Positions 1 to 64,000 of a stretch of 64,000 bases of DNA are shown one piece after another. The stretch covers positions 1-64,000 of the forward strand of contig CABJBO010000007.1 of assembly GCA_902363875.1 (NCBI GenBank), written 5' to 3'. Positions within the stretch are counted from its first letter, which is position 1. Each line of letters begins with the position of its first letter. Source of the DNA: Coriobacteriaceae bacterium. Its GTDB lineage: Bacteria > Actinomycetota > Coriobacteriia > Coriobacteriales > Coriobacteriaceae. The notes under the pieces are model-generated. The model searched no databases. It saw nothing but the letters and a program-made list of their open reading frames with translations, and had not been told where the DNA came from. The translations under genes and the position numbers were made by a program.

Positions 1-95
1 CAGCTTCCCAGCGCATTCCGCAGGGGGCGGTACATTTTGTAGCGCGAAGCGCGGATCAAAATGTACCGCATGCCCGAGGACGCGCTGGGAAGCTG
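1..95. repeat. Long imperfect inverted repeat at the window edge
   Basis: Outer arms 1-14 and 82-95 pair perfectly (14 bp). Inner arms 27-39 and 57-69 pair perfectly (13 bp) around a GCGC-GAA-GCGC tip at 42-52. No T-run follows, so it is not a simple terminator. It could belong to a gene ending left of the window. Confidence 0.7.
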
Positions 96-167
96 CCCCC
101 ATTCCGAACCGGATATACAGATCTACCTGCGCATTTACAAATTCGTAAACTTTTTTCAAAAAAGTGC

Positions 168-197
168 TTGCACAGTTCTCGAATCATAGGTTATTAT
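168..197 (+). promoter_or_regulatory. Promoter of tRNA-Leu
   Basis: A -35 box TTGCAC (168-173) and a -10 box TATTAT (192-197) are separated by 18 bp. Directly upstream (151-165) is a T6-C-A6-GT tract that recurs before two other tRNA promoters here. Confidence 0.75.
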
Positions 198-254
198 CTT
201 CCTCGTTGAACGCGCGGGTCCAACAAAACGAACCGCGAATCAACAACATAGCAT

Positions 255-344
255 GTCGGAGTGGCGGAATTGGCAGACGCGCTAGCTTGAGGTGCTAGTG
301 ACCGCTTTTTGGTCATGCGGGTTCAAGTCCCGCCTCCGACACCA
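255..344 (+). tRNA. tRNA-Leu (GAG)
   Basis: The 7-bp acceptor stem GTCGGAG/CTCCGAC (255-261 with 334-340) is followed by A and an encoded CCA (342-344). Anticodon stem CTAGC/GCTAG encloses loop TTGAGGT, giving anticodon GAG at 289-291. The long variable arm typical of a class II tRNA-Leu is present. Confidence 0.97.
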
Positions 345-355
345 TCGCATTTGAG

Positions 356-377
356 AAGCCTCTTCGGAGGCTTTTTT
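356..377 (+). terminator. Intrinsic terminator after tRNA-Leu
   Basis: AAGCCTC (356-362), TTCG tetraloop and GAGGCTT (367-373) form a 7-bp stem running into a T-tract that ends at 377. Confidence 0.9.
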
Positions 378-403
378 GTTACCGATAGACGGTGAGGTCC
401 ACG

Positions 404-2749
404 ATGGAAACGCTTGAACGCAACGAGTGGGCAGACGTTGCCCAACTAGTCGAGATCACGAGCGATGCTGTCATCATCTGCGAGCTCGACGGAACCATTC
501 TGCATGTGAATAATCGCTTACTTGGTTTGATGTGCGAGGAACGCGCCGACGTCATCGGCGGAGATGTTAAAGACGTCCTGTACTCGTCCGCTTTTGAACG
601 TGCGACGGAACATCGTCTGCCATTTGAAACTGATGGCTCCGAGAACGAACTGATGCTCAAGCTGAGTGACGGCTCTTTTATTCCCGTCTTGGTTCGTGCG
701 GGCTCCGTAACGCCTCCACACATCTTTGGGCGCCGCGCACCACGTGTCCTGGTGGCGCTTCACAGTATCGAGGAACAGTATTCTCACGACCGGCAACTCA
801 AGCGTGCGCTTTCGGAGCTTAGAGTGGCGAACAAGCGCCTCTCTGGCACGCTCTCGGTCATTATGAGTACCGTGGGCTCCGATGAGCTGCCCAGCCTACT
901 TGATACCGTTTTGAACCAGCTTGTAGGAACGCTCGATGCTTCGGGTGCCGCTATCTATTTTTCTGAGAGCGGTGGTTTTAAACTTCGCGGTGTTTCCAAG
1001 GAGCTGTACGACAGCTACCTGCCTGAGTTTTTGCCGTATGGCGCTGGCATTCCGACGTATGTTCTTCGTGAGTCGCGTGCCTGTCGCTTGTCGATTCAAC
1101 AGGACCTTGAGGGTGATAAGGTCGCCTCCGGTATGTTCATGGATCTGGACAATCGTTCTAAGCACCTGTTGCGCATGCAGGATATGCCTCCGTACCGCAG
1201 CGAGATCTGTCTTCCCGTTTTTTACGGTACGCAGATCCTTGGCGTGCTGGAAGTTGGTTGGAAACGCCCTCAGGCACCGCTCGCCTATGACGTTAATGTG
1301 CTCGAGGTCATTTGCGATTACCTGTCTATCCAGCTGGTCGGCATGGCATCGAGCCTTCGCTCCCGTCGCACGGCCGAGCTTGGCCGCTCGCTCAATGTCT
1401 TGCGTGATGAGTTGTTTACCTTTCTAGACGATTCCGCCGCGGCTACCCAGGCGGTATCGTCCGAGATCTGCAATATGCTCAACTGCCATTTTTGCCCTAT
1501 TGAGTATGACGCCAGTCTGGATTCCTACGTCATAGATTTTGAAGGCGGCAGCCGCGTTGCTTTGCCGGACGATCCCGAGAAGCTTTTCTTTTCCACGACG
1601 GCGCCAGCAGCACGTCTGGGGGCTGGCCCTGATGGCTTTGAGGCATCTGTTTTGGGCGGCACGAGTGCCGAGGACCTTAAACACGTCCGTATAACTCGCG
1701 TTGACGAATCGATGCCTATGGGAGGCTGGCTTAGGGCGCATGGCTTGCCTTGCCAGGGTCTCTACGTCGACGCCGGCATCGAGGCGGGGCGTCCGCGCTC
1801 TAAGGGCGATGGCAAGCACAGTAACGACGCGATTGTTCCTGCTTCTGTTGCGAAGGGCCCGACGACGCGCGCGCTGCTGCTTCGTGATGGTAGCCAAGAG
1901 CCGATTGATGACCTTGAATATGACTACTTGGTGCACTTGGCTCATGACTTTGAACTGATCTATGAAGGCGAATCTCAAAAGCGTGAGGAGCGCCATATCG
2001 CTCAGACGCTCCAGATTGGCATGAGAAATTCACTGGGGGATGTTCCGGGAATCGCCGCCGATTCGGTGTACCTGTCGGCCACGAATTCGGCGTTGGTCGG
2101 CGGCGATTTCTATACGCTCATCCGTCTTCCCGACGATTGCGCCGTCATGATTCTGGGCGATGTGTCTGGCAAAGGCATTGAGGCTGCATCGATGTCCGCA
2201 CTCGTCAAGACGGCCCTGACGGCATATGCCTGGGAGGGCGCTGGACCGGCCCGCATGGCACGCTCCCTTAACAGCATGCTTATGGGCTTTTCGAGGGTCG
2301 AGACGTTCGTGACGGCCTTTATCGCCAAGATTGACCTTAAAGCCGGACGCGCAACGTATTGTTCGGCGGGCCATCCTCCGACCATGGTCATCAGGCCAGA
2401 GTCGATGCCGCTGGGTGGCGGCGAGGCCCGTGGGGGAGAGGTCGAGCTGCTTGGATGCCAATCGGGGGTAATCGGTGCCTTTGAGAGCATGGTGTACGAG
2501 ACAGGCGTGTTTACGTTCGCTCCTGGTGACATGCTATTTATGTACACCGACGGAACAATCGAAGCGCGTGACCGCTCGGGTGCTTTCTTTGGCGAGCAGC
2601 GCCTTCGCGACCTTCTGCTCTCTGTCTCGGGTGAGGGCGTGTCGGGCATTTGCGGCAAGGTCTTGGGCGAGCTTGACCGATTTACCGAATCGGCGCTGGA
2701 CGATGACATTGCATTGGTGTCCCTTGAGTTTTTACGGGGTCGTTCATAG
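404..2749 (+). CDS. PAS-GAF-PP2C (SpoIIE/RsbU-type) serine phosphatase
   Basis: About 781 aa. An N-terminal PAS-like sensor (residues about 12-110, VIICELDGTILHVNN) precedes a GAF-like region (about 160-320) and a C-terminal SpoIIE/PP2C phosphatase domain (about 570-780, with GGDFYTLIRL and ILGDVSGKGIEAA metal-binding motifs and a YTDGTIEARD segment). This family dephosphorylates phospho-serine anti-sigma antagonists in response to a sensed cue. I chose ATG 404 because GGTGAGG sits just upstream; a GTG at 392 is in frame. No membrane segment is evident, so it is probably cytoplasmic. The next gene encodes its likely substrate. The phosphatase assignment is firm; the signal sensed is unknown. 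Confidence 0.88.
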   Translation: METLERNEWADVAQLVEITSDAVIICELDGTILHVNNRLLGLMCEERADVIGGDVKDVLYSSAFERATEHRLPFETDGSENELMLKLSDGSFIPVLVRAGSVTPPHIFGRRAPRVLVALHSIEEQYSHDRQLKRALSELRVANKRLSGTLSVIMSTVGSDELPSLLDTVLNQLVGTLDASGAAIYFSESGGFKLRGVSKELYDSYLPEFLPYGAGIPTYVLRESRACRLSIQQDLEGDKVASGMFMDLDNRSKHLLRMQDMPPYRSEICLPVFYGTQILGVLEVGWKRPQAPLAYDVNVLEVICDYLSIQLVGMASSLRSRRTAELGRSLNVLRDELFTFLDDSAAATQAVSSEICNMLNCHFCPIEYDASLDSYVIDFEGGSRVALPDDPEKLFFSTTAPAARLGAGPDGFEASVLGGTSAEDLKHVRITRVDESMPMGGWLRAHGLPCQGLYVDAGIEAGRPRSKGDGKHSNDAIVPASVAKGPTTRALLLRDGSQEPIDDLEYDYLVHLAHDFELIYEGESQKREERHIAQTLQIGMRNSLGDVPGIAADSVYLSATNSALVGGDFYTLIRLPDDCAVMILGDVSGKGIEAASMSALVKTALTAYAWEGAGPARMARSLNSMLMGFSRVETFVTAFIAKIDLKAGRATYCSAGHPPTMVIRPESMPLGGGEARGGEVELLGCQSGVIGAFESMVYETGVFTFAPGDMLFMYTDGTIEARDRSGAFFGEQRLRDLLLSVSGEGVSGICGKVLGELDRFTESALDDDIALVSLEFLRGRS

Positions 2750-2827
2750 ACGACGCTGGGCGGGCTGAATCCGTACGGTTGGGGAAACGAATGCATCGAG
2801 TGGGCTTTTTTGGGGAACCATGGTCGT

Positions 2828-3574
2828 ATGAATGAGTGGAATGACATAGCGGTTTTGACGCCACCAGGCGATATCGACATCGCCACGGTGCCTGCGCTGC
2901 GTCGGCGGTTGGATGCTTTGATTGGCCGCGGCGTGCGTCGTGTCGTCATCAACTGTCAGGCTGTTAGCTTTATCGATTCGACGGGCTTGGCATTCCTGCT
3001 TACGCGCGCTCGTGAGCTCATGAGGCGAGAAGGCCTGCTCTCGCTCGTCAATGCATCGGGTGAAGTTGTTCGCTTTTTGGAGATTGCTCGTCTTGTCGAT
3101 ATCCTTCATGTCGCGGGGCCGACACGGGAGTCTATTCCCGCCATTCCGGTGGGGGAGCTGCCTCGCTGGAGTAAGAGCGTCGAGGTCCGTCAGGGTATCG
3201 AGAATCTTCCATACTACCGACATCGCATCGCCGAACTCCTTGAATCGCTTCCGTTGCGCCGTGACGAGCGCTACGATGTCGCATTGGCGTCGGGGGAGGC
3301 GCTGGGTAATGCCTATGACCATGCGGGCGGTATCGGGTGCGTCCTGACGGTTCAGGCCTATGGCGATCGCGTTGTGGTTGAGGTGCTTGATCGAGGTGCC
3401 GGCTATTCTATCGATGAAACGAGCGTACCGGTCGCATCTGAGGAGCGCGGCCGTGGTATCAAGCTTATGCGTATGCTCGTCGATAACGTGGAGGTTGCTC
3501 GTCGTACGGACGGCGTCGGCACGCGCGTGCAGATGGTGAAGCTGTTTAGCGGAGCGCTGGAATCGTGTGCCTAG
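2828..3574 (+). CDS. STAS domain fused to HATPase_c anti-sigma kinase-like domain
   Basis: About 248 aa. Residues about 5-105 form a STAS domain (anti-sigma antagonist, SpoIIAA/RsbV type) with the phospho-acceptor region SFIDSTGLAFLL. Residues about 120-245 form a GHKL ATPase of the SpoIIAB/RsbW type: N box EALGNAYDHAGG, G1 box DRGAGYS, G2 box ERGRGIKLM. In the usual partner switch these are separate proteins that bind each other; here they share one chain. It lies 78 bp after the PP2C gene, so the two probably act together. The start is uncertain: a TTG at 2810 is also in frame. No sigma factor is adjacent, so the target is unknown. Confidence 0.87.
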   Translation: MNEWNDIAVLTPPGDIDIATVPALRRRLDALIGRGVRRVVINCQAVSFIDSTGLAFLLTRARELMRREGLLSLVNASGEVVRFLEIARLVDILHVAGPTRESIPAIPVGELPRWSKSVEVRQGIENLPYYRHRIAELLESLPLRRDERYDVALASGEALGNAYDHAGGIGCVLTVQAYGDRVVVEVLDRGAGYSIDETSVPVASEERGRGIKLMRMLVDNVEVARRTDGVGTRVQMVKLFSGALESCA

Positions 3575-3638
3575 CCAATCGCTTTAGCGCGTTTAGCTAC
3601 TAAGAACATGCGGCAGACAAGTTTTTTGAAAAAAGTAC

Positions 3639-3667
3639 TTGCGTCTTTTGGACAACTCGCGTAAATT
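3639..3667 (+). promoter_or_regulatory. Promoter of tRNA-Gly/Cys cluster
   Basis: TTGCGT (3639-3644) and TAAATT (3662-3667) are separated by 17 bp. The T6-G-A6-GT tract lies just upstream at about 3622-3636. Confidence 0.7.
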
Positions 3668-3679
3668 AATAACCCGCAA

Positions 3680-3755
3680 GCGGACATGGCTCAGTTGGTA
3701 GAGCACAACCTTGCCAAGGTTGGGGTCGCGGGTTCGAGCCCCGTTGTCCGCTCCA
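3680..3755 (+). tRNA. tRNA-Gly (GCC), copy 1
   Basis: Acceptor stem GCGGACA/TGTCCGC, discriminator T and an encoded CCA. Anticodon stem CAACC/GGTTG holds loop TTGCCAA, so the anticodon is GCC. The sequence matches the copies at 3906 and 6035. Confidence 0.97.
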
Positions 3756-3765
3756 TTGCATTTCC

Positions 3766-3788
3766 GGACCGTTTAGGCGGTCCTTTTT
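3766..3788 (+). terminator. Terminator-like hairpin between tRNA-Gly and tRNA-Cys
   Basis: GGACCG (3766-3771) pairs with CGGTCC (3778-3783), followed by TTTTT. tRNA-Cys begins 2 nt later without a visible promoter, so some read-through or processing is implied. Confidence 0.7.
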
Positions 3789-3789
3789 C

Positions 3790-3863
3790 GGCGAAGTGGC
3801 CAAGTGGTAAGGCAGAGGCCTGCAAAGCCTTTACCCCCGGTTCGAATCCGGGCTTCGCCTCCA
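3790..3863 (+). tRNA. tRNA-Cys (GCA)
   Basis: Acceptor stem GGCGAAG/CTTCGCC, discriminator T and CCA 3861-3863. The anticodon loop CTGCAAA gives GCA. Confidence 0.97.
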
Positions 3864-3872
3864 GGCAACATC

Positions 3873-3897
3873 CGGGCGCTCCGGCGCCCGTTTTGTT
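3873..3897 (+). terminator. Intrinsic terminator after tRNA-Cys
   Basis: CGGGCGC (3873-3879), loop TCCG, GCGCCCG (3884-3890), then TTTTGTTTT. Confidence 0.85.
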
Positions 3898-3905
3898 TTA
3901 CATAT

Positions 3906-3981
3906 GCGGACATGGCTCAGTTGGTAGAGCACAACCTTGCCAAGGTTGGGGTCGCGGGTTCGAGCCCCGTTGTCCGCTCCA
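3906..3981 (+). tRNA. tRNA-Gly (GCC), copy 2
   Basis: Identical to the copy at 3680-3755, including the encoded CCA. It follows the tRNA-Cys terminator by fewer than 10 nt. Confidence 0.97.
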
Positions 3982-3989
3982 AACGCAGC

Positions 3990-4019
3990 AGCCCGACTAC
4001 TACGGTAGCCGGGCTTTTT
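3990..4019 (+). terminator. Intrinsic terminator after tRNA-Gly copy 2
   Basis: AGCCCG (3990-3995) pairs with CGGGCT (4010-4015), with an inner CTAC/GTAG stem, and a T5 tract follows. Confidence 0.85.
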
Positions 4020-4159
4020 CGTACCCGTCGCTTGGGCTCGAACCCGAGGGGGAGCGAGCGTTTTGGGGCGTGGCTGTGGCGTTGTTTGCCGCGAATGTCC
4101 GCTTTGGGCGTATCATCGTGGACATCTCGCAAAACCTCGTTGCAAGGGAGTCGCACCCC

Positions 4160-5893
4160 ATGGCTACAGAAAAGTCCTCTTCGCGCCCATGGATGTCCGA
4201 TGCCGCGATTTATCAAATCTACCCGCGCTCGTTTAAGGATTCGACTGGTTCGGGTCTGGGCGATATCGCGGGCATTACCCAGCAGATGGACTATCTTGAG
4301 CGGCTGGGTATCGAGGCCATCTGGCTGAGCCCGTTTTACCCATCGCCTCTCGTCGATGGCGGCTATGATGTGGCGGACTACTGCGATGTCGACCCACGTC
4401 TCGGCTCGCTTGACGACTTCGATGACATGATCGCCGCGGCTCATGCGCACGGCATCAAGGTCATCGTCGACATCGTGCCCAACCATTCGTCCAACCAGCA
4501 CCCCTGGTTCAAAGCCGCTCTTGCCGCCGGCCCCGGATCGCCCGAGCGCGCCCGTTATATCTTCCGCGATGGTCGCGGCGAGCACGGCGAGCTGCCTCCC
4601 ACCAATTGGAATGCCAACTTTGGTGGCCCCGCCTGGACGCGCGTCGCGGACGGTCAGTGGTATCTGCACATGTTTACGCCCGAGCAGCCGGACTTTGACT
4701 GGTCGTGTCCCGAGGTTCATGCGTTCTTTTGCGACGTCCTGGCGTTTTGGAGCGATCGAGGCGTCGATGGCTTTCGCATTGATGTGGCGCACGGTCTCGC
4801 CAAGGATCTCGACCGCGATGACCTCGACCGGTGGCATCTCGCCGAGGGCGATGACATGGTTGAGGACGGCACCCATCCGCTGTGGGACCGCAACGAGGTC
4901 CATGAGATCTATCGCGAGTGGCGCCGCGTGTTCGACCGTTATGATCCGCCGCGCAGCGCCGTTGCCGAGGCGTGGGTTCTGCCCGAGCGCCAGTATCTCT
5001 ACGCACGCCCCAGCGAGCTTGGCCAGACATTCAACTTTGAGTTCGCCAAGGCCACTTGGACCTATGATGACATGCACGCTGCAATCGAGAAGGGCTTGAA
5101 GGCGGCTATCGAATCCAATTCTGCCTCGACCTGGGTACTCTCCAACCACGACGTGCCGCGCGTGGCGACACGCTATGCCCTGCCGCAAATCAAGGCGACG
5201 CGCTACCATCAGATTGCGCTCGACTGGCTCTTACGCGACGGGTCGTCTTATGACGAGGGCCGTGAACTCGGTGAGCGCCGCGCGCGGGCGGCCCTTTTGC
5301 TTGAGCTGGCGCTTCCGGGCTCGGCATACGTGTATCAGGGTGAGGAGCTCGGCCTTTTTGAGGTGGCCGATATCCCGTGGGCCGCACTCGAAGATCCTAC
5401 TGCGACCAATACGCACGGACCGAAGCGCGAGAAGGGGCGCGACGGCTGCCGTGTGCCCCTGCCGTGGGTGGCAGCGGACGATCCCGTGCAGGGCGGATCG
5501 TTTGGGTTTTCACCGGCGGACGCCGATGCGGCGCCCCATCTGCCGCAGCCTGCATGGTTTTCCGATTACGCTGCCGATAGGGAAGAAGCGGACCCGACAT
5601 CGATGCTTGCGCTCTATCGTGACGCCCTCTGGCTGCGGCGCAAGCTGCGCGGGCGCGCCAACGATCTTAAGTGGCTCGATCTTGACGGGCGCACCGGCCT
5701 TGCGGATGGTGCCGAGGGCGCTGAGGGCGGCGTCATCGCCTATCGCCGTGACAACGGCTGGGCGTGTGTGACGAACTTCGGTGCAGCACCCGTGGAGCTG
5801 CCGGCGGGCAGGGTCCTGCTCACCTCATCACCGCTTGCAGACGGCAAGCTCGCGCAGGACAGTTCTGCCTGGATCATGCTCGCTGAGTTGTAG
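4160..5893 (+). CDS. GH13 alpha-glucosidase
   Basis: 577 aa, cytoplasmic (no signal peptide). It hydrolyses terminal alpha-glucosidic links in maltose/isomaltose-type oligosaccharides. The GH13 conserved regions appear in order: DIVPNH (104-109), GFRIDVAH with nucleophile Asp208, VAEAW with acid/base Glu270, and NHD 329-331. The short C-terminal beta domain is present and the length is normal for the alpha-glucosidase/oligo-1,6-glucosidase branch. ATG 4160 is preceded by AAGGGAG. The open frame extends upstream through two tRNA genes, but that extension is not real coding sequence. Exact substrate (maltose, isomaltose, sucrose) cannot be read from the sequence. It is a single gene between tRNA blocks. 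Confidence 0.9.
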   Translation: MATEKSSSRPWMSDAAIYQIYPRSFKDSTGSGLGDIAGITQQMDYLERLGIEAIWLSPFYPSPLVDGGYDVADYCDVDPRLGSLDDFDDMIAAAHAHGIKVIVDIVPNHSSNQHPWFKAALAAGPGSPERARYIFRDGRGEHGELPPTNWNANFGGPAWTRVADGQWYLHMFTPEQPDFDWSCPEVHAFFCDVLAFWSDRGVDGFRIDVAHGLAKDLDRDDLDRWHLAEGDDMVEDGTHPLWDRNEVHEIYREWRRVFDRYDPPRSAVAEAWVLPERQYLYARPSELGQTFNFEFAKATWTYDDMHAAIEKGLKAAIESNSASTWVLSNHDVPRVATRYALPQIKATRYHQIALDWLLRDGSSYDEGRELGERRARAALLLELALPGSAYVYQGEELGLFEVADIPWAALEDPTATNTHGPKREKGRDGCRVPLPWVAADDPVQGGSFGFSPADADAAPHLPQPAWFSDYAADREEADPTSMLALYRDALWLRRKLRGRANDLKWLDLDGRTGLADGAEGAEGGVIAYRRDNGWACVTNFGAAPVELPAGRVLLTSSPLADGKLAQDSSAWIMLAEL

Positions 5894-5993
5894 GGGCCTC
5901 TTGCGGCGAGTTTGCGTTTGCCTGCGCTTTCCGTGGTGGCTGATGTCTTCGCGAGGTTCGCGAGGGTGTCGCAAAACTTTTCAAAAAAAGTTC

Positions 5994-6022
5994 TTGCATT
6001 TGGGTGGATTATCCCGTATATT
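5994..6022 (+). promoter_or_regulatory. Promoter of tRNA-Gly/tRNA-Val
   Basis: TTGCAT (5994-5999) and TATATT (6017-6022) are 17 bp apart. The upstream T4-C-A7-GT tract matches the other two tRNA promoters. Confidence 0.75.
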
Positions 6023-6034
6023 AAATCCTCGCAG

Positions 6035-6110
6035 GCGGACATGGCTCAGTTGGTAGAGCACAACCTTGCCAAGGTTGGGGTCGCGGGTTCGAGCCCCGTT
6101 GTCCGCTCCA
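6035..6110 (+). tRNA. tRNA-Gly (GCC), copy 3
   Basis: Same sequence as the copies at 3680 and 3906, including CCA 6108-6110. It is co-transcribed with tRNA-Val 3 nt downstream. Confidence 0.97.
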
Positions 6111-6113
6111 TTT

Positions 6114-6188
6114 GGGCGTTTAGCTCAGGGGGAGAGCGCTTCCCTGACACGGAAGAGGTCAGAAGTTCAAATCTTCTAACGCCCACCA
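6114..6188 (+). tRNA. tRNA-Val (GAC)
   Basis: Acceptor stem GGGCGTT/AACGCCC, discriminator A and CCA 6186-6188. The anticodon loop CTGACAC gives GAC. Confidence 0.97.
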
Positions 6189-6196
6189 AATGTTCG

Positions 6197-6232
6197 CAGC
6201 TCAGAGGCTATGTCTCTGGGCTGTTTTGTTTT
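6197..6232 (+). terminator. Intrinsic terminator after tRNA-Val
   Basis: CAGCTCAGAG (6197-6206) pairs with CTCTGGGCTG (6214-6223) over 10 bp with one G-U pair, followed by TTTTGTTTT. Confidence 0.85.
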
Positions 6233-6583
6233 GGTTGCCAAATGTGTCGCCAAATTTCGAGTTTTTTGATCTTCTAGGATGCTTCTCAGTAGTCATCCGA
6301 GAAAACTCTCATCTTCTCCGTTTGCATACACATATCTTTCAAGGACTCGTGCCGCGGTTGCATGAGGCTCGGCAAGGCACGACCGCAACATGTTGGTCAA
6401 GCATAATCTTTTGGATTCTTTTGGTGTGAGCGGCTTGGTTTTGGTAGGATTTGTCAGCGGCTTGACTAAGGGGGTTTTATAACTGCCATGCAGGTAGCCG
6501 TGTTGGTAACGTTTTACCGACTTGTCAAATACCCCTCATTTTTAATGCGTCTGCAAAATGACTAATTGCTTTGACCTGCTGAA
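6233..6583. other. Non-coding stretch before the nrdD promoter
   Basis: About 350 bp with no convincing gene. Short open frames here lack ribosome sites and recognisable protein character. Base composition is more AT-rich than the surrounding genes. Confidence 0.5.
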
Positions 6584-6633
6584 ACACTATATGTTGTGTT
6601 TGACCTAAAAAAAGAATACAGGATATAGATGCG
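6584..6633 (+). promoter_or_regulatory. nrdD promoter with NrdR box(es)
   Basis: ACACTATATGTTGTGT (6584-6599) differs at one position from the NrdR box consensus acaCwAtATaTwGtgt as I know it. A -35 TTGACC (6600-6605) follows at once and a -10 TATAGA lies at 6624-6629 (18-bp spacer). A degenerate second box (6618-6633) covers the -10. Centre spacing is 34 bp, slightly more than the usual 31-32. NrdR would repress by occluding this promoter. Confidence 0.8.
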
Positions 6634-6653
6634 TCTTTGTCGTATGATAGATG

Positions 6654-6801
6654 GCGGACAGAGAACGAAGACCTTAACTGCCTCTTTTGAACGTGTCCTT
6701 GAGCCGCTTGATCGGCTCCAGGGAATGTCCGCATGGAGGCTTATGGTTTATCGAGAACAAAGATTGCGCGACGGCGCCGCAAGACAGGGGCAAGCCCTGT
6801 C
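6654..6801 (+). ncRNA. Structured nrdD leader, unclassified
   Basis: GCGGACA (6654-6660) can close a domain with TGTCCGC (6726-6732), enclosing a GAGCCG/CGGCTC hairpin (about 6701-6718). A further 7-bp hairpin GACAGGG/CCCTGTC lies at 6783-6789/6795-6801. I see no cobalamin-riboswitch hallmarks. Function is unknown; it could be only an untranslated leader. Confidence 0.4.
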
Positions 6802-6856
6802 GGGCATCGTTTGGCTCTGAAACGCAATGAGACTACGACGTGAAAGAGGCAAGAGG

Positions 6857-9079
6857 ATGAAGATCATCAAGCGCAGCGGCACCGAGGTTGTCTTTGACAT
6901 CGATAAGATCGTCAATGCTATCCGCGCCGCAAACTTGGAGGTCGAGGAGAGCTCTCGTCTAACCGACCGCCAGGTGGTTTACGCGGCACAAAATGTCGCC
7001 GAGGCATGCGAGAACGCGGGCCACACCGTTTCGGTCGAGGAGATTCAGGATTTGGTCGAGGACGAGATCATGCGTCTCGACTGCTACGAGGTTGCCCGCC
7101 ACTACATCATCTATCGCTATGTTCAGAGCCTGAAGCGCCAGAAGAACACGACCGACGACAAGATTCTGTCGCTGATCGAGTGCAATAACGAAGAGGTCAA
7201 GCAGGAGAACTCCAACAAGAACCCGACCGTCAACTCCGTTCAGCGCGACTATATGGCCGGCGAGATTTCCAAGGACCTGACCCAGCGCGTGCTGCTGCCC
7301 CAGGAGATCGTGGATGCCCATAATGAGGGCTTGATCCATTTCCACGATTCGGATTACTTTGCCCAGCACATGCACAACTGCGATCTGGTGAACCTGGAGG
7401 ACATGCTCCAGAACGGCACCGTTATCTCGGGCACGCTGATCGAGAAGCCGCACAGCTTCTCGACTGCCTGCAACATCGCGACGCAGATTATCGCCCAGGT
7501 TGCTTCCTCCCAGTACGGCGGGCAGTCTATTTCGCTGACCCATCTTGCCCCCTTTGTCGAGGTGAGCCGTCAAAAGATTCGCGGCGAGGTCGCTCGCGAG
7601 CTTGAGGAGCTCGGCGTCTCTGCGTCTGCCGAGAAGGTCCGTGAGGTCGTTGAGGATCGCCTGCGCGATGAGATCCGTCGCGGCGTCCAGACGATTCAGT
7701 ATCAGGTCGTGACCCTTATGACCACGAATGGCCAGGCGCCGTTCGTGACGGTCTTTATGTATCTCAATGAGGCCCGCACGCCCCAGGAGAAGCACGACCT
7801 TGCCATGATTGTGGAGGAGACGCTTCGCCAGCGCTACGAGGGCGTTAAGAACGAGGCCGGCGTTTGGATTACCCCGGCATTCCCCAAGCTTATCTATGTA
7901 CTCGAGGACGATAACGTTCACGAGGATTCCCCGTACTTCTACCTGACCCAGCTGGCTGCCAAGTGCACCGCCAAGCGCATGGTGCCCGACTACATCTCCG
8001 AGAAGAAGATGCGCGAGCTCAAGCTGTCGAAGGGCGAGACCGCCGGCAACGGCGATTGCTACACCTGCATGGGTTGCCGCAGCTTCCTGACGCCCGACCG
8101 CTCCGGTAACGGATTTAACAACGTGGCCAACGCGTTGAACTATGACCCGAACAAACCCAAGTACTACGGTCGCTTTAACCAGGGCGTTGTGACCATCAAC
8201 CTGCCCGATGTCGCGCTGAGCTCGCATCAGGACATGGACAAGTTCTGGAAGATCTTCGACGAGCGCCTTGAGCTGTGCCACCGCGCCCTGCTGTGCCGTC
8301 ATGAGCGCCTGATGGGCACGCTTTCGGATGCCGCGCCGATTCTTTGGCAGTACGGTGCCCTGGCGCGTCTGAAGAAGGGCGAGACAATCGATAAGCTGCT
8401 CGTGGGCGGCTATTCCACCATCAGCCTGGGCTATGCCGGTCTGTATGAGTGCGTCAAGTACATGACGGGCCATAGCCACACCGAGAAGGAGGGCACGCCG
8501 TTTGCCATGGCCGTCATGCAGCGTATGAACGACAAGTGCGCGGAGTGGAAGGCTGCGAGCGACATCGATTTCTCGCTGTACGGTACGCCGTTGGAGTCGA
8601 CGACCTACAAGTTCGCCAAGTGCCTGCAGCGCCGTTTTGGCATTATCCCGGGCGTGACGGACAAGGGTTACATCACTAACAGCTATCACGTCCACGTGTC
8701 CGAGGAGATCGATGCCTTCGACAAGCTTAAGTTTGAGGGCATGTTCCAGCAGCTTTCGCCGGGCGGGGCTATCTCCTACGTTGAGGTTCCCAACATGCAG
8801 GACAACCTCAAGGCTGTCATTCGCGTGATGCAGTACATCTACGACAACATCATGTACGCCGAGCTCAACACCAAGAGCGACTACTGCCAGGTGTGCGGCT
8901 ACGATGGCGAGATCAAGATTGTCGAGGACGATGGCAAGCTGGTGTGGGAGTGCCCCAATTGCGGCAACCGCGACCAGGAGAAGATGAACGTCGCTCGTCG
9001 TACGTGCGGCTACATCGGTACCCAATTCTGGAACCAGGGTCGAACCGAGGAGATCCGCGACCGCGTGCTGCATCTCTAA
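6857..9079 (+). CDS. nrdD: Anaerobic (class III) ribonucleoside-triphosphate reductase
   Basis: 740 aa. It reduces ribonucleoside triphosphates to deoxyribonucleotides without oxygen, using a glycyl radical installed by NrdG. Residues about 3-95 are an ATP-cone allosteric domain (IIKRSGTEVVFDIDKIVNAI). The C-terminus carries the zinc site CQVCGYDG...CPNCGNRD and the radical loop RRTCGYIGT. Full length for the family. ATG 6857 is chosen with AAAGAGG seven bases upstream; the open frame runs further back. An NrdR box sits over the promoter. Very strong codon bias produces a 704-codon antisense shadow frame, which is not a gene. The activase nrdG follows after 426 bp of palindromic DNA. Confidence 0.97.
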   Translation: MKIIKRSGTEVVFDIDKIVNAIRAANLEVEESSRLTDRQVVYAAQNVAEACENAGHTVSVEEIQDLVEDEIMRLDCYEVARHYIIYRYVQSLKRQKNTTDDKILSLIECNNEEVKQENSNKNPTVNSVQRDYMAGEISKDLTQRVLLPQEIVDAHNEGLIHFHDSDYFAQHMHNCDLVNLEDMLQNGTVISGTLIEKPHSFSTACNIATQIIAQVASSQYGGQSISLTHLAPFVEVSRQKIRGEVARELEELGVSASAEKVREVVEDRLRDEIRRGVQTIQYQVVTLMTTNGQAPFVTVFMYLNEARTPQEKHDLAMIVEETLRQRYEGVKNEAGVWITPAFPKLIYVLEDDNVHEDSPYFYLTQLAAKCTAKRMVPDYISEKKMRELKLSKGETAGNGDCYTCMGCRSFLTPDRSGNGFNNVANALNYDPNKPKYYGRFNQGVVTINLPDVALSSHQDMDKFWKIFDERLELCHRALLCRHERLMGTLSDAAPILWQYGALARLKKGETIDKLLVGGYSTISLGYAGLYECVKYMTGHSHTEKEGTPFAMAVMQRMNDKCAEWKAASDIDFSLYGTPLESTTYKFAKCLQRRFGIIPGVTDKGYITNSYHVHVSEEIDAFDKLKFEGMFQQLSPGGAISYVEVPNMQDNLKAVIRVMQYIYDNIMYAELNTKSDYCQVCGYDGEIKIVEDDGKLVWECPNCGNRDQEKMNVARRTCGYIGTQFWNQGRTEEIRDRVLHL

Positions 9080-9090
9080 TAACCATCCCA

Positions 9091-9228
9091 GGCTGCCCCG
9101 TAGCGAGGCCCCGGACTTTTGCTCGCTATTTCGGACAGTCCTGGCTCACGACGGAGGCGCCACTGGCGCCTCCTGTTCGTGCGGAACTCATATCGAGCAA
9201 AGGTCCGGGGCCTCGCTACGGGGCAGCC
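9091..9228. repeat. 35-bp near-perfect inverted repeat with inner hairpin
   Basis: Arms 9091-9125 and 9194-9228 match at 34 of 35 positions. Inside, GGAGGCGCC (9153-9161) pairs with GGCGCCTCC (9165-9173), extended by CACGA/TCGTG. It begins 11 bp after the nrdD stop codon and could end the nrdD transcript, but it lacks a U-tract and is far longer than a normal terminator. Confidence 0.85.
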
Positions 9229-9406
9229 AAGTTGATGTAGCTGAGATGCGGCATGCGGTCTGCTCACTCCTCGAAGTTCTTAGCGGATATAATTCGAGCT
9301 GCAGCTGCGATTTACTTGCGATGGCGGTTGAGCCGCAACCCAGTTTTTATTGGACCTCGAATCCTATGCTCGATGTTCGCTTCGTTCATTGAGTTACCTT
9401 TTGCAT

Positions 9407-9490
9407 GAGGCCGGGACATATCGTCCCGCCCGCAGTTTCGCAGGCCGCAGGCCGAGAATGTTTGAGGACGGGATGATATGTCCCGGCCTC
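9407..9490. repeat. 22-bp inverted repeat before nrdG
   Basis: Arms 9407-9428 and 9469-9490 match at 21 of 22 positions. The right arm ends just before the nrdG ribosome site (CAGGAGAG, 9492-9499), so folding could affect nrdG expression. A TATAAT at 9288-9293 between the two repeats has no good -35 partner. Confidence 0.8.
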
Positions 9491-9505
9491 CCAGGAGAGT
9501 TACCT

Positions 9506-10087
9506 ATGAACTACGCGAACATAAAGTATTTCGACATTGCTGATGGGGAAGGCGTTCGTACTTCTCTGTTTGTGAGCGGATGCCGTCGTGGGTGCAAGAA
9601 CTGCTTTAACTCTGTCGCGTGGGACTTTGCTGCGGGCGAGCCCTTTGATCGCGCCGTCGAGGATAAGATTATCGAGAGTCTCGACCATCCCTTTATCGAT
9701 GGCCTGACGATTCTGGGCGGCGAGCCTATGGAGCCCGAGAATCAGGCGGGGCTTGTTGACTTTATCGAACGCGTGCGTGCGGCCTATCCTGCGGGGTCAG
9801 GAAAGACCATTTGGTGCTTTACTGGCGATGTACTCGAGGAGCTTATGCCGGGCGGTCGTCATCATACCGAGGTGACGGACCGCATCCTTGCCTGCCTCGA
9901 CATGTTGGTGGACGGCCCGTTTGTTCAGGACCTGTACGATATCACGCTGCGCTTTAGGGGCTCGAGCAACCAGCGCGTGATCGATATGAACGCTACGCGC
10001 GCCCGTGCTGAGCGCGAGGGTGTTGCGCTTTGTGATGCGGTTGAACTTTGGCGGGACGATCCGGTCTACTCGACCCATACTATGTAG
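9506..10087 (+). CDS. nrdG: Anaerobic ribonucleotide reductase activating enzyme (radical SAM)
   Basis: 193 aa. It uses S-adenosylmethionine and a [4Fe-4S] cluster to generate the glycyl radical on NrdD. The cluster-binding motif is CRRGCKNC (Cys26, Cys30, Cys33). The GGEPM motif of radical SAM activases follows at about residues 72-76. ATG 9506 has a strong CAGGAGAG six bases upstream, and the protein then starts MNYANIKYFDIADGEG as expected for the family. The open frame continues upstream through the palindrome but that part is not coding. Partner of the preceding nrdD. Confidence 0.95.
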   Translation: MNYANIKYFDIADGEGVRTSLFVSGCRRGCKNCFNSVAWDFAAGEPFDRAVEDKIIESLDHPFIDGLTILGGEPMEPENQAGLVDFIERVRAAYPAGSGKTIWCFTGDVLEELMPGGRHHTEVTDRILACLDMLVDGPFVQDLYDITLRFRGSSNQRVIDMNATRARAEREGVALCDAVELWRDDPVYSTHTM

Positions 10088-10153
10088 CTTGTGGTCGATG
10101 CCGGAGGGCGTGGTACCATTGCGCGAACGTGAAATCGGAAAAGTGAGGCCCAG

Positions 10154-10711
10154 ATGGTCGATCAGGAAAAAGTCGAGGCCGCCATTAAGCTGTTGCTTGA
10201 GGGCATAGGCGAGGACCCAACTCGTGAGGGCCTGCTGGAGACCCCGGCGCGCGTTGCCCGTATGTATGGCGAGATTGCCGGCGGTATGGACCAGAGTGCC
10301 GAGGAGCATCTGTCCAAAACCTTTGCCGTCGCTTCGAACGATTTGGTTATCGAGCGCGACATCACGTTCTACTCGCTGTGCGAACATCATCTGCTGCCGT
10401 TTTATGGTAAGGCCGCCATTGGTTATATCCCTAACGGTCGGGTGGCTGGGCTTTCCAAGCTCGCCCGCACGGTTGAGGTTTATGCCCGTCGTCTGCAGCT
10501 GCAGGAGCAGCTGTGTGCGCAGGTTGCCGACGCTCTCATGGAATATCTTGCTCCCCAGGGAGCGATTGTGCTCATGGAGGCCGAGCATATGTGCATGACC
10601 ATGCGCGGCGTGCAAAAGCCCGGCACCAAGACCGTGACGCTCGCTCGCCGCGGCGTCTTTGAGACTGATCCCGCGCTCGAGGAGCGATTCTTTAGGATGC
10701 TGGACCGCTAA
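10154..10711 (+). CDS. folE: GTP cyclohydrolase I
   Basis: 185 aa. It converts GTP to 7,8-dihydroneopterin triphosphate, the first step of folate synthesis. Zinc ligands Cys76 and His79 lie in [10 protein letters not shown] and the third, Cys147, in [11 protein letters not shown]. Length and motifs are standard. It starts a compact cluster: the HD-domain gene begins 2 bp after its stop, and folB follows. A GTP-to-folate operon is the clear context, but folP and folK are not in the window. Confidence 0.96.
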
Positions 10712-10713
10712 CC

Positions 10714-11295
10714 ATGAGAGCCGTTAACGACTTTGCATCGAAGACCGATGAGGGAACGCCGCGTCGCGGTTTTATGGCTTCGGGCCTGGCGCCTTTTGGC
10801 GTCATGCCTCGTATCGATTACATCTGTTCCAACGGGCTGTTCCGGCGGCACCTGGGCAACATTGCACAGTTGGAATCGGGGCGCATTTTCTGCCGCCACG
10901 GTATTGACCATCTGCTCGATGTCGCTCGCATTATGTGGATCAAGAATCTCGAGGAACAGCTCGAATTTGACCGCGAGGTTATCTACGCCACGGCACTTCT
11001 TCACGATATCGGCAAAGATGAACAGTATGAATCGGGTATATCCCATGATGTTGCAAGCGAACGCGTCGCTGATGCGATTCTCGGCGGCATGCCCGATGAC
11101 GTGGCGTTTGAGCCGGCCGATGCCGCAGCCATTAAGACGGCCATTTTGGGCCATCGAAAGCTGCGCGTGAACAGCCAACCGCTTGAGCGTCTGCTCTATG
11201 CGGCCGACAAAGCGTCGCGCGCCTGCTTTGCATGCCCCGCGCGCAATGCTTGCAACTGGAGCGATGATAAAAAGAACCTGTCGATTCGCGTGTAG
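10714..11295 (+). CDS. HD-domain phosphohydrolase in the folate cluster
   Basis: 193 aa. Metal-binding HD residues are visible: His62 (CRHGIDH), His97-Asp98 (LLHDIGKDE) and Asp165 (YAADKAS). A Cys cluster (Cys171, Cys174, Cys180) follows near the C-terminus. HD proteins hydrolyse phosphate esters of nucleotides or similar molecules. Being tightly coupled between folE and folB suggests it could remove phosphate from dihydroneopterin triphosphate or a related intermediate, a step whose enzyme is often unidentified. That role is inference from position only. Confidence 0.8.
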   Translation: MRAVNDFASKTDEGTPRRGFMASGLAPFGVMPRIDYICSNGLFRRHLGNIAQLESGRIFCRHGIDHLLDVARIMWIKNLEEQLEFDREVIYATALLHDIGKDEQYESGISHDVASERVADAILGGMPDDVAFEPADAAAIKTAILGHRKLRVNSQPLERLLYAADKASRACFACPARNACNWSDDKKNLSIRV

Positions 11296-11338
11296 TTAGT
11301 TTGCGCGGTCGGGGTTCTAAACGAAGGAGACGATCGCG

Positions 11339-11824
11339 ATGAGTAACAAGAAGCTGCCCGAGAACGCAACCAAGACTGAAGGCGCCGAGCTCGCCCGCCG
11401 TGGAAGGGGCGAAATATCCACCGCAACGGCGGTGCCCCACGTGAGCTATGACGACCTGCGCCATGCCGACCGTATTGTCATTGACGGCCTTGAGGTTTTT
11501 GCCAACCATGGCGTGTATCCCGAAGAGAATGCGCTGGGCCAGAAGTTCATCGTTTCTCTAGTGCTCTATGCCGACCTGCGCGCGGCGGGGGAGCACGATA
11601 ACCTAGACGCCTCGATTGACTATGGCTCGGTGTGCCACGATGTCGATGGCTATCTGCGCGAGCATACGTTTAAACTCATCGAGGCTGCAGCCGAGGGTGT
11701 GGCCCAGATGCTGCTACGTCGTTACCCCCTGCTGCTTGGTGTGCGCATCAAGCTCGATAAGCCGTGGGCTCCTGTTGGCCTGCCCCTGGCAAGCTGCGGC
11801 GTCGAGATCGAGCGCGTGCGCTAA
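11339..11824 (+). CDS. folB: Dihydroneopterin aldolase
   Basis: 161 aa. It splits dihydroneopterin to 6-hydroxymethyl-dihydropterin and glycolaldehyde. The family core starts at about residue 43 (RIVIDGLEVFANHGVYPEEN) and includes IDYGSVCHDV and the C-terminal KLDKPWAP segment. A non-conserved basic extension of about 40 residues precedes it; GAAGGAG upstream of ATG 11339 supports this start, so the extension is probably translated. Third gene of the folE cluster. Confidence 0.9.
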   Translation: MSNKKLPENATKTEGAELARRGRGEISTATAVPHVSYDDLRHADRIVIDGLEVFANHGVYPEENALGQKFIVSLVLYADLRAAGEHDNLDASIDYGSVCHDVDGYLREHTFKLIEAAAEGVAQMLLRRYPLLLGVRIKLDKPWAPVGLPLASCGVEIERVR

Positions 11825-11830
11825 CCGGTT

Positions 11831-12607
11831 CTAATACGACTCTATGGGTGGCTGCTTGAGCCGCTGAGACAGTGCTCTATTGTTGGGGCAGTATGTGTTG
11901 AGCAGGGCGTGAAACCGTTGATTGTGGCTTGGCTCGAGCAAGTGGACGAGCTCGTGGGCGACAACCATGTCGAGACATTCGACGGGGTAGGCGGCGAGCT
12001 CGCGCGCGATGCGAATGGCGCCGGTTTTGGGCGTGCAGGAACCCCAACGCGTTTTCATACTGCGCACGGAGACGCGGGCCACGGTGACGCCCATTGCGAT
12101 TTCGTACGCGTGCACGATGTCGCGTAGCGCTGCGGTGACCTCGGATGCATAGAGTTGGTCGATGCGGGTCTGGAGTTCTTTGGGCGTTAGGCCGTCAAGG
12201 GCTGTGCGCTGCTTTGCCTGCGCGCGCCCACTTGGCTCGTCGGTACCCATAAAACTTGCGAAAGTGGCCTGCTTGGGCCGCGGTGCGGGTGATGCAAAGT
12301 TGTGATCGAGTGCGTCCTGTACCGTGATGGGCTTGCCCCAAAGTGCAATGATGGACGAGGGGCTGAGCGGCTCTCGCGCCGTCGCCTGACGTTGTTCGCG
12401 CTGGGCAAGTCGGCTGATAATCCAGGCACTGTTGCGCTTCACAAACGTTTCGATACGCTCGCGGCTGGCGCCGATCGGTGCGCTGGCGTGGACCTCGCCG
12501 CTCGATGTGACGCGTAGGTTGAAGTTCTTGACGCGCTTTTTGGTAACGACGACGGGGATGGGCGTCCCATCCGGTCGGGATATGGAAATCGTAAATTGCT
12601 GCGTCAA
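11831..12607 (-). CDS. YgjP/DUF45-type zinc metallopeptidase
   Basis: 258 aa from a TTG start with AAAGGA seven bases upstream; the frame extends 21 codons further. The signature is HELVHLLEPSHNQRFHALL, with the HExxH zinc-binding and catalytic motif preceded by MKTRWGSCTPKTGAIRIAREL. This is the DUF45 (SprT-like, M48-related) fold. Substrates are not known for most members. It converges on folB with only 6 bp between stops, and no terminator is visible there. Confidence 0.88.
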   Translation of the reverse strand: MTQQFTISISRPDGTPIPVVVTKKRVKNFNLRVTSSGEVHASAPIGASRERIETFVKRNSAWIISRLAQREQRQATAREPLSPSSIIALWGKPITVQDALDHNFASPAPRPKQATFASFMGTDEPSGRAQAKQRTALDGLTPKELQTRIDQLYASEVTAALRDIVHAYEIAMGVTVARVSVRSMKTRWGSCTPKTGAIRIARELAAYPVECLDMVVAHELVHLLEPSHNQRFHALLNTYCPNNRALSQRLKQPPIESY

Positions 12608-12681
12608 AAGCGGTCCTTTGGATTGGGGACGGGCCGGCATGTCGACCGTTCGGCATGCCGGCCTGCTCAAGGGATGCGAAA

Positions 12682-13695
12682 TTAATAACGCTCAAAGAAG
12701 GCGAGCGCGTTGTCGCTGCAGAGCTTCTGCATCACGGTCTTGCCGAAGTGCTTGGAGAGCATGTTCTGGAACTCGGGCATCTTGCTGGCATCGGAGAGGA
12801 AGGCGGGCACAGTTGCGCCGTCCCAGTCGCCGCCGAGCGCGATGACGTCCTCGCCGCCCAGGTCGAGCCAGTGCTCGATATGTGCCGCTAGCTGGTCGAA
12901 GGTGACGTCTGCGGCGGTTTTGTCGGTTGCGTCGTTGGAAAGGAACTCGCTGCAGTAGTTGAGGCCGACGATGCCGCCCATGTCGCGAATGGTGCGGAAC
13001 TGGTCATCGGTAAGGTTGCGCTTGACGCCGCAGACTGCGCGGGAGTTGGAGTGGCTGGCGACGAAGGGGCGCGTGGCGTGGGCGACAACCTCGTCAAAGC
13101 ACTCATCGTTGAGGTGGGAGACGTCGAGCACCATGCCGGCGTGCTCCATCTGCGTGAGCGCCTCGATGCCGGCGGCGGTGAGGCCGGCGTGGGTGTCGTG
13201 GCCGCTCGCGAGCGGCCCCTGCGCGTTCCAGCTGAGTGATGACATGAGTACGCCCAAGCTCTTGAGCACCTCGATCAGCGCGGGGTCCTCGGCAAAGAAC
13301 GTGGCGTTTTCGATGGTATGGATGCAGGCGACCTTGCCGTCTTTGAGCGCAGGGCGAATGTCAGCGGCGCTGCGTACGTTGACCATGCTGTCGTGGTTGA
13401 GCATTGCCTGGCCGCTCATGTGCGCCATGATCTGCGCCTGGAAGCGCGCGGCGTGAGCGGTGGGAATCTCGTCGGGGACAAACGTGGCGAAGCATTGTGC
13501 CCACGGCGTGTTGCCGATCTTTGCGAGCGAGATGGCGCAGGCGTTGCCCTCGATGAGGTCGAAATCTTGCGGATGGGTTTCGTCGCCGGGGAAATAACCG
13601 TCGGTGCCGGCGGTAAAGCGCAGGTCGAGATCGAGCGTGGCCCAGCCGATGCGGTCGGCGGTGTCGCAATGTAGGTCAAATACGGGATATGCCAT
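12682..13695 (-). CDS. Membrane dipeptidase family (peptidase M19) protein
   Basis: 337 aa. The zinc-binding start VFDLHCDTADRIG carries the family HxD motif; later metal ligands appear in DVSHLNDECF and ASHSNSRAVCGVKRNLTD, and GGDWDG near the C-terminus completes the renal dipeptidase pattern. It would cleave dipeptides. No signal peptide is seen, so it is probably cytoplasmic. Start ATG 13695 follows GGAGGA by 5 bp; the open frame goes 10 codons further upstream. Confidence 0.9.
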   Translation of the reverse strand: MAYPVFDLHCDTADRIGWATLDLDLRFTAGTDGYFPGDETHPQDFDLIEGNACAISLAKIGNTPWAQCFATFVPDEIPTAHAARFQAQIMAHMSGQAMLNHDSMVNVRSAADIRPALKDGKVACIHTIENATFFAEDPALIEVLKSLGVLMSSLSWNAQGPLASGHDTHAGLTAAGIEALTQMEHAGMVLDVSHLNDECFDEVVAHATRPFVASHSNSRAVCGVKRNLTDDQFRTIRDMGGIVGLNYCSEFLSNDATDKTAADVTFDQLAAHIEHWLDLGGEDVIALGGDWDGATVPAFLSDASKMPEFQNMLSKHFGKTVMQKLCSDNALAFFERY

Positions 13696-13815
13696 AGTTC
13701 CTCCGGTTGCACCGTTTCTTTGCAAACTGTCTTTGAATTGTATGACTAGGGTATAGTTAGCGCCATATGTTCACGGCGGTCCGCGTTGTGCGCCGCCCCT
13801 ATCACGGAGGTTTCC

Positions 13816-14244
13816 ATGTCCAACCAGGGCAAGAAGGTCAAGACCCATTATCGCGGCACGCTCGATGACGGCACGCAGTTCGATAGCTCCTACGATCGCG
13901 GCGAGCCGCTGGAGTTCACCTGTGGCGCCGGTCAGATGATCAAGGGCTTCGACGCCGCTGTTGTCGACATGCAGGTGGGCGAGAAGAAGACCGTGCACAT
14001 TCCTGCTGCCGATGCCTACGGCGAGCACAATCCCGAGATGGTTCTGACCTTCCCGGCCGAGCAGGTTCCCAATATCGAGCAGATCGAGAAGGGCATGAAG
14101 CTCTTCCTGTCCACGCCGAGCGGCATGCCCGTCCCCGCCGTGGTCATCGACGTGACGCCCGAGGCCGTGACGCTCGACGCCAATCACGAGCTCGCCGGCA
14201 AGGATCTCAACTTTGATATCGAGCTCGTCGAGGTCGAGGACTAG
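13816..14244 (+). CDS. slyD: SlyD-like FKBP peptidyl-prolyl isomerase
   Basis: 142 aa. FKBP core (HYRGTLDDGTQFDSSYDRGEPLEF) with an inserted flap region and the SlyD-type ending NHELAGKDLNFDIELVEVED. It assists protein folding by proline isomerisation. The histidine/cysteine-rich nickel-binding tail of enterobacterial SlyD is absent. ATG 13816 follows ACGGAGG by 5 bp. Only 3 bp separate its stop from the UreE-like gene, so the two are an operon. Confidence 0.88.
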   Translation: MSNQGKKVKTHYRGTLDDGTQFDSSYDRGEPLEFTCGAGQMIKGFDAAVVDMQVGEKKTVHIPAADAYGEHNPEMVLTFPAEQVPNIEQIEKGMKLFLSTPSGMPVPAVVIDVTPEAVTLDANHELAGKDLNFDIELVEVED

Positions 14245-14247
14245 GCC

Positions 14248-14826
14248 ATGCCTGCGAATCTGGTTTCGACAGCGTGCCTCGGAAATCTCAACGACCCGTC
14301 CTATGAACTCCTGCTTCGCCGGAAGTTGGGCGGCGTCTTTGAAGTTGACGAGCTACTGCTCGATTGGGACCAGGCCGATGTATGTGCGTTTGTGGGCGTG
14401 ACGGAGCTGGGGCGCACGATCGATGTTCGGCTGGATACTGCCGACGGCGGTCGTCTTGCCGATGGCGACGTGCTCGCCATCGACCGTTCGGGCATGGTGC
14501 CCGTGGCGGTTGTCGTGCGCCTGCGCAGCGCCGAGGTTTATTTGGTCGAAGTCGACCGCATGGATCCGATTGCGCTCGCGCATGCGTGTTGGGAGATCGG
14601 CAACATGCATGCGCCGCTCTTTCGGGGCGACTCGGACGAGCATACCGTGCGCATGTATACGCCGGTGCAGCCTGTTTTGGGCCGCATGCTCCGGGGTGTC
14701 GAGGGAGCTCGAATCTCGATCGTTTCGCGCGAGCTCGATGCGGGCCGACGCTTTGCGTCGAGTGCGGCCGATGTTGTCGTGAGCATGGCTCCCGACTTTA
14801 CCATCGTAAAAAAGACGCGCGGCTAA
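14248..14826 (+). CDS. UreE-like metallochaperone domain protein
   Basis: 192 aa. The middle segment IALAHACWEIGNMHAPLFRG matches the C-terminal metal-binding core of UreE (consensus around GNRHxP), and the N-terminal half looks like the UreE peptide-binding domain. UreE delivers nickel to urease, but no urease or hydrogenase genes are in the window. The pairing with a SlyD-like gene is suggestive, because both families act in nickel insertion elsewhere. Family call is moderate; function is inferred. Confidence 0.72.
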   Translation: MPANLVSTACLGNLNDPSYELLLRRKLGGVFEVDELLLDWDQADVCAFVGVTELGRTIDVRLDTADGGRLADGDVLAIDRSGMVPVAVVVRLRSAEVYLVEVDRMDPIALAHACWEIGNMHAPLFRGDSDEHTVRMYTPVQPVLGRMLRGVEGARISIVSRELDAGRRFASSAADVVVSMAPDFTIVKKTRG

Positions 14827-14909
14827 GCGCGCGTATGCGCAAGACGGGCTTTGAGGGGCGACCGATCAAGGCCCGTCTTGCTGTTGATGAGATGCTTTGG
14901 GGGAAGCAT

Positions 14910-15706
14910 ATGGGTCTTGAGGGAATCAAGCTGATTGCATGCGATTTGGATGGCACGTTGCTGCATCCGGGGGAGCGCGAGCCGCGTCCCGAGGCCTTTG
15001 AGCTTATCGATGAGCTGCATCGTCGCGGTATCGTGTTTATGCCGGCGAGTGGCCGTCAATATGCGAGTCTGCGCTACCTGTTTGCCCCGGTGGCCGATGA
15101 GCTCGCCTATGTATGCGAAAACGGAGCCCTGGTGATGAGCGAGGGACGTGCCGTGGTCAAGCGTTCTATGGAACGTGGCCTGGCCATGGATATCGCGAAT
15201 GCCGTGGTTGCGTACCCCGTGCCGACGTGACCCTGTCGTGTGAGGGGCACCTCTATACCATGAGCGGCAACGATGCGTTTGTTGACCACCTGCGCTATGA
15301 GGTCCATTGTGATGTGGCGGTAGTCGACCGTCCCGAGGACATCGACGAGGACGTCATTAAGATTGCCTTCCAGACACCCGAGGCGGAGCAGCCGGCGGCG
15401 CTGGAGTATTTCGAGCGCCTCTTTAGCGACCGTGTTGACGTTATGACGTCGGGAACCGAATGGACGGACTTTATCGGTTTCGGTTCGGGCAAGGGCTCCG
15501 CGCTTGCCGATTACGGTCGTGCCCTGGGGGTTTCGCCCGATGAGATGATGGCGTTTGGGGACAATGAGAACGATCGCGACATGCTCAACGTCGTGGGCCA
15601 TCCCTATTTGATGGAGAGCTGCAACCCCACCATGCGCGGCATCAACGACCGCGTCCGCTACGTGCGCACGGTCGAAGAGGAACTGCATCGCCTACTCGCC
15701 GAGTAG
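14910..15706 (+). pseudogene. HAD-superfamily (Cof-type) hydrolase, frameshifted
   Basis: The first part starts MGLEGIKLIACDLDGTLL (ATG 14910, preceded by GGGGGAAG) and stops at TGA 15228-15230. The second part continues in the next frame from about 15218 (ADVTLSCEGHLYTMSGND) with HAD motif IV GDNENDRDML, and ends at 15706. Together they make a full Cof-type sugar-phosphatase-like protein of about 265 aa. Adding one base near CCCCGTGCC (15214-15222) restores the frame. It is either a recent one-base deletion or a sequencing error; nothing else looks decayed. Confidence 0.85.
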
Positions 15707-15713
15707 ATATATG

Positions 15714-15776
15714 CGGCATGCCTAGAAATCTACTTTTTGCTGCAGAGTGCAGAAAGGTGGATTTTAAGGCATGTCC
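15714..15776. terminator. Bidirectional terminator-like inverted repeat
   Basis: An imperfect repeat (GGCATGCCTAGAAATC near 15714 against GGATTTTAAGGCATGTCC near 15760-15777), with internal TTTTT, lies between the convergent HAD and Fur-family genes. Confidence 0.55.
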
Positions 15777-15783
15777 CAAACAT

Positions 15784-16164
15784 CTACCGGCAGTCGGGAC
15801 AGAGGCCCTCAAAGATGGTGTAGTGCGACGTGACGCGCCAGCCGATTTGCTCGGACGCCTTGGCGTCGAGCTGGGCATCGAAGGGGAGCGGTACGTCGAT
15901 GACGCGGCTGCACGAGGTGCAGATGATATGTGCGTGCGGCTCGATGGTGCGATCGAAGCGGCTGCCGCCCGGCGTCTTAATAGAGAGAATCTCCCCTGCG
16001 TCGGCTAAGAGATTGAGGTTGCGGTAGACCGTGCCGCGGCTGATCTTGTCATCCTGTTCGCGTACGGCGTTGTAGATTTCGTCGGCGGTGGGATGGTTAT
16101 AGCTTTGGCGCACAGCGTCAAGAACCAGCTTTCGCTGCTTGGTATTCCTTCTCTGCACCGCCAT
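15784..16164 (-). CDS. perR: Fur-family regulator, PerR-like
   Basis: 126 aa. An N-terminal winged helix (RGTVYRNLNLLADAGEI) precedes a metal-binding C-terminal half. The structural zinc site is CTSC (82, 85) with CPDC (122, 125). The regulatory metal set His24, Asp71, His77, His79, Asp90 matches the Fe/Mn-sensing residues of PerR, whose histidines are oxidised by peroxide. It would repress oxidative-stress genes. Lacking the N-terminal extension of typical Fur supports PerR, but a Fur/Zur role is not excluded. The only N-terminal residues before the helix are MAVQRRNTKQ. Confidence 0.85.
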   Translation of the reverse strand: MAVQRRNTKQRKLVLDAVRQSYNHPTADEIYNAVREQDDKISRGTVYRNLNLLADAGEILSIKTPGGSRFDRTIEPHAHIICTSCSRVIDVPLPFDAQLDAKASEQIGWRVTSHYTIFEGLCPDCR

Positions 16165-16225
16165 GCGCCTCGCCTCTTTTCTATCAACGGTCGTAGGTAA
16201 ATGATACCGTATTTAGCACACAATA

Positions 16226-16636
16226 CTAATAACGAGGAATGAAACCGTCTTCATTGGCAAGTGGGGCTCGGGTCTGGGCGTCTACGAGGCGAAAACGCGT
16301 TCCCATGCGCTCATAGGAGGCATGAAGCGCCTCGAGATGAGACAGGATGTTTGCCGGAGCTCCCTGTATCTCCATCTCGACTGACCCGTCTTCCATGTTA
16401 CTCACCCAGCCGGTGAGTGCGCGTGCCTGTGCGAGGTTGGTGTTGGTAAAGCGGAAACCGACGCCCTGGACCTGCCCCTCCCACCGCAGGAAATAGCGCA
16501 GGGGAGTGTCTTGAGTGGCCTCGTCGCTTGCGAGCACAGTAAGCCTGCGACGCAGCTCGAGCTCGACGTTTGATGGTTTTTGAGGCTCTCGACTGCCGCC
16601 GGTGACGCTGGAGAAGAACGTATCGAGGAAGCCCAT
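16226..16636 (-). CDS. acyP: Acylphosphatase-domain protein
   Basis: 136 aa. The acylphosphatase domain covers about residues 46-125: WEGQVQGVGFR with catalytic Arg62, and WVSNMEDGSVEMEIQG with catalytic Asn80. It hydrolyses acyl phosphates such as acetyl phosphate. About 45 extra residues precede the domain. Start ATG 16636 lies 2 bp after the stop of the upstream oxidoreductase gene, so translation is probably coupled. Confidence 0.88.
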   Translation of the reverse strand: MGFLDTFFSSVTGGSREPQKPSNVELELRRRLTVLASDEATQDTPLRYFLRWEGQVQGVGFRFTNTNLAQARALTGWVSNMEDGSVEMEIQGAPANILSHLEALHASYERMGTRFRLVDAQTRAPLANEDGFIPRY

Positions 16637-16638
16637 CG

Positions 16639-17745
16639 CTAGGCCAGCTTGTCTGCGTCGGCCGGGAAGGTAATGCCGGCCTGCTGGCGCACGGCATCCA
16701 TGATGCGCAGCGAGACGAGCGTGACATCGCGGTAGTGGCCAAGCTCGTGGCGTCCCGCCGGGGTCTCCCAAATCTCTTCCTTAACGTTATCGATGCCGCC
16801 GATGGCGGTGATAAAGTCTGCGAGTTCGTATTCCATCGTGTTGCTCGATTTGGGCAGGTCGAGCACGCGGCCGTTGTCGCCTTGCTCGCGCGGCGCCTCG
16901 GTTGCCGATCCGCGTACGACGTCGCCGCGATAGTCGATGCGGACGTTGCGGGGCGTGGACAGATGGTCGATCTGGATAGTGCCACGCTCGCCTTCGATCT
17001 GCGAGGGCAGCAGGTCGTTGGTGATCTTTGAATGCGCAAGTTCGACGGAGATGCGGCCTCCGCCATAGCTGACGAGAATGGAGCCGCAACCGTCGATGGG
17101 GCCATGGGTGAGCTCTTGCGTTGAGGGATCGAGCAGCGTGGTCATGCTGGTGAGACCGGAGGGCATGCCGAAGATCTCGACCATGGGCTCGATGGTGTAG
17201 ACGCCAATGTCCATGAGGGAACCCGATGCCATATTGCAGTCGAAGATATTGGTGGCGCGTCCCGCGAGAATCTCGTTGTAGCGCGAGGAATACTTGCCAA
17301 AGCGCAATGAGGCGCGGCGGATGGGGGCGATCTCGCCCAGGGCGTCCTCGATGGCGTGGAAGGCGGGATCGTGGAGGGGACGCATGGCCTCGAGGGCCAC
17401 GACACCTGCTGCCTCGGCAGCGCGGAAGACTTCCAGTGCCTGCGCTTCGGTGGCGCAGAAGGGTTTCTCGACGATGACGTGCTTGCCACCGGCGATGCAG
17501 GCAAGGGCCTGCTCGTAGTGGAGCGCATTGGGGCTGCCGATGTAGACGGCGTCGACGTCGTCGGTGGACGCAAGCTCGTCAAGTGCGGTGAAGTTACGCT
17601 CGCCGCCGTGTTCGGTGGTAAAGGCGGCGCCGCGCTCGGCATCGCGCGAGAGCGTGCCCACAAACGCGGCTTGGTCGTTGGCGTTGACGACCTGGATAAA
17701 GTCGTCGGTGATCATGGATGTGCCGATGGTCGCTATACGCAGCAT
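16639..17745 (-). CDS. Gfo/Idh/MocA-family oxidoreductase
   Basis: 368 aa. An N-terminal Rossmann fold (MLRIATIGTSMITDDFIQVV, a slightly atypical glycine motif) is followed by the family signature HVIVEKPF at about residues 88-95 and a C-terminal alpha/beta domain. These enzymes oxidise or reduce sugars, inositols or related compounds with NAD(P). Substrate cannot be read here. Likely transcribed with the acylphosphatase gene. Confidence 0.9.
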   Translation of the reverse strand: MLRIATIGTSMITDDFIQVVNANDQAAFVGTLSRDAERGAAFTTEHGGERNFTALDELASTDDVDAVYIGSPNALHYEQALACIAGGKHVIVEKPFCATEAQALEVFRAAEAAGVVALEAMRPLHDPAFHAIEDALGEIAPIRRASLRFGKYSSRYNEILAGRATNIFDCNMASGSLMDIGVYTIEPMVEIFGMPSGLTSMTTLLDPSTQELTHGPIDGCGSILVSYGGGRISVELAHSKITNDLLPSQIEGERGTIQIDHLSTPRNVRIDYRGDVVRGSATEAPREQGDNGRVLDLPKSSNTMEYELADFITAIGGIDNVKEEIWETPAGRHELGHYRDVTLVSLRIMDAVRQQAGITFPADADKLA

Positions 17746-17820
17746 GTATCCCCCTCGTGCCGTTCGGTTTACAGGATGAGTGTAGCGCGAGGGGGCAGGA
17801 AATAGCGTGCGAAAACGCCG

Positions 17821-18306
17821 TTACAGGTCGCTCTCGTTAAAGCCGGTATCGATATCGAGGTTGCTGCCGTCGGCCGCCGTGGTGGCGAGCTCGTCGCAGC
17901 GCTCGTTGAGCTCGTGGCCGGCGTGGCCCTTAACCCAGATGAACTCCACTTTGTGCTTGCTCTTTGCGGCAAGCAGGCGCTCCCACAGGTCGCGGTTCTT
18001 GACGGGCTGCTTGTTGGCAGTTTTCCACGCGCGCTTTTTCCAGCCGTCGATCCAGTGCTTGTTAAAGGCGTTGACGACGTACTGCGAATCGGAATGGACC
18101 TCGACCTCGCAGGGGCGGTTGAGTGCCTCGAGCGCCACGATAACGGCCATGAGCTCCATGCGGTTGTTGGTGGTCTTGGCGTAGCCGCGTGAAAGCTCGG
18201 AGGTGAAGGTCTTGCCGGCGGGGTTGGTGTATTTGAGCACGGCGCCGTAGCCGCCGCGTCCCGGATTTGATCGGGCCGAGCCGTCGGTATAGATGATGAC
18301 CTTCAC
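17821..18306 (-). CDS. rnhA: Ribonuclease HI
   Basis: 161 aa from a GTG start with AAAGGA six bases upstream. It degrades RNA in RNA-DNA hybrids. Catalytic carboxylates are seen in [14 protein letters not shown] (Asp8), NNRMEL (Glu52) and HSDSQYV (Asp74), with a CDEL segment near the C-terminus. The basic protrusion [16 protein letters not shown] and the motif [12 protein letters not shown] are typical. A further 17 codons are open upstream but unsupported. Confidence 0.95.
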
Positions 18307-18405
18307 ATGGTTCCTTTCGTTGGGTACGTTTCGTGTGAGTGACCATTGTAGCGCCATGCCCGCCGGGGGCTAGCAATCTACGATTTCTACCCCGTCTTCC
18401 GACAG

Positions 18406-19308
18406 TTAGTTGGCATGGATGATGCGGTTGAGCTCGTCGAGGTATTGCTGCAAGAGGAGAGAGGGCTTGCGCTCGTCGTGCATGATGTAGCCAACGTGCA
18501 TCGTTGGGGCGTCTGCTAGCGGGATCGATGCCATGCCCCATTGCATTTCATTGGAGAGGACACCGGTCGACAGGGTGTAACCGTTCGACGTGATAAGTAA
18601 GTTAGTAAGTGTTCCGCGGTCCGAGATTCGTATGTTGCGGTCGCAAGGGATATAGCTAAAAGGTTCCTCGGCGTAATAGAAGGAGTTTGAGGTTCCCTGC
18701 TCAAAGCTGTAGCGCGTATAGGGCGTGAGGTCGGCAAGGGACAGCTGCGGGCGGCGTGCGAGCGGGTGGCGCTCGCTAACGAAGACGTGGACCGTCGCGT
18801 CGAATAGGGGATGGAAGCTTGCGCGGGCATCGGCGAAGGCCTTCTGCAGAACGCGGGCGTTAAAGTCATCCAGATACAGAATGCCGATATCGCTGCGAAA
18901 CGCACGGACGTCATCGATGATCTGCGATGTGGTGGTCTCGCGCATGATGAACTCGAACTTGCTGTCGCGGCAGCGCTCGACCACGTTGACAAAGGCCTCG
19001 ACCGAAAAGGCGTAGTGCTGGGCGGAAATGGCGAGGCGGGCTTGCGGGGTGCCGCCGTCCTCGTAGCGCGCCTCGAGCATGTCGGCCTGCTCTACGACCT
19101 GGCGCGCATAGCCCAAAAGCTCGGTGCCGTCGTTGGTGAGCGTGACGCCGCGGCTGGAGCGCGTAAAGATCTCCAGATGGAGCTCTTGTTCTAGGCTTTT
19201 GACGGCGTTTGAGATGTTGGACTGAGCGGTATAGAGGCGCTGAGCTGCGGCGTTGATTGAGCCGGACTCTGCCACGGCGATCAGAAAGCGAAGCTGCTGA
19301 AGGGTCAT
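18406..19308 (-). CDS. LysR-family transcriptional regulator
   Basis: 300 aa. An N-terminal winged helix-turn-helix (MTLQQLRFLIAVAESGSINAAAQRLYTAQSNISNAVKSLE, given in part) is followed by a periplasmic-binding-like effector domain. It is divergent from metY, and a 7-bp inverted repeat lies in the gap at an activator-like position. By analogy with CysB/CmbR-type LysR proteins it may control sulfur amino-acid genes; this is inference from position. Confidence 0.9.
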   Translation of the reverse strand: MTLQQLRFLIAVAESGSINAAAQRLYTAQSNISNAVKSLEQELHLEIFTRSSRGVTLTNDGTELLGYARQVVEQADMLEARYEDGGTPQARLAISAQHYAFSVEAFVNVVERCRDSKFEFIMRETTTSQIIDDVRAFRSDIGILYLDDFNARVLQKAFADARASFHPLFDATVHVFVSERHPLARRPQLSLADLTPYTRYSFEQGTSNSFYYAEEPFSYIPCDRNIRISDRGTLTNLLITSNGYTLSTGVLSNEMQWGMASIPLADAPTMHVGYIMHDERKPSLLLQQYLDELNRIIHAN

Positions 19309-19328
19309 CGGTGCCCGTCCTTTCGATA

Positions 19329-19349
19329 GTTATCTATAAAACAGATAAC
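19329..19349. promoter_or_regulatory. Candidate LysR operator
   Basis: GTTATCT (19329-19335) and AGATAAC (19343-19349) are perfect inverted arms 7 bp apart, in the gap between the LysR gene and metY and about 65 bp before the predicted metY start of transcription. Confidence 0.6.
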
Positions 19350-19369
19350 AAGTTAGCGCTTATAAGTGA

Positions 19370-19398
19370 TTGACCGAGGGAGACAATGCTCGTACTAT
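19370..19398 (+). promoter_or_regulatory. metY promoter
   Basis: TTGACC (19370-19375), 17-bp spacer, TACTAT (19393-19398). This predicts a leader of about 175 nt before metY. Confidence 0.7.
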
Positions 19399-19466
19399 TC
19401 AAAACACACAAAGGCGGTAGGTTATTAAGCCGACCACGGAATCGGGGCGCGAAAGGAGGCCCGCAT

Positions 19467-19520
19467 ATGAATTGCTTACCAAGACGAATGCCGGGCTCCT
19501 GTTTGCGCCCGTCGGCGTGA
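19467..19520 (+). CDS. Short leader ORF upstream of metY
   Basis: A 17-codon frame, MNCLPRRMPGSCLRPSA, starts at ATG 19467 with an excellent ribosome site (AAAGGAGG, 19452-19459, 7 bp before). It lies inside the predicted metY leader and holds two Cys and four Arg codons. A GC-rich hairpin overlaps its 3' half (about 19490-19516). It could be a leader peptide sensing cysteine supply, but coding has not been shown. Confidence 0.5.
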   Translation: MNCLPRRMPGSCLRPSA

Positions 19521-19581
19521 TCAGGAGACAGCGACTTACTTCTCTCTTTTTACTTACTTTCGTTCGATCAAGGAGATCATC

Positions 19582-20892
19582 ATGAGCCGGTTCATCAACA
19601 ACCCCGAGCACACCTTTGGTTTCGATACCCTGCAGCTGCACGTTGGCCAGGAGAGCGCCGATCCCGCATCCGACTCCCGTGCCGTGCCTATCTACCAGAC
19701 CACGAGCTATGTGTTCCGCAACTCCCAGCACGCCGCCGACCGCTTTGGTCTTGCCGACGCCGGTAACATCTACGGCCGTCTGACCAACTCCACCCAGGGC
19801 GTCTTTGAGGACCGTATCGCCGCGCTCGAGGGTGGCGTGGCCGGTCTTGCCGTCGCCTCCGGTGCCGCTGCCATCACCTATACCCTGCAGGCTCTTGCCC
19901 AGGCTGGTGACCACGTGGTGGCTCAGAAGACCATCTACGGTGGCTCCTACAACCTGCTCGAGCATACGCTCTCCCAGTTTGGCGTCGAGACCACGTTTGT
20001 CGATGCCCATAACCTGGAAGAGGTTGAGGGTGCCATCAAGGACGGCACCACGGTCATCTATCTCGAGACGCTCGGCAACCCCAACTCCGACATCCCCAAC
20101 ATCGACGCCATCTCCGAGATTGCCAAGAAGCACGGTCTGCCGGTTGTCGTCGACAACACCTTCGGCACCCCGTATCTGTTCCGTCCGCTGGAGCACGGCG
20201 CCAACATCGTCGTCCACTCCGCAACTAAGTTCATCGGCGGCCACGGTACCTCGCTGGGCGGTGTGATCGTCGACGGCGGTAACTTCGATTGGAAGGCGAG
20301 TGGCAAGTACGCCCAGATCGCTGAGCCCAACCCCTCCTACCATGGTGTTTCGTTTGCCGAGGCTGCCGGTCCCATCGCCTTCGCAACCTATGTCCGCGCT
20401 ATCCTGCTGCGTGACGAGGGCGCCTGCATCAGCCCGTTCAACGCCTGGGTCCTGCTCCAGGGCACTGAGACTCTGTCGCTGCGCGTCGACCGTCATGTCG
20501 AGAACACCAAGAAGGTCGTTGAGTTCCTGGCTGGCGACAGCCACGTCGCCAAGGTGAATCACCCGAGCCTGCCTGAGCACCCCGATCACGAGCTCTATCA
20601 GAAGTACTTCCCCCGTGGCGGTGCTTCGATCTTTACCTTTGAGATTAAGGGTGGCCAGGAGGCTGCATGGAAGTTCATCGATCATCTGCAGGTGTTCTCG
20701 CTGCTCGCCAACGTGGCCGACGTCAAGTCGCTCGTCGTGCACCCGGCTACCACCACGCACTCCCAGCTCTCTGCCGAGGAGCTCGCCGAGCAGAACATCA
20801 CGCCCTCCACGATCCGTCTTTCCATCGGTACCGAGAACGCCGAGGATATCATTTGGGATCTGAAGCAGGCCTTTGCCGCGCTGGACGAGTAA
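19582..20892 (+). CDS. metY: O-acetylhomoserine sulfhydrylase
   Basis: 436 aa. This PLP enzyme of the Cys/Met metabolism family makes homocysteine from O-acetylhomoserine and sulfide. Hallmarks: the N-terminal FDTLQLHVGQ, the YGRLTNST segment, and the PLP-binding lysine Lys216 in SATKFIGGHG. The length of about 430 aa and the insertion after the PLP lysine fit MetY better than cystathionine gamma-synthase. AAGGAG precedes ATG 19582. The leader carries a short ORF and a divergent LysR gene, so sulfur control is likely. Ends before a strong terminator. Confidence 0.93.
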   Translation: MSRFINNPEHTFGFDTLQLHVGQESADPASDSRAVPIYQTTSYVFRNSQHAADRFGLADAGNIYGRLTNSTQGVFEDRIAALEGGVAGLAVASGAAAITYTLQALAQAGDHVVAQKTIYGGSYNLLEHTLSQFGVETTFVDAHNLEEVEGAIKDGTTVIYLETLGNPNSDIPNIDAISEIAKKHGLPVVVDNTFGTPYLFRPLEHGANIVVHSATKFIGGHGTSLGGVIVDGGNFDWKASGKYAQIAEPNPSYHGVSFAEAAGPIAFATYVRAILLRDEGACISPFNAWVLLQGTETLSLRVDRHVENTKKVVEFLAGDSHVAKVNHPSLPEHPDHELYQKYFPRGGASIFTFEIKGGQEAAWKFIDHLQVFSLLANVADVKSLVVHPATTTHSQLSAEELAEQNITPSTIRLSIGTENAEDIIWDLKQAFAALDE

Positions 20893-21204
20893 GGCGACTT
20901 GTGCAAGGACCCCTTGCGACTCGATAGGTATAACTGCATAAAATGCCTGCTCAAGGCGCCTGTGCGAACAATGGTTGCACAGGCGTCGTTTTTGCATAGA
21001 GAGGGTGCAAAAACAGGGTTTTTGACACGCTTTATGCAATCGAGATGTGGAAAACTCCTGTTGAGAGGATGTGAGTTTTACGCAATTGACGTGCGCCTTT
21101 TGAGTAAAACCGCAGGTCGCGATTTGCTCGGGGTACTATGCAGCGCGATTAAATCACACGCAGCTCAAACGCAGCAAAAACGCACTACGGAGGTTTCCAG
21201 CTAC
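20893..21204. other. Intergenic region after metY
   Basis: 312 bp. It holds the metY terminator (20957-20990) and a GTTTTAC/GTAAAAC inverted repeat near 21083-21113. I see no gene and no clear promoter for the following secreted protein. Confidence 0.6.
20957..20990 (+). terminator. metY terminator
   Basis: CGCCTGTGC (20957-20965) pairs with GCACAGGCG (20977-20985), followed by TCGTTTTT. Confidence 0.85.
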
Positions 21205-21981
21205 ATGAGGATCGATTCACGAAAACCGAAAGCCGCCGCCCTTTCCGCCGCTCTGACCGTGGCACTTTTGGCGGGCGCCGGCGCAACTGATGCCCACGCG
21301 GCAACACTATCCGATACGGTCGGATCTGCGCCGTCCGAGGCGACGCTGGTGCAGCCCGTCGACTACCGCGGCGACGGTTATGGCTCTATGCAGGAGTGGA
21401 ACGCCTCGATGGGGGCAAAGCGCGATTCCCTGGAGATGCGCGCTCAGATCATTATGAATATGTATGGCGACTATGCTACCGATGACGAGCGCGCTGTGTT
21501 GCAGGGTTGCATCGACGGTGCGGGTAGCCTGTTGACGATGGGGGAGGTCGACGCTAAGTCGACCGAGCTCGACGAGCTTCGCTCTACGCTTGAGGATGCC
21601 AAGCGCGAGGCGCTCGAGGCTGCCGCAGCCGAAGCCGAGGCCGCCGAGGCCGTTCAGGCTTCATATTGCAACGCCGGCTCCGGCTCGTCTTACGCGTCTG
21701 CTGCGTATTACGCGAACGGCTCGGGTCTGACGCGCTTGAGCGGCGTCAATAACTATAACGGCCGCCGCGAGACTTATTACAGCAGCAACGTGTTGTATCA
21801 CCACCGCACGGGCGAGTGGACGCAGGATTCCGAGGGCTTTTGGCGCGATTCCGATGGTTACTACGTCGTTGCCGCGGGCGATAAGGCCCAAGGCTCTACG
21901 TTTACCGGTTCCAAGGGCGAGTGCAAGGTCTATGACTCCGGCTGCGCTGCCGGAACCACCGACTACTACACTGGCTGGTAA
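21205..21981 (+). CDS. Secreted protein, possible 3D/double-psi barrel domain
   Basis: 258 aa. A signal peptide covers about residues 1-33 (hydrophobic ALSAALTVALLAGAGA, then AHA). A helical, Ala/Glu-rich segment follows (about 100-155), then a Tyr/Gly-rich C-terminal domain. Its ending, with VVAAGDKAQGSTF and VYDSGCAAGTTDYY, is reminiscent of the 3D fold of cell-wall-acting proteins, where DxG and a later Asp are conserved. I cannot assign it firmly. ATG 21205 is preceded by ACGGAGG at a long 11-bp spacing. Stands alone. Confidence 0.75.
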   Translation: MRIDSRKPKAAALSAALTVALLAGAGATDAHAATLSDTVGSAPSEATLVQPVDYRGDGYGSMQEWNASMGAKRDSLEMRAQIIMNMYGDYATDDERAVLQGCIDGAGSLLTMGEVDAKSTELDELRSTLEDAKREALEAAAAEAEAAEAVQASYCNAGSGSSYASAAYYANGSGLTRLSGVNNYNGRRETYYSSNVLYHHRTGEWTQDSEGFWRDSDGYYVVAAGDKAQGSTFTGSKGECKVYDSGCAAGTTDYYTGW

Positions 21982-22013
21982 TCTGCCATAAGCCAATAGG
22001 ACATGACGGGCGG

Positions 22014-22057
22014 GCGTCTTTACCGAGCCTTTGGGCAACGTAAGGGCGTTCGTTTTT
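22014..22057 (+). terminator. Probable terminator of the secreted-protein gene
   Basis: GCGTCTTTAC (about 22014-22023) can pair over 10 bp, with G-U pairs, with GTAAGGGCGT, followed by TCGTTTTTTG. Confidence 0.5.
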
Positions 22058-22168
22058 TGTGCGTGTTTGAGTTAACAGAGCGCTTACCGTGGCGGTACGC
22101 CGCGCATATGGGCGCGGGGCACACTAGTTCATGAGAAATAAGGTCTTTCTCTTGGAGGATGTGGTCTT

Positions 22169-22375
22169 GTGAACGCTCGAGATATCGCCGTCGCCGCCGT
22201 CGCATTGGTGCTTGGTTGTCTTGGTCCTACGACCGCGCTCGTCGCGGGCATGCAGGGTTCTTGTGGGGCTGCTCCAATCGTGGTCGGTGCGCTGATCGTA
22301 GCCGCACTGCTGGGAAGCGCGGGTGTAGTCCTTTGTCGCGACGATGAGGGCCAGGCCTCGGAGTCGCAGCTCTAA
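22169..22375 (+). CDS. Small membrane protein
   Basis: 68 aa from GTG 22169, with GGAGGA nine bases upstream. Two hydrophobic helices (about residues 5-27 and 36-57) are joined by a short loop, and the tail is acidic (CRDDEGQASESQL). No family recognised. The good ribosome site and clear membrane topology argue that it is real. Confidence 0.65.
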   Translation: MNARDIAVAAVALVLGCLGPTTALVAGMQGSCGAAPIVVGALIVAALLGSAGVVLCRDDEGQASESQL

Positions 22376-22412
22376 CCGTCGGGACATCGACTACTGGTTA
22401 TAGATGAAGATG

Positions 22413-22449
22413 AAAGCCGCCGTAAGGGGAGTGCCCTTGCGGCGGCTTT
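22413..22449. terminator. Bidirectional terminator
   Basis: A 15-bp stem (AAAGCCGCCGTAAGGG against CCCTTGCGGCGGCTTT, loop GAGTG) lies between the convergent small membrane protein and panE genes. Confidence 0.85.
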
Positions 22450-22482
22450 GCTGTTGAGTCTGTTGACGTGGTGAGTCGGGCG

Positions 22483-23397
22483 CTACCAGCTTGCCTCGAT
22501 ATCGCGAATGCGCTGATAGAGCCATTCGTTCTGCGGCGCCTGGATATCGTGCTTGGCCGCCAGACGGCAGATGGTGCCGGCGAACTCCTCGACCTCGGTT
22601 TTGCGCCGCGCGACGCGGTCTTGCGCCATCGAGGGCATGCCGGCGGGATCGATTCCTTCGATGAGGTGCACCATCTGCGTCAGGTCTGCCTCGGTCAGCT
22701 CAACGCCCTCGGCGTTGGCGACCGCAAGCGTTTCGCGCATGGCGGAAACAAGGCAGCGACGCTGCTCGGAGCCCGGCTCCGTGGCACTTCCGTACGTGCC
22801 GCCGTAGGCCATGCAGGTCTGGTTGATGCCGTCGTTGAGCATGAGTTTGGCCCACATGCGGTGCGCAATGTCGCTCTCGACGGTATGGGCGATGCCGCAG
22901 CGCGTGTAGAGCTCGTCGATTGCGGTGATGGTTGCGGGGTCCGTACCGGCCGCCGCGCCAAAGCGGATTTCGCCCGTGTTGGTAAAGGTGAGCTCTCCGT
23001 TGAGGAACACGGCGTCCATACCCTGGCAAATACCAAGAACGGTATGCTCCCAGCCAAAGCGCTCGGCAATCTTTTGCTCGCTCGTGATGCCGTTGCACAG
23101 CGAGGCGATGAGCGTATTGGGTCCCACGACGCGCTCCATAGTCTTGAGTGCTTGGTCGAGACCGGTGGTCTTGACCGTCAGGATGACCAGATCGGCGGGC
23201 GTTGCCTTGCTGGCGCGGACGGACTTGAGCGCACAGGGCTTGCCGTTGACGGTGAGCGCATCGTTTGCGTGACGCTCAAAACGGGCGTCATCCATAACGT
23301 ATTCGACGGCGTCATTGCCGAGGGCCTTGGCAATCATGCTGCCGTAGAGCAGGCCGACGCCGCCCTTGCCGATAAAGGCGATCTTGTTGATCTGCAT
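22483..23397 (-). CDS. panE: 2-dehydropantoate 2-reductase (ketopantoate reductase)
   Basis: 304 aa. It reduces ketopantoate to pantoate with NADPH for coenzyme A synthesis. The N-terminal dinucleotide motif is IAFIGKGGVGLLYGSMIA. The family lysine and the C-terminal helical domain (HRMWAKLMLNDGINQTCM) are present. Start ATG 23397 follows GGGGAG by 9 bp. The open frame runs on upstream, through a hairpin, and is not supported there. No other pantothenate genes are nearby, so a related ketoacid reductase role is possible. Confidence 0.88.
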   Translation of the reverse strand: MQINKIAFIGKGGVGLLYGSMIAKALGNDAVEYVMDDARFERHANDALTVNGKPCALKSVRASKATPADLVILTVKTTGLDQALKTMERVVGPNTLIASLCNGITSEQKIAERFGWEHTVLGICQGMDAVFLNGELTFTNTGEIRFGAAAGTDPATITAIDELYTRCGIAHTVESDIAHRMWAKLMLNDGINQTCMAYGGTYGSATEPGSEQRRCLVSAMRETLAVANAEGVELTEADLTQMVHLIEGIDPAGMPSMAQDRVARRKTEVEEFAGTICRLAAKHDIQAPQNEWLYQRIRDIEASW

Positions 23398-23410
23398 GCG
23401 AATCATCTCC

Positions 23411-23442
23411 CCATATAAAAGGCGCCCGCGTAAGGGGCGCCT
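23411..23442 (-). terminator. Hairpin plus U-tract in the panE leader
   Basis: On the minus strand AGGCGCCCC pairs with GGGCGCCT (23420-23442) and is followed by TTTTATAT, only about 15 nt before the panE ribosome site. No minus-strand gene lies upstream, so it may act as an attenuator. Confidence 0.55.
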
Positions 23443-23658
23443 GATGGATTGTATGCTGCCGGACCATGCTGCGTGCACCGGATGGCCGTATTTGTTTGTT
23501 GCTCCTTTCATCGGGCTTTTTGCTGATGTTAAAGCGGTGCCGTGACAGCTCGATTTCTGCTGCGTTACGATACGTTCTCGATTGCGATTCCACGATGTTT
23601 CGGCCGCGTGACCATTGTGTTTCGTCTTGCCGGGGCGCTGATGGCGAAAGGAGGGGCC

Positions 23659-24846
23659 GTGCAATACCGCGTTGACCCCAAAAGTGGTAACCGAATATCT
23701 GCTCTGGGTCTGGGCTGCATGAGATTTCCCGGTGCGCCGGGACACCCCGATGCGAAGACGGCCGATGCCATCATTTCCCGTGCGGTGGAACAGGGGATTA
23801 ATTATCTGGATACTGCGTATCTTTATCCCGGTAACGAGGTGTGCGTGGGCGCCTCACTTGAGCGCTTGGGGCTGCGTGACCGGGTGTTGCTGGCGACTAA
23901 GTTGTCGCACGCTTCGTGCAAATGTGCGGAGGATTTCGACCGCTTTTTTGACGAGCAGCTGCACCGTTTGCGGACCGACCATATCGACTACTACCTTATG
24001 CACAACATCACCTCGCCCGCCCAGTGGGAGCGCGTGTTGGCGTTGGGCATCGAGGACTGGATTGCGCACCAAAAGGCTGCGGGGCGTATTCGCCAGATAG
24101 GTTTTTCGTACCACGGCAGTGCGGCGGACTTCCTCACGATGCTTGACGCGTATGACTGGGATTTTTGCCAGATCCAGTACAACTACGCTGGAGAGCGCTA
24201 CCAAGCGGGAACGGCGGGACTCATGGCGGCTGCGGAGCGCGGGCTCGCGGTGTTTGTGATGGAGCCGCTGCTGGGTGGGCGTTTAGCGGGCAAGCTGCCG
24301 CCGCGGGCCCGCGCTGTGCTCGATGGCGCCCCTGACCCGCATTTGCGCACTCCTGCCGCCTGGGGCCTTTCGTGGGTGTGGAACCATCCTCAAGTCACGA
24401 TGCTGCTTTCGGGCATGACCGATACCGCGCAGGTGGACGAGAACGCGGCATTGGCGGATCGCGCACTGCCGAATTCGATGACGACAGAGCAGCTCGATAC
24501 CATCGCGCGTGTGCTGGGAGAGTTTGAGAAATCGAATCGCGTGCCCTGTACGGGCTGCGGCTACTGCATGCCGTGTCCCAAAGGCATCAATATCCCTGGG
24601 TGTTTCGCCGCCTACAACGCAAGCTATGCGCACAGCTGGTTTACGGGCCTGTCGCAGTATTTTACGGCGAGCGCGGTGCGGACGAGTGAGCCCAAGTTGG
24701 TGAGCAATTGCGTCAAATGCGGCAAATGCGCACGTCACTGCCCGCAGCACATCGATATTCCTGAGCGTCTCGACGATGTGCGCCGACGTTTCCAGCCTGG
24801 CCCCGTAACGGCCGCGCTTAAAGCCTTTTGCAAAACGCGTTCCTGA
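23659..24846 (+). CDS. Aldo/keto reductase with C-terminal ferredoxin centres
   Basis: 395 aa. Residues 1-270 form an aldo/keto reductase barrel: LGLGCMRFP at the start, DTAYLYPGNE with the catalytic Tyr, and a conserved Lys in LLATKLSH. The C-terminal part carries Cys motifs CTGCGYCMPCPKG and CVKCGKCARHCPQ, typical of 4Fe-4S binding. Such fusions are common in anaerobes, where the clusters probably supply electrons. Substrate unknown. GTG 23659 has AAAGGAGGGG immediately upstream. Confidence 0.92.
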   Translation: MQYRVDPKSGNRISALGLGCMRFPGAPGHPDAKTADAIISRAVEQGINYLDTAYLYPGNEVCVGASLERLGLRDRVLLATKLSHASCKCAEDFDRFFDEQLHRLRTDHIDYYLMHNITSPAQWERVLALGIEDWIAHQKAAGRIRQIGFSYHGSAADFLTMLDAYDWDFCQIQYNYAGERYQAGTAGLMAAAERGLAVFVMEPLLGGRLAGKLPPRARAVLDGAPDPHLRTPAAWGLSWVWNHPQVTMLLSGMTDTAQVDENAALADRALPNSMTTEQLDTIARVLGEFEKSNRVPCTGCGYCMPCPKGINIPGCFAAYNASYAHSWFTGLSQYFTASAVRTSEPKLVSNCVKCGKCARHCPQHIDIPERLDDVRRRFQPGPVTAALKAFCKTRS

Positions 24847-24859
24847 TGCCCCTTTTATA

Positions 24860-24926
24860 AGTTGCGGTGGAATAGTTCCTGTTTGCGGCAGAATAGGGCA
24901 TCGACAGGAACTATTTCACCGCAACT
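24860..24926. repeat. 23-bp inverted repeat upstream of nfo
   Basis: Arms 24860-24882 and 24904-24926 match at 22 of 23 positions with a 21-bp loop. It ends shortly before the nfo ribosome site. Confidence 0.85.
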
Positions 24927-24944
24927 GATGAGGGGGAGCTGGAG

Positions 24945-25811
24945 ATGCTGACGATTGGGTGTCATCTTTCGACGACGAAGGGCTATCGGGCGATGGGGGA
25001 GACGGCGCTATCCATTGGCGCCAACACCTTTGCATTCTTCACGCGCAACCCGCGCGGCGGCAAGGCGAAAGATCTTGACATGGATGACGTGGCGGCCCTG
25101 CGCGAGCTTATGGAGAAAAACGACTTTGGCCCGCTTGTGGCTCATGCCCCCTATACCTACAACCCCTGTTCTGCCAAAGAGCGGGCACGCGAGTTTGCCT
25201 TGGAGGCAATGGCCGAGGACTTGCAGCGTCTGGAAGCGCTGCCCGGCAACTACTACAACTTCCACCCCGGCGCGCATGTGGGGCAGGGGACTGATGCCGG
25301 CATTCAGATGATCGTCGACACCTTGTGTCAGGTGATGTTTGAGGGGCAGCAGACGACGGTGCTGCTCGAGACCATGGCGGGAAAGGGTACCGAGGTGGGC
25401 CGTAGCTTTGAAGAGCTGGCGCGCATTATCGAGGGTGCTGCCGCCAGGCGTCCAGAGCTATCGGACAAGCTGGGCGTGTGTCTGGACACCTGCCATGTGA
25501 GCGATGCCGGCTACGACATCATCCATGATCTGGACGGCGTACTCGACGAGTTCGACCGCGTGGTGGGTATCGACCGCTTGCGTGCCGTACACATCAACGA
25601 TTCGAAGAACCCCAGTGGTGCCCATAAAGATCGTCACGAGTGCATCGGCAAGGGCTACCTTGGCAGCGAGGAGTTTGGCGGCGGTATGCAGGTTATGCAG
25701 AATATTGTATCGAATGGCCGCTTGCGCGCATTGCCATTCATTTTGGAGACACCGAACGAACTTGCAGGTTATGCGGCTGAAATCAAACTGTTAAGGTCAT
25801 TGCAGCAGTAA
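24945..25811 (+). CDS. nfo: Endonuclease IV (AP endonuclease)
   Basis: 288 aa. It cleaves DNA at abasic sites in base excision repair. TIM-barrel zinc enzyme; family motifs include [39 protein letters not shown] and HINDSKN, which carry the three-zinc ligands. Length standard. A GGGGGAGCTGGAG stretch precedes ATG 24945. Its transcript would begin near a 23-bp inverted repeat. Confidence 0.95.
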
Positions 25812-25872
25812 TGACTGTCATAAAGTGGAGTGTTCCATTCACGTTATGGGTTTGTTTCAATCAGTTTTCTAA

Positions 25873-25901
25873 TTGCGGATTCTTCCAAACGGGCGCATAA
25901 T
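25873..25901 (+). promoter_or_regulatory. Promoter of the amino-acid ABC operon
   Basis: TTGCGG (25873-25878), 17-bp spacer, CATAAT (25896-25901). Confidence 0.6.
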
Positions 25902-25958
25902 ATCCAACAGTTTTTGCAGACCTCTGAATCAAACGGGGTCACCGGAAGGAGACTGATT

Positions 25959-26819
25959 ATGAAGCTGAAGAAGCTTGGCGCATTTGCCGCCACGGGCGCC
26001 ATGGCACTCGCCCTCGCACTGACGGGCTGCGGCTCGTCCAACGCCACCTCTGGTTCTGATGCCGGTTCCAGCAGCTCTGACGACGCTAAGGTCGAGAAGG
26101 TCGACGGCTCCAAGGAGTACGCGCTCGTCAAGGACGGTACGCTGACCGTCGGCACCTCTGCCGAGTACGCTCCGTTTGAGTACAAGGATGACAACGGCGA
26201 TTATCAGGGCTTTGACCTTGAGCTTATCAAGGCTATCGGCGACAAGCTGGGCCTGGATGTCGAGTACGTCAACAATGACTTTGACACGCTGGTTCCGGGT
26301 GTCGCTTCGGGCGCCAAGTATGACGTTTCCATCGCGGCTATCACCGACACGCCCGAGCGTGAGAAGGAAGTCACTTTCTCCGATTCCTACTACATGGACG
26401 ATCAGGCTATCGTGACCAAGGTCGATAACACCGACATCACGGCCGACAACTACAGCGAGAAGCTCAACAACGCCGACGCTACCATCATCGTCCAGTCTGG
26501 ATCGACCGCCGAGGCCTTTGCTCAGGAAAACTTCCCCAAGGCTAAGATCGTTCCCTACAAGGACGCCACCGAGTGCTTCAGCGCCCTGCAGTCCGATAAG
26601 GGCGATGCCGTAGTCACCAACCGCTCCGTTGCCAGCCAGCTGACCGCCGAGCAGTTCAACACCTGCCAGACCATCAAGCAGGTCAGCACCGGCGAGGAGT
26701 ACGCCATCGCCATCAACCAGGGCAACACCAAGCTCAAGGACGACATCAACCAGGCCATCAAGGACCTGACCGACGACGGTACCGTTGACGCCCTCATGGC
26801 TAAGTACAACATCAAGTAA
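25959..26819 (+). CDS. Amino-acid ABC transporter substrate-binding lipoprotein
   Basis: 286 aa. Lipoprotein signal peptide with lipobox LTGC (Cys24), a Ser-rich linker, then a family 3 solute-binding domain (LTVGTSAEYAPFEY, GFDLELIKAIGDKLGL, DTPEREKEVTFS). It captures an amino acid, probably polar or charged, at the cell surface. ATG 25959 follows GGAAGGAG. First gene of a three-gene operon with permease and ATPase. Confidence 0.93.
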   Translation: MKLKKLGAFAATGAMALALALTGCGSSNATSGSDAGSSSSDDAKVEKVDGSKEYALVKDGTLTVGTSAEYAPFEYKDDNGDYQGFDLELIKAIGDKLGLDVEYVNNDFDTLVPGVASGAKYDVSIAAITDTPEREKEVTFSDSYYMDDQAIVTKVDNTDITADNYSEKLNNADATIIVQSGSTAEAFAQENFPKAKIVPYKDATECFSALQSDKGDAVVTNRSVASQLTAEQFNTCQTIKQVSTGEEYAIAINQGNTKLKDDINQAIKDLTDDGTVDALMAKYNIK

Positions 26820-26840
26820 ATTAATGCTTGATTGCGCGCG

Positions 26841-26870
26841 GGCCCTTTCCGTTTTGCGGAGAGGGCCTTT
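26841..26870 (+). terminator. Stem-loop between binding protein and permease
   Basis: GGCCCTTTCCG (26841-26851) pairs with CGGAGAGGGCC (26857-26867), followed by TTT. It probably gives partial termination or 3'-end protection, so that more binding protein than permease is made. Confidence 0.65.
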
Positions 26871-26935
26871 GCGCCTCTCTTGACGGAGAGCGTTTCCGTC
26901 TCGTTTTGTCGGCAACTTCTACGATAGGAGCCACC

Positions 26936-28297
26936 TTGTCTCGACTGAACAAAGGGGCCACGGAGCAGCGTTTTTCACTGCCCGCCTTGCTCCAAAAGCT
27001 ATCCTGCGTCATGGCCGTGGCGCTCGCGCTGGTGTGCGCGGGGGCATATGCGCCCACGACCGCCCAGGCGCTTGAGACCGCAAAGATTACTGCCCGACCC
27101 AACACCGGTTCGGGCAGCGCTGTGGTCGGCGGCACCGAGACGCGCATTACCTGGGAAGTTCAGGCCGATGCCGACGAGGAGCTGAGCGGTCTTTCGCTGA
27201 CGTTTGTCGACGGCACGACGTTTGGTACCGATGACACGCGATTGACGATGCTCTCGGGCGAGGACCTCATGGATCGTACGCCCATGAAGCCCACGTGCAA
27301 GGCTGACGGCCAGACGCTCAAGATCGACTTTGGCGAGACGGCGCCTGCCGGAGGCTTTTTCCGTGTCGAGGTTTACGGCGTGACGTTTCCCGTCGAGGGC
27401 GGCGATGAGGCCTTCAGCGGCACCTATACGCTCGCCGACGGTTCAACCAAGAAGATTTCTAAGATTCCTTCCGTCGAGATTAAGGGCGTGACGGCATTCG
27501 ATAACTTCCTGGCCGACCTTAAGGAGCAGCCGTGGGTCGAGGCATGGAATTCCAACATGTTCCTTCGCCTGTTCCTGAACCCGGTCATTTTGGTTCAGAG
27601 CCTGCCGATCGTATTCAAAGGCTTCCTCATGTCGCTCTCGATCGTGCTCGTGGCATTTCCGTTGGCCATTCCCTTTGGCTTTGCCTTGTCACTCATGCGC
27701 ATCTCCAAGTCGCGCATCCTGCGTTGCCTTGCCGGCATCTATGTGAATATCATCCGCGGTACGCCGGCGTTCCTGCAGATCTACATCGCGTTCTTTGGCC
27801 TGCCGCTGGCCGGCGTCAAGGTTGACGATTATGTGCTGGGCGTCATCGTCATGGCCATGAACTCGTCCGCCTACCTGTGCGAGATCTTCCGCGCCGGTAT
27901 TCAGTCGATCCCCAAGGGCCAGAACGAGGCCGCGCGCTCGCTGGGCATGAACGCCTTCCAGACGCTGCTCTACGTTATGATTCCGCAGACGTTCCGCAAT
28001 GTCCTGCCTACGCTGACCAGTGAGTTCATCCTGCTTTACAAGGATACGTCGCTGCTCGCGGCCGTGGGCGTGGTCGAGATCGTCATGAACGCCCGTACCA
28101 TCGTGGCCACGACGGGTTCCATTACGCCGTATGTGGTTGCCGCCCTGTTCTACCTGGTCATCACCCTGCCGCTTGCTCGCTTGGTGAGCGGTCTTGAGGC
28201 GAGGCTTCTGGGGACGGCCGAAACCAAGAAGAAGCGTCCCGCCAAGAGCGCTGGACAGGTCGTCGCGACGCCCGCCGACCACATCGCCGGTCTGTAA
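26936..28297 (+). CDS. Amino-acid ABC permease with N-terminal extracytoplasmic domain
   Basis: 453 aa from TTG 26936 (ATAGGAG 5 bp upstream). A signal-like helix (about 18-40, ending TTAQA) precedes a beta-rich domain of about 150 residues with no recognised family ([15 protein letters not shown]... [11 protein letters not shown]). The His/Glu/Gln-type permease follows from about residue 215, with the EAA loop around [21 protein letters not shown]. The usual permease is about 220 aa, so the exported front half is an addition that may contact the binding protein. Confidence 0.9.
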
Positions 28298-28309
28298 GGA
28301 GGTCCTATC

Positions 28310-29062
28310 ATGAGCGAAACCAATAACTCGAACGAGGTCGTCGTCAGCATCAAGAACCTCCAGAAGGCCTTCGGCGATAACGTGGTCCTGCGCGATATCG
28401 ATCTGGATGTGCACAAGGGCGAGGTCGTCGTAGTCCTGGGTCCTTCGGGCTCGGGCAAGTCGACGATGCTTCGCTGCATCAATCGTCTGGAGCATCCCAC
28501 GAGCGGCTCGATCGTCGTTGAGGGCGTGGACGTTTGCGCCAAGGGCGTCGACCTTAACAAGGTACGTACGCATCTGGGTATGGTGTTCCAGCAGTTCAAT
28601 TTGTTCCCGCACCTGTCAGTCAAAAAGAACGTCATGCTCGCACAGCAAAAGGTACTCAAGCGCAGCAAGGAAGAGGCCGAGAAAATCGCTATCGAGGAGC
28701 TGACCAAGGTCGGTCTTGCCGAGCGCATCGACTTTATGCCGAGCCAGCTCTCGGGTGGCCAGCAGCAGCGCGTTGCCATCGCCCGCGCCCTGTCGATGAA
28801 CCCTCACGTCATGCTCTTTGACGAGGCCACGTCGGCGCTCGACCCCGAGCTGGTTCGCGACGTTCTTGGCGTTATGCGCGATCTTGCACGTGACGGTATG
28901 ACCATGATCGTCGTGACGCATGAGATGGGCTTTGCCCGCGACGTCGCCGACCGCGTCGTCTTTATGGACGGCGGCGTTATCGTGGAAGAGGGTACGCCGA
29001 GCGAGGTCTTCGACCACCCCAAGAGCGAGCGCACCAAGGCGTTCTTGGGAAATATCTCGTAG
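28310..29062 (+). CDS. glnQ: Amino-acid ABC transporter ATP-binding protein
   Basis: 250 aa. Walker [11 protein letters not shown]-loop [11 protein letters not shown], signature LSGGQQQR, Walker [15 protein letters not shown] and the switch His in VVTHEMGFA are all in place. It powers the transporter formed with the two preceding genes. AAGGAGG precedes ATG 28310 by 7 bp. GlnQ-type; the amino acid moved is not known. Confidence 0.95.
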
Positions 29063-29087
29063 CCGCTTTATATGACTGACATAACAG

Positions 29088-29123
29088 AAAACGGGAGCCG
29101 GATGTGATCCGGCTCCCGTTTTT
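29088..29123 (+). terminator. Terminator of the ABC operon
   Basis: AAAACGGGAGCCGGAT pairs with ATCCGGCTCCCGTTTT around loop GTG, with a T-run on the plus strand. Confidence 0.9.
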
Positions 29124-29179
29124 GTTGGGATGCGAATGTGTTTTGGTGCAGAGCTCGTTATGGGCGGAGCTCATTGCCG

Positions 29180-29599
29180 CTAGGCGAGCTCGGCTCCAAG
29201 GGCGCGGCAGGCCGCCTCGCCCTCATCGTCGGGAGCGTCGTAGCAGATGACGGAATCGACGACGTTGACGCCCGCCTCGTCGGCGTCGGCCTTCCAGTTG
29301 TCCATCCACTCGCCCTCGGCCCACGAATAGGAGCCAAAGAGGACGACCTTCTTGTCGCCGAGAACCTCCTTGACCTCGTCCCACATCGGCTGGAACTCAT
29401 CGTACTCGAGTTCCTCGGAGCCCATGGCGGGGCAGCCGAAGGCGAAGGCGTCGTAGTCGGCGGCCCTGTCGGCAGAGAAGTCGGCGCAGGGGATGACCTC
29501 GGTCTCGGCACCCGCGGACGTGGCGCCTTCGGCGACGAGGTTTGCCATGGCCTCGGTATTGCCCGTGCCGCTCCAGTAGACGACTGCGATCTTGCTCAT
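29180..29599 (-). CDS. Short-chain flavodoxin
   Basis: 139 aa. FMN phosphate-binding loop SGTGNTEAMANL at residues about 10-21, and a second loop FGCPAMGSEELE. It carries low-potential electrons, typically replacing ferredoxin when iron is scarce. AAAGGAAAACAT precedes ATG 29599. Second gene after the DUF3793 gene, 46 bp apart. Confidence 0.93.
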   Translation of the reverse strand: MSKIAVVYWSGTGNTEAMANLVAEGATSAGAETEVIPCADFSADRAADYDAFAFGCPAMGSEELEYDEFQPMWDEVKEVLGDKKVVLFGSYSWAEGEWMDNWKADADEAGVNVVDSVICYDAPDDEGEAACRALGAELA

Positions 29600-29645
29600 A
29601 TGTTTTCCTTTCGGTTGTGCGGCGTGCGGCCGCGTTTTGTATGCT

Positions 29646-30350
29646 CTATCGGGTTGCCTGGACAAGTTGTCCCAGGGTGCAGCCCTGTTGATAGATGTAC
29701 GTAAGGTATTGCGTGCATGCGCGATAGGAATCGAAGGTCGTGAGCGCCTGCTCAACGTTTGTGTATACCTTCCATGCGCCAAAGACCTTATAGTTTTCGC
29801 CGTGCTGGACGATAAACTGATGGACATCTTCGTAGGGATAGCCCAAAAAATAGCCAATTTCGTGGGGGAACTCGCACATGCACCCCGTATCGCAGTGCCT
29901 ATTTCGCGCGAGTGCGCAGACGCTGCTGTCATAGGCGCTTTCTGCGGCATTGCTGCTTGCCAGCGTGATGCGCGCGGCGAGATGCACCAGGGATGCGGGC
30001 AGGTTGTGGACATCGTAACCTTCGGCGGTAAGCGCCGTCGTGGCGCGGGGGTCGGAGAGGTATCGCATGAGGTCCGCAGGGCGGTACACATAGATGAGCG
30101 CTCCGCAGGGGCGCCAGACCAAAACGCTCATATGGATCCCGAGTGGCTGGAGTTCGCGGTTGCATTGGGCAATGACCGCGAGCAGGCGAGAGCGTCGCTC
30201 TTCGATATGGGCGGCGCCGGGTTTTCCGCCTTGGTTGGCGTAAACGCCGGGATAGGTAAAGAGCGAAGCCGGCTTGATACCTGCGAGCGTAGGGGAGCAG
30301 TTGCGCACGACAGCCGTTTGGTATGTTGGGATGTCAATGGTTCGAGTCAC
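29646..30350 (-). CDS. DUF3793 family protein
   Basis: 234 aa. The segment CEFPHEIGYFLGYPYEDVHQFI is the signature I associate with DUF3793. Several cysteines (CDTGCMC) precede it and could hold metal or a cluster. Biochemical function is unknown. These genes commonly sit beside flavodoxin genes in anaerobes, as here, suggesting an iron- or heme-linked role. A promoter with a palindromic operator lies directly upstream. Confidence 0.82.
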   Translation of the reverse strand: MTRTIDIPTYQTAVVRNCSPTLAGIKPASLFTYPGVYANQGGKPGAAHIEERRSRLLAVIAQCNRELQPLGIHMSVLVWRPCGALIYVYRPADLMRYLSDPRATTALTAEGYDVHNLPASLVHLAARITLASSNAAESAYDSSVCALARNRHCDTGCMCEFPHEIGYFLGYPYEDVHQFIVQHGENYKVFGAWKVYTNVEQALTTFDSYRACTQYLTYIYQQGCTLGQLVQATR

Positions 30351-30374
30351 GATGCTCCTTTCGGGTCCTCAGTT

Positions 30375-30417
30375 GTTAGCCTAGGAAAACTTATACACGA
30401 AAGTAAGCCAAGGTCAA
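30375..30417 (-). promoter_or_regulatory. Promoter and DtxR-like operator of DUF3793-flavodoxin
   Basis: On the minus strand TTGACC (30412-30417) and TATAAG (30390-30395) are 16 bp apart. Just downstream, GTTAGCCTAGGAAAAC (30375-30390) is a 16-bp imperfect palindrome; its reverse contains TAGGCTAAC, the core of DtxR/IdeR iron boxes. Confidence 0.55.
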
Positions 30418-30479
30418 CAAAAAAGTTTGAAGCGGGAAACTAATTGACCGAACCGACACGAGTTTGGAGTAAGATGGGA

Positions 30480-30496
30480 ACACCCCATGGGGGTAT
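30480..30496 (+). promoter_or_regulatory. CsoR-type metal operator candidate
   Basis: ACACCCCATGGGGGTAT holds inverted ACCCC/GGGGT half-sites like those bound by CsoR/RcnR-family copper, nickel or persulfide regulators. It lies 31 bp before the HMA-domain gene. Confidence 0.6.
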
Positions 30497-30526
30497 AGGT
30501 ATAAGAGTTTGGAGAAAGGGGATCGC

Positions 30527-30910
30527 ATGGACGACGTGCTCAACCCTGCGAATCTCATCGTGCTGGCCGTCATTGCCGTCGGCATGTTTTTTGGACTGCG
30601 TCGCATTGCCGCTTCGACACACGGGAAGAGTTGCTGCAGCGATGGTACGAGCGGCAAGAAGGCCAAAAAGGTTGTTGTGGTGGATACCGATGCGTCACAC
30701 TATCCCTATAGCGATGAGCTGCTCATCGGCGGCATGAGCTGTGACGGCTGCGCTCAGAACGTAGCCAATGCCCTCAATGCGCTGGATGGCGTGTGGGCAA
30801 CGGTGACGTATGCGGACCACACGGCACGCGTGCGCTCTAAGCAGCCGGTTGATCGTGGTGTCCTCGAGACGGCCGTGAAAGACGCGGGCTACTACGTCAT
30901 GACGCTGTAA
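30527..30910 (+). CDS. Membrane-anchored HMA (heavy-metal-associated) protein
   Basis: 127 aa. One N-terminal membrane helix (about residues 6-23) is followed by a short CC-containing linker (KSCCSDGTSGKK) and an HMA domain (about 60-127) with the metal motif GMSCDGCAQNVANAL. HMA domains bind Cu(I), Zn or similar ions; the linker resembles FeoB-associated Cys-rich membrane proteins. A CsoR-like operator upstream fits metal control. No P-type ATPase is nearby. ATG 30527 has AAAGGGGA 5 bp upstream. Confidence 0.85.
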   Translation: MDDVLNPANLIVLAVIAVGMFFGLRRIAASTHGKSCCSDGTSGKKAKKVVVVDTDASHYPYSDELLIGGMSCDGCAQNVANALNALDGVWATVTYADHTARVRSKQPVDRGVLETAVKDAGYYVMTL

Positions 30911-30936
30911 GCGCCGCCCTGGATGCGCTGCCTTGG

Positions 30937-31362
30937 CTAGGCTCGTCCGCGCAGTTCGATGTCTTGGATGTCGTCGAAGTCGATGGCGATGTCTCGGAGT
31001 TTGAGGAGCTTGAAGGCGGGGAGCGCCTCGTCGAGGATGCCGGTGCGGCTGCGATAGCCGTATGTATCGTAATAGGTGACACGAATCAAGTCGCCACGTT
31101 TGAGACCCTCGAGCTTTTTAGAAAGCGCGAGGGCTTTTTCTTCTGTGAGTTCGCATTTGGGCTCAACAGTGATCTCTTGTTTGCGCACAAGCTCGTAGTA
31201 TCCCGTGAGGGCGGCAAAGGGCATAAACTGCGCGGCACGGCCGGCACGGACGGCGCCGTTAGCGGTGAGCTTGGGGTCGGCGGAGCGACGTCTTCCCTCG
31301 GGGTCCGCTAGGCGTTCAAAAGGCGTCGGTGGCCGCATCGGCTGTTGTTGGGACTTAGGCAC
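30937..31362 (-). CDS. YolD-like protein
   Basis: 141 aa. The YolD-like segment AAQFMPFAALTGYYELVRKQE lies at residues about 43-63. YolD-like proteins commonly accompany Y-family polymerases of the UvrX type; their function is unclear. The gene overlaps the upstream polymerase gene by 8 bp, so they are co-translated and share the LexA-controlled promoter. Confidence 0.82.
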   Translation of the reverse strand: MPKSQQQPMRPPTPFERLADPEGRRRSADPKLTANGAVRAGRAAQFMPFAALTGYYELVRKQEITVEPKCELTEEKALALSKKLEGLKRGDLIRVTYYDTYGYRSRTGILDEALPAFKLLKLRDIAIDFDDIQDIELRGRA

Positions 31363-32869
31363 GATGTCCTCCTACCTGATCGTTGCGTTCGCGTGCGGTG
31401 GCGCCGGCGGTGAAGCTTAATCCCTTGATGAGCGCGTTCTTGCCGTACTTGCCCTTCACGGCCAGGACGGCGCGCGCCAGGTCGCGCTCGCGCTCATCGG
31501 CCTCGACATCGCTAAATAGATCGATGGTGGCAAACTCCTCCGGCATGAGGTTGCCAAATCCCAGGTTGATGCGCTTGACCGGTCGTTTGGGATCGACAGT
31601 CTGCGCCCAGAGCTCATCGAAATAGCCCATGATCTTCTTAAACGAATTGGTGCGCTCGGGCAGCTTTCGCGAGGCGTTTGAGTGTGCAAAGAGTGCAGCA
31701 TAGCCACCGCGCGGTTTGCCGCCGTGCTCTCCCACAAAGATGCCATCGATTGCCTGCACCTCCCGCACCTCCCGCACCAGGCGGCGCCGTTCGTCATCGC
31801 GCTGGACGGGCTTGGGCGCACGGGGCGCGAGCTCGGGGCCGTCGGTCGCTGCGGGCTCGATGTCCGAGGTGCTCGAGCGCAGGTGTCCGCAGCCGTCTAT
31901 ATACTGCGCCGTGCCGCTGGCGTCGAGGCGGCGTATGTCGGCTCGTTCGCTCGCATAACCCACAAAGAGCGAGATGCTGTCGCAGACCACGTGCTTATCG
32001 ACTAGGTCCAACACGGCGTTGTCGACCATCTCGCGCAAGACGGTGTAGGCCTGCTCATAGGCATAACCCTTCGAGAGCACCTGTCCTGTGGTGGTCGAAG
32101 TCGCTTGCGGGCGATAGGCTTGGATATCGGCGATGGTTGTCGGCTCGCGCCCGAAGGCGTGGTCGATAAGATACTCGGCATTGACGCCGAGCTCGTCGTA
32201 GAGCAGGTTTTCGTCGAGCGCCGCGACCCCCATCAGGTCGTAGACACCATACTTTTCGAGTCGGGCTGCCACACCGGGGCCGATACCCCAGATATCGGTG
32301 ATGGGACGATGGGGCCAGATCTCCTTGCGAAAGGTCTCGTCGTCGAGTGTGCCGATGCGACTGGGCACATGCTTGGCGGTGATATCGAGTGCTACCTTGG
32401 CCTGGAATAGGTTGGGGCCGATGCCGACCGTCGCCGTGATGCCGGTGCGCGCGAGGACCTCATCGCGCAACATACGGGCGAAGCCTTCCGCATCGGTGTG
32501 ATAGAGGTCCAGATAGGGTGTCACGTCGATAAAGCACTCGTCAATTGAGTAGACGTGAACGTCTTGCGGACTGACGTATTCCAGGTAGATACCGTAGATC
32601 TGCGCCGACACCTCCATGTAGTGCTGCATGCGCGGTACGGCCTTAATGTAGTCGATACCATCGGGTATTTCGAACAGGCGACAGCGGTTGTGAATCCCTA
32701 GATCCTTCATAGCCTGCGTGATAGCGAGACAGATAGTCGTGCGTCCGCGCGATTCGTCGGCAACGACCAGGTTGGTGGTGAGCGGATCGAGCCCACGATC
32801 GACGCACTCGACACTGGCGTAAAACGTCTTGAGGTCGATGCAGATGTAGGTGTGCTGCTCGTGCGCCAT
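31355..32869 (-). CDS. Y-family DNA polymerase (UvrX/UmuC type)
   Basis: 504 aa. A translesion polymerase that copies past damaged bases. Metal-binding residues: Asp12 in CIDLKTFYASVE, and Asp110-Glu111 in YSIDECFIDV. The helix-hairpin-helix segment DIWGIGPGVAARLEKYG and the little-finger domain follow. An insert rich in Arg/Glu (about 330-380) precedes the C-terminal part. SOS control is visible: a -35/-10 promoter is followed directly by LexA boxes. It is co-transcribed with the YolD-like gene. Confidence 0.93.
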   Translation of the reverse strand: MAHEQHTYICIDLKTFYASVECVDRGLDPLTTNLVVADESRGRTTICLAITQAMKDLGIHNRCRLFEIPDGIDYIKAVPRMQHYMEVSAQIYGIYLEYVSPQDVHVYSIDECFIDVTPYLDLYHTDAEGFARMLRDEVLARTGITATVGIGPNLFQAKVALDITAKHVPSRIGTLDDETFRKEIWPHRPITDIWGIGPGVAARLEKYGVYDLMGVAALDENLLYDELGVNAEYLIDHAFGREPTTIADIQAYRPQATSTTTGQVLSKGYAYEQAYTVLREMVDNAVLDLVDKHVVCDSISLFVGYASERADIRRLDASGTAQYIDGCGHLRSSTSDIEPAATDGPELAPRAPKPVQRDDERRRLVREVREVQAIDGIFVGEHGGKPRGGYAALFAHSNASRKLPERTNSFKKIMGYFDELWAQTVDPKRPVKRINLGFGNLMPEEFATIDLFSDVEADERERDLARAVLAVKGKYGKNALIKGLSFTAGATARERNDQVGGHRA

Positions 32870-32882
32870 CCGTGCCTCCCAT

Positions 32883-32942
32883 CAAACACATGTTCTTATC
32901 GAATACCTGTTCGATAATACCTGCTCGACCGGACGCCGTCAA
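32883..32942 (-). promoter_or_regulatory. SOS promoter with two LexA boxes
   Basis: On the minus strand TTGACG (32937-32942), 17-bp spacer, TATTAT (32914-32919). Box 1, CGAACAGGTATTCG (32900-32913), sits within an 18-bp palindrome (32898-32915). Box 2, AGAACATGTGTTTG (32883-32896), is next. Both resemble the Gram-positive consensus CGAACNNNNGTTCG. Confidence 0.8.
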
Positions 32943-33092
32943 AATCTGTCCCTATTTGGCAGGTATGGTCGTGCGGCTGCATCGGGTTTTTAACGCAGCC
33001 CTAAAGAGCGCGAAACAGCTCGGAAAAGCTTGCTTCGTAGCATGAGACTAACGATTGATGCCACCATAAAGCACGGAAGGGTTGTGGGGATA

Positions 33093-33617
33093 ATGGTTAA
33101 CTATGGGTTTGGTATGCCGACGCGCTTGGTTGCGGATGGGGACGTGGCTCGCTGGTGCGGGCGATTGGTTGCCCACTATGGCGGCACCAAGACACTGGTC
33201 GTGCTGGGAGGCGACAAGCACACGCGTGATGAGCTCGTTTCGGCGGCGCTGGGCTCGCTCGATCGCGCCCTGCTCGAACGCGTGCTCTTTCGTTGCGGCT
33301 TGGTCGGGGGCGACGGGGGAGACGATTTGGTCGATGAGGCCGTAGCCCTGGCGACCGATGAGGGCGTGGACTTTGTCCTGGCGATCGGCGATGCCGATAC
33401 GGCGGGCTTTGCGCGCGAACTCGCTCGTCGCATGGCCGTGCTCGATGCCGGCGAGGACGGCTTTGTTCCCTACGGATGCATCGTCTCCGAGGGAAAAGTG
33501 CCCGCCGTTGTGGGCGCCGGCGAGGTTCCCGTTTTCGCCATCATCGCCCCCGAACTGCTGGAGGGTATCGGCTCGCCCTTGCGCGAGCTGCTCGGCAGCG
33601 TGTGCGCCGCGGCCTAA
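33093..33617 (+). CDS. Truncated iron-type alcohol dehydrogenase-like protein
   Basis: About 174 aa. NYGFGMPTRLVADGD, KTLVVLGGDKHTRDELV and DEGVDFVLAIGDADTAGFARELA resemble the N-terminal nucleotide-binding half of iron-containing (butanol-type) alcohol dehydrogenases. The usual GGGS motif is replaced by GDADT, and the C-terminal metal-binding helical domain is entirely missing (family about 390 aa). It could be a degenerate remnant or a standalone binding protein. The start is uncertain; ATG 33042 is also in frame. Confidence 0.55.
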   Translation: MVNYGFGMPTRLVADGDVARWCGRLVAHYGGTKTLVVLGGDKHTRDELVSAALGSLDRALLERVLFRCGLVGGDGGDDLVDEAVALATDEGVDFVLAIGDADTAGFARELARRMAVLDAGEDGFVPYGCIVSEGKVPAVVGAGEVPVFAIIAPELLEGIGSPLRELLGSVCAAA

Positions 33618-33627
33618 TATTTACCAT

Positions 33628-33693
33628 AAAGGGATGGGTTTATTTTGGTAGGTAAAGCGTTTGACCTGCCAAAATAAACCTGTCCCTTTTTGG
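33628..33693 (+). terminator. Long inverted repeat / terminator before pgi
   Basis: Arms of 26 bp (33628-33653 and 33664-33689) match with three differences and run into TTTTT. Confidence 0.75.
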
Positions 33694-33816
33694 TCGGTTG
33701 CCGTTTGGGGGCCGATTGGCAACGCTCGCTGATTATAGTCTTGACCTGCGCTAGAATAGTGGCATCTGAATGTCCGGGCGCATGGAGGCGTGCGCTCGTA
33801 TGCTGAGGAGGACTCT

Positions 33817-35511
33817 ATGGCAACTGTTGCCGCACCTATCGATGCTACGTCGACTGCCGCTTGGAAGGCGCTCGAGGCTCATCAGGAGAAGCTCGAGGCC
33901 GAAGGTATCGACCTCAAGGCCTGGTTCGCCGCCGATGCCGAGCGCGTGAACAAGCTGAGCTTTGACGCCGGTGACCTGCACTTCGATCTGTCCAAGAACC
34001 TGGTGACCGATGAGACCGTCAAGCTGCTGTGCGATCTTGCCCGCGAGGTGAAGCTCGAGGAGCGCCGCGACGCCATGTTCTCCGGCGAGCACATCAACAC
34101 CACCGAGGACCGCGCCGTCCTGCACACCGCGCTGCGCCGTCCGGCGAGCGAGAAAGGCCAGCTCATCGTTGACGGCCAGGACGTCGTCGCCGACGTGCAC
34201 GAGGTCCTCGATCGCATGTATGCTTTCGCCGAGCGCGTGCGCTCCGGTGAGTGGAAGGGCGTTACCGGCAAGAAGATCGAGCACCTGGTGTCCATCGGCA
34301 TCGGCGGTTCCGACCTGGGCCCGGTCATGGCTTACGAGGCTCTGCGTCCCTATGCCGACGCCGGTATCGATTGCCGCTACATCTCCAATATCGACCCCAA
34401 TGACCAGGCCGAGAAGCTCAAGGGCCTGGATCCCGAGACCACGCTCGTGATCATCGTCTCCAAGACCTTCACCACGCTCGAGACCCTCACGAACGCTCGC
34501 GAGGTCAAGACTTGGATGCTCGAGCAGCTCAAGGCCCAGGGCGCCATCGACGGCTCCGATGAGCAGAACGCCGAGGCCGTGGCCAAGCACTTCGTTGCCG
34601 TCTCCACTGCACTCGACAAGGTCGAGGCCTTCGGTATCGATCCGGCCAACGCCTTTGGTTTCTGGAACTGGGTCGGCGGCCGCTACTCCGTCGACTCCGC
34701 CGTGGGCCTGTCGCTGATCGTCGTGCTCGGCCCCGAGCGTTTCCAGCAGTTCCTTGAGGGCTTCCACGCCATCGACGAGTACTTCTGCAACACGCCGCTC
34801 GAGAACAACGCCGTCGCGCTGATGGGCCTGCTCAACGTCTGGTATGTCAACTTCTTCGGTTCCAAGAGCCACGCCGTGCTGCCGTACTGCCAGTACCTGC
34901 ACCGTTTCCCGGCCTACCTGCAGCAGCTCACCATGGAGTCCAACGGCAAGCACGTCCGCTGGGACGGCAGCGCTGTGACCTCCGATACCGGTGAGATCTT
35001 CTGGGGCGAGCCCGGTACCAACGGTCAGCACGCCTTCTACCAGCTGCTGCACCAGGGCACCGTGGTGGTCCCGGCCGACTTTATCGCTTTCGCCAACACT
35101 GCCAACCCCGCAACCGACAGCGGCCAGGACGTCCACGAGCTGTTCCTGGGCAACTTCCTGGCCCAGACCAAGGCGCTCGCCTTTGGTAAGACGGCCGACG
35201 AGGTTCGTGCCGAGGGCACGCCCGAGCAGATCGTCCCGGCCCGCTGCTTTGAGGGCAACCGTCCGACGACCTCGATCTTCGGCGACACGCTGACCCCGTT
35301 CGCACTCGGCGAGCTCATCGCCCTGTACGAGCACATCACGTTTGTCGAGGGCACGGTCTGGGGCATCGACTCCTACGACCAGTGGGGCGTCGAGCTGGGC
35401 AAGCAGCTTGCCAAGCAGATCACCCCGGCCTTCCACGACGACGCCGCCAAGGCCGAGCAGGACGCTTCGACCCAGGCGCTCATCGAGTTCTATCGCGCTC
35501 ATCGCAAGTAG
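33817..35511 (+). CDS. pgi: Glucose-6-phosphate isomerase
   Basis: 564 aa. It interconverts glucose 6-phosphate and fructose 6-phosphate in glycolysis. Phosphate-binding and family motifs: [25 protein letters not shown] and the segment [20 protein letters not shown] that carries the catalytic Glu. The C-terminal helix contributes [12 protein letters not shown]. Full length. ATG 33817 has GAGGAG 6 bp upstream. Strong codon bias indicates high expression and yields a long antisense shadow frame. Confidence 0.96.
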
Positions 35512-35540
35512 TCTTTACGGCTGAGTTGGCTTATGGCTGA

Positions 35541-35574
35541 AAGGGGCCCGTATCCGTTGGGATACGAGCCCCTT
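35541..35574 (+). terminator. pgi terminator
   Basis: A 15-bp stem (35541-35555 with 35560-35574, one mismatch) around GTTG, followed by a modest T-rich stretch. Confidence 0.75.
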
Positions 35575-35747
35575 GCTATTTGGATAGGATGGAATGTATC
35601 GGGAGGCGCCTCGACGGGCATCGCAATCGTCGAAGGCGCGCCGTTCATGTTTGGGACAATATGACATTTTTCCCGTTGCAAACAGCGCCGCCGTGGGTGT
35701 TCTGTATGATGGCTCAGACAAGGTTGTTCAATGACAGGGAGGCATAT

Positions 35748-36590
35748 ATGGCAATCAAAGCCATCGCAATGGATATCGACGGTACGCTCACCAACGATCA
35801 AAAGGTCATCAGCCCGCGTACGCGCGAGAAGCTGCTCGCGACGCAGGAGTCGGGCATTAAGCTCATCTTGGCTTCGGGCCGTCCCGCATGGGGGTTGCAC
35901 GCCTTGGCGCAGGAGCTCGACCTTCAAAACCATGACGGTCTGCTAGTTGCCTTTAATGGCGCGCATGTGGTCGACGCTCAGACCGATGAGGTCCTTTTTG
36001 ACCAGGCCATGCCGGCTGACGAGCTGCACCGTCTGATTGATCATCTGCGCAATTTCGACGTGATCCCTATGATTTCGCTCGGTCGCGATTTGCACGTCGA
36101 GGACTCGTACCATTGCATGATCACGCTGCCTGACGGCTTGCAGAAGAATATCGTCAAGTATGAGCGCGATGCGTGCGATCTTAAGATTCGCGAGGTCGAG
36201 AGCTTGCATGAGGTCGTGGACACTTATCCCGTGGACAAGCTGCTGACGGCGGGTGATCCGACCTACCTGCAGGCGCATTACGAGGAGATGTATGCGCCCT
36301 TTACCCAGACGCTTTCGGGCATGTTTACGGCCGACTGGTACTTTGAGTACACGGCGCCCGGTATCGACAAAGCCCGTGCGCTCGAGGGTGCCCTGCCCAA
36401 GCTCGGTATCGATGCCAGCGAGGTCGTCTCGTTTGGCGACGGCCAGAACGACAAGTCCATGATTGAGTGGGCCGGCACCGGTGTTGCCATGGGCAACGCC
36501 GTCGATGAGGTTAAGGCAGTTGCCCAGATGGTAACCGCCAATAACAACGAAGACGGTATTGCAGTGGCGCTGGATAAGCTGCTGGGTTAG
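35748..36590 (+). CDS. Cof-type HAD-superfamily phosphatase
   Basis: 280 aa. HAD motif I is AMDIDGTLTNDQ (residues about 6-17), motif II LASGRP, motif IV FGDGQNDKSMIEWAG, with a C2B cap in between. Such enzymes dephosphorylate sugar phosphates or flavin nucleotides. AGGGAGG lies 5 bp before ATG 35748; the longer open frame upstream overlaps the pgi terminator region and is not coding. An intact paralogue of the frameshifted gene at 14.9 kb. Confidence 0.92.
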   Translation: MAIKAIAMDIDGTLTNDQKVISPRTREKLLATQESGIKLILASGRPAWGLHALAQELDLQNHDGLLVAFNGAHVVDAQTDEVLFDQAMPADELHRLIDHLRNFDVIPMISLGRDLHVEDSYHCMITLPDGLQKNIVKYERDACDLKIREVESLHEVVDTYPVDKLLTAGDPTYLQAHYEEMYAPFTQTLSGMFTADWYFEYTAPGIDKARALEGALPKLGIDASEVVSFGDGQNDKSMIEWAGTGVAMGNAVDEVKAVAQMVTANNNEDGIAVALDKLLG

Positions 36591-36613
36591 AATCGCCGAT
36601 TAATGCATGGTTT

Positions 36614-36639
36614 GGGCGCCTGCTTGCGGGCGCCCTTTT
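36614..36639 (+). terminator. Terminator after the Cof-type HAD gene
   Basis: GGGCGCC and GGGCGCCC form a hairpin near 36614-36635, followed by TTTTG. It overlaps the leader of the next HAD gene, which starts about 20 bp later. Confidence 0.7.
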
Positions 36640-36654
36640 GTTAGGGAGGGTGCC

Positions 36655-37314
36655 GTGTCCGCATTTCCGTTCGACGCCGTTATCTTTGACATGGACGGTG
36701 TCATTGTCGATACCGAGTATTACTACCTGGGCGAGACTGCCGCGTTTGCCAAGGAGCTTGGGCTTAACCTGACTCAAGAGGAGTTGAATGGGCAAGTCGG
36801 TACCTCGCATCAGTTCTTCCTGCATATGCTGGTCGATTGGTTTGAGCGCGCCGGTAAGGGGCATTTCACTGGCGAGGAAGCGTTGGCCCGTTGGGACGAG
36901 TGGGCGCATAAGCGTCCGCGCGACTATCAGGCTTTGATTAACCCAGGCGCTGTGGATACGATTCGAGAGCTGCCGCGCCGTGGCGTTCGCGTGGCGCTTG
37001 CCAGCTCGTCTCCCATGGATAGCATCGAGGAAGTGCTCAACGCGTGCGGGCTGTCGGATGCCTTTGAGTATGTGGTGAGCGGCGAGCAGTTTAAGGAGAG
37101 TAAGCCCGAGCCCGACATCTACCTGCATGCGCTGGACCTGCTGGGGCTGCCCGCGAATCGCTGCTGCTGCGTTGAGGATTCGGTGCCTGGCATCACTGCC
37201 GGCAAGCGAGCCGGCCTGACGGTCGTTGCCAAGCGCGAGGAGCGCTTTGGCTTTAGCCAGGATGCCGCGGACAAGATTATCGACCAGCTGCCCGAGCTGC
37301 TTGAGCTTTCTTAG
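36655..37314 (+). CDS. HAD-superfamily hydrolase, beta-phosphoglucomutase-like
   Basis: 219 aa from GTG 36655 with AGGGAGGG upstream. Motif I is VIFDMDGVIVDTE, motif II ALASSSP, motif III Lys in ESKPEPDIY, motif IV EDSVPGI. The DxDGVxxDTE form and alpha-helical C1 cap place it with beta-phosphoglucomutase/phosphatase-type HADs. Substrate unknown. It lies just behind the other HAD phosphatase. Confidence 0.9.
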   Translation: MSAFPFDAVIFDMDGVIVDTEYYYLGETAAFAKELGLNLTQEELNGQVGTSHQFFLHMLVDWFERAGKGHFTGEEALARWDEWAHKRPRDYQALINPGAVDTIRELPRRGVRVALASSSPMDSIEEVLNACGLSDAFEYVVSGEQFKESKPEPDIYLHALDLLGLPANRCCCVEDSVPGITAGKRAGLTVVAKREERFGFSQDAADKIIDQLPELLELS

Positions 37315-37348
37315 GGGGTCTGTTGGAGGCTCTTTAGGGGTTCGTGGA

Positions 37349-37568
37349 CAAAAAATGCCAAATATGAGTACTGTCACTAATTTAGTAACAGGGAAATTAT
37401 GCTTTTAAGGCCCTGGTTGAGCGCCTGGGGGCGATTATAACCTGTTAAATATGGCTTTAGCCATGCTAAAACGCCTTGATAATGAACATCTGTACATTAT
37501 CAAGGCGTTCTTTTGTCACAATATAATGCTACTAGCTTTGCAGCAGTACTCATATTTGGCGTTTTTTG
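37349..37568. repeat. Nested palindrome element
   Basis: Outer arms 37349-37373 and 37544-37568 match at 24 of 25 positions. Inside lie a 21-bp near-palindrome (37371-37391), the perfect palindrome ATGGCTTTAGCCAT (37451-37464), and a perfect 15-bp hairpin (37470-37484 with 37495-37509) followed by CTTTTG. No coding frame is convincing. The whole gap between the HAD and TatD genes is filled by it. Confidence 0.8.
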
Positions 37569-37578
37569 CCCACCGGGG

Positions 37579-38361
37579 TCAGTTGAAGTCAAATATGGAG
37601 TGCGAATTTCTTAAAACGGTTGATTCGACGCTCTCCTCGGCGCAGTTTTTAAGTTCGGCGATGTGCAGGGAGGCGCTTTTTAGCGATGTGATGAGCTGTC
37701 GCGCGCTTGCATCTGCTTGCAGTTCGGCTGGAGCGTCGGTTTCGAGCAGCAGACGGTCGAGTGGGATCTGTCGGGCGTATTCACGACCGCGCTTGGTAGC
37801 GAGCATCCGCTCGTTCACGGAAAAATAGCAGCCTGCGTTTCGCGCACGGTCGAACTCGTTCGAGGTGCCGCTAAACCAGTGGAAGATGATGGCGGGGGAG
37901 TTGGGGCTTGGGGTGAGTAATCCATATGACTCAAGGGCGTCCAGTACGGTTCCTGCCGAACGAACAGCGTGAATTGATATCACGCGCCCGGCGAGAGGGT
38001 GCTGCACGAGTGCATCGCAGAGACGGTCAAGTGCCTGTATTTGAAGCGGTTCGCTTCCGGCAAAGCGCGCGGAAAAGTCGATTCCTACCTCGCCGATATA
38101 GCGTTCTTGGTCAGCAACTTCGCAAAGCAGATTGACTTCGGCAGGACCGCAGCGGCCGTCGGCGAGCCACCAGGGATGGAGGCCGGCGCCCGCGATAATG
38201 TTTGGGTATCGGCTGGCCCGCTTTTTTGCTGCCGCGAAGTCGCGTGGGTCGACCCCGCAGTCAAAGAGCCCCAGACCCAACGCCGCCGACTCACTGGCTG
38301 CAGCATCGGGGCTGAGCATCAAATCAAGATGACAATGCGTGTCAAAGAATTGCGGTTCCAT
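37579..38361 (-). CDS. tatD: TatD-family metal-dependent hydrolase
   Basis: 260 aa. The amidohydrolase-type barrel starts FFDTHCHLDLM with the HxH metal pair (His9, His11). GEVGIDF, the HAVRSAG segment and LLLETDAPA complete the metal site. TatD proteins are DNases/exonucleases linked to DNA repair, though not all members are characterised. Somewhat divergent: HPWW replaces the usual HP-[HY] context. It precedes nothing on its strand; tcdA is 14 bp upstream, so they form an operon. Confidence 0.88.
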   Translation of the reverse strand: MEPQFFDTHCHLDLMLSPDAAASESAALGLGLFDCGVDPRDFAAAKKRASRYPNIIAGAGLHPWWLADGRCGPAEVNLLCEVADQERYIGEVGIDFSARFAGSEPLQIQALDRLCDALVQHPLAGRVISIHAVRSAGTVLDALESYGLLTPSPNSPAIIFHWFSGTSNEFDRARNAGCYFSVNERMLATKRGREYARQIPLDRLLLETDAPAELQADASARQLITSLKSASLHIAELKNCAEESVESTVLRNSHSIFDFN

Positions 38362-38375
38362 CGCAAGGCATCCTG

Positions 38376-39173
38376 CTAGTCCAAGCGCTGACCATCGGCG
38401 CGCACACGCTCGGTGCCGCGCCCGCTGATCTGGCGGATAACCTCGCCGGCAATCATCTGACCCATGATGGGCGGCATAAAGCTGGCAGTTCCCAGCTCGG
38501 TGCGCTCGTGGATGTTGGAAGGGTCGCGGGGCTGTGTCTTAACCGATTCCTCGCAGCTAAACAGTACATGTAGGCTCTTGATTCCGCGCTTCTTACATTC
38601 TTTGCGCATAATGCGGCTCATGGGGTCACGTACCGTATCGAAGATGTCGGCAAAGCGCAGGCACTCGGGATGGAGCTTGTTGGCCCCGCCCATGGAACTA
38701 ACCAAACGAATGCCGTGGTCCTGAGCATATTTGGCAATGGTGAGCTTGGCCGAGATGGTGTCGATGGCGTCGACGACGTAGTCGAGCTTGCCGCCCGTCT
38801 GCTCCAAAACGCTCGCGAAGAAATCATCGATGTTGTCGCTCAGCAGGTATTCGGTACGTTTGATAACGGTGGCGGCAGGATTGATATCGTGGATCATGGC
38901 TTCCATAACATCGACCTTGCGCTTGCCGATGGTGCTGTGAAAGGCGATGGCCTGGCGATTGATATTGCTGGGCGCGATGATGTCCTTGTCCAGAATTACA
39001 AAATGACCAATGCCGCCGCGGGCGAGTGCCTCGCAGCAGTTGGAGCCCACACCTCCGCAGCCGAGTACCAGCACCGTGGCATCGGCGAGCTTGTCGAGTG
39101 CCTCGCGGCCCATGATGATCTCGAGCTTGGCATCGCGCGTCTCGTTGGGAGTTGCGGCTGTGGTTTCGGTCAT
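38376..39173 (-). CDS. tcdA: tRNA threonylcarbamoyladenosine dehydratase (TcdA/CsdL)
   Basis: 265 aa. A ThiF/E1-like ATP-binding fold (VLVLGCGGVGSNCCEALARGGI) with IVILDKDIIAPSNINRQ-type Asp/Arg residues; the segment YVVDAIDTISAKL carries the family Asp. It dehydrates t6A37 in tRNA to cyclic ct6A, aiding decoding of ANN codons. GGAGG lies 6 bp before ATG 39173; another ATG is two codons upstream. Confidence 0.92.
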   Translation of the reverse strand: MTETTAATPNETRDAKLEIIMGREALDKLADATVLVLGCGGVGSNCCEALARGGIGHFVILDKDIIAPSNINRQAIAFHSTIGKRKVDVMEAMIHDINPAATVIKRTEYLLSDNIDDFFASVLEQTGGKLDYVVDAIDTISAKLTIAKYAQDHGIRLVSSMGGANKLHPECLRFADIFDTVRDPMSRIMRKECKKRGIKSLHVLFSCEESVKTQPRDPSNIHERTELGTASFMPPIMGQMIAGEVIRQISGRGTERVRADGQRLD

Positions 39174-39380
39174 AGACATCCTCCGATGGGGAAGCGAATC
39201 GTGTTTTAGCTATCGCCATTATAGGTATTATCGCGATTCCATTTGAGCCCTAGGGGCTTGTTGAAATGAGGCAGTGATTCGCATAAGATGAAGCAGATGG
39301 CACCCGTTGCAGCGGGTTGGCCAACTCCCAAACACGTTTGTAGCGTGAGAAGTGGCCGTCTTCGCATTACGCGGGGGCGG
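39174..39380. other. Intergenic region upstream of tcdA
   Basis: Holds a GCACCCGTTGCAGCGGGT hairpin near 39299-39317 that would lie downstream of the small peptide gene on the minus strand. No protein-coding frame has a good ribosome site apart from the 28-codon one listed separately. Confidence 0.45.
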
Positions 39381-39467
39381 CTATTTCATTCGACCTCCAA
39401 TGTGGATGCCGAGCTCCACAGCCGCGATTACAAGCAACAACAACGTCAGGACATCGTTAATACTCAT
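39381..39467 (-). CDS. 28-residue hydrophobic peptide, holin-like-toxin type
   Basis: MSINDVLTLLLLVIAAVELGIHIGGRMK-type peptide (shown here only by its features): one membrane helix at residues about 6-21 and a basic end. AAGAAGGAG precedes ATG 39467 by 7 bp. Small single-helix peptides of this design are annotated as holin-like or type I toxins in other Gram-positive bacteria. No antitoxin RNA is proven here. Confidence 0.5.
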   Translation of the reverse strand: MSINDVLTLLLLVIAAVELGIHIGGRMK

Positions 39468-39562
39468 AGTCCATCTCCTTCTTGGGAAGAGGGAGCTGGC
39501 CCATCTGCTTCTGGACCCATTGTATCTAAAAACGAACGAATGTTCTATACATAACATTGCTA

Positions 39563-39600
39563 TTAGATAATTAGACAAACATCTAAACATCGAGTATAGT
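39563..39600 (+). promoter_or_regulatory. Promoter and operator of the sdpR-sdpI pair
   Basis: TAGACA (39572-39577), 17-bp spacer, TATAGT (39595-39600). A perfect inverted repeat TTAGAT (39563-39568) / ATCTAA (39581-39586) straddles the -35 box, a fitting site for the ArsR-type repressor just downstream. Confidence 0.7.
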
Positions 39601-39634
39601 GTGCACGTCGCGAGAGATAGCGAGAGGAGGTTCT

Positions 39635-39913
39635 ATGCCGGGAGAAGGTTTTAAGGCGCTGGCGGATCCAACGCGGCGGCGCATTTTAGAACTGCTGCGC
39701 GAGGGCAATTGCACGGCGGGGGAGCTCGCCGAGCATTTCGACATAAGCAAACCGTCGCTCAGCCATCATCTGGCAACGCTTAAAAACGCCGGGTTGGTGA
39801 CCGACGAGCACCATGGCCAAAACATCGTATACAGCTTAAACACCACCGTCATGCAGGATTTAATTGGCTGGTTTATGGGTTTTACAAACAATGAAGGTGA
39901 TAAGGATGAATAA
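39635..39913 (+). CDS. sdpR: ArsR-family repressor, SdpR-like
   Basis: 92 aa. Winged helix with LADPTRRRILELLREG and recognition helix SKPSLSHHLATLKNAGLV. No metal-binding Cys motif (ELCVC) is present, which fits SdpR-type rather than metal-sensing ArsR. SdpR represses its own operon and is titrated to the membrane by SdpI when toxin is bound. GAGGAGG lies 4 bp before ATG 39635. It overlaps the next gene by 8 bp. Confidence 0.88.
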   Translation: MPGEGFKALADPTRRRILELLREGNCTAGELAEHFDISKPSLSHHLATLKNAGLVTDEHHGQNIVYSLNTTVMQDLIGWFMGFTNNEGDKDE

Positions 39914-40610
39914 CGAAAACAAGGGCATTCACCCCACAGGGGTATCGTCGCGCGTGTGGATTGCGCTGGTCGCTCTGTGCGTCGCCAATGTCGTAGCGCA
40001 CCTCATGGTGATGCCGAGCTTGCCTGCGCAGATTCCCACGCACTGGGGCGCGAACGGCGCTGTCGACGGTTGGGGTCCTAGCTGGATGGCCTCCGCGCTC
40101 GGCGTGCTGCCTCTGGCGCTTCTCGCAATGTTCTGCGTGGTGCCGCGCATCGATCCCAAAGGTGAGGCATATCGAATCTCGGGTAAGTTCTATCAGGGCT
40201 TCGTAATTGCCTTCACCTTGTTCATGTGCGCCATAAGCTGGCTGGGAGAGCTTACGGTCTGGGGCGTGGTGCCGGCGGTCGGTTCGGTCAACGTGCTGAT
40301 TTCCGGTGCTGTCGGTTTGCTGTTCATCGGCGTAGGCAACTACTTGCCGCGTGTGAAGCAGAACTATACGCTCGGTATCAAGACGCCCTGGGCGCTTGCC
40401 GATCCCGAGAACTGGCGCCGTACGCAGCGCTTTGGCGGTGCCTGCTTTATGGTGCTGGGTGTTGGCCTGATTGTGATGGGCGTGGCGGGCAGCGTGCTTT
40501 CGAGTGAAGTCGTCGCCGCGGTGATTGCGGCTCTGGCGTTTGGTTCGGCCGGAGCTGCCTACGCCTATTCGTATCTGCTGTGGCGTAAATCGCAGCGAGC
40601 CGTTCGCTAA
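39906..40610 (+). CDS. sdpI: SdpI-family immunity/signal membrane protein
   Basis: 234 aa with about six hydrophobic helices. The N-terminal part holds the DUF1648 segment (PSLPAQIPTHWGANGAVDGWGPSW) and the later SdpI motif NYTLGIKTPWALADPENWRRTQRFGG. In Bacillus SdpI gives immunity to the SDP killing factor and controls SdpR. No SDP toxin operon (sdpABC) is in the window. Translationally coupled to the repressor gene. Confidence 0.9.
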   Translation: MNNENKGIHPTGVSSRVWIALVALCVANVVAHLMVMPSLPAQIPTHWGANGAVDGWGPSWMASALGVLPLALLAMFCVVPRIDPKGEAYRISGKFYQGFVIAFTLFMCAISWLGELTVWGVVPAVGSVNVLISGAVGLLFIGVGNYLPRVKQNYTLGIKTPWALADPENWRRTQRFGGACFMVLGVGLIVMGVAGSVLSSEVVAAVIAALAFGSAGAAYAYSYLLWRKSQRAVR

Positions 40611-40675
40611 GGTTGCGGAAAACTAGCGTACGCAGTTCATAGTATGTTCCGGGGGACTTTTCCCAGGTAGTATTA

Positions 40676-40704
40676 GGGGGTGTGGGCAACCATGCCCCTT
40701 TTTC
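40676..40704 (+). terminator. Terminator after sdpI
   Basis: GGGGTGTGG and CCATGCCCC form a short stem with loop GCAA, followed by TTTTT. Confidence 0.7.
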
Positions 40705-40794
40705 GTTAAGTTTCAGAGCTGGTTTTCTCATTTCGTTTCCACTAAAGCGAATCAAGAATAGGGAAACAGCAGGTAGAAAGGATAGGACAGACAT

Positions 40795-42474
40795 ATGGCG
40801 GAGTTTATCTACCAGATGTATCAGGCTCGCAAGGCCCATGGCGACAAGGTAATCCTTGACGACGTGACCCTGAGCTTCTACCCCGGTGCCAAGATCGGCG
40901 TCGTGGGTCCCAACGGCATGGGCAAGTCGACCCTGCTCAAGATCATGGCCGGTATCGAGGAAGTCTCCAACGGCGATGCCAGGCTTACCCCCGGCTACAC
41001 CGTGGGCATCCTGCAGCAGGAGCCGCCGCTCGATGACGACAAGACCGTCATCGAGAACGTGCGCATGGCGTTTGGCGATATGATTGCCAAGGTCGATCGC
41101 TTCAACAAGATCGGCGAGGAGATGTGCGACCCGGATTGCGATATGGACGCCCTCATGGCCGAGATGGGCAAGCTCCAGGACGAGATCGACGCCGCCGACG
41201 GCTGGGATATCGATTCCAAGCTCGGTCAGGCCATGGACGCCCTGCAGCTGCCCGATTCCGACATGCCGGTCAACGTGCTTTCCGGCGGCGAGCGCCGTCG
41301 CGTGGCCCTGTGCAAGCTGCTACTCGAGGCTCCCGACCTGCTGCTGCTCGACGAGCCCACGAACCACCTGGACGCTGAGTCGATCCTGTGGCTCGAGCAC
41401 TTCCTGCATAACTATCAGGGCGCGGTGCTTGCCGTCACACACGATCGCTACTTCCTGGATAACGTTGCCGAGTGGATCTGCGAGGTCGACCGCGGTCACC
41501 TTTATCCCTACAAGGGCAACTACTCCACGTATCTGGAGACCAAGGCCGCCCGTATCGAGGCTCAGGGTAACCGCGATGCCAAGCTCGCCAAGCGCATGGA
41601 GGCCGAGCTCGAGTGGGTGCGCAGCTCGCCCAAGGCTCGCCAAGCCAAGAACAAGGCCCGCCTGGCTCGCTACGAGGAGATGGAGGCCGAGGCCCGCGCA
41701 AGCCAGAAGCTCGACTGGACCGACATCCGCATCCCTGTGGGCCCGCGTCTGGGCAACAAGGTGCTCGAGGCCCATCATCTGCACAAGGAGTTCGATGGCC
41801 GTGTGCTCATCGACGACCTTTCGTTTACCCTGCCGCGCAACGGCATCGTGGGCGTCATCGGCCCCAACGGTGTCGGTAAGACCACGCTGTTCAAGACGAT
41901 TGTGGGTCTGGAGCCGCTGACTTCGGGCGAGCTTGAGGTGGGTGAGACCGTCAAGATCTCCTATGTCGACCAGAACCGTTCCGGCATCGACCCCGATAAG
42001 AACTTGTGGGAGGTCGTCTCGGACGGCCTGGACCACATGATGGTCGGCGAGACCGAGGTTCCGAGCCGTGCTTATGTGGCGAGCTTTGGCTTTAAGGGCC
42101 AGGACCAGCAGAAGCGCGCTGGCGTACTCTCCGGTGGCGAGCGCAACCGTCTGAACTTGGCGCTTACGCTCAAGCAGGGCGGCAACCTGCTGCTCCTCGA
42201 CGAGCCCACGAACGACCTCGACGTCGAGACGCTGTCCTCGCTCGAGGCGGCGCTGCTCGAGTTCCCGGGCTGCTCGGTGGTCATTAGCCACGATCGTATG
42301 TTCCTGGACCGCGTTGCCACGCACATCCTGGCGTGGGAGGGCACCGATGAGAACCCGGGCAACTGGTATTGGTTTGAGGGTAACTTCGAGGCCTATCAGG
42401 CCAACCGCATCGAGCGCCTGGGCGAGGACGCAGCCCAGCCGCATCGTATTCACCGCAAGCTGACGCGCGATTAG
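40795..42474 (+). CDS. ettA: ABC-F translation factor EttA
   Basis: 559 aa. Two ABC ATPase domains with Walker A GPNGMGKST and GPNGVGKTT and signatures LSGGERRR and LSGGERNR. The ribosome-contacting linker (about 245-310, KAARIEAQGNRDAKLAKRMEAE... in part) and the arm insertion in domain 1 match EttA. It gates entry of the first peptide-bond cycle according to ATP/ADP level. No membrane segments. Very strong codon bias. Ends before a clear terminator. Confidence 0.94.
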   Translation: MAEFIYQMYQARKAHGDKVILDDVTLSFYPGAKIGVVGPNGMGKSTLLKIMAGIEEVSNGDARLTPGYTVGILQQEPPLDDDKTVIENVRMAFGDMIAKVDRFNKIGEEMCDPDCDMDALMAEMGKLQDEIDAADGWDIDSKLGQAMDALQLPDSDMPVNVLSGGERRRVALCKLLLEAPDLLLLDEPTNHLDAESILWLEHFLHNYQGAVLAVTHDRYFLDNVAEWICEVDRGHLYPYKGNYSTYLETKAARIEAQGNRDAKLAKRMEAELEWVRSSPKARQAKNKARLARYEEMEAEARASQKLDWTDIRIPVGPRLGNKVLEAHHLHKEFDGRVLIDDLSFTLPRNGIVGVIGPNGVGKTTLFKTIVGLEPLTSGELEVGETVKISYVDQNRSGIDPDKNLWEVVSDGLDHMMVGETEVPSRAYVASFGFKGQDQQKRAGVLSGGERNRLNLALTLKQGGNLLLLDEPTNDLDVETLSSLEAALLEFPGCSVVISHDRMFLDRVATHILAWEGTDENPGNWYWFEGNFEAYQANRIERLGEDAAQPHRIHRKLTRD

Positions 42475-42484
42475 CAACAAGTAG

Positions 42485-42512
42485 AAAGGCCGCCAGTGAG
42501 GGCGGCCTTTCT
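42485..42512 (+). terminator. ettA terminator
   Basis: AAAGGCCGCC (42485-42494) pairs with GGGCGGCCTTT around AGTGA, followed by CTTG. Confidence 0.85.
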
Positions 42513-42684
42513 TGTAATAATTGCATTGCAGCTATGTCCGGGCTGTTGGCTGATTCAAAAACAAAGGCATCTCTTTGGGGTAAAGCCCGTTTTTGCTGTG
42601 AGTGATCCTCTAGTTCCGTCTTAAACGTAAAGATGTGTTGGGCTACAAGGACATAAGCAAATCAAATTAAAATATAACTACTAC

Positions 42685-42712
42685 TGTAACGTTACAAAAA
42701 AGGTCATATAAT
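42685..42712 (+). promoter_or_regulatory. Promoter with perfect palindrome before the exported protease gene
   Basis: TGTAACGTTACA (42685-42696) is a perfect 12-bp palindrome covering the -35 position of a -10 TATAAT at 42707-42712. This looks like a repressor operator. No regulator gene is adjacent. Confidence 0.6.
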
Positions 42713-42752
42713 ATGAGCATCTAATAAGTCGCTTCTCTGGAAAGAAGGACAT

Positions 42753-43880
42753 ATGCTTTCGCGTCGTCGTTTTTTGCAACTTATCGCGTCTTCAATTGTC
42801 GCCTTAACCGCACGTCCAAAAGTGGGCTTTGCTTCGACGGGCGATATTGATGGTGAGCAGATACTATTTACTTCTGAAATTGCGCAAGAGCTTGCTGAGA
42901 AATATGTAAAGGGACTCCTCGGCTCTTCGTATATGCCTTCTGACCCTATTCCTTTTGTAGACGTTGATGGGTCTCCGCTTGGTTACATTGTTCCGGTCAT
43001 AACATCCAATAGGGCCGCGGGTTATTTGATTTTAGATGCTTCAGATGATGAAGTACTTACAGGATATCGTTTTGGAGACGGCTTAGTCAGCCCCATGGAT
43101 CGGGGAGGAGACCTCGGCGTTGAGTCCTATTCTTTCAATAACCCAGTTGTAATGATCAATCCATTCGAGTTCGGCGTGCAATCTTTGGACGGTTCAATTA
43201 CAACAAATTGCGGAAGAACAATCCCGGCAGCTTCCATAGAAGGACGTCCTGTCGTTTTATCGAATAAACCTTCTAGCTGGAACGATGTCGTAATTTACGC
43301 AACTCAAATGCAGGATTACGCAGTATCTGGATTTCGTTCTATTTCTCAGTTTATGTCATATGATGAAAGCGAGATAGAGCGGCTTACTGCCCACTATGCT
43401 TGTATGGTGACTGCTTTTTCGAACGTTGCCGATCTGTATGGCATTGCTAATTTATATAACGACCCTTCGCAATATATGCAGATATGGAGTTACACCAATA
43501 CCCATGCTCTTTCCGATGCAGAGCAGACTGTTCCCGGTGTTGTTTTGGGTGGAACGCCGATTTCAACCTGTGCAACGGGGTTTACAAATTACTGCGCAAG
43601 CAGAGGAAGTTCCCTTATCGCTCGCACTGTCTCCTCTCCGGCTATCGCGAGCATTCAAAATGAGATTAACTCCAATAGACCGAATGTTTTACATGCGAGC
43701 TTGTACAACGGATCAGCCCATTCTGTAACAGCTGAGGCTTACGCCACGCTTACTGGTAAGAAAACTGGAGAGACAAGGCAGATGATTGGCATAGCAGACG
43801 GCTGGAATTCATCCTTATCCTTCCTAAAGTATGATCAGAGTTATTATGCGTGGACTTATGGAACGACTTTTTCGAAGTAG
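42753..43880 (+). CDS. Exported papain-like (C39-like) cysteine protease candidate
   Basis: 375 aa. The N-terminus SRRRFLQLIASSIVAL is a Tat-type signal. A pro-like region precedes a catalytic-looking segment HYACMVTAFSNVADLYG (Cys at about 219) and a later His in NGSAHSVTAEAYATLTGKK, followed by an Asp/Asn in GIADGWNSS; order Cys-His-Asn fits the papain/C39 fold. Substrate unknown. Base composition is clearly more AT-rich than neighbouring genes, with codons such as ATA and TTA, so acquisition from elsewhere is likely. Overlaps the next gene. Confidence 0.65.
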   Translation: MLSRRRFLQLIASSIVALTARPKVGFASTGDIDGEQILFTSEIAQELAEKYVKGLLGSSYMPSDPIPFVDVDGSPLGYIVPVITSNRAAGYLILDASDDEVLTGYRFGDGLVSPMDRGGDLGVESYSFNNPVVMINPFEFGVQSLDGSITTNCGRTIPAASIEGRPVVLSNKPSSWNDVVIYATQMQDYAVSGFRSISQFMSYDESEIERLTAHYACMVTAFSNVADLYGIANLYNDPSQYMQIWSYTNTHALSDAEQTVPGVVLGGTPISTCATGFTNYCASRGSSLIARTVSSPAIASIQNEINSNRPNVLHASLYNGSAHSVTAEAYATLTGKKTGETRQMIGIADGWNSSLSFLKYDQSYYAWTYGTTFSK

Positions 43881-44250
43881 GGCGATTCGTCTAGCCCTGT
43901 CTTTGGTGCTGATGGCTTTATTAGTGAGCTGTTCGACAAGGGAAGAGGCATCGCGCGGAGGTTCCGGAGAAGTGACTGCGACAGACTCAGGTTCATTAGA
44001 AATAGCTGGCGGGCATGCCGATGTGATATTACAAGGAAAAGGCGTGCTTAGGTCGATTGATGCTGAAGACGCTGTCTGCTCAATAGAGGATTTGAAGACA
44101 GGTGAAACTGCATCGTATCGAGTTTCAGATAATGCTGCGAATATGATTGAGTCGATACCAATTGGAGCACGAGTTTCTTTTAGGTATTTTGCTCCGCAAC
44201 TTGAGGATGAGCTTGCTTCTCTGGTGTCTATATGCGCCGATGACAGCTAG
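43858..44250 (+). CDS. Lipoprotein of unknown function
   Basis: 130 aa. Lipoprotein signal with lipobox LLVSC (Cys25). The mature part has a compact region (VILQGKGVLRSIDAEDAVCSIEDLKTGETASYRVSD) resembling a small beta-barrel, perhaps OB-like. It overlaps the protease gene by 23 bp and shares its AT-rich composition, so both probably came in together. Start uncertain: ATG 43846 is also in frame and ribosome sites are weak. Confidence 0.7.
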   Translation: MERLFRSRAIRLALSLVLMALLVSCSTREEASRGGSGEVTATDSGSLEIAGGHADVILQGKGVLRSIDAEDAVCSIEDLKTGETASYRVSDNAANMIESIPIGARVSFRYFAPQLEDELASLVSICADDS

Positions 44251-44264
44251 AAAAGTCTGATTTC

Positions 44265-44307
44265 AAACGGCCCCGGATAGTCAAATTGGCTATCCGGGGC
44301 CGTTTTG
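44265..44307. terminator. Bidirectional terminator
   Basis: A 16-bp stem (44265-44280 with 44290-44305) lies between the convergent lipoprotein and low-complexity genes, with T/A runs on both sides. Confidence 0.85.
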
Positions 44308-45615
44308 TTACTCGGCCGGTGCGTCGACTTTATCGATGGTCCAGGCGGCTCCGAGACCGCCGGTGGTGTTGCGGCGGATACGCACGGTGACTTCGCGGCG
44401 CTCGCCGGCCTGCGTGTAGCGCAGGGGGAAGCTTGCGCGGTTTCGCGCGGCCTCAATGGTGCCGCGTTCGCGGGCGATCCAGTAGTACTCGCCGACGATG
44501 CCGAGCGTGTCGGCGCCGTAGGGGAGATAGGTCGACAGCTGGTGCAGAAGCGGGCCGGGGCAGAAGACTTCGGTTGCGAAATCGACGGGGAAGTCCTCGG
44601 GGATGGCGGGCGCTGCAGGTGCGGGGGCCGGTACTGCAGCGGGGACCGGAGCCGGTGCCGGTGCGGGAATTTGGTCGCAAGCAGCGGCGGGCACGGATTC
44701 GATGACGGGTGCGGGCTCCGGCGTTACTTCCGGCTTGACCTCGGAATCTGCGGGCTTCACGGTGACGGGCGCGTCTGCAACTGCGGCTTCAACCTCAACC
44801 TGCGTCGCGTTCTCATTCTCGACGCTCGACTTTGCTTCGATGGGCGTGGATGCCATGGTGGTGATGCCGGCGTTGGCGTTCTCGGGGTCATAGACGACCG
44901 TAAGCGAGATGGCAGGCTGCGGCGTCTCGGGTCCCGGCGTCGACTCGGTAGCGTCTTGATCGGCGGACTCGTCGGGTTGATCGTCCTCGGCTTCGTCGCC
45001 AAAGACATCGCTGTTTTGGAACGCAGGCGTCTCGGGTTGGTTGGCGGCTTCTTCGGTTGTCGACTTGGGAGCCTCGTTGAGCTCCGCAGTGGCTTCCTGC
45101 TCTGATATGACTTTGGGATCGGTCGTGGCGGCGATTTCGGTTTCGGCTTCTGCTGTTACCTCAATGGCGACTTCGGTCTCTGTCTCGGGCTCGGGTTCCG
45201 GTACGGCTTCAACCATGGCTTCGGGCTCGCGACGCTTAACGTGCTTAGGGCGCACGGCCTTGAGGTCCTTCTCGCCGCGTTTTTTCTTTTTGTAGGACTG
45301 CTTGGCACCCTTGGCAGCCTTGGGCTTGTCCTCGCCCTTGGCAAGGGCGGCATCCCAGGTATCGTTGGCGATGACGGTGGCATACAGGCGACCGCCCTTA
45401 AAGACGGTCAGTCTAATGCAGTCGTCGAGCTCCTCGAGCAGCTCGCGCGTGGACTCGAAGCCCAGGTCATAAGCGGTCATGTCGCCGGCGGCGAGCGCCT
45501 CCTCGACCTGCGTCATAAACGTTTGCTTGCCGCACCCAATCGCGTCGCGCAGCAGACGATACAGATAGATGTGGTTGCCCAGCGATAGCGTGGGCGTAAC
45601 TATTGTCTTGCTCAT
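44308..45615 (-). CDS. Large protein with possible OST-HTH/LOTUS-like N-terminus and Pro/Glu-rich linker
   Basis: 435 aa. The N-terminal about 85 residues (QVEEALAAGDMTAYDLGFESTRELLEEL, VFKGGRLYATV) resemble an OST-HTH/LOTUS-type fold. A basic patch (KQSYKKKKRGEKD) follows, then about 220 residues of Glu/Thr/Ala/Pro low complexity with PAPAPAP repeats. A conserved-looking C-terminal domain of about 80 residues (YLPYGADTLGIVGEYYWIARERG) closes it. Cytoplasmic by sequence. AGAGGAG precedes ATG 45615. Basic patch and LOTUS-like start suggest RNA or DNA contact; this is tentative. Confidence 0.6.
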   Translation of the reverse strand: MSKTIVTPTLSLGNHIYLYRLLRDAIGCGKQTFMTQVEEALAAGDMTAYDLGFESTRELLEELDDCIRLTVFKGGRLYATVIANDTWDAALAKGEDKPKAAKGAKQSYKKKKRGEKDLKAVRPKHVKRREPEAMVEAVPEPEPETETEVAIEVTAEAETEIAATTDPKVISEQEATAELNEAPKSTTEEAANQPETPAFQNSDVFGDEAEDDQPDESADQDATESTPGPETPQPAISLTVVYDPENANAGITTMASTPIEAKSSVENENATQVEVEAAVADAPVTVKPADSEVKPEVTPEPAPVIESVPAAACDQIPAPAPAPVPAAVPAPAPAAPAIPEDFPVDFATEVFCPGPLLHQLSTYLPYGADTLGIVGEYYWIARERGTIEAARNRASFPLRYTQAGERREVTVRIRRNTTGGLGAAWTIDKVDAPAE

Positions 45616-45753
45616 GGCAAATCTCCTCTTTACACACCAAAGCATCTTACCATCGCACGGTCCTTGCCATCTCGTCGCCCAAGGTAAACGGGCGCGACCG
45701 TTGCCGGTTCGCGCCCGTTATGCAGGTCGGTTATCTATGAGAGACAAACGTGC

Positions 45754-46707
45754 TTAGTTGCCCGATGCCGTGTCTTGGCTCGAGCTGTCTGATGCCGTGC
45801 CGGAAGCGGTTCCGCTCGAGCTGTTGGTGTTGCTATTGTCGGTAGATCCCGTGCCCGATACATTGCCGCTCGTCTGGTCGCCTGTGCTCGGTTGAGAGCC
45901 GTCAGTCGTTTGGCTTGAGTCAGTCGTGCTGGATTGCGTGCCACTGTTGGCCGTAGAGGAATCGGTGCCCTGCGATTGGTTTTGGGTGTTCGAGGACGAA
46001 TTGGCAGAGGCAGAGCTGTCTTGCGTGTCGTCCGTCTGTGCCTGCTGATCCTGCGACTGGGTGTTGCCATTTGCATCGCTCTCGGTCGTGCGCGACGACA
46101 GGATTGGCTCGGGACGCTCGCCCAGACCCTCACCGGCAGTGGTGATAAGGATGGCGCCGGCGCAGGCGATGACCGCGACGATGGCGATGGCGATCGAGAA
46201 GATGATGACCTTCTTTTGCGTCTGGCTGCGCTCTGCCGCCGCCTTGGCGCGCAGGCTGTCGGGGGCGACACGCGCCGTGGTCGCGCGCCCTGCAATCTGG
46301 CGCATCTCCTGGGTAGTTGCGGCGCCGCCTAAGTGCTCCTCGGCATTAAACTCAACGGGTTCATAGGCGCCGGCGGGGTAGTCGACGTCGGCGTGCGTAC
46401 CTTTGAGGGCTTTGGCGCTGGCAGAGATAAAGTGGCGGTAGACCTGCGAGGACACAACGGTGATGACCGAGCTCACGGCGGCGCCAATTACTGAACCGGC
46501 AATACCAATCTTGGAAGCAAGCGCGACGCTCGTGGCGGCGGCTGCGGCGCCGGCGATGATCTGGGGAATGGAAATGTCATCGAACAGGCCCTTTTTGGGC
46601 GCGATGGCCATGGTCTGTCCGATGGAATGGTTTTCGTGAACGCCGTTGTTGAGCGCGGCTGGTGTCATGACGCGCGTGCGCGGCGCGTCGGTGTACTTGG
46701 TTGTCAT
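45754..46707 (-). CDS. Membrane protein with Ser/Thr/Gln-rich tail
   Basis: 317 aa. A first hydrophobic region (about 50-85, Ala-rich with two short helices) and a second helix (about 140-163, VIIFSIAIAIVAVIACAGAILI) flank a cytoplasmic middle part. The C-terminal about 140 residues are almost only Ser, Thr, Gln, Asn, Gly and Asp, as in surface-exposed stalks. No sorting motif ends it. Function unknown. GGGAGGG lies 6 bp before ATG 46707. Confidence 0.75.
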   Translation of the reverse strand: MTTKYTDAPRTRVMTPAALNNGVHENHSIGQTMAIAPKKGLFDDISIPQIIAGAAAAATSVALASKIGIAGSVIGAAVSSVITVVSSQVYRHFISASAKALKGTHADVDYPAGAYEPVEFNAEEHLGGAATTQEMRQIAGRATTARVAPDSLRAKAAAERSQTQKKVIIFSIAIAIVAVIACAGAILITTAGEGLGERPEPILSSRTTESDANGNTQSQDQQAQTDDTQDSSASANSSSNTQNQSQGTDSSTANSGTQSSTTDSSQTTDGSQPSTGDQTSGNVSGTGSTDNSNTNSSSGTASGTASDSSSQDTASGN

Positions 46708-46910
46708 ACGGGGCCCTCCCGGTGTAAATCTGCTTCGTTTCATGTAGCCATCAGGGTACCCACCAGATGTGAATCGTACGTGACATTTAACAGATATCAT
46801 CAACTCATCAATTGCTCACCAAGTTGGTGGGATGCGGTTACACCCGGCGGTTGAACTACAATAGGGCTTGCTAATTGTTGTGAATGGCGTCTACGCACGG
46901 GAGCATTCTT

Positions 46911-48890
46911 ATGAATCTTCACCTTTCTCAGTCTGATGGCTTTTTGCGTGTGGCGGCGGCGTCGCCGCGGATTCGCGTGGCCGATGTCGAGGGCAATACC
47001 GAGGTTGCGCTGGCGGCTGTTCGCGAGGCTACCGAGCGCGGCGTCCGCGCGCTGGTGCTGCCCGAGCTTAACCTGACCGGCTATACCGCGGCTGATCTGT
47101 TCCATAACCGTACATTGCTGCATGCCTGCGAGACCGCACTGGCACATATTCTCGATGAAACCCGCGAGCTGCCGATTGTCTTTACCATCGGTCTTCCCGT
47201 TGCAGTCGCCGAGAATATCTACAACTGCGCCGCCGTGTGCTGCGCGGGCGAGCTTTTGGGTCTTACGGCCAAGAAGTATCTGCCCAACTATGGCGAGTTC
47301 TACGAGCGCCGCTGGTTTGCTCCGGCGCCCGCAGATCCTGTGTGGGTCGAGTTTGCCGGTCAGGGTCCGGTTCCGCTGGGTTCGGGGCTTGTCTACCGCT
47401 GCTGTGATGAAGGTGCCGAGGACATGGTGCTGGGCGTTGAGGTCTGCGAGGACCTGTGGGTGCCGGCGCCCCCTTCGACCGAGATGGCGCTTGCCGGTGC
47501 GACGGTGATCCTCAACCCGTCGGCCTCGGACGAGATTATCGGTAAGGCAGACTATCGCCGCAGCCTCATCTCCAATCAGAGTGCGCGCCTGTACTGTGCC
47601 TATGCCTATGCAGATGCGAGCGAGGGCGAGTCCACGACCGACATGGTCTTTGCGGGCGAGAACCTTGTCTACGAAAACGGATCTAAGCTCGCCGCCACGA
47701 AGCTCCTCACCTGCGATATGGCCGTCGCCGACGTTGACCTTGACCGCCTGGTTGCCGAGCGCCGTCGCTCGACGACGTGGACGCGCGCGGACGATGCGCC
47801 GGAGGCCACGACCGTTGAATTTTCGTTTGAGGGCGTGCTGGCAGACGAACCTGTCCTGCACGATGCACTCGGCATCGACCGTGTCTTCCCCCGTGCGCCC
47901 TTTGTGCCGGCCGACCATGGCGACCTGGCCGAGCGTTGCGAGACCATCCTCGACCTGCAGACCGCCGGCCTCAAGACCCGCCTTGCCCATACGGGTACCA
48001 AGGCTGCAGTCATCGGTCTTTCGGGCGGCCTGGACTCCACGCTGGCACTGCTCGTGACAGTTCGCGCCTTCGATGCACTGGGGCTGCCGCGCACCGGTAT
48101 CACGGCCGTGTCCATGCCCGGCTTTGGCACGACGCATCGTACCAAGTCGAACGCCGAGTCGCTCGCTCGCGACCTGGGTGTGAGCTTCCGCGAGGTTTCG
48201 ATCCACGCGGCTGTGGAACAGCACTTCAAGGACATAGAGCACGATCCGACCGTGCAGGACGTGACCTACGAGAACAGCCAGGCCCGCGAGCGTACGCAGA
48301 TTCTGATGGATCTGGCCAACCAGGCTGGCGGTTTTGTCATCGGCACGGGCGACTTGTCGGAGCTGGCACTCGGTTGGGCTACCTATAACGGCGACCACAT
48401 GAGCATGTATGCCGTCAACGCGAGCGTGCCCAAGACGCTTGTGCGCCATCTGGTGCGCTATGCCGCCGATGTCTTTGGCGGGCGCATTGCCGAGACACTG
48501 CTCGACATCCTCGATACGCCGGTGTCCCCCGAGCTTCTGCCGCCCACGGGCGACGGCGAGATTGCGCAGAAGACCGAGGATTTGGTGGGCCCGTACGAGC
48601 TGCACGACTACTTCCTCTACTACCTGCTGCGTTTTGGCTTTGAGCCGGGCAAGATCTACCGCATGGCACTCAAGAGCTTTGAGGGCGTCTACGATGCCAA
48701 GACCGTCCACACGTGGCTGCGTACGTTCTACCGTCGATTCTTTGCCCAGCAGTTTAAGCGCAGCTGCCTGCCCGATGGTCCCAAGGTGGGCTCGGTGACG
48801 CTCAGCCCGCGCGGCGATTGGCGTATGCCGAGTGACGCTAGCTCGCGTCTGTGGCTTGCGCAGATCGACGCGCTCAATCCAGTTGACTAA
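46911..48890 (+). CDS. nadE: Glutamine-dependent NAD+ synthetase
   Basis: 659 aa. It makes NAD from deamido-NAD and ATP, with ammonia from glutamine. The N-terminal nitrilase-type glutaminase has Glu52 (LPELNLTGY), Lys121 (AKKYLPNYGEF) and Cys179 (GVEVCEDLW). The C-terminal synthetase has the P-loop GLSGGLDST and the motif GTGDLSELALGW. ATG 46911 follows GGGAG; a further nine codons are open upstream. Confidence 0.95.
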   Translation: MNLHLSQSDGFLRVAAASPRIRVADVEGNTEVALAAVREATERGVRALVLPELNLTGYTAADLFHNRTLLHACETALAHILDETRELPIVFTIGLPVAVAENIYNCAAVCCAGELLGLTAKKYLPNYGEFYERRWFAPAPADPVWVEFAGQGPVPLGSGLVYRCCDEGAEDMVLGVEVCEDLWVPAPPSTEMALAGATVILNPSASDEIIGKADYRRSLISNQSARLYCAYAYADASEGESTTDMVFAGENLVYENGSKLAATKLLTCDMAVADVDLDRLVAERRRSTTWTRADDAPEATTVEFSFEGVLADEPVLHDALGIDRVFPRAPFVPADHGDLAERCETILDLQTAGLKTRLAHTGTKAAVIGLSGGLDSTLALLVTVRAFDALGLPRTGITAVSMPGFGTTHRTKSNAESLARDLGVSFREVSIHAAVEQHFKDIEHDPTVQDVTYENSQARERTQILMDLANQAGGFVIGTGDLSELALGWATYNGDHMSMYAVNASVPKTLVRHLVRYAADVFGGRIAETLLDILDTPVSPELLPPTGDGEIAQKTEDLVGPYELHDYFLYYLLRFGFEPGKIYRMALKSFEGVYDAKTVHTWLRTFYRRFFAQQFKRSCLPDGPKVGSVTLSPRGDWRMPSDASSRLWLAQIDALNPVD

Positions 48891-48909
48891 GGTTGGCTAA
48901 ATTGAACCA

Positions 48910-48990
48910 ATACGGGGTTTGCAAGCGTTACACTTTTGCAATCTGATGGCCCGTATCGCGCGGCGCTCTTGTCGGAGCGCCGCGTTTTTT
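48910..48990 (+). terminator. Terminator/attenuator between nadE and the aminotransferase
   Basis: CGCGGCGCTC (48959-48968) pairs with GAGCGCCGCG (48975-48984), then TTTTTT. Upstream, ATACGGG (48910-48916) can pair with CCCGTAT (48950-48956). Only 18 nt separate the T-run from the next ATG, leaving no room for a separate promoter, so attenuation is possible. Confidence 0.65.
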
Positions 48991-49008
48991 ATATCGAAAG
49001 GTGGCACC

Positions 49009-50172
49009 ATGCAGGCATCGCAGCGTCTCGATCGCTTTGGCGCGGAGGTCTTCGCCTCGCTCAACAACAAACTTCTCGCGCTGAAGGCTCAGGGCAAGAC
49101 CATTTACAACATGAGCGTGGGCACGCCCGACTTTAAGCCGTACGACCACGTGGTCGAGGCGCTCACGCAGGCGGCTCAAGATCCCGAGATGTGGAAGTAC
49201 GCCCTGCGCGACCTGCCCGAACTCAAGCAAGCCGTGTGCGATTACTATGAGCGTCGCTTTGGCGTTTCGGGCATTACGCCGTCCATGGTGCAGTCGTGCA
49301 ACGGCACGCAGGAGGGTGTGGGTCATTTGGGCCTGGCTCTGCTCGATCCGGGCGATACCATTCTGGTTCCCGATCCGTGCTACCCGGTCTTTGAGGCGGG
49401 TGCCAAGATCGCCGATGCCAAGCTCGAGTACTATCCGTTGGTCGCCGAGCATAATTACCTGCCCTATGTGGCGGGTATCGATCCCGAGGTGGCCGATCGT
49501 GCCAAGTATATGATCGTGTCGCTGCCTGCCAACCCGGTCGGCTCGGTGGGTACGCCCGAGGTCTACGAGGAGATTATCGCCTTTGCCCGCGAGCATGATC
49601 TGTTGATCGTTCATGACAACGCGTACTCCGACATCGTGTTTGACGGCGAGCCCGGCGGCAGCTTCTTGCAGTATCCCGGTGCGCTTGAGGTGGGCGTTGA
49701 GTTCTTCTCGCTCTCCAAGTCGTTTAACGTCACCGGTGCGCGTATCGGCTTTTTGGTCGGCCGCGAGGACGTGGTCTCCGCCTTTGCCAAGCTGCGCAGC
49801 CAGATCGACTTTGGTATGTTCTTCCCGATTCAGAAGGCCGCCATCGCCTGCCTGAACGGTCCGCGCGATGAGGTCGAGGCGCAGCGTCTGAAGTACCAGG
49901 AGCGCCGCGATACCCTGTGCGACGGTCTTGAGGGCCTGGGCTGGGAGCGTCCCAACGCGCATGGCTCTATGTTTGTGTGGGCCAAGCTTCCCGGTGGTCG
50001 CACCGATTCCATGGCGTTTTGCGAGGAGCTCATGGAGAAGGCCGGCGTTGTGGTGACGCCGGGCGCGAGCTTTGGTCCTTCGGGCGAGGGACACGTGCGC
50101 ATGGCGCTGGTCCTGCCGCCCGACCAGATTGCTTTGGCTGTCGAGGCCATTCGTGAGGCGGGCCTGTATTAG
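49009..50172 (+). CDS. Class I/II PLP-dependent aminotransferase
   Basis: 387 aa. Fold-type I aminotransferase: NMSVGTPDF, the PLP-contacting NGTQEGVGHLGLALL and DPCYPVF, and the PLP lysine in SLSKSFNVTGARIGF at about residue 235. Closest in character to the LL-diaminopimelate / N-acetyl-diaminopimelate aminotransferase and MalY-like branches. The rest of an acetylated diaminopimelate pathway lies 4 kb away, so a role there is plausible but unproven. GAAAGGTGG precedes ATG 49009. Confidence 0.85.
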   Translation: MQASQRLDRFGAEVFASLNNKLLALKAQGKTIYNMSVGTPDFKPYDHVVEALTQAAQDPEMWKYALRDLPELKQAVCDYYERRFGVSGITPSMVQSCNGTQEGVGHLGLALLDPGDTILVPDPCYPVFEAGAKIADAKLEYYPLVAEHNYLPYVAGIDPEVADRAKYMIVSLPANPVGSVGTPEVYEEIIAFAREHDLLIVHDNAYSDIVFDGEPGGSFLQYPGALEVGVEFFSLSKSFNVTGARIGFLVGREDVVSAFAKLRSQIDFGMFFPIQKAAIACLNGPRDEVEAQRLKYQERRDTLCDGLEGLGWERPNAHGSMFVWAKLPGGRTDSMAFCEELMEKAGVVVTPGASFGPSGEGHVRMALVLPPDQIALAVEAIREAGLY

Positions 50173-50316
50173 AAAGGTATTTCGACTCGTCAATAGCTCG
50201 AAACCGATTTCGTGCAGTTATTTTACGAATACTGCAAACAATTTCGGTAAACGGTCGATTTTTGGCTGCGAATAGGGGCATAATCAAAGTCCCGATTGGA
50301 TGTATTGGGATTACGG

Positions 50317-50350
50317 CAAGCCGCTCGGGTCGTTCCCGGGCGGCTTGTTT
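50317..50350 (+). terminator. Hairpin in the ldh leader
   Basis: CAAGCCGC-CGGG pairs with CCCG-GCGGCTTG (50317-50329 with 50335-50347), followed by TTTG. It lies 27 nt before the ldh start, so it may be the aminotransferase terminator or an attenuator. Confidence 0.55.
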
Positions 50351-50373
50351 GTGGAGAGAGATGGGAGTTTCTA

Positions 50374-51324
50374 ATGGTTAACGAGAAGAAGGTCGCTATT
50401 GTCGGCTGCGGTTTCGTCGGTTCGTCTTCGGCGTTCGCACTGATGCAGAGTGGTCTGTTCTCCGAGATGGTCCTCATCGACGTGGACAAGAACCGTGCCG
50501 AGGGTGAGGCCCTGGATATCGCGCACGGCATGACGTTTGCCGAGCCAATGAGGATCTACGCCGGCGATTATTCCGATGTCGCCGACGCCGCCATGATCGT
50601 CGTCACCGCTGGCGCTGCCCAGAAGCCCGGTGAGACCCGCCTGGACCTGGTCAACAAGAACGTAAACATCTTTAAGTCCATTATCCCCGAGATTAAGAAG
50701 TCCGGCTTCGACGGCATTCTGCTCATCGTCTCCAACCCGGTTGATGTTCTGACCTATGCTGCCATCAAGATGTCCGGCCTGCCCGAGGGCCATGTCATCG
50801 GCTCCGGCACCGTGCTCGACACTGGCCGTCTGCAGCAGATGCTTGGTGCCCACGTCGAGGTTGACCCGCGCGATGTCCAGGCCTATGTCATGGGCGAGCA
50901 CGGCGACTCCGAGTTTGTCGCTTGGTCCAGCGCTCAGGTTGCCGGCGTTCCGCTGAACACCTTCTGCGAGCTTCACGGTCATCTGGAGCACGAGGCTGCC
51001 GAGAAGCGTATCGCCGAGGACGTCAAGAACTCCGCCTACACCATCATCGAGAAGAAGCACGCTACCTACTATGGCGTTGCCATGGCCGTCAAGCGCATCT
51101 GCACTGCCGTCATGCGCGATGAGCAGACCGTTCTGCCTGTCTCCTCGCTCATGGTGGGCGAGTATGGCCTGTCCGATCTGGCCATCTCCATGCCGACCGT
51201 CGTCGGCCGCGATGGCGTTGTCTGCCGCGTCCCCGTGCCGCTGAACGATGACGAGCAGCATGAGCTCACCGCCTCCGCAAAGGCCCTCAAGGACATCATC
51301 GACAGCGTCGACTTCTCCTGCTAA
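50374..51324 (+). CDS. ldh: L-lactate dehydrogenase
   Basis: 316 aa. It reduces pyruvate to L-lactate with NADH, regenerating NAD+ during fermentation. Rossmann motif VAIVGCGFVGSSSAFAL; substrate Arg region VNKNVNIFKSIIP and NPVDVLTYAA; catalytic His in GEHGDSEFVAWS. GAGTVLDTGRL and the C-terminal helix are present. Clearly LDH rather than malate dehydrogenase by the AQKPGETR loop. GGGAG lies 6 bp before ATG 50374. Confidence 0.95.
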   Translation: MVNEKKVAIVGCGFVGSSSAFALMQSGLFSEMVLIDVDKNRAEGEALDIAHGMTFAEPMRIYAGDYSDVADAAMIVVTAGAAQKPGETRLDLVNKNVNIFKSIIPEIKKSGFDGILLIVSNPVDVLTYAAIKMSGLPEGHVIGSGTVLDTGRLQQMLGAHVEVDPRDVQAYVMGEHGDSEFVAWSSAQVAGVPLNTFCELHGHLEHEAAEKRIAEDVKNSAYTIIEKKHATYYGVAMAVKRICTAVMRDEQTVLPVSSLMVGEYGLSDLAISMPTVVGRDGVVCRVPVPLNDDEQHELTASAKALKDIIDSVDFSC

Positions 51325-51356
51325 ATCAAGCTCGCTAGAGCGAAAAGCTACAATGA

Positions 51357-51391
51357 AGGCGTCCGAGCCCACACGGCCCGGGCGCCTTTTT
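51357..51391 (+). terminator. ldh terminator
   Basis: AGGCGTCCGAGCC and GGCCCGGGCGCCT pair with two mismatches, followed by TTTTT. Confidence 0.75.
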
Positions 51392-51419
51392 GGTGCAAAG
51401 TAACCTGACCCCAATGCAG
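51390..51419 (+). repeat. Direct repeat, left copy
   Basis: A 30-bp sequence beginning TTGGTGCAAAGTAACCTG matches 52603-52632 at about 26 of 30 positions. The two copies flank the DUF2974 gene. Confidence 0.75.
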
Positions 51420-51438
51420 CATAGTTGATGGGAGGGCC

Positions 51439-52599
51439 ATGTCGGATTCGCCTAATTTTTTGACCTATGCCCAGACGGCGTTTTATCCGTTTGAGGAGCA
51501 GCCGTTCTGTGCGGTGGATAGCCTGGTCTTTGCGTGGTTGTCCTATTTGCGTTTGCCGGGTGATATGGCGGAGCTGACGAACTGGCAGGGCCTAGACGTA
51601 CGCGAGTTGCTGCGTGCCGAGTGCTACCGGGACATGATTGGTGACTTGTGGGACCCAGAGGGGAGCAGGGCCTTGTTGGAGGCCGTGGCAGCAAGCCCTC
51701 GTTACCGTGGCGTGCGCGTTTGCGGCTATCGTGCCGTGAGCGATGTGGTGGCGACAGAGCAGTTTGCAGCCATGGCGTTCCGGTTTCCGGCGGGGTTTAG
51801 TTATCTTTCCTTCCGGGGGACCGACAGTACGATTGTGGGCTGGAAAGAGGACTTTAACATGGCATTCCGGTGTCCTGTGCCGGCCCAGGAATCCGCGGCG
51901 CGTTATGTGGACGAGGCGGTGGATGCGATTGACGGGCCACTTTTGTGCGGAGGTCATTCCAAGGGTGGAAACCTTGCGGTGTACGGTGCGGCGATGTGCT
52001 CCGATGTCGCCCGTGAGCGAATTGAACGGGTGTATTCCCATGATGGTCCGGGCTTCGTCGAGGAGTTTCTGAACGGCAACGCCTTTGCCGATCTTTCCGG
52101 TCGAATCGACAAGACGCTACCTCGGTCGTCGATCTTTGGCATGATGTTCGAGACACAGGAGGACTATGCCATCGTTGAGAGCACCGAGTTCAGCCTGCTG
52201 CAACACAATCCCTTTAGCTGGGTGGTTGATGGTCGCGACTTCGTGTACTGTGAGCGCCTGTCCGCCGGTGCTCGATACGTTGATGGCTCCATTCGCGAGA
52301 TGCTGCTTGCAGTGTCGCCTAGCGAGCGCGAGCGTTTTGTAGATGCGTTGTTCTCCGTGTTTGAGGCTACGGGTGCTGAGCGGTTTGCGGATATCGCCGG
52401 GAATCTGCGCGAGAGCCTGCCCGTGATGCTCCAGGCTGCGCAAGGCTTTGACGAGGATACGCGACGCTTTGTCTCGCAGACCATCGTGGCAATCCTTAAA
52501 TGCGCACTGCTGCCTAAACGACCCCAGATCGACATGCCCGCTGCCGGCAAGAGTTTGGCAGAACAGCTCGAGGCTTGGCAGTCCGAGCTCCTGCGCTAA
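51439..52599 (+). CDS. DUF2974 (Mbeg1-like) alpha/beta-hydrolase
   Basis: 386 aa. Lipase-type nucleophile elbow GGHSKGGNLAVYGA (Ser at about 178), preceded by SFRGTDSTIVGWKEDFNMAF, which is typical of class 3 lipase-like folds. The His of the triad is not obvious. No signal peptide. Substrate unknown. GGGAGGG lies just before ATG 51439. The gene is bracketed by a 30-bp direct repeat. Confidence 0.85.
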   Translation: MSDSPNFLTYAQTAFYPFEEQPFCAVDSLVFAWLSYLRLPGDMAELTNWQGLDVRELLRAECYRDMIGDLWDPEGSRALLEAVAASPRYRGVRVCGYRAVSDVVATEQFAAMAFRFPAGFSYLSFRGTDSTIVGWKEDFNMAFRCPVPAQESAARYVDEAVDAIDGPLLCGGHSKGGNLAVYGAAMCSDVARERIERVYSHDGPGFVEEFLNGNAFADLSGRIDKTLPRSSIFGMMFETQEDYAIVESTEFSLLQHNPFSWVVDGRDFVYCERLSAGARYVDGSIREMLLAVSPSERERFVDALFSVFEATGAERFADIAGNLRESLPVMLQAAQGFDEDTRRFVSQTIVAILKCALLPKRPQIDMPAAGKSLAEQLEAWQSELLR

Positions 52600-52602
52600 C
52601 CA

Positions 52603-52632
52603 TTGGTGCAAAGCAACCTGTCCCCGATGCAT
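52603..52632 (+). repeat. Direct repeat, right copy
   Basis: Begins TTGGTGCAAAGCAACCTG; it is the partner of 51390-51419, and the copies differ at four positions. Confidence 0.75.
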
Positions 52633-52710
52633 CAAGCTTCGATGCGCCTGGGGCGGGCCCGACCGCTATACTGGTTCGTGCCGAAATCGATCTAGAACGG
52701 AATGCCGTAT

Positions 52711-53715
52711 ATGAAAATCAATCACGCGATTCTGCATATCCTGGACTTTGACTCTGCCGTCAACGTCATGAGCCAGCGCGAGCTCGATATCGAGAGCCGT
52801 ACCGTGCGCAACTTTGTGACCACGCATCTGCGCCGCGCACGTACCTCGGCCGACAATAAACGCGCCACGTTTGCCGAGAACTCTGCGTTTGGCGGCGAGC
52901 TCAAGGGCTATTTCTTTGGCGAGCGCGAGTTCGTGGACCTGTCGCAGCAGATTGCGGAGTTTATCTCCTCCGAGCTCACCAAAGCCGAGAAAGCCGAGTC
53001 CACCGACGTGCTCGTGGCCGATTTTGACGACGATGAGGATGCCCGCTGGTTTGCCGTGATGCTGCTGGGCTCCAAGCAGGCTTTTATGCACGAAGTGGGC
53101 CGCGAGGAGGGAGAGGTGCGCAACGACATCGCGCGCCACTACGCCATTCTGCCGAACCCCTCGCAAAAGGTGCCGAGCTATGCCATCGTACGCGCGAGTA
53201 CCATGGAGATTGGCTACGTGGACAAGAAGCGCAAGATTGCCGGCGAGGACCGTATGCTTATCCCCGATGGCCTGCTGCAGTGCGACACGGGCGTATCGGG
53301 CAAGGAGGTCATCGACACCGTGACGCGTGTGGTCGAGGAAGTCGCCGAGGAGCACGGCGCCAACACGGCCGTGGCGCTCGCCAAGGTTAAGGCCGCTGTG
53401 GCCGAGAAGGTCGAGGATGACGAGGAGCTTCCGCCCTGGGATATCGTCGATGAGGTCTTTGAGGACGAACCGGTCATCAAGGAAAGTGTGCGCGCGGCAC
53501 TGACCGAGGAGAAGGTTCCCGAGCGCGTTCCCGTGGAGCGCAAGCAGGTCGAGCGCGCGGCGGTGCGCAATCATAAGATTCGTACCGATACGGGTATCGA
53601 GATCAGCTTCCCGGCCGAGATGGGTTCGAACTCCGAGTACATCGAGTTTGTCAACGAGCCCAACGGCCTCATCTCCATCGAGCTCAAGAATATCGGCAGC
53701 ATCGAGAATCGATAA
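52711..53715 (+). CDS. Nucleoid-associated protein (NdpA/YejK family)
   Basis: 334 aa. The start KINHAILHILDFDSAVNVMSQRELD and the layout match the 37-kDa nucleoid-associated protein family (PF04245), which binds DNA with unclear role. A charged segment (about 205-275) rich in Glu/Lys/Val precedes the C-terminal part. ATG 52711 is used; ATG 52702 three codons upstream is nearer to a GGA but less family-like. Confidence 0.8.
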   Translation: MKINHAILHILDFDSAVNVMSQRELDIESRTVRNFVTTHLRRARTSADNKRATFAENSAFGGELKGYFFGEREFVDLSQQIAEFISSELTKAEKAESTDVLVADFDDDEDARWFAVMLLGSKQAFMHEVGREEGEVRNDIARHYAILPNPSQKVPSYAIVRASTMEIGYVDKKRKIAGEDRMLIPDGLLQCDTGVSGKEVIDTVTRVVEEVAEEHGANTAVALAKVKAAVAEKVEDDEELPPWDIVDEVFEDEPVIKESVRAALTEEKVPERVPVERKQVERAAVRNHKIRTDTGIEISFPAEMGSNSEYIEFVNEPNGLISIELKNIGSIENR

Positions 53716-53741
53716 ACTGCGCTTGGACGCTGCAGAAAAAC

Positions 53742-53780
53742 AAAGGCCGAAGCCTCGGATGAGGGCTTCGGCCTTTTTAC
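53742..53780 (+). terminator. Terminator after the nucleoid-protein gene
   Basis: AAAGGCCGAAGCCTC (53742-53756) pairs with GAGGGCTTCGGCCTTT (53761-53776), followed by TT. Confidence 0.88.
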
Positions 53781-53815
53781 TTGGGGCTTAATTTCGCTAC
53801 TGGTTGAGCATAAGT

Positions 53816-53960
53816 CAGCGAAAACGACCCAGAGCGAGCAAGGTGACGTGAAAGAGGAGGGCATTGACCTTCTGGTCATGCCCGACGATTGAACGTCAGA
53901 TTGCCGCTCTGGGTCGTTTGCAGCGCCGACTAGTTACGCGGTTTGGTAAAACCGCGTAAC
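53816..53960. repeat. Composite palindromes between convergent genes
   Basis: A 21-bp inverted repeat (53816-53836 with 53905-53925; 15 bp perfect in the core) encloses GGGCATTGACC/GGTCATGCCC (53859-53869 with 53874-53883). A second hairpin, GTTACGCGGTTT/AAACCGCGTAAC (53933-53960), abuts the dapH stop codon. Confidence 0.75.
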
Positions 53961-53961
53961 C

Positions 53962-54681
53962 CTACAGTTGACGTAAGCCCTCTTCCAGGCCGGTCTTGCT
54001 GTCGGTCTGGGCGTCGCGCATCTTGATGACGCGGGCGGGGACACCGGCCACGACGGCGCCGGCGGGGACGTCCTCGACGCATACGGCGCCGGCGGCAACG
54101 ACAGCACCCTTGCCCACGCGCACGCCCTCCAGGACCACGGCGTTGGCGCCAATCATGACATCATCCTCGATGATGACGGGCGTGGCGCTCGCGGGCTCAA
54201 CGACGCCTGCCAGCACGGTACCGGCGCCGATGTGGCAGTTCTTGCCCACGGTGGCGCGGCCGCCCAGCACGGCGCCCATATCGATCATGGAGCCCTCGCC
54301 GATAACGGAGCCGATGTTGATGATGGCGCCCATCATGATGACAGCGCGGTCACCGATCTCGACGCGGTCGCGGATGATCGCGCCCGGCTCAATGCGGGCG
54401 TTTATGCCCTTAAGGTCGAGCATGGGCACGGCGGAGTTGCGGCAGTCGTTCTCCACATCGTAGTAATCGATGGAATCGGCATTGGCATCGAGGATGGCCT
54501 TGAGCTCATCCCAGTCGCCAAAGACGGTCTTGCCACGACGGCCGCCGTAGACGTGCGCATCGCCCCAGGCAACCTTCATGCCGGGCTTCTCGCGCACATA
54601 CAGCTTGACAGGCGTCTTTTTAGGCGCGGTGGCGATGTAATTGATAATCTCCTGGGCATCCATCTCGGCTGCGTTGCTCAT
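53962..54681 (-). CDS. dapH: Tetrahydrodipicolinate N-acetyltransferase
   Basis: 239 aa. A left-handed beta-helix of hexapeptide repeats (about 85-215, including [20 protein letters not shown] and [19 protein letters not shown]) after an N-terminal helical part. It acetylates tetrahydrodipicolinate with acetyl-CoA, opening the N-acetyl branch of the diaminopimelate route to lysine and peptidoglycan. Length and the [13 protein letters not shown] start of the helix match DapH, not DapD. Fourth gene of the lysA-dapA-dapB-dapH unit. Confidence 0.94.
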
Positions 54682-54720
54682 TTGCTATCTCTCCTTTGGG
54701 CGGATTCGGTTGATACCTGG

Positions 54721-55461
54721 TTAGGCAAACATGACCTGGTCGAACGTATAGAAGCCGGGTTCACGGGCGACGAGCTTTTGAGCGGCGGCCAGAGCGCCGT
54801 TGACAAAGATCTGGCGGCTCGTAGCGCGATGGCTAAGCGTGACCTCCTCGTCCTGGCCAAAGAAGCTCACCCCGTGTACGCCGGCGACGGTGCCGCCGCG
54901 CAGCGAGTGCATGCCGATTTCCTTGGGATCGCGAACGCCGCACATGCCCTCGCGACCGTAGACGGGATGATAGCCAGCCTCTGGCTCGGCCTCGACCACG
55001 GCGTCGAGTAGCAGCTTGGCGGTGCCGCTGGGAGCGTCGACCTTTTGGTTGTGGTGCGTCTCGACAATCTCGCAGTCAAAGCCGGGCAGCTCGCGTGTGG
55101 CCTGTGCTACCAGATGACGCAGGGCTGCGATACCGATGGAGTAATTGCCGGAGTGCATGACGCGGACGTTCTGACCAAGCTCGCGCAGGCGGTCCATCTG
55201 ATCGGGTGTGTAGCCCGTGGTGCCCGAGACCAACGCGGCGCCTGTACGCTCGACATAGGCGACGACGGCATCGAAGGTCACGACGTTCGAGAAGTCGATG
55301 ATGACGTCGGCTGCCGGGGCGCTCTCGAGCTCGGACAGGTCAAAACCGATCTGGGCCACGATATCAAAAACGGGCTGCCCGGAGGCGTCGGCAATGCCTT
55401 CGGCGGTAGTGCGGATGAGCGAGCCCATGCGGCCCGTTCCCATAATGACGGTCTTAATCAA
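54721..55461 (-). CDS. dapB: 4-hydroxy-tetrahydrodipicolinate reductase
   Basis: 246 aa. It reduces the DapA product with NAD(P)H. Dinucleotide motif VIMGTGRMGSLI; catalytic His pair and Lys in EIVETHHNQKVDAPSGTA. The start overlaps the dapA stop by 8 bp (translational coupling), and dapH follows 39 bp later. Confidence 0.95.
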   Translation of the reverse strand: MIKTVIMGTGRMGSLIRTTAEGIADASGQPVFDIVAQIGFDLSELESAPAADVIIDFSNVVTFDAVVAYVERTGAALVSGTTGYTPDQMDRLRELGQNVRVMHSGNYSIGIAALRHLVAQATRELPGFDCEIVETHHNQKVDAPSGTAKLLLDAVVEAEPEAGYHPVYGREGMCGVRDPKEIGMHSLRGGTVAGVHGVSFFGQDEEVTLSHRATSRQIFVNGALAAAQKLVAREPGFYTFDQVMFA

Positions 55462-56344
55462 GCAGACCAGCTCCCTTCAGAGCATCGGTAAGTGCGGAAC
55501 GCGTGTCGTCTGCCATGGGGCACAGCGGCATGCGGTAGTTGGCTTCGATCATACCCATCTGGGCGAGTGCTTCCTTGACGGGGATGGGGTTGACCTCGCT
55601 AAAGAGGGCGTTGATGAGCGGCTGGCCGGCAATCTGGATATCGCGGGCGCGCTCCACGTCACCGTCCAGATAGGCGCGGCACATGTCGTGCACGAGCTGC
55701 GGCTGAATGTCTGCCCACACGCTGATGGTGCCCGAGGCGCCCAGGCTCATGAGCGGTACGGTAAGTGCGTCCTCGCCTGAGTACATGCGGAAGTCGTCGG
55801 ACAGCAGGTGAGCGATCTTGGCCGCGTAGGCGACGTTGCCCGAGGCTTCCTTAATACCCATGATGTTGGGGTGCGCGGCCAAGCGCTCTACGTTGCGTTC
55901 GCTGATGCCGCAGCCGCAGCGGCCGGGGATGTTGTACAGGATGCAGGGGATATCTACGGCATCGGCAACGGTCTTAAAGTGCTGGTAGATGCCCTCTTCG
56001 TTGGACTTGTTGTAGTAGGGGGTAATGAGCAGCAGGCCGTCGGCGCCCAGGCCCTGATAGGTGAGCGACTTGGTGAGCATGGTCTGCGTGGAGTTGGAGC
56101 CCGAGCCGGCGATGACGGGGACACGGCCTGCAACCTGCTTGACCACCGCGGCGACAACGGAGTTGTCCTCGTCGTCGGTCATCGTGGCGCTCTCGCCGGT
56201 GGTGCCCAGGGTGAGGATGGCGTCGGTACCGTTTTGCAGGTGGAAATCGATAAGGCGCTCGAGCGCATCGAAGTCGACACTGCCGTCTTTTTTAAACGGC
56301 GTCACAAGGGCGACGATTGAGCCCTCGAGATTGCGGATGTCCAT
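55454..56344 (-). CDS. dapA: Dihydrodipicolinate synthase from an internal start
   Basis: 296 aa if translated from ATG 56344, which has AAGGAG six bases upstream. It condenses pyruvate with aspartate semialdehyde, the first committed step to lysine. Motifs: GTTGESATM, YNIPGRCG with the catalytic Tyr, and Schiff-base lysine in GIKEASGN. The same codons form the C-terminal half of the lysA-dapA fusion frame; whether the free protein, the fusion or both are made is not known. Confidence 0.85.
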   Translation of the reverse strand: MDIRNLEGSIVALVTPFKKDGSVDFDALERLIDFHLQNGTDAILTLGTTGESATMTDDEDNSVVAAVVKQVAGRVPVIAGSGSNSTQTMLTKSLTYQGLGADGLLLITPYYNKSNEEGIYQHFKTVADAVDIPCILYNIPGRCGCGISERNVERLAAHPNIMGIKEASGNVAYAAKIAHLLSDDFRMYSGEDALTVPLMSLGASGTISVWADIQPQLVHDMCRAYLDGDVERARDIQIAGQPLINALFSEVNPIPVKEALAQMGMIEANYRMPLCPMADDTRSALTDALKGAGLLD

Positions 56345-57763
56345 GTTCTTCTCCTTCGCTCTCGCGATTTGGATGCGCTTGTTCCATTGGGCGGCGACCG
56401 CCAGGCGCTCGTCCTGGGCACGATGGCGGGCACTTTCGGCGCGCGACTTGGCCAGCAGCTCGCGGCCGCACGGCAGCACGTCGAGCGTGGCAAAATAGTC
56501 GCTCGGGCGCTCGGCGCGGCGGATGAGGTCGGCCGAGCCGTCGGGGCGCAGCAGCACCTCGGCGGAGCGCAGACGGCCGTTGTAGTTGTAGCCCATGGAG
56601 TAACCATGCGCGCCGGTATCGTGGATCACGAGCAGGTCGCCCATGTCGATATGCGGCAACTCGCGATCAATGGCGAACTTGTCGTTGTTCTCGCACAGAT
56701 TGCCCGTAATGTCGTACGTGTTTGTGACAGGCGCCGCGGTCTTGTCGGAGCCACCCGGCTGGCCCATCACCGTAATGTGGTGGTAGGCGCCATACATGGC
56801 AGGGCGGATCAGATCGACGGCGCTTGCGTCGACACCGATATAGTCCTTGTAGATTTGCTTCTCGTGGATGGCCTTGGTGACCAGGCAGCCGTAGGGGCCC
56901 ATCATAAAGCGGCCCATCTCGGTGCAGATTGCCACATCGCCCATGCCGGCGGGAACCAGAATCTCATCGTATGCCGCGTGCACTCCCTCGCCGATGGCGT
57001 GAATGTCGTTGGCCTGCTGCTCGGGCAGATAGGGGATGCCGACGCCGCCGGACAGATTGATAAAGGCGACGTGTGCGCCGGTCTCGCGCTCCAGGCGCAC
57101 GGCAAGCTCAAAGAGGATGCGCGCGAGCTTGGGGTAGTAGTCGTTGGTGACGGTGTTGCTGGCAAGGAATGCGTGGATGCCAAAGTTTTCGGCGCCCTTG
57201 GCCTTGAGCGTGCGAAAGGCCTCAAAGAGCTGCTCGGTGGTCATGCCGTACTTGGAGTCGCCGGGGTTATCCATGATGCCGTTGGAGAGCTGGAACAGGC
57301 CGCCCGGATTAAAGCGGCAGCTGACCGTCTTGGGGATGGGTCCCGCAACGCGCTCAAAGAACTCGATGTGGCTGATGTCGTCAAAGTTGACGATGGCACC
57401 CAGCTTGTCGGCGAGCTCAAAGTCCGCCGCCGGTGTGTCGTTGGACGAGAACATGATGTCGTGTCCGGTGATGCCCAACGAGCGGGCGATCATGAGCTCG
57501 GTATAGCTCGAGCAATCGCAGCCGCAGCCGTATTCGTTGAGAATGGAGATGAGCGCCGGGTTGGGGTTGGCCTTGACGGCAAAGTATTCCTTAAAGCCCG
57601 GGTTCCATGCAAAGGCGTCGCGCACCTCTTGCATGTTGCGGCGGATACCCGCCTCGTCGTATAGATGAAACGGCGTGGGGAACTGCTTGACGATATGCTC
57701 GAGCGTCTCCTTGTCCACAAACGGCTGCTTGGCCGCATATGCCTCGTTGGGGGTCAATGCCAT
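55454..57763 (-). CDS. lysA-dapA: Diaminopimelate decarboxylase fused in frame to DapA
   Basis: One open frame of 769 codons. Residues about 1-465 are diaminopimelate decarboxylase, a PLP enzyme forming lysine: PLP lysine Lys64 in FAVKANPNP, LSGGVGIPY, GNLCENNDKFA with the catalytic-type Cys, and HDTGAHGYSMGYNYNG. Residues 474-769 are a complete dihydrodipicolinate synthase. I read through the joint (QIARAKEKN then MDIRNLEG) and found no stop codon. A strong internal ribosome site (AAGGAG) precedes Met474, so dapA could also be made alone. A lysine riboswitch lies in the leader. The start ATG 57763 has only a modest GAGG upstream. Confidence 0.88.
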   Translation of the reverse strand: MALTPNEAYAAKQPFVDKETLEHIVKQFPTPFHLYDEAGIRRNMQEVRDAFAWNPGFKEYFAVKANPNPALISILNEYGCGCDCSSYTELMIARSLGITGHDIMFSSNDTPAADFELADKLGAIVNFDDISHIEFFERVAGPIPKTVSCRFNPGGLFQLSNGIMDNPGDSKYGMTTEQLFEAFRTLKAKGAENFGIHAFLASNTVTNDYYPKLARILFELAVRLERETGAHVAFINLSGGVGIPYLPEQQANDIHAIGEGVHAAYDEILVPAGMGDVAICTEMGRFMMGPYGCLVTKAIHEKQIYKDYIGVDASAVDLIRPAMYGAYHHITVMGQPGGSDKTAAPVTNTYDITGNLCENNDKFAIDRELPHIDMGDLLVIHDTGAHGYSMGYNYNGRLRSAEVLLRPDGSADLIRRAERPSDYFATLDVLPCGRELLAKSRAESARHRAQDERLAVAAQWNKRIQIARAKEKNMDIRNLEGSIVALVTPFKKDGSVDFDALERLIDFHLQNGTDAILTLGTTGESATMTDDEDNSVVAAVVKQVAGRVPVIAGSGSNSTQTMLTKSLTYQGLGADGLLLITPYYNKSNEEGIYQHFKTVADAVDIPCILYNIPGRCGCGISERNVERLAAHPNIMGIKEASGNVAYAAKIAHLLSDDFRMYSGEDALTVPLMSLGASGTISVWADIQPQLVHDMCRAYLDGDVERARDIQIAGQPLINALFSEVNPIPVKEALAQMGMIEANYRMPLCPMADDTRSALTDALKGAGLLD

Positions 57764-57768
57764 GTCCC

Positions 57769-57836
57769 GTAAACCTCGCTATCCAGACGGCGCCATCTGC
57801 GCATCGAATCCGCATAGCGTGGACCCAATGTCCGGA
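57769..57836 (-). promoter_or_regulatory. Expression platform hairpin of the lysine riboswitch
   Basis: On the minus strand CGCTATCC-GGAC and GTC-GGATAGCG can pair across about 65 nt, ending next to the GAGG before lysA. No U-tract follows, so control of ribosome access is more likely than termination. Confidence 0.55.
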
Positions 57837-57857
57837 TAGCGCTCCCGCATTGCTGCA

Positions 57858-57992
57858 GACAGTCCTGCGGGTGTTTCCCGCAGGCCCACCAGGTTGTTCG
57901 TGCCTGAAAAACCCAGTTCGGCGGGTTTCGCCTCCCCGCGGGGTCAAAGCCTGCCGGCTCGCCCGCGGCTCTTCGTGCCCGCGCCTCTATCA
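57858..57992 (-). ncRNA. Lysine riboswitch (L box)
   Basis: On the minus strand, conserved blocks appear in order: AGAGGCGCG, GGGGAGGCGAAACCCGCCGAA, a CTGGGTTTTTCAG-type arm, GGTGGGCCTGCGGG and the ending GCAGGACTGTC. These match the five-helix lysine aptamer as I know it (for example the CCGCCGAA and GGACTGTC blocks). It lies about 95 nt upstream of lysA. Lysine binding would lower expression of lysA-dapA-dapB-dapH. Confidence 0.9.
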
Positions 57993-58143
57993 AGTGGTAA
58001 CGACCCTACCACGTTGCACTTTACCAAACAAGAGTATTCGTATATAACGTTTAAAAACTGCAGGGATATGCTAGAAACAAGGGCGTCACAATTTTGCATC
58101 ACAATAGTGTGTGAATGGATATGCCCCCATGAAAGGATCCTTT

Positions 58144-59331
58144 ATGACCGAGCTCCAAGAACTTCGTCGCTATCGTCGCGACCTGCATCGCATTCCGGAG
58201 CTCGATTTCGATCTTCCTCAAACCATAGCCTATATCGAGGGCGTACTCGCCTCGCTTGCCTGTGAAGTGATCCATCCGTGTCCCAGCTGCGTCTGTGCTT
58301 TCTTCGACGCTGGCACGGGCACCGCGCATGCCACGGCGATTCGCGCCGATATGGACGCGCTGCCTATCGCGGAGGCGACGGGTGCGGCCTTTGCCTCGAC
58401 GCATCCCGGAAAGATGCACGCTTGCGGACACGATGGACACATGGCCATGGCACTTGCGGCGGCGACCTTTGTCGATCGCACGATTCGTGAACAGCCGGGT
58501 GCCATTAGGCGCAACGTGCTCTTTGTGTTCCAGCCTGCCGAGGAGACGACCGGTGGCGCCAAGACGGTGTGTGAGAGCGGCGTATTCGAGCGCTACGGGG
58601 CGGATCGCATCTTTGGCTTCCACGTATGGCCCGACCTGCCTGCGAAAACGTTGGCGAGCTGTTCCGGTCCGCTGCTGGCGCGCTCAAGCGAGACGCACAT
58701 TCATATCCATGGCGCGAGCATCCATATCGCCAAGACCTACGGCGTTCCGGTCGAGGAATCGCATGATGCCGCGCTGGCAGCGGCCAAGTTCTTGGTTTCC
58801 GAGCGCGCGCTCATGGACGAGTTGGGTGCCGACGAGCCCTGCATTGGTAAGTTCGGCCTGCTGCAGGCCGGCACCGTCTGCAATGCGGTGGCGGGGGAGG
58901 CCCATGTGGCTGGCAGCCTGCGCGTGTTTACGGACGGTATGTTCGACCGTGCGCGCGAGGGCGTGCGCCGCGTGTTGGACGAGGCCTGCGCCGCAACAGG
59001 CTGTACGTACGATCTCGACTTTGCCGAGGGCTATCCGCCGGTCGATAACGACCCCGAGCTGTTCGCCCACATTGCGCCTGCCTTGTCCGAGTTGCAACTT
59101 GTGGACGAGCCGCTGCTAATCGCCGAGGATTTCGCGTTCTATCAGCGTCATCTGCCGGGCGTATTCTTCTTGCTGGGCACGGGCGTGCCGGAGGGTCAAG
59201 AAAACCCGAGCGATTCGGATGGCTGTCCCACCTATGCCATGAGCGCTCTGCATACTGATACCATGCTCTTTGACGAGGAAATCCTACTCAAAGGCCTCGA
59301 TGTCTACAAACGATTGCTTGACTTGGAGTGA
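58144..59331 (+). CDS. M20-family N-acyl amino-acid deacetylase, probable N-acetyl-diaminopimelate deacetylase
   Basis: 395 aa. M20 metallopeptidase/amidohydrolase with metal motif MHACGHDGHM (His92-His99), the acid pair QPAEETTGG and a dimerisation domain. The FDxGTGTAHATAIRADMDALP stretch is typical of the IAA-amidohydrolase/DapE-like deacetylase branch. Divergent from the lysA-dapA-dapB-dapH unit, it could remove the acetyl group from N-acetyl-LL-diaminopimelate and complete that route. AAAGGA precedes ATG 58144. Confidence 0.87.
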   Translation: MTELQELRRYRRDLHRIPELDFDLPQTIAYIEGVLASLACEVIHPCPSCVCAFFDAGTGTAHATAIRADMDALPIAEATGAAFASTHPGKMHACGHDGHMAMALAAATFVDRTIREQPGAIRRNVLFVFQPAEETTGGAKTVCESGVFERYGADRIFGFHVWPDLPAKTLASCSGPLLARSSETHIHIHGASIHIAKTYGVPVEESHDAALAAAKFLVSERALMDELGADEPCIGKFGLLQAGTVCNAVAGEAHVAGSLRVFTDGMFDRAREGVRRVLDEACAATGCTYDLDFAEGYPPVDNDPELFAHIAPALSELQLVDEPLLIAEDFAFYQRHLPGVFFLLGTGVPEGQENPSDSDGCPTYAMSALHTDTMLFDEEILLKGLDVYKRLLDLE

Positions 59332-59333
59332 CG

Positions 59334-59657
59334 ATGGAGCGACGCCGACAATCTGCCGTTTATAGTCCCGGTGGGTGTGGATGCGGCTTGTTGCTGCTTC
59401 CGGTTATTGCTGTGAGCATTGGCGTGATGTTTGCGCTTGCCGGACTGGCCGCGGCAGCGCTTGTGCTGTTGATTGTGGCCATTGGCGTGACGATTTGGCT
59501 CTGCCGCAATCGCGAGCGACGCCGTGCCGACGGTAAAACCAATGTCGGCTGGGTCGTATTCCTGGTCATTGCGTACCCGCTGAGTGTCAGCTACCTGGTG
59601 TTCTTCGTCCTGTTGATGATCAGTGCCTTTACCGGGGAATCCGTCACGGTGGGTTGA
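59334..59657 (+). CDS. Small membrane protein
   Basis: 107 aa. Hydrophobic helices at about 15-37, 38-55 and 72-100, with a basic loop (CRNRERRRADGK) between the second and third. GGAG lies 5 bp before ATG 59334, and the gene follows the deacetylase stop directly. No family recognised. Confidence 0.72.
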   Translation: MERRRQSAVYSPGGCGCGLLLLPVIAVSIGVMFALAGLAAAALVLLIVAIGVTIWLCRNRERRRADGKTNVGWVVFLVIAYPLSVSYLVFFVLLMISAFTGESVTVG

Positions 59658-59762
59658 TGCGCTGCCAGCAGACGGTCGCGCAAAATGCGTTTGCTCGGCG
59701 TTTGGATAACTGCATTGGCCGTTTACCGCAACCTTAGCCCTCAGCTAATGAATTCAAATTCA

Positions 59763-59816
59763 ATCCTTCCTACGATGTGCTGTGTGCCGGCGCGGTAGCC
59801 GGATCGTAGGAAGGAT
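59763..59816 (+). promoter_or_regulatory. Hairpin that buries the ribosome site of the lipoprotein gene
   Basis: ATCCTTCCTACGAT (59763-59776) and ATCGTAGGAAGGAT (59803-59816) are perfectly complementary, with an inner CCGGC/GCCGG stem. The right arm contains the AGGAAGGA ribosome site, 6 nt before ATG 59822. Folding would block translation. Confidence 0.75.
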
Positions 59817-59821
59817 GCATA

Positions 59822-60364
59822 ATGAAAAAGCTCGAAAACGATGCGCTGCTGAGCCGTCGCGCTGCACTTGGCGCATTCGCCACTGTTGCCTTGGGGACTG
59901 CCAGTCTTCTTGCCGGTTGCGGTAGCGATAAGGCGACCGTCGCCGAGGATGCCGGCGATGGCGTCAAGAAGGAAGAGACGAAGAAGGAAGAACAGCCTAC
60001 GACTGACCTGGCTGTTGGCACGACGGTGACCACGACTGCTGGCCTTTCCGTCGTCGTCGATTCCGTTCAGCCCGGCCTCACAAATTATGACGGTTCGACC
60101 ATGACGGGCATTCACGTCACGTACGTCAACAATGGCGATGAGGGCGCAGATTACAATATCTACGACTGGAAGGGCGAGGACGCCAACGGTGCGCAGCAGA
60201 ACCAGGGTTATTACAGCGAGGGTTCCGATGAGCTGCAGTCTGGTACCCTTGCCGCCGGTGGCTCCGTGGCGGGCAATATCTACTTTGATGGTGACATCAA
60301 GAAGGCTCTCTATTTTGCCAACGTGTTTGATAAGTCTGCCGCTGCAAGCTGGGTGCTGGCCTAA
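59822..60364 (+). CDS. Lipoprotein with DUF4352-like domain
   Basis: 180 aa. SRRAALGAF (a Tat-like twin-arginine segment) and lipobox LAGC mark a lipoprotein signal. A Lys/Glu-rich linker precedes a beta-sandwich domain (about 60-180, VDSVQPGL, MTGIHVTYVNNGDE, AAGGSVAGNIYFDG) of DUF4352 type, common in surface proteins that bind ligands or partners. It heads a cluster with an HTH regulator and a membrane kinase. Translation looks controlled by the upstream hairpin. Confidence 0.82.
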   Translation: MKKLENDALLSRRAALGAFATVALGTASLLAGCGSDKATVAEDAGDGVKKEETKKEEQPTTDLAVGTTVTTTAGLSVVVDSVQPGLTNYDGSTMTGIHVTYVNNGDEGADYNIYDWKGEDANGAQQNQGYYSEGSDELQSGTLAAGGSVAGNIYFDGDIKKALYFANVFDKSAAASWVLA

Positions 60365-60403
60365 CATGTCGCTACCGTTGCGCCGTATGGGAGGTGAGGC
60401 CGC

Positions 60404-60826
60404 GTGCCCGATAAAAAGCTGACGGACGAGTTGCTCAACGAGCTTCTTGATGCGCCGAGTATCGATGGCTATATCAAGAAGCACGACTTTGCCGCCCCGT
60501 CGCTTTCGGATTACTTAAAGCAGTTGCTGCAAGAGAAGGGGCTCGAGCGTTCGCGCGTGGTGCGTATGGCCGACCTCAACGAGACCTTTGGCTATCAGAT
60601 CTTTACCGGCTCGCGCAATCCGAGCCGCAATAAGGTGCTGCAGATTGCCTTTGCAATGGCGCTGTCGATGAAAGAGACCAACCGCGCCCTGACGGCTGCC
60701 GGAGTGAGCGTCCTCAACTGCAAGGACCGTCGCGATGCAATCATTATCTTTTGCATCGACCGTGGCTGTAGCCTCCAAAAGGTCAATGAAGAACTGTATC
60801 GCTTTGGCGAGGAAACTGTGAGTTAG
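60404..60826 (+). CDS. Helix-turn-helix regulator
   Basis: 140 aa from GTG 60404, with GGGAGGTGAGG upstream. The XRE-type helix-turn-helix covers about residues 32-95 (SDYLKQLLQEKGLERSRVVRMADLNETFGYQIFTGSRNPSRNKVLQIAFAM, in part). The C-terminal part (ALTAAGVSVLNCKDRRDAIIIFCIDRGCS) is a small helical add-on. It lies between the lipoprotein and kinase genes, and its target is unknown. Confidence 0.8.
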   Translation: MPDKKLTDELLNELLDAPSIDGYIKKHDFAAPSLSDYLKQLLQEKGLERSRVVRMADLNETFGYQIFTGSRNPSRNKVLQIAFAMALSMKETNRALTAAGVSVLNCKDRRDAIIIFCIDRGCSLQKVNEELYRFGEETVS

Positions 60827-60877
60827 TGGCCGATGGCTGAGTCGGTTGTGTCACCAGAACAACCATGCAAACGAACG

Positions 60878-60907
60878 GGGTGCGGACAACATGGGGTGTC
60901 CGCACCC
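60878..60907 (+). terminator. Hairpin before the kinase gene
   Basis: GGGTGCGGACA (60878-60888) pairs perfectly with TGTCCGCACCC (60897-60907). No T-run follows, so partial termination or an RNA stability element is more likely than a full terminator. Confidence 0.55.
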
Positions 60908-60913
60908 TGCGTT

Positions 60914-62326
60914 ATGATGAACGCTATGGATACTCAGAGCCCAACATATTCCGATGACGAGCTGACTGCTTCGCTTGTCGAGCATTTGGCGTCGCTCGAC
61001 CGCGATGACAGCTATCGTGTGGAGCGCGTGCTCAAGCTCTCGGATGTCGAGACGACCGAACTCGTCTATTTTGAGGGCTCTGGTGGCGGGTCTCTCGGCC
61101 CCTTTGTCCGCAAGCGCATCGATGCTTCGGTGCAGATTGGCGGAGCTTATGAGCGCCTGTTTGCGGCCCAGCGCGCCGGTCGTCGTTTTGAGCACTTGCC
61201 CCGAATCGTCGATTGCCGCCGTGTGGGCGACGAGCTCGACGTGGTGATGGAGTATGTCGAAGGCGAGACACTCGAGGCGTTGGTGGGACGCTTGGGGGCG
61301 ACGCCCGATTATGCCCGCGGGCTGTATCCCGTTTTGTGTGAAGCGGTGGGCGAGCTGCATGCTGGTTTTGCAGCTGCGGGGGAGCCGGAGGTACCGGTAA
61401 TCCACCGCGACCTTAAACCCTCGAACATCATTGTATCGGGCGTGAGGTATGCGGCCGATGCCGGCATGACCTTTTCCTCGCTGGTGATTATCGACCTGGG
61501 AATCGCGCGCGTTTGGCGCGATGGCGCCGATGCCGACACCGTCAAATTTGGCACGCGTTCTTATGCGCCGCCCGAGCAGTTTGGGTTTGGGCAGACGAGC
61601 GTCCGGAGCGATATTTACGCGCTTGGCGCGCTGCTGTTCTTTTGCCTGACGGGAACTGACCCCAAACCGGGGCGGGACATACGTGAGCAATGCGAGTCGC
61701 ACGGTATGCCAACCCCGCTTGCCGATGCGGTTTGCATGGCGATGGCGCTCGATCCGGCTAAGCGCTTTGCGAGCGCAAAGGCGCTGGGGCATGCTGCGCG
61801 TGCGGCGTATGAGCTATGTCTCCCTGCACCGTCGCCCGCGACCTTTTCTGCTGTCAGTGTGCCCCGGGTCGTGGCGTCGCAGGTGCAGCGGGTACAGCAG
61901 CCGGTTGCCCTCACGCTTCCGGCTTCTGCAAACCGGCGTTCGATCGTCTCCCCCGTGACGTCCAAATGCGCGCGTCTGCTCTCGCGTATCCCCGAGCCCG
62001 TGGGGCGCATATGGAACGGATGCGTCTATGCGACAACATTGTTGCTGCTGATGGGCAGCCATTTTGCGGTATTTACGCCGACGGGCGAAAACAGAAACTA
62101 TCCAACGTGGTTTTTGGCACTTGAGTATTTCTTTATGGTCGATGGCTTGGTGCTGCTTATTACGTTTGGCATGCTCGACCGCCGCAGGCTTCGGCGTCGC
62201 TTTCCCGTGCTCGATCGGTATCGGGGGAGTGCTTTTGTCGAACTATGGTTCAAGGCGCTCGGGTTTATGTTTGCCGTCATGTGCGTCGTCGTTGTTATCG
62301 GCAATGCGACCGGTGTCGTCTCTTAG
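60914..62326 (+). CDS. Membrane Ser/Thr protein kinase
   Basis: About 470 aa. Kinase motifs are present: candidate VAIK-type Lys67 in FVRKRID, catalytic HRDLKPSN (164-171), DLG (194-196) in place of DFG, and SYAPPEQF in the activation segment. Three hydrophobic helices follow near the C-terminus (about 380-465). The glycine loop is weak. It probably phosphorylates a partner such as the adjacent HTH regulator. The start is uncertain: ATG 60926 or 60833 are in frame, none with a strong ribosome site. Confidence 0.8.
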   Translation: MMNAMDTQSPTYSDDELTASLVEHLASLDRDDSYRVERVLKLSDVETTELVYFEGSGGGSLGPFVRKRIDASVQIGGAYERLFAAQRAGRRFEHLPRIVDCRRVGDELDVVMEYVEGETLEALVGRLGATPDYARGLYPVLCEAVGELHAGFAAAGEPEVPVIHRDLKPSNIIVSGVRYAADAGMTFSSLVIIDLGIARVWRDGADADTVKFGTRSYAPPEQFGFGQTSVRSDIYALGALLFFCLTGTDPKPGRDIREQCESHGMPTPLADAVCMAMALDPAKRFASAKALGHAARAAYELCLPAPSPATFSAVSVPRVVASQVQRVQQPVALTLPASANRRSIVSPVTSKCARLLSRIPEPVGRIWNGCVYATTLLLLMGSHFAVFTPTGENRNYPTWFLALEYFFMVDGLVLLITFGMLDRRRLRRRFPVLDRYRGSAFVELWFKALGFMFAVMCVVVVIGNATGVVS

Positions 62327-62332
62327 ATAATC

Positions 62333-62362
62333 GAAAAGGGGCCCCGCTTGGGGCCCCTTTGC
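62333..62362. terminator. Bidirectional terminator
   Basis: AAAAGGGGCCCC and GGGGCCCCTTT around GCTT form a 10-12-bp stem between the convergent kinase and hydrolase genes. Confidence 0.85.
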
Positions 62363-62370
62363 AGTTGCAC

Positions 62371-63504
62371 TTAAATACGGTTCATTTGATTGGCGACCTT
62401 GTTGTACCAGTCCTGCCACGTGGGCGGGCAGTACTTCTTGGCGGCTGCCGGGGTAAGCGTGGAGCCATAGTTGGCGCCCAGGTAAGCAACGTGGGCGGAG
62501 ACAGCCTCGCTCCAGCTGCCAAAGCTACGCCAGCCACCGCCGCGGGCACTCCAGCCCCAGGCGTTATAGGAGCCGGCGCAATAGAGGCCCTTACTGCTCT
62601 CGATGCAGGCGATAGCGGGGGACCAACGGGGATCGACGCCGGTGTTCCAGGCGGCGACGGCAAAGTTATAGCCCTGGCCTGCCATAGGGGAGCCGGCGAG
62701 GTAGTTGTCGATGCGGCTCGTCCACTCGTTAATAAACGAGTCGTAATCGGAATTGCCGCTGTTGGAGTTGTTCACCGTGGTGTCGATGGTGGTGTTGGAG
62801 TTGGTGGCCTGACTGCTGGAGTTATTGCCACTCACGCCGGTACCCGAGATCTTCTCGGCGGCAGCAGCTTTGTCGGCCTCGAGCTTAGCCAGTTCGGCGG
62901 CATTTTCCTGCTCAGCCTTTGCCTGCGCCTCGCTGCGGAGCTGCTGTGCCTGGGCTAGCGCGTCCTCGGCATTCTTTTGCTCGCCCTCGAGCTGAGACTT
63001 GGCCTGATCGAGCTCGGTTTTGTTCTGCTCGAGCTCGGTTTGCATCTTGTTAAGCTCTTCGATCTCGTCGACGCTCGAGCTCGTAATCTGGTTGGTGTAT
63101 TTGCAGGTGGTGATAAAGTCACCCAAGCTCTGCGTGTTTACCAGGAAGCTCACGATGGGGCTGGTGCCCTTCTGGTACTTATACAGATCGCGCATGGCGG
63201 AGCTTGCCTTGGCCTGCTGCTCGGGTAGCTCGGCCTCAATCTTATCGATGTTCGCCTCATTGGAGTCGATCTGCTTTTGCAGATCCTCGAGCTTGGTTCG
63301 AGCGTCGTTGTAGGCGCTCGTAGCGTCCTCGATTTTTTTCTGGGCGGCGGAAAGCTGATCCTGCGTTGCCTGCGAGGCGGCATAGGCCGCGACGGGGGAG
63401 AGCATCGGCGTGGCCGTCAGCGCGACGGCGAGCGCGGCGCTCGTGATGATACGAGCCGGCTTCGACGCGATGAGCGCTGCGGTGCGATGATTCGAATGCT
63501 GCAT
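62371..63504 (-). CDS. Secreted coiled-coil cell-wall hydrolase candidate
   Basis: 377 aa. A signal peptide (about 1-42, ending AYA) is followed by a long coiled coil (about 43-235, PcsB/CwlO-like, with SFLVNTQSLGDFITTCKY) and a low-complexity Ser/Asn linker. The C-terminal domain (about 260-377) contains PRWSPAIACIESSKGLYCAG, where Glu in a lysozyme-like fold would be catalytic. It likely cuts peptidoglycan, perhaps in cell separation. AGAGGGA lies before ATG 63504. Confidence 0.8.
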   Translation of the reverse strand: MQHSNHRTAALIASKPARIITSAALAVALTATPMLSPVAAYAASQATQDQLSAAQKKIEDATSAYNDARTKLEDLQKQIDSNEANIDKIEAELPEQQAKASSAMRDLYKYQKGTSPIVSFLVNTQSLGDFITTCKYTNQITSSSVDEIEELNKMQTELEQNKTELDQAKSQLEGEQKNAEDALAQAQQLRSEAQAKAEQENAAELAKLEADKAAAAEKISGTGVSGNNSSSQATNSNTTIDTTVNNSNSGNSDYDSFINEWTSRIDNYLAGSPMAGQGYNFAVAAWNTGVDPRWSPAIACIESSKGLYCAGSYNAWGWSARGGGWRSFGSWSEAVSAHVAYLGANYGSTLTPAAAKKYCPPTWQDWYNKVANQMNRI

Positions 63505-63926
63505 CCAGTCCCTCTGCAATCAATCGTAGGTTATTGGTCGAGCTGTATTCTACTACTGCTTTCGACCTCAACTTGAACCTTAAAGGTTCTAAAGGGTCAA
63601 GTTGAACTTGAGGCTTTGGCTTTGACCTGCAGTTATAGTGAATTGTTGAGAAACCATAGAGTTCAACTTTAACGTTACGGAACCCTGTCCGAGAGGGTTT
63701 TTGTTTATCAAAAGTCGCCTCACGTGGGGAAAGATGCAATCGGCGGCAAGAAATGAGACTTGGCGACGTCAATGCCCGGCATGGGTGTCGGGGGAGTTGC
63801 CAGGCTGTTTCGCCTCGTTTGCCATAGATACGGTGGAGCTTTGGGTGCCGGCGGCTCGGCACGCTAGAATAAATCAGTTGCACAAAGACCGCCCGTCGTG
63901 TGGGCAGTTCATGATAGGAAGTTTCC
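63505..63926. other. Palindrome-rich intergenic region
   Basis: GAACCTTAAAGGTTC (63575-63589) and TCAAGTTGAACTTGA (63597-63611) are perfect 15-bp odd palindromes, 7 bp apart, next to TCAACTTGA. A TATAGT (63634-63639) and a terminator-like AACCCT/AGGGTT hairpin with T-run (63681-63703) lie downstream on the plus strand. The last 220 bp show only a weak TAGAAT (63865-63870) ahead of the final gene. Confidence 0.55.
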
Positions 63927-64000
63927 ATGGCATTGCAGTTTACAGAGCGCGAGTTTATTCCCGTGCTGCTCGGCGGCGACATCAACGCGTATTCGGTGGC
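63927..64000 (+). CDS. Start of a gene running off the window, possible ATP-grasp ligase
   Basis: Twenty-four codons are visible (MALQFTEREFIPVLLGGDIN and on), with AGGAAG 8 bp before ATG 63927. The opening PVLLGGDINAYS resembles ATP-grasp carboxylate-amine ligases I remember from this group. Too short to be sure. Confidence 0.45.
   Translation, partial: MALQFTEREFIPVLLGGDINAYSV

Follow-up and report, generated by a model that had tools for sequence, protein, structure and literature searches.

Analysis of the window, a stretch of 64,000 nucleotides from a Coriobacteriaceae bacterium, showed that lysA and dapA are joined in one open frame which, as judged by sequence comparison, is conserved within a single clade, carries a linker under selection on its amino acids and has a lysine riboswitch upstream (Table 1). 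We consider it quite probable that the frame encodes a genuine bifunctional LysA-linker-DapA protein of single origin, that the cell would make free DapA besides the fusion, that the two would assemble in mixed tetramers and that supply would be set by the riboswitch. An earlier note had described a single LysA-DapA frame of 769 codons with no stop; this frame is real, but it lies on the minus strand, and the plus-strand translation of 55454..57763 is interrupted by stops.

Table 1. Features of the lysA-dapA region of the window.
Feature	Position	Strand	Description
lysA-dapA fused frame	55454..57763	minus	769 codons, no internal stop
LysA part	56450..57763	minus	residues 1-438; PLP-dependent diaminopimelate decarboxylase; TIGR01048, PF02784, PF00278
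Linker	56345..56449	minus	residues 439-473; predicted helical
Internal Shine-Dalgarno AAGGAG	56351..56356	minus	6 bases before ATG474
DapA part	55454..56344	minus	residues 474-769; 4-hydroxy-tetrahydrodipicolinate synthase; TIGR00674; own ATG
Lysine riboswitch aptamer	57829..57997	minus	RF00168, 79.7 bits, gathering 30, full model 1-182
dapB	54721..55461	minus	TIGR00036, 176.5 bits, cutoff 122; TTG start
dapH	53962..54681	minus	tetrahydrodipicolinate N-acetyltransferase; TIGR03532, 344 bits, cutoff 231.75

The frame starts with the ATG at 57763, its stop ends at 55454 and its product is 769 aa long; the calculated mass of the fusion is 83.9 kDa, against 31.7 kDa for DapA begun at Met474. Profile matches covered residues 15-425 (LysA) and 481-763 (DapA), and the Pfam domains PF02784, PF00278 and PF00701 were found. 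In public databases the fused protein falls in cluster P0001 (44,670 member sequences) and is unnamed among the entries listed. LysA-DapA would be a bifunctional biosynthetic enzyme, a known kind of thing, in a pairing apparently undescribed before: in agreement with the earlier note, no description was found among the open-access papers listed.

The LysA part scored 271.1 bits against TIGR01048, under the curated cutoff of 297.9, and the strict label is therefore LysA-like; the score was 268-275 bits in all six related genomes tested. The name diaminopimelate decarboxylase is based on the site residues, the fold, the nearest solved relatives, the place in the operon and the lack of another candidate in the genomes tested. 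K64, H197, G239, G240, E282, G284, R285, C357, E358 and Y394, which we take to be the lysine that binds PLP and the residues of the substrate site in this fold, were invariant in 40 aligned relatives, a mild test as all of these are at least 64% identical. The protein has the motif CENND where the solved structure 2yxx has CESGD. The best solved matches were DAP decarboxylases both by sequence (1e-44, with the relative P0139 as query) and by fold of an AlphaFold model (4e-31, TMt 0.85), D-ornithine/D-lysine decarboxylases following from rank 7. A single LysA-like match per genome was obtained in 6/6 tested among the 21 fused-frame genomes, and the LysA part lies in a lysine operon, with riboswitch, dapA, dapB and dapH alongside. 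The riboswitch, found also in 12 of the 13 related loci tested, is located 65 bases upstream from the fused gene start; dapB shares 8 bases with the end of the fused frame, and dapH is the next gene on the same strand.

The DapA part scored 336 bits against TIGR00674, above the cutoff of 206, and shares 45% identity with E. coli DapA in an alignment of 289 residues. The catalytic residues T44, Y107, Y133, R138 and K161 of the E. coli enzyme, as listed in PMC5109050, correspond to T521, Y584, Y610, R615 and K638.

Joining LysA to DapA could serve faster feedback, in that the lysine released by LysA would act immediately on the DapA tethered to it. Lysine is known to target DapA, Asn80 and Tyr106 of the E. 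coli enzyme, two lysine contacts according to PMC11201819, are kept as N557 and Y583, and the same rationale has been published for the AK-LysA fusion, with the same end enzyme (PMC1885841). Against this, His53, His56 and Glu84 of E. coli are replaced by Asp530, Asp533 and Thr561, so that neither the His or Glu at position 56 nor the Glu84 of a lysine-inhibited DapA is present. At position 56, PMC5109050 gives His/Glu as lysine-sensitive and Lys/Arg as insensitive, a rule that does not cover Asp. H56K and E84T totally abolish lysine inhibition according to a review (PMC10464499), which assigns them to the C. glutamicum enzyme, elsewhere called insensitive in the same source. With Asp and Thr at the His56 and Glu84 positions, lysine feedback is an improbable reason for the joining.

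The open frame by itself was weak evidence, since shuffling the 38-codon linker 20,000 times gave a stop-free sequence in 43% of cases. Conservation places it beyond chance: a full-length fused frame occurred in 21 of 43 same-genus genomes and was stop-free in 20 of them, the sole stop being a TAG at codon 439 in genome G006, and in neutral simulations on a 22-tip tree (the 21 genomes and the window; recombination is ignored by the model) none of 400 runs gave as few as one tip with a stop. The comparison of the joint that the earlier note had proposed also revealed a stop between lysA and dapA in 12 other same-genus genomes. A real stop or frameshift missed in sequencing or assembly, for which only the general risk of draft assemblies speaks, was rejected for the clade as a whole by the 20 further stop-free genomes, some in contigs of 1.4-2.4 Mb; these copies differ from the window by 111-197 bases, and the chance of such an artefact is negligible.

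A search of 347 genomes of the order gave a match at E<=1e-100 in 158. Among the matches listed, 52 span both parts: 20 are stop-free, G006 has one stop and 31 have one or more. Besides the 12 same-genus genomes with a stop, which also gave two separate matches, twenty stretches of the order were read at the joint, 14 from genomes with two separate matches and six from the 31 joined matches; 19 had a stop between the genes and one had no dapA in the stretch. Among 80 named loci, 35 had both genes: 12 fused and 23, Kiritimatiellales included, with a stop. The search for DapA in long proteins, from which 120 of 224 matches were listed, reaches relatives sharing words with the DapA of the window, and LysA-DapA fusions may exist in distant phyla.

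In an unrooted 54-tip tree all 25 fused sequences formed one clade (support 0.97), with the 23 aerofaciens-type sequences supported at 1.0, G006 with L002 at 0.9, and P0029 with P0030, a second, diverged fused lineage of 770 aa, at 0.71. Five sequences, probably from chimeric contigs, were not used for the tree: P0032 (760 aa) combines a C. aerofaciens-like middle with ends of other origin, and P0012, P0014, P0024 and P0027, judged from residues 1-30 and from a segment around 396-445, start like other bacteria and switch to the C. aerofaciens type before the linker. Most likely there was a single origin, before the C. aerofaciens complex split from its sister lineage (P0029, P0030): the lysA stop, present in relatives, would have been lost, so that lysA reads in frame via the spacer into dapA.

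Apparent breakages were also found. P0122 (490 aa, 353 member sequences) has a frameshift in the linker, 27/30 residues of its tail matching the linker and dapA start when these are read in a different frame. P0121 (497 aa, 71 members) was rejected as a linker frameshift, its tail fitting no linker/dapA frame (6/30 at best), and P0125 (459 aa), which ends within the sister-lineage linker, possibly at a contig end, was left uncounted. The G006 stop and the P0122 frameshift, either of which could be a sequencing fault, imply that the fusion is not essential and give a hint that free DapA is enough.

The unfused relatives read had nothing that matched the linker in both length and sequence. Codons 439-464 gave a pN of 0.025 and a pS of 0.307; the in-frame piN/piS was about 0.083-0.087, compared with 0.051 for LysA and 0.035 for DapA, and 2.88 and 4.27 in the other two forward frames of the linker. 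The observed value was reached in none of 400 neutral simulations, the lowest simulated being 0.68 (recombination ignored). These substitution patterns show a linker that is evolving as a protein sequence and is maintained by selection at the amino-acid level. A longer DapA begun inside the linker was rejected as the cause of this conservation: an in-frame ATG, GTG or TTG in codons 431-473 is absent in 17 of the 22 sequences, the window included, and the other five have a single in-frame TTG.

An AlphaFold model of LysA plus linker predicted a helix at 431-472 (pLDDT 72-82, by tens, over 431-470). It was used in place of the whole-chain model, which gave the linker a pLDDT of 38-48 only and was poor in the LysA half because its mixed alignment was poor. 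We are moderately confident of the predicted helix. Given a long charged linker between two folded parts, a protease could cut the single chain into separate working enzymes, which we regard as unlikely.

The fusion could also be made but be a by-product close to neutral: a chance loss of the stop would have added a harmless tail, DapA function would rest with the free protein, and the tethering would play no part in metabolism. The breakages that spare the LysA part (the G006 TAG and the P0122 frameshift) fit such a reading, as do the DapA without the residues for a lysine feedback that would reward tethering and the divergence of the linker middle between the two fused lineages, with 4/16 residues kept in both P0029 and P0030 relative to the aerofaciens type. 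However, most of the last 16 linker residues are conserved between the same lineages (12/16 and 11/16), a piN/piS of 0.083 is far from neutral, and the P0122 cluster is small next to the 44,670 members of P0001. A by-product is a possibility to be taken seriously, if not the one we favor.

The earlier note had also pointed to a perfect internal ribosome site before Met474. For the six-base match this is fair: AAGGAG was kept in 22/22 sequences, and its duplex energy of -9.3 kcal/mol, calculated with an anti-Shine-Dalgarno sequence from outside this genome, is the lowest of 60 AUGs in the operon coding sequence, in any frame (lysA -7.1, dapB -7.9, dapH -8.9). Its conservation is due in part to codon usage and is no proof of selection, because AAG and GAG are the usual codons at invariant columns of lysA-dapA genes (499/572 Lys and 561/726 Glu) and are the same fixed codon in 9/26 Lys and 12/33 Glu columns. 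RNA folding at the lysA and dapA starts showed nothing unusual. One promoter-like site was found near the lysA start (57717-57690, minus), the number of sites being within chance, and none near the dapA start.

The frame thus has the in-frame start with a good ribosome site of a dual-product gene. The earlier note allowed for the fusion, for free DapA and for both, and these options can be narrowed: as no stop separates the genes, LysA should be translatable only as the fusion, and the internal site should also yield free DapA, which would be present in both forms.

Our preferred reading is a chain in which a probably helical linker of some 35 residues joins LysA to DapA. Each ribosome that finishes lysA would go on to make the 84 kDa fusion, and free LysA would not be a translation product. 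The old dapA ribosome site, now within the frame, would still give free 32 kDa DapA from the same mRNA. Fused and free subunits would mix in the DapA tetramer, tethering LysA with no endless cross-linking, and the riboswitch would be the chief control of supply, as DapA lacks two residues tied to lysine inhibition. More tentatively, and rather doubtful to us, the gene may specify a scaffold that dilutes itself: how often ribosomes initiate at each of the two starts would determine the ratio of LysA-DapA to free DapA, and long helical arms would attach a controlled number of LysA modules to the mixed tetramers, so that the lysine branch would have its entry and exit enzymes together on a single riboswitch-controlled particle. 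Such a particle might bring in the enzymes in between, or keep cell-wall DAP in balance with lysine.

LysA is the last and DapA the first committed enzyme of the lysine branch; in the known pathway they share no intermediate, and simple channelling between neighbours cannot therefore explain the joining. Cell walls also draw on DAP, which the two enzymes supply or consume, and the balance between them therefore bears on growth. The fused gene is clade-wide in Collinsella aerofaciens, a common human gut bacterium, and its purpose is testable by comparison with near relatives that lack the fusion, such as C. tanakaei, and with the apparent breakages found in nature. Where annotation and metabolic models assume a single enzyme for each gene, they may misinterpret this one.

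Among described systems, the closest is the aspartokinase-LysA fusion of Xanthomonadaceae (ask-lysA, NF006515), which, according to PMC1885841, likewise joins LysA to an early enzyme of the same pathway, with two catalytic modules per chain. There the partner is aspartokinase and N-terminal of LysA, whereas in the window it is DapA and C-terminal. Against NF006515 the fused protein scored 175 bits (cutoff 802), residues 27-405 matching positions 500-859 only, the LysA portion of the profile, and no aspartokinase module was found with this profile. The lysA-dapA-dapB(-dapD) operons of Coriobacteriales (Atopobium parvulum, Slackia heliotrinireducens) in Table 1 of PMC5584792 share the gene order, the lysine riboswitch and the bacterial order, but are listed as separate genes, and the word "fused" is absent from that text. 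In two-part DapB-DapA proteins (P0035, P0036, P0037, P0058, P0065 and P0070, among the matches listed) DapA is likewise joined to a pathway enzyme; the partner is DapB, unlike in the window, and five of the six clusters, which may include assembly faults, are single-member. In E. coli infB, cheA and clpA, an internal start gives a short product besides the full-length one. The fused gene resembles these genes in its putative second in-frame start inside the frame, but its short product would be a whole second enzyme.

The single 769-codon LysA-DapA frame without an internal stop, reported in an earlier note, was confirmed and lies on the minus strand. It comprises a LysA part (residues 1-438), a linker (439-473) and a DapA part (474-769). 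Residues 15-425 scored 271 bits against TIGR01048, diaminopimelate decarboxylase, short of its cutoff of 297.9; residues 481-763 scored 336 bits against TIGR00674, dihydrodipicolinate synthase, exceeding its cutoff of 206. Since a lysine riboswitch, dapB and dapH flank the frame, this is a lysine operon. The divergent amidohydrolase next to it is a candidate for the N-acetyl-DAP deacetylase that should accompany dapH.

Features of the lysine operon, in operon order, and its divergent neighbour
Feature	Coordinates	Strand	Remarks
Lysine riboswitch aptamer	57829-57997	minus	79.7 bits; ends 65 bases upstream of the lysA-dapA start
lysA-dapA fused frame	55454-57763	minus	769-codon open frame; ATG at 57763
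dapB			TTG start within the last bases of the fused frame; 8-base overlap
dapH			directly after dapB
M20-family amidohydrolase	58111-59331	plus	TIGR01891, 215.6 bits

All five catalytic residues of DapA are kept. The PLP lysine and other site residues of the putative LysA were found in 40 of 40 aligned relatives, and the best fold matches of its model were solved DAP decarboxylases, with D-ornithine/D-lysine decarboxylases close behind. The latter, and a CENND motif versus CESGD in the solved 2yxx, are reasons to treat DAP as a predicted substrate. The LysA-like gene was the sole copy in all six genomes tested. Two genomes of the fused clade (loci L043, G008:C5, and L044, G004:C2) carry additional lysA and dapA pieces, 69% identical and about 3 kb apart, with one stop within the dapA piece; these may be what is left of an older operon or of one that was acquired.

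The nearest named relatives of the window are Collinsella aerofaciens strains, together with further Collinsella. Comparison of the joint across relatives, as the earlier note had proposed, showed the full-length frame in 21 of 43 same-genus genomes (97-98% identity), free of stops in 20 and with a TAG at codon 439 in one, G006. In 12 others, all of whose joints were read, lysA and dapA are separate, with the lysA stop ending 1 to 216 bases upstream of the start of dapA. The remaining ten (G015, G017, G022, G023, G025, G027, G028, G033, G038 and G043) had no close copy of lysA or dapA, an absence suggesting that lysine synthesis has been lost within the genus. Seven of these genomes are 1.9 Mb or smaller, one of the seven only 72% complete. 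Across the order (347 genomes) at least 52 rows span both parts, and among the matches listed the only stop-free rows were the same 20 genomes. Both genes were present in 35 named loci, as a fusion in 12 and unfused in 23. The 769-aa protein cluster P0001 has the LysA-DapA architecture and 44,670 member sequences, possibly including fragments; clusters P0029 and P0030 (770 aa), known from protein sequence alone, are fused with a diverged linker. lysA followed by dapA was also seen in a distant phylum, in Kiritimatiellales (L073, L078, L105) and Verrucomicrobia (L080). In three of these loci the lysA stop is no more than about 20 bases from the inferred start of dapA; in L073 the distance is 97 bases.

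The 25 fused sequences grouped as a single clade (support 0.97) in a 54-tip tree of LysA plus DapA, and G006 falls within this clade, next to locus L002 (support 0.9). The fusion therefore most likely arose in a single event and the G006 stop came later.

An open linker is on its own weak evidence for fusion, since 43% of shuffled linkers also lacked a stop. Over codons 439-464 of 22 sequences (the 21 genomes and the window), pN was 0.025 and pS 0.307, a ratio of 0.083 (0.087 with the G006 stop codon included), compared with 0.051 for LysA and 0.035 for DapA; the shifted forward frames gave 2.88 and 4.27. One reverse frame was also low (0.20), as expected where reverse third positions share the same columns. 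All 400 neutral simulations gave linker ratios of 0.68 or higher, and in each of them more than one tip carried a stop. This low in-frame ratio, beyond all the simulations, indicates that the linker is translated in the LysA frame and that its residues matter; with no stop in the linker, the LysA product must then extend into DapA. Such constraint disfavours a harmless read-through fixed by chance. For the tethering itself a near-neutral origin is possible, as the constraint may serve just to maintain linker solubility or proper folding of the ends. Comparison of the two fused lineages showed the final 16 linker residues to be largely conserved (12/16 and 11/16 kept), unlike the middle (4/16 each). 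AlphaFold predicted, at moderate confidence, a single long helix spanning residues 431-472; most rows of the alignment behind this model have no linker.

The internal ribosome site claimed before Met474 is present: AAGGAG precedes ATG474 with 6-base spacing in 22/22 sequences, a conservation partly attributable to codon usage. With a generic anti-Shine-Dalgarno sequence, the pairing energy at ATG474 (-9.3 kcal/mol) was the lowest of 60 AUGs across the operon's coding sequence; the other own starts gave -7.1 (lysA), -7.9 (dapB) and -8.9 kcal/mol (dapH). A stronger hint of free DapA may lie in the apparent breakages, the G006 stop and a linker frameshift in cluster P0122 (353 member sequences): they spare LysA and would abolish fused DapA, so dapA would need its own start there. 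Cluster P0121 (71 member sequences), considered as a second frameshift, was rejected; its fused-type LysA runs within the linker into an unrelated tail, not a frameshift product, which may reflect a rearrangement or an assembly fault. Clusters P0032, P0012, P0014, P0024 and P0027 (760-764 aa), joining a LysA start from other bacteria to a C. aerofaciens linker and DapA, are probably chimeric contigs.

LysA would most likely be made as LysA-linker-DapA, and DapA most likely both fused and free. LysA forms a dimer whose active sites are shared, and DapA is usually tetrameric. The fusion alone could therefore cross-link into large assemblies, which free DapA would dilute.

Of 13 related loci tested, both fused and unfused, 12 carry a lysine riboswitch ahead of lysA; the one locus without a match was L069 (Collinsella tanakaei An791). 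As riboswitch-controlled lysA-dapA-dapB operons of Coriobacteriales also appear in a published study (PMC5584792), this control predates the fusion. In the fused DapA, E. coli His53, His56 and Glu84 are replaced by Asp530, Asp533 and Thr561; Asn80 and Tyr106 are retained. Riboswitch control therefore seems likelier than lysine feedback on DapA.

Searches of open-access papers for such a fusion or for Collinsella lysine genes, with little coverage of subscription journals, listed no description of a LysA-DapA fusion, in agreement with the earlier note, which knew of none. LysA-DapA is rated as a bifunctional biosynthetic enzyme of a known sort in an apparently new pairing. For an aspartokinase-LysA fusion a feedback rationale has been proposed (PMC1885841). 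This argument fits LysA-DapA poorly, because His56 and Glu84 are replaced and, according to a review that names the enzyme's source inconsistently (PMC10464499), H56K and E84T abolish lysine inhibition of DapA.
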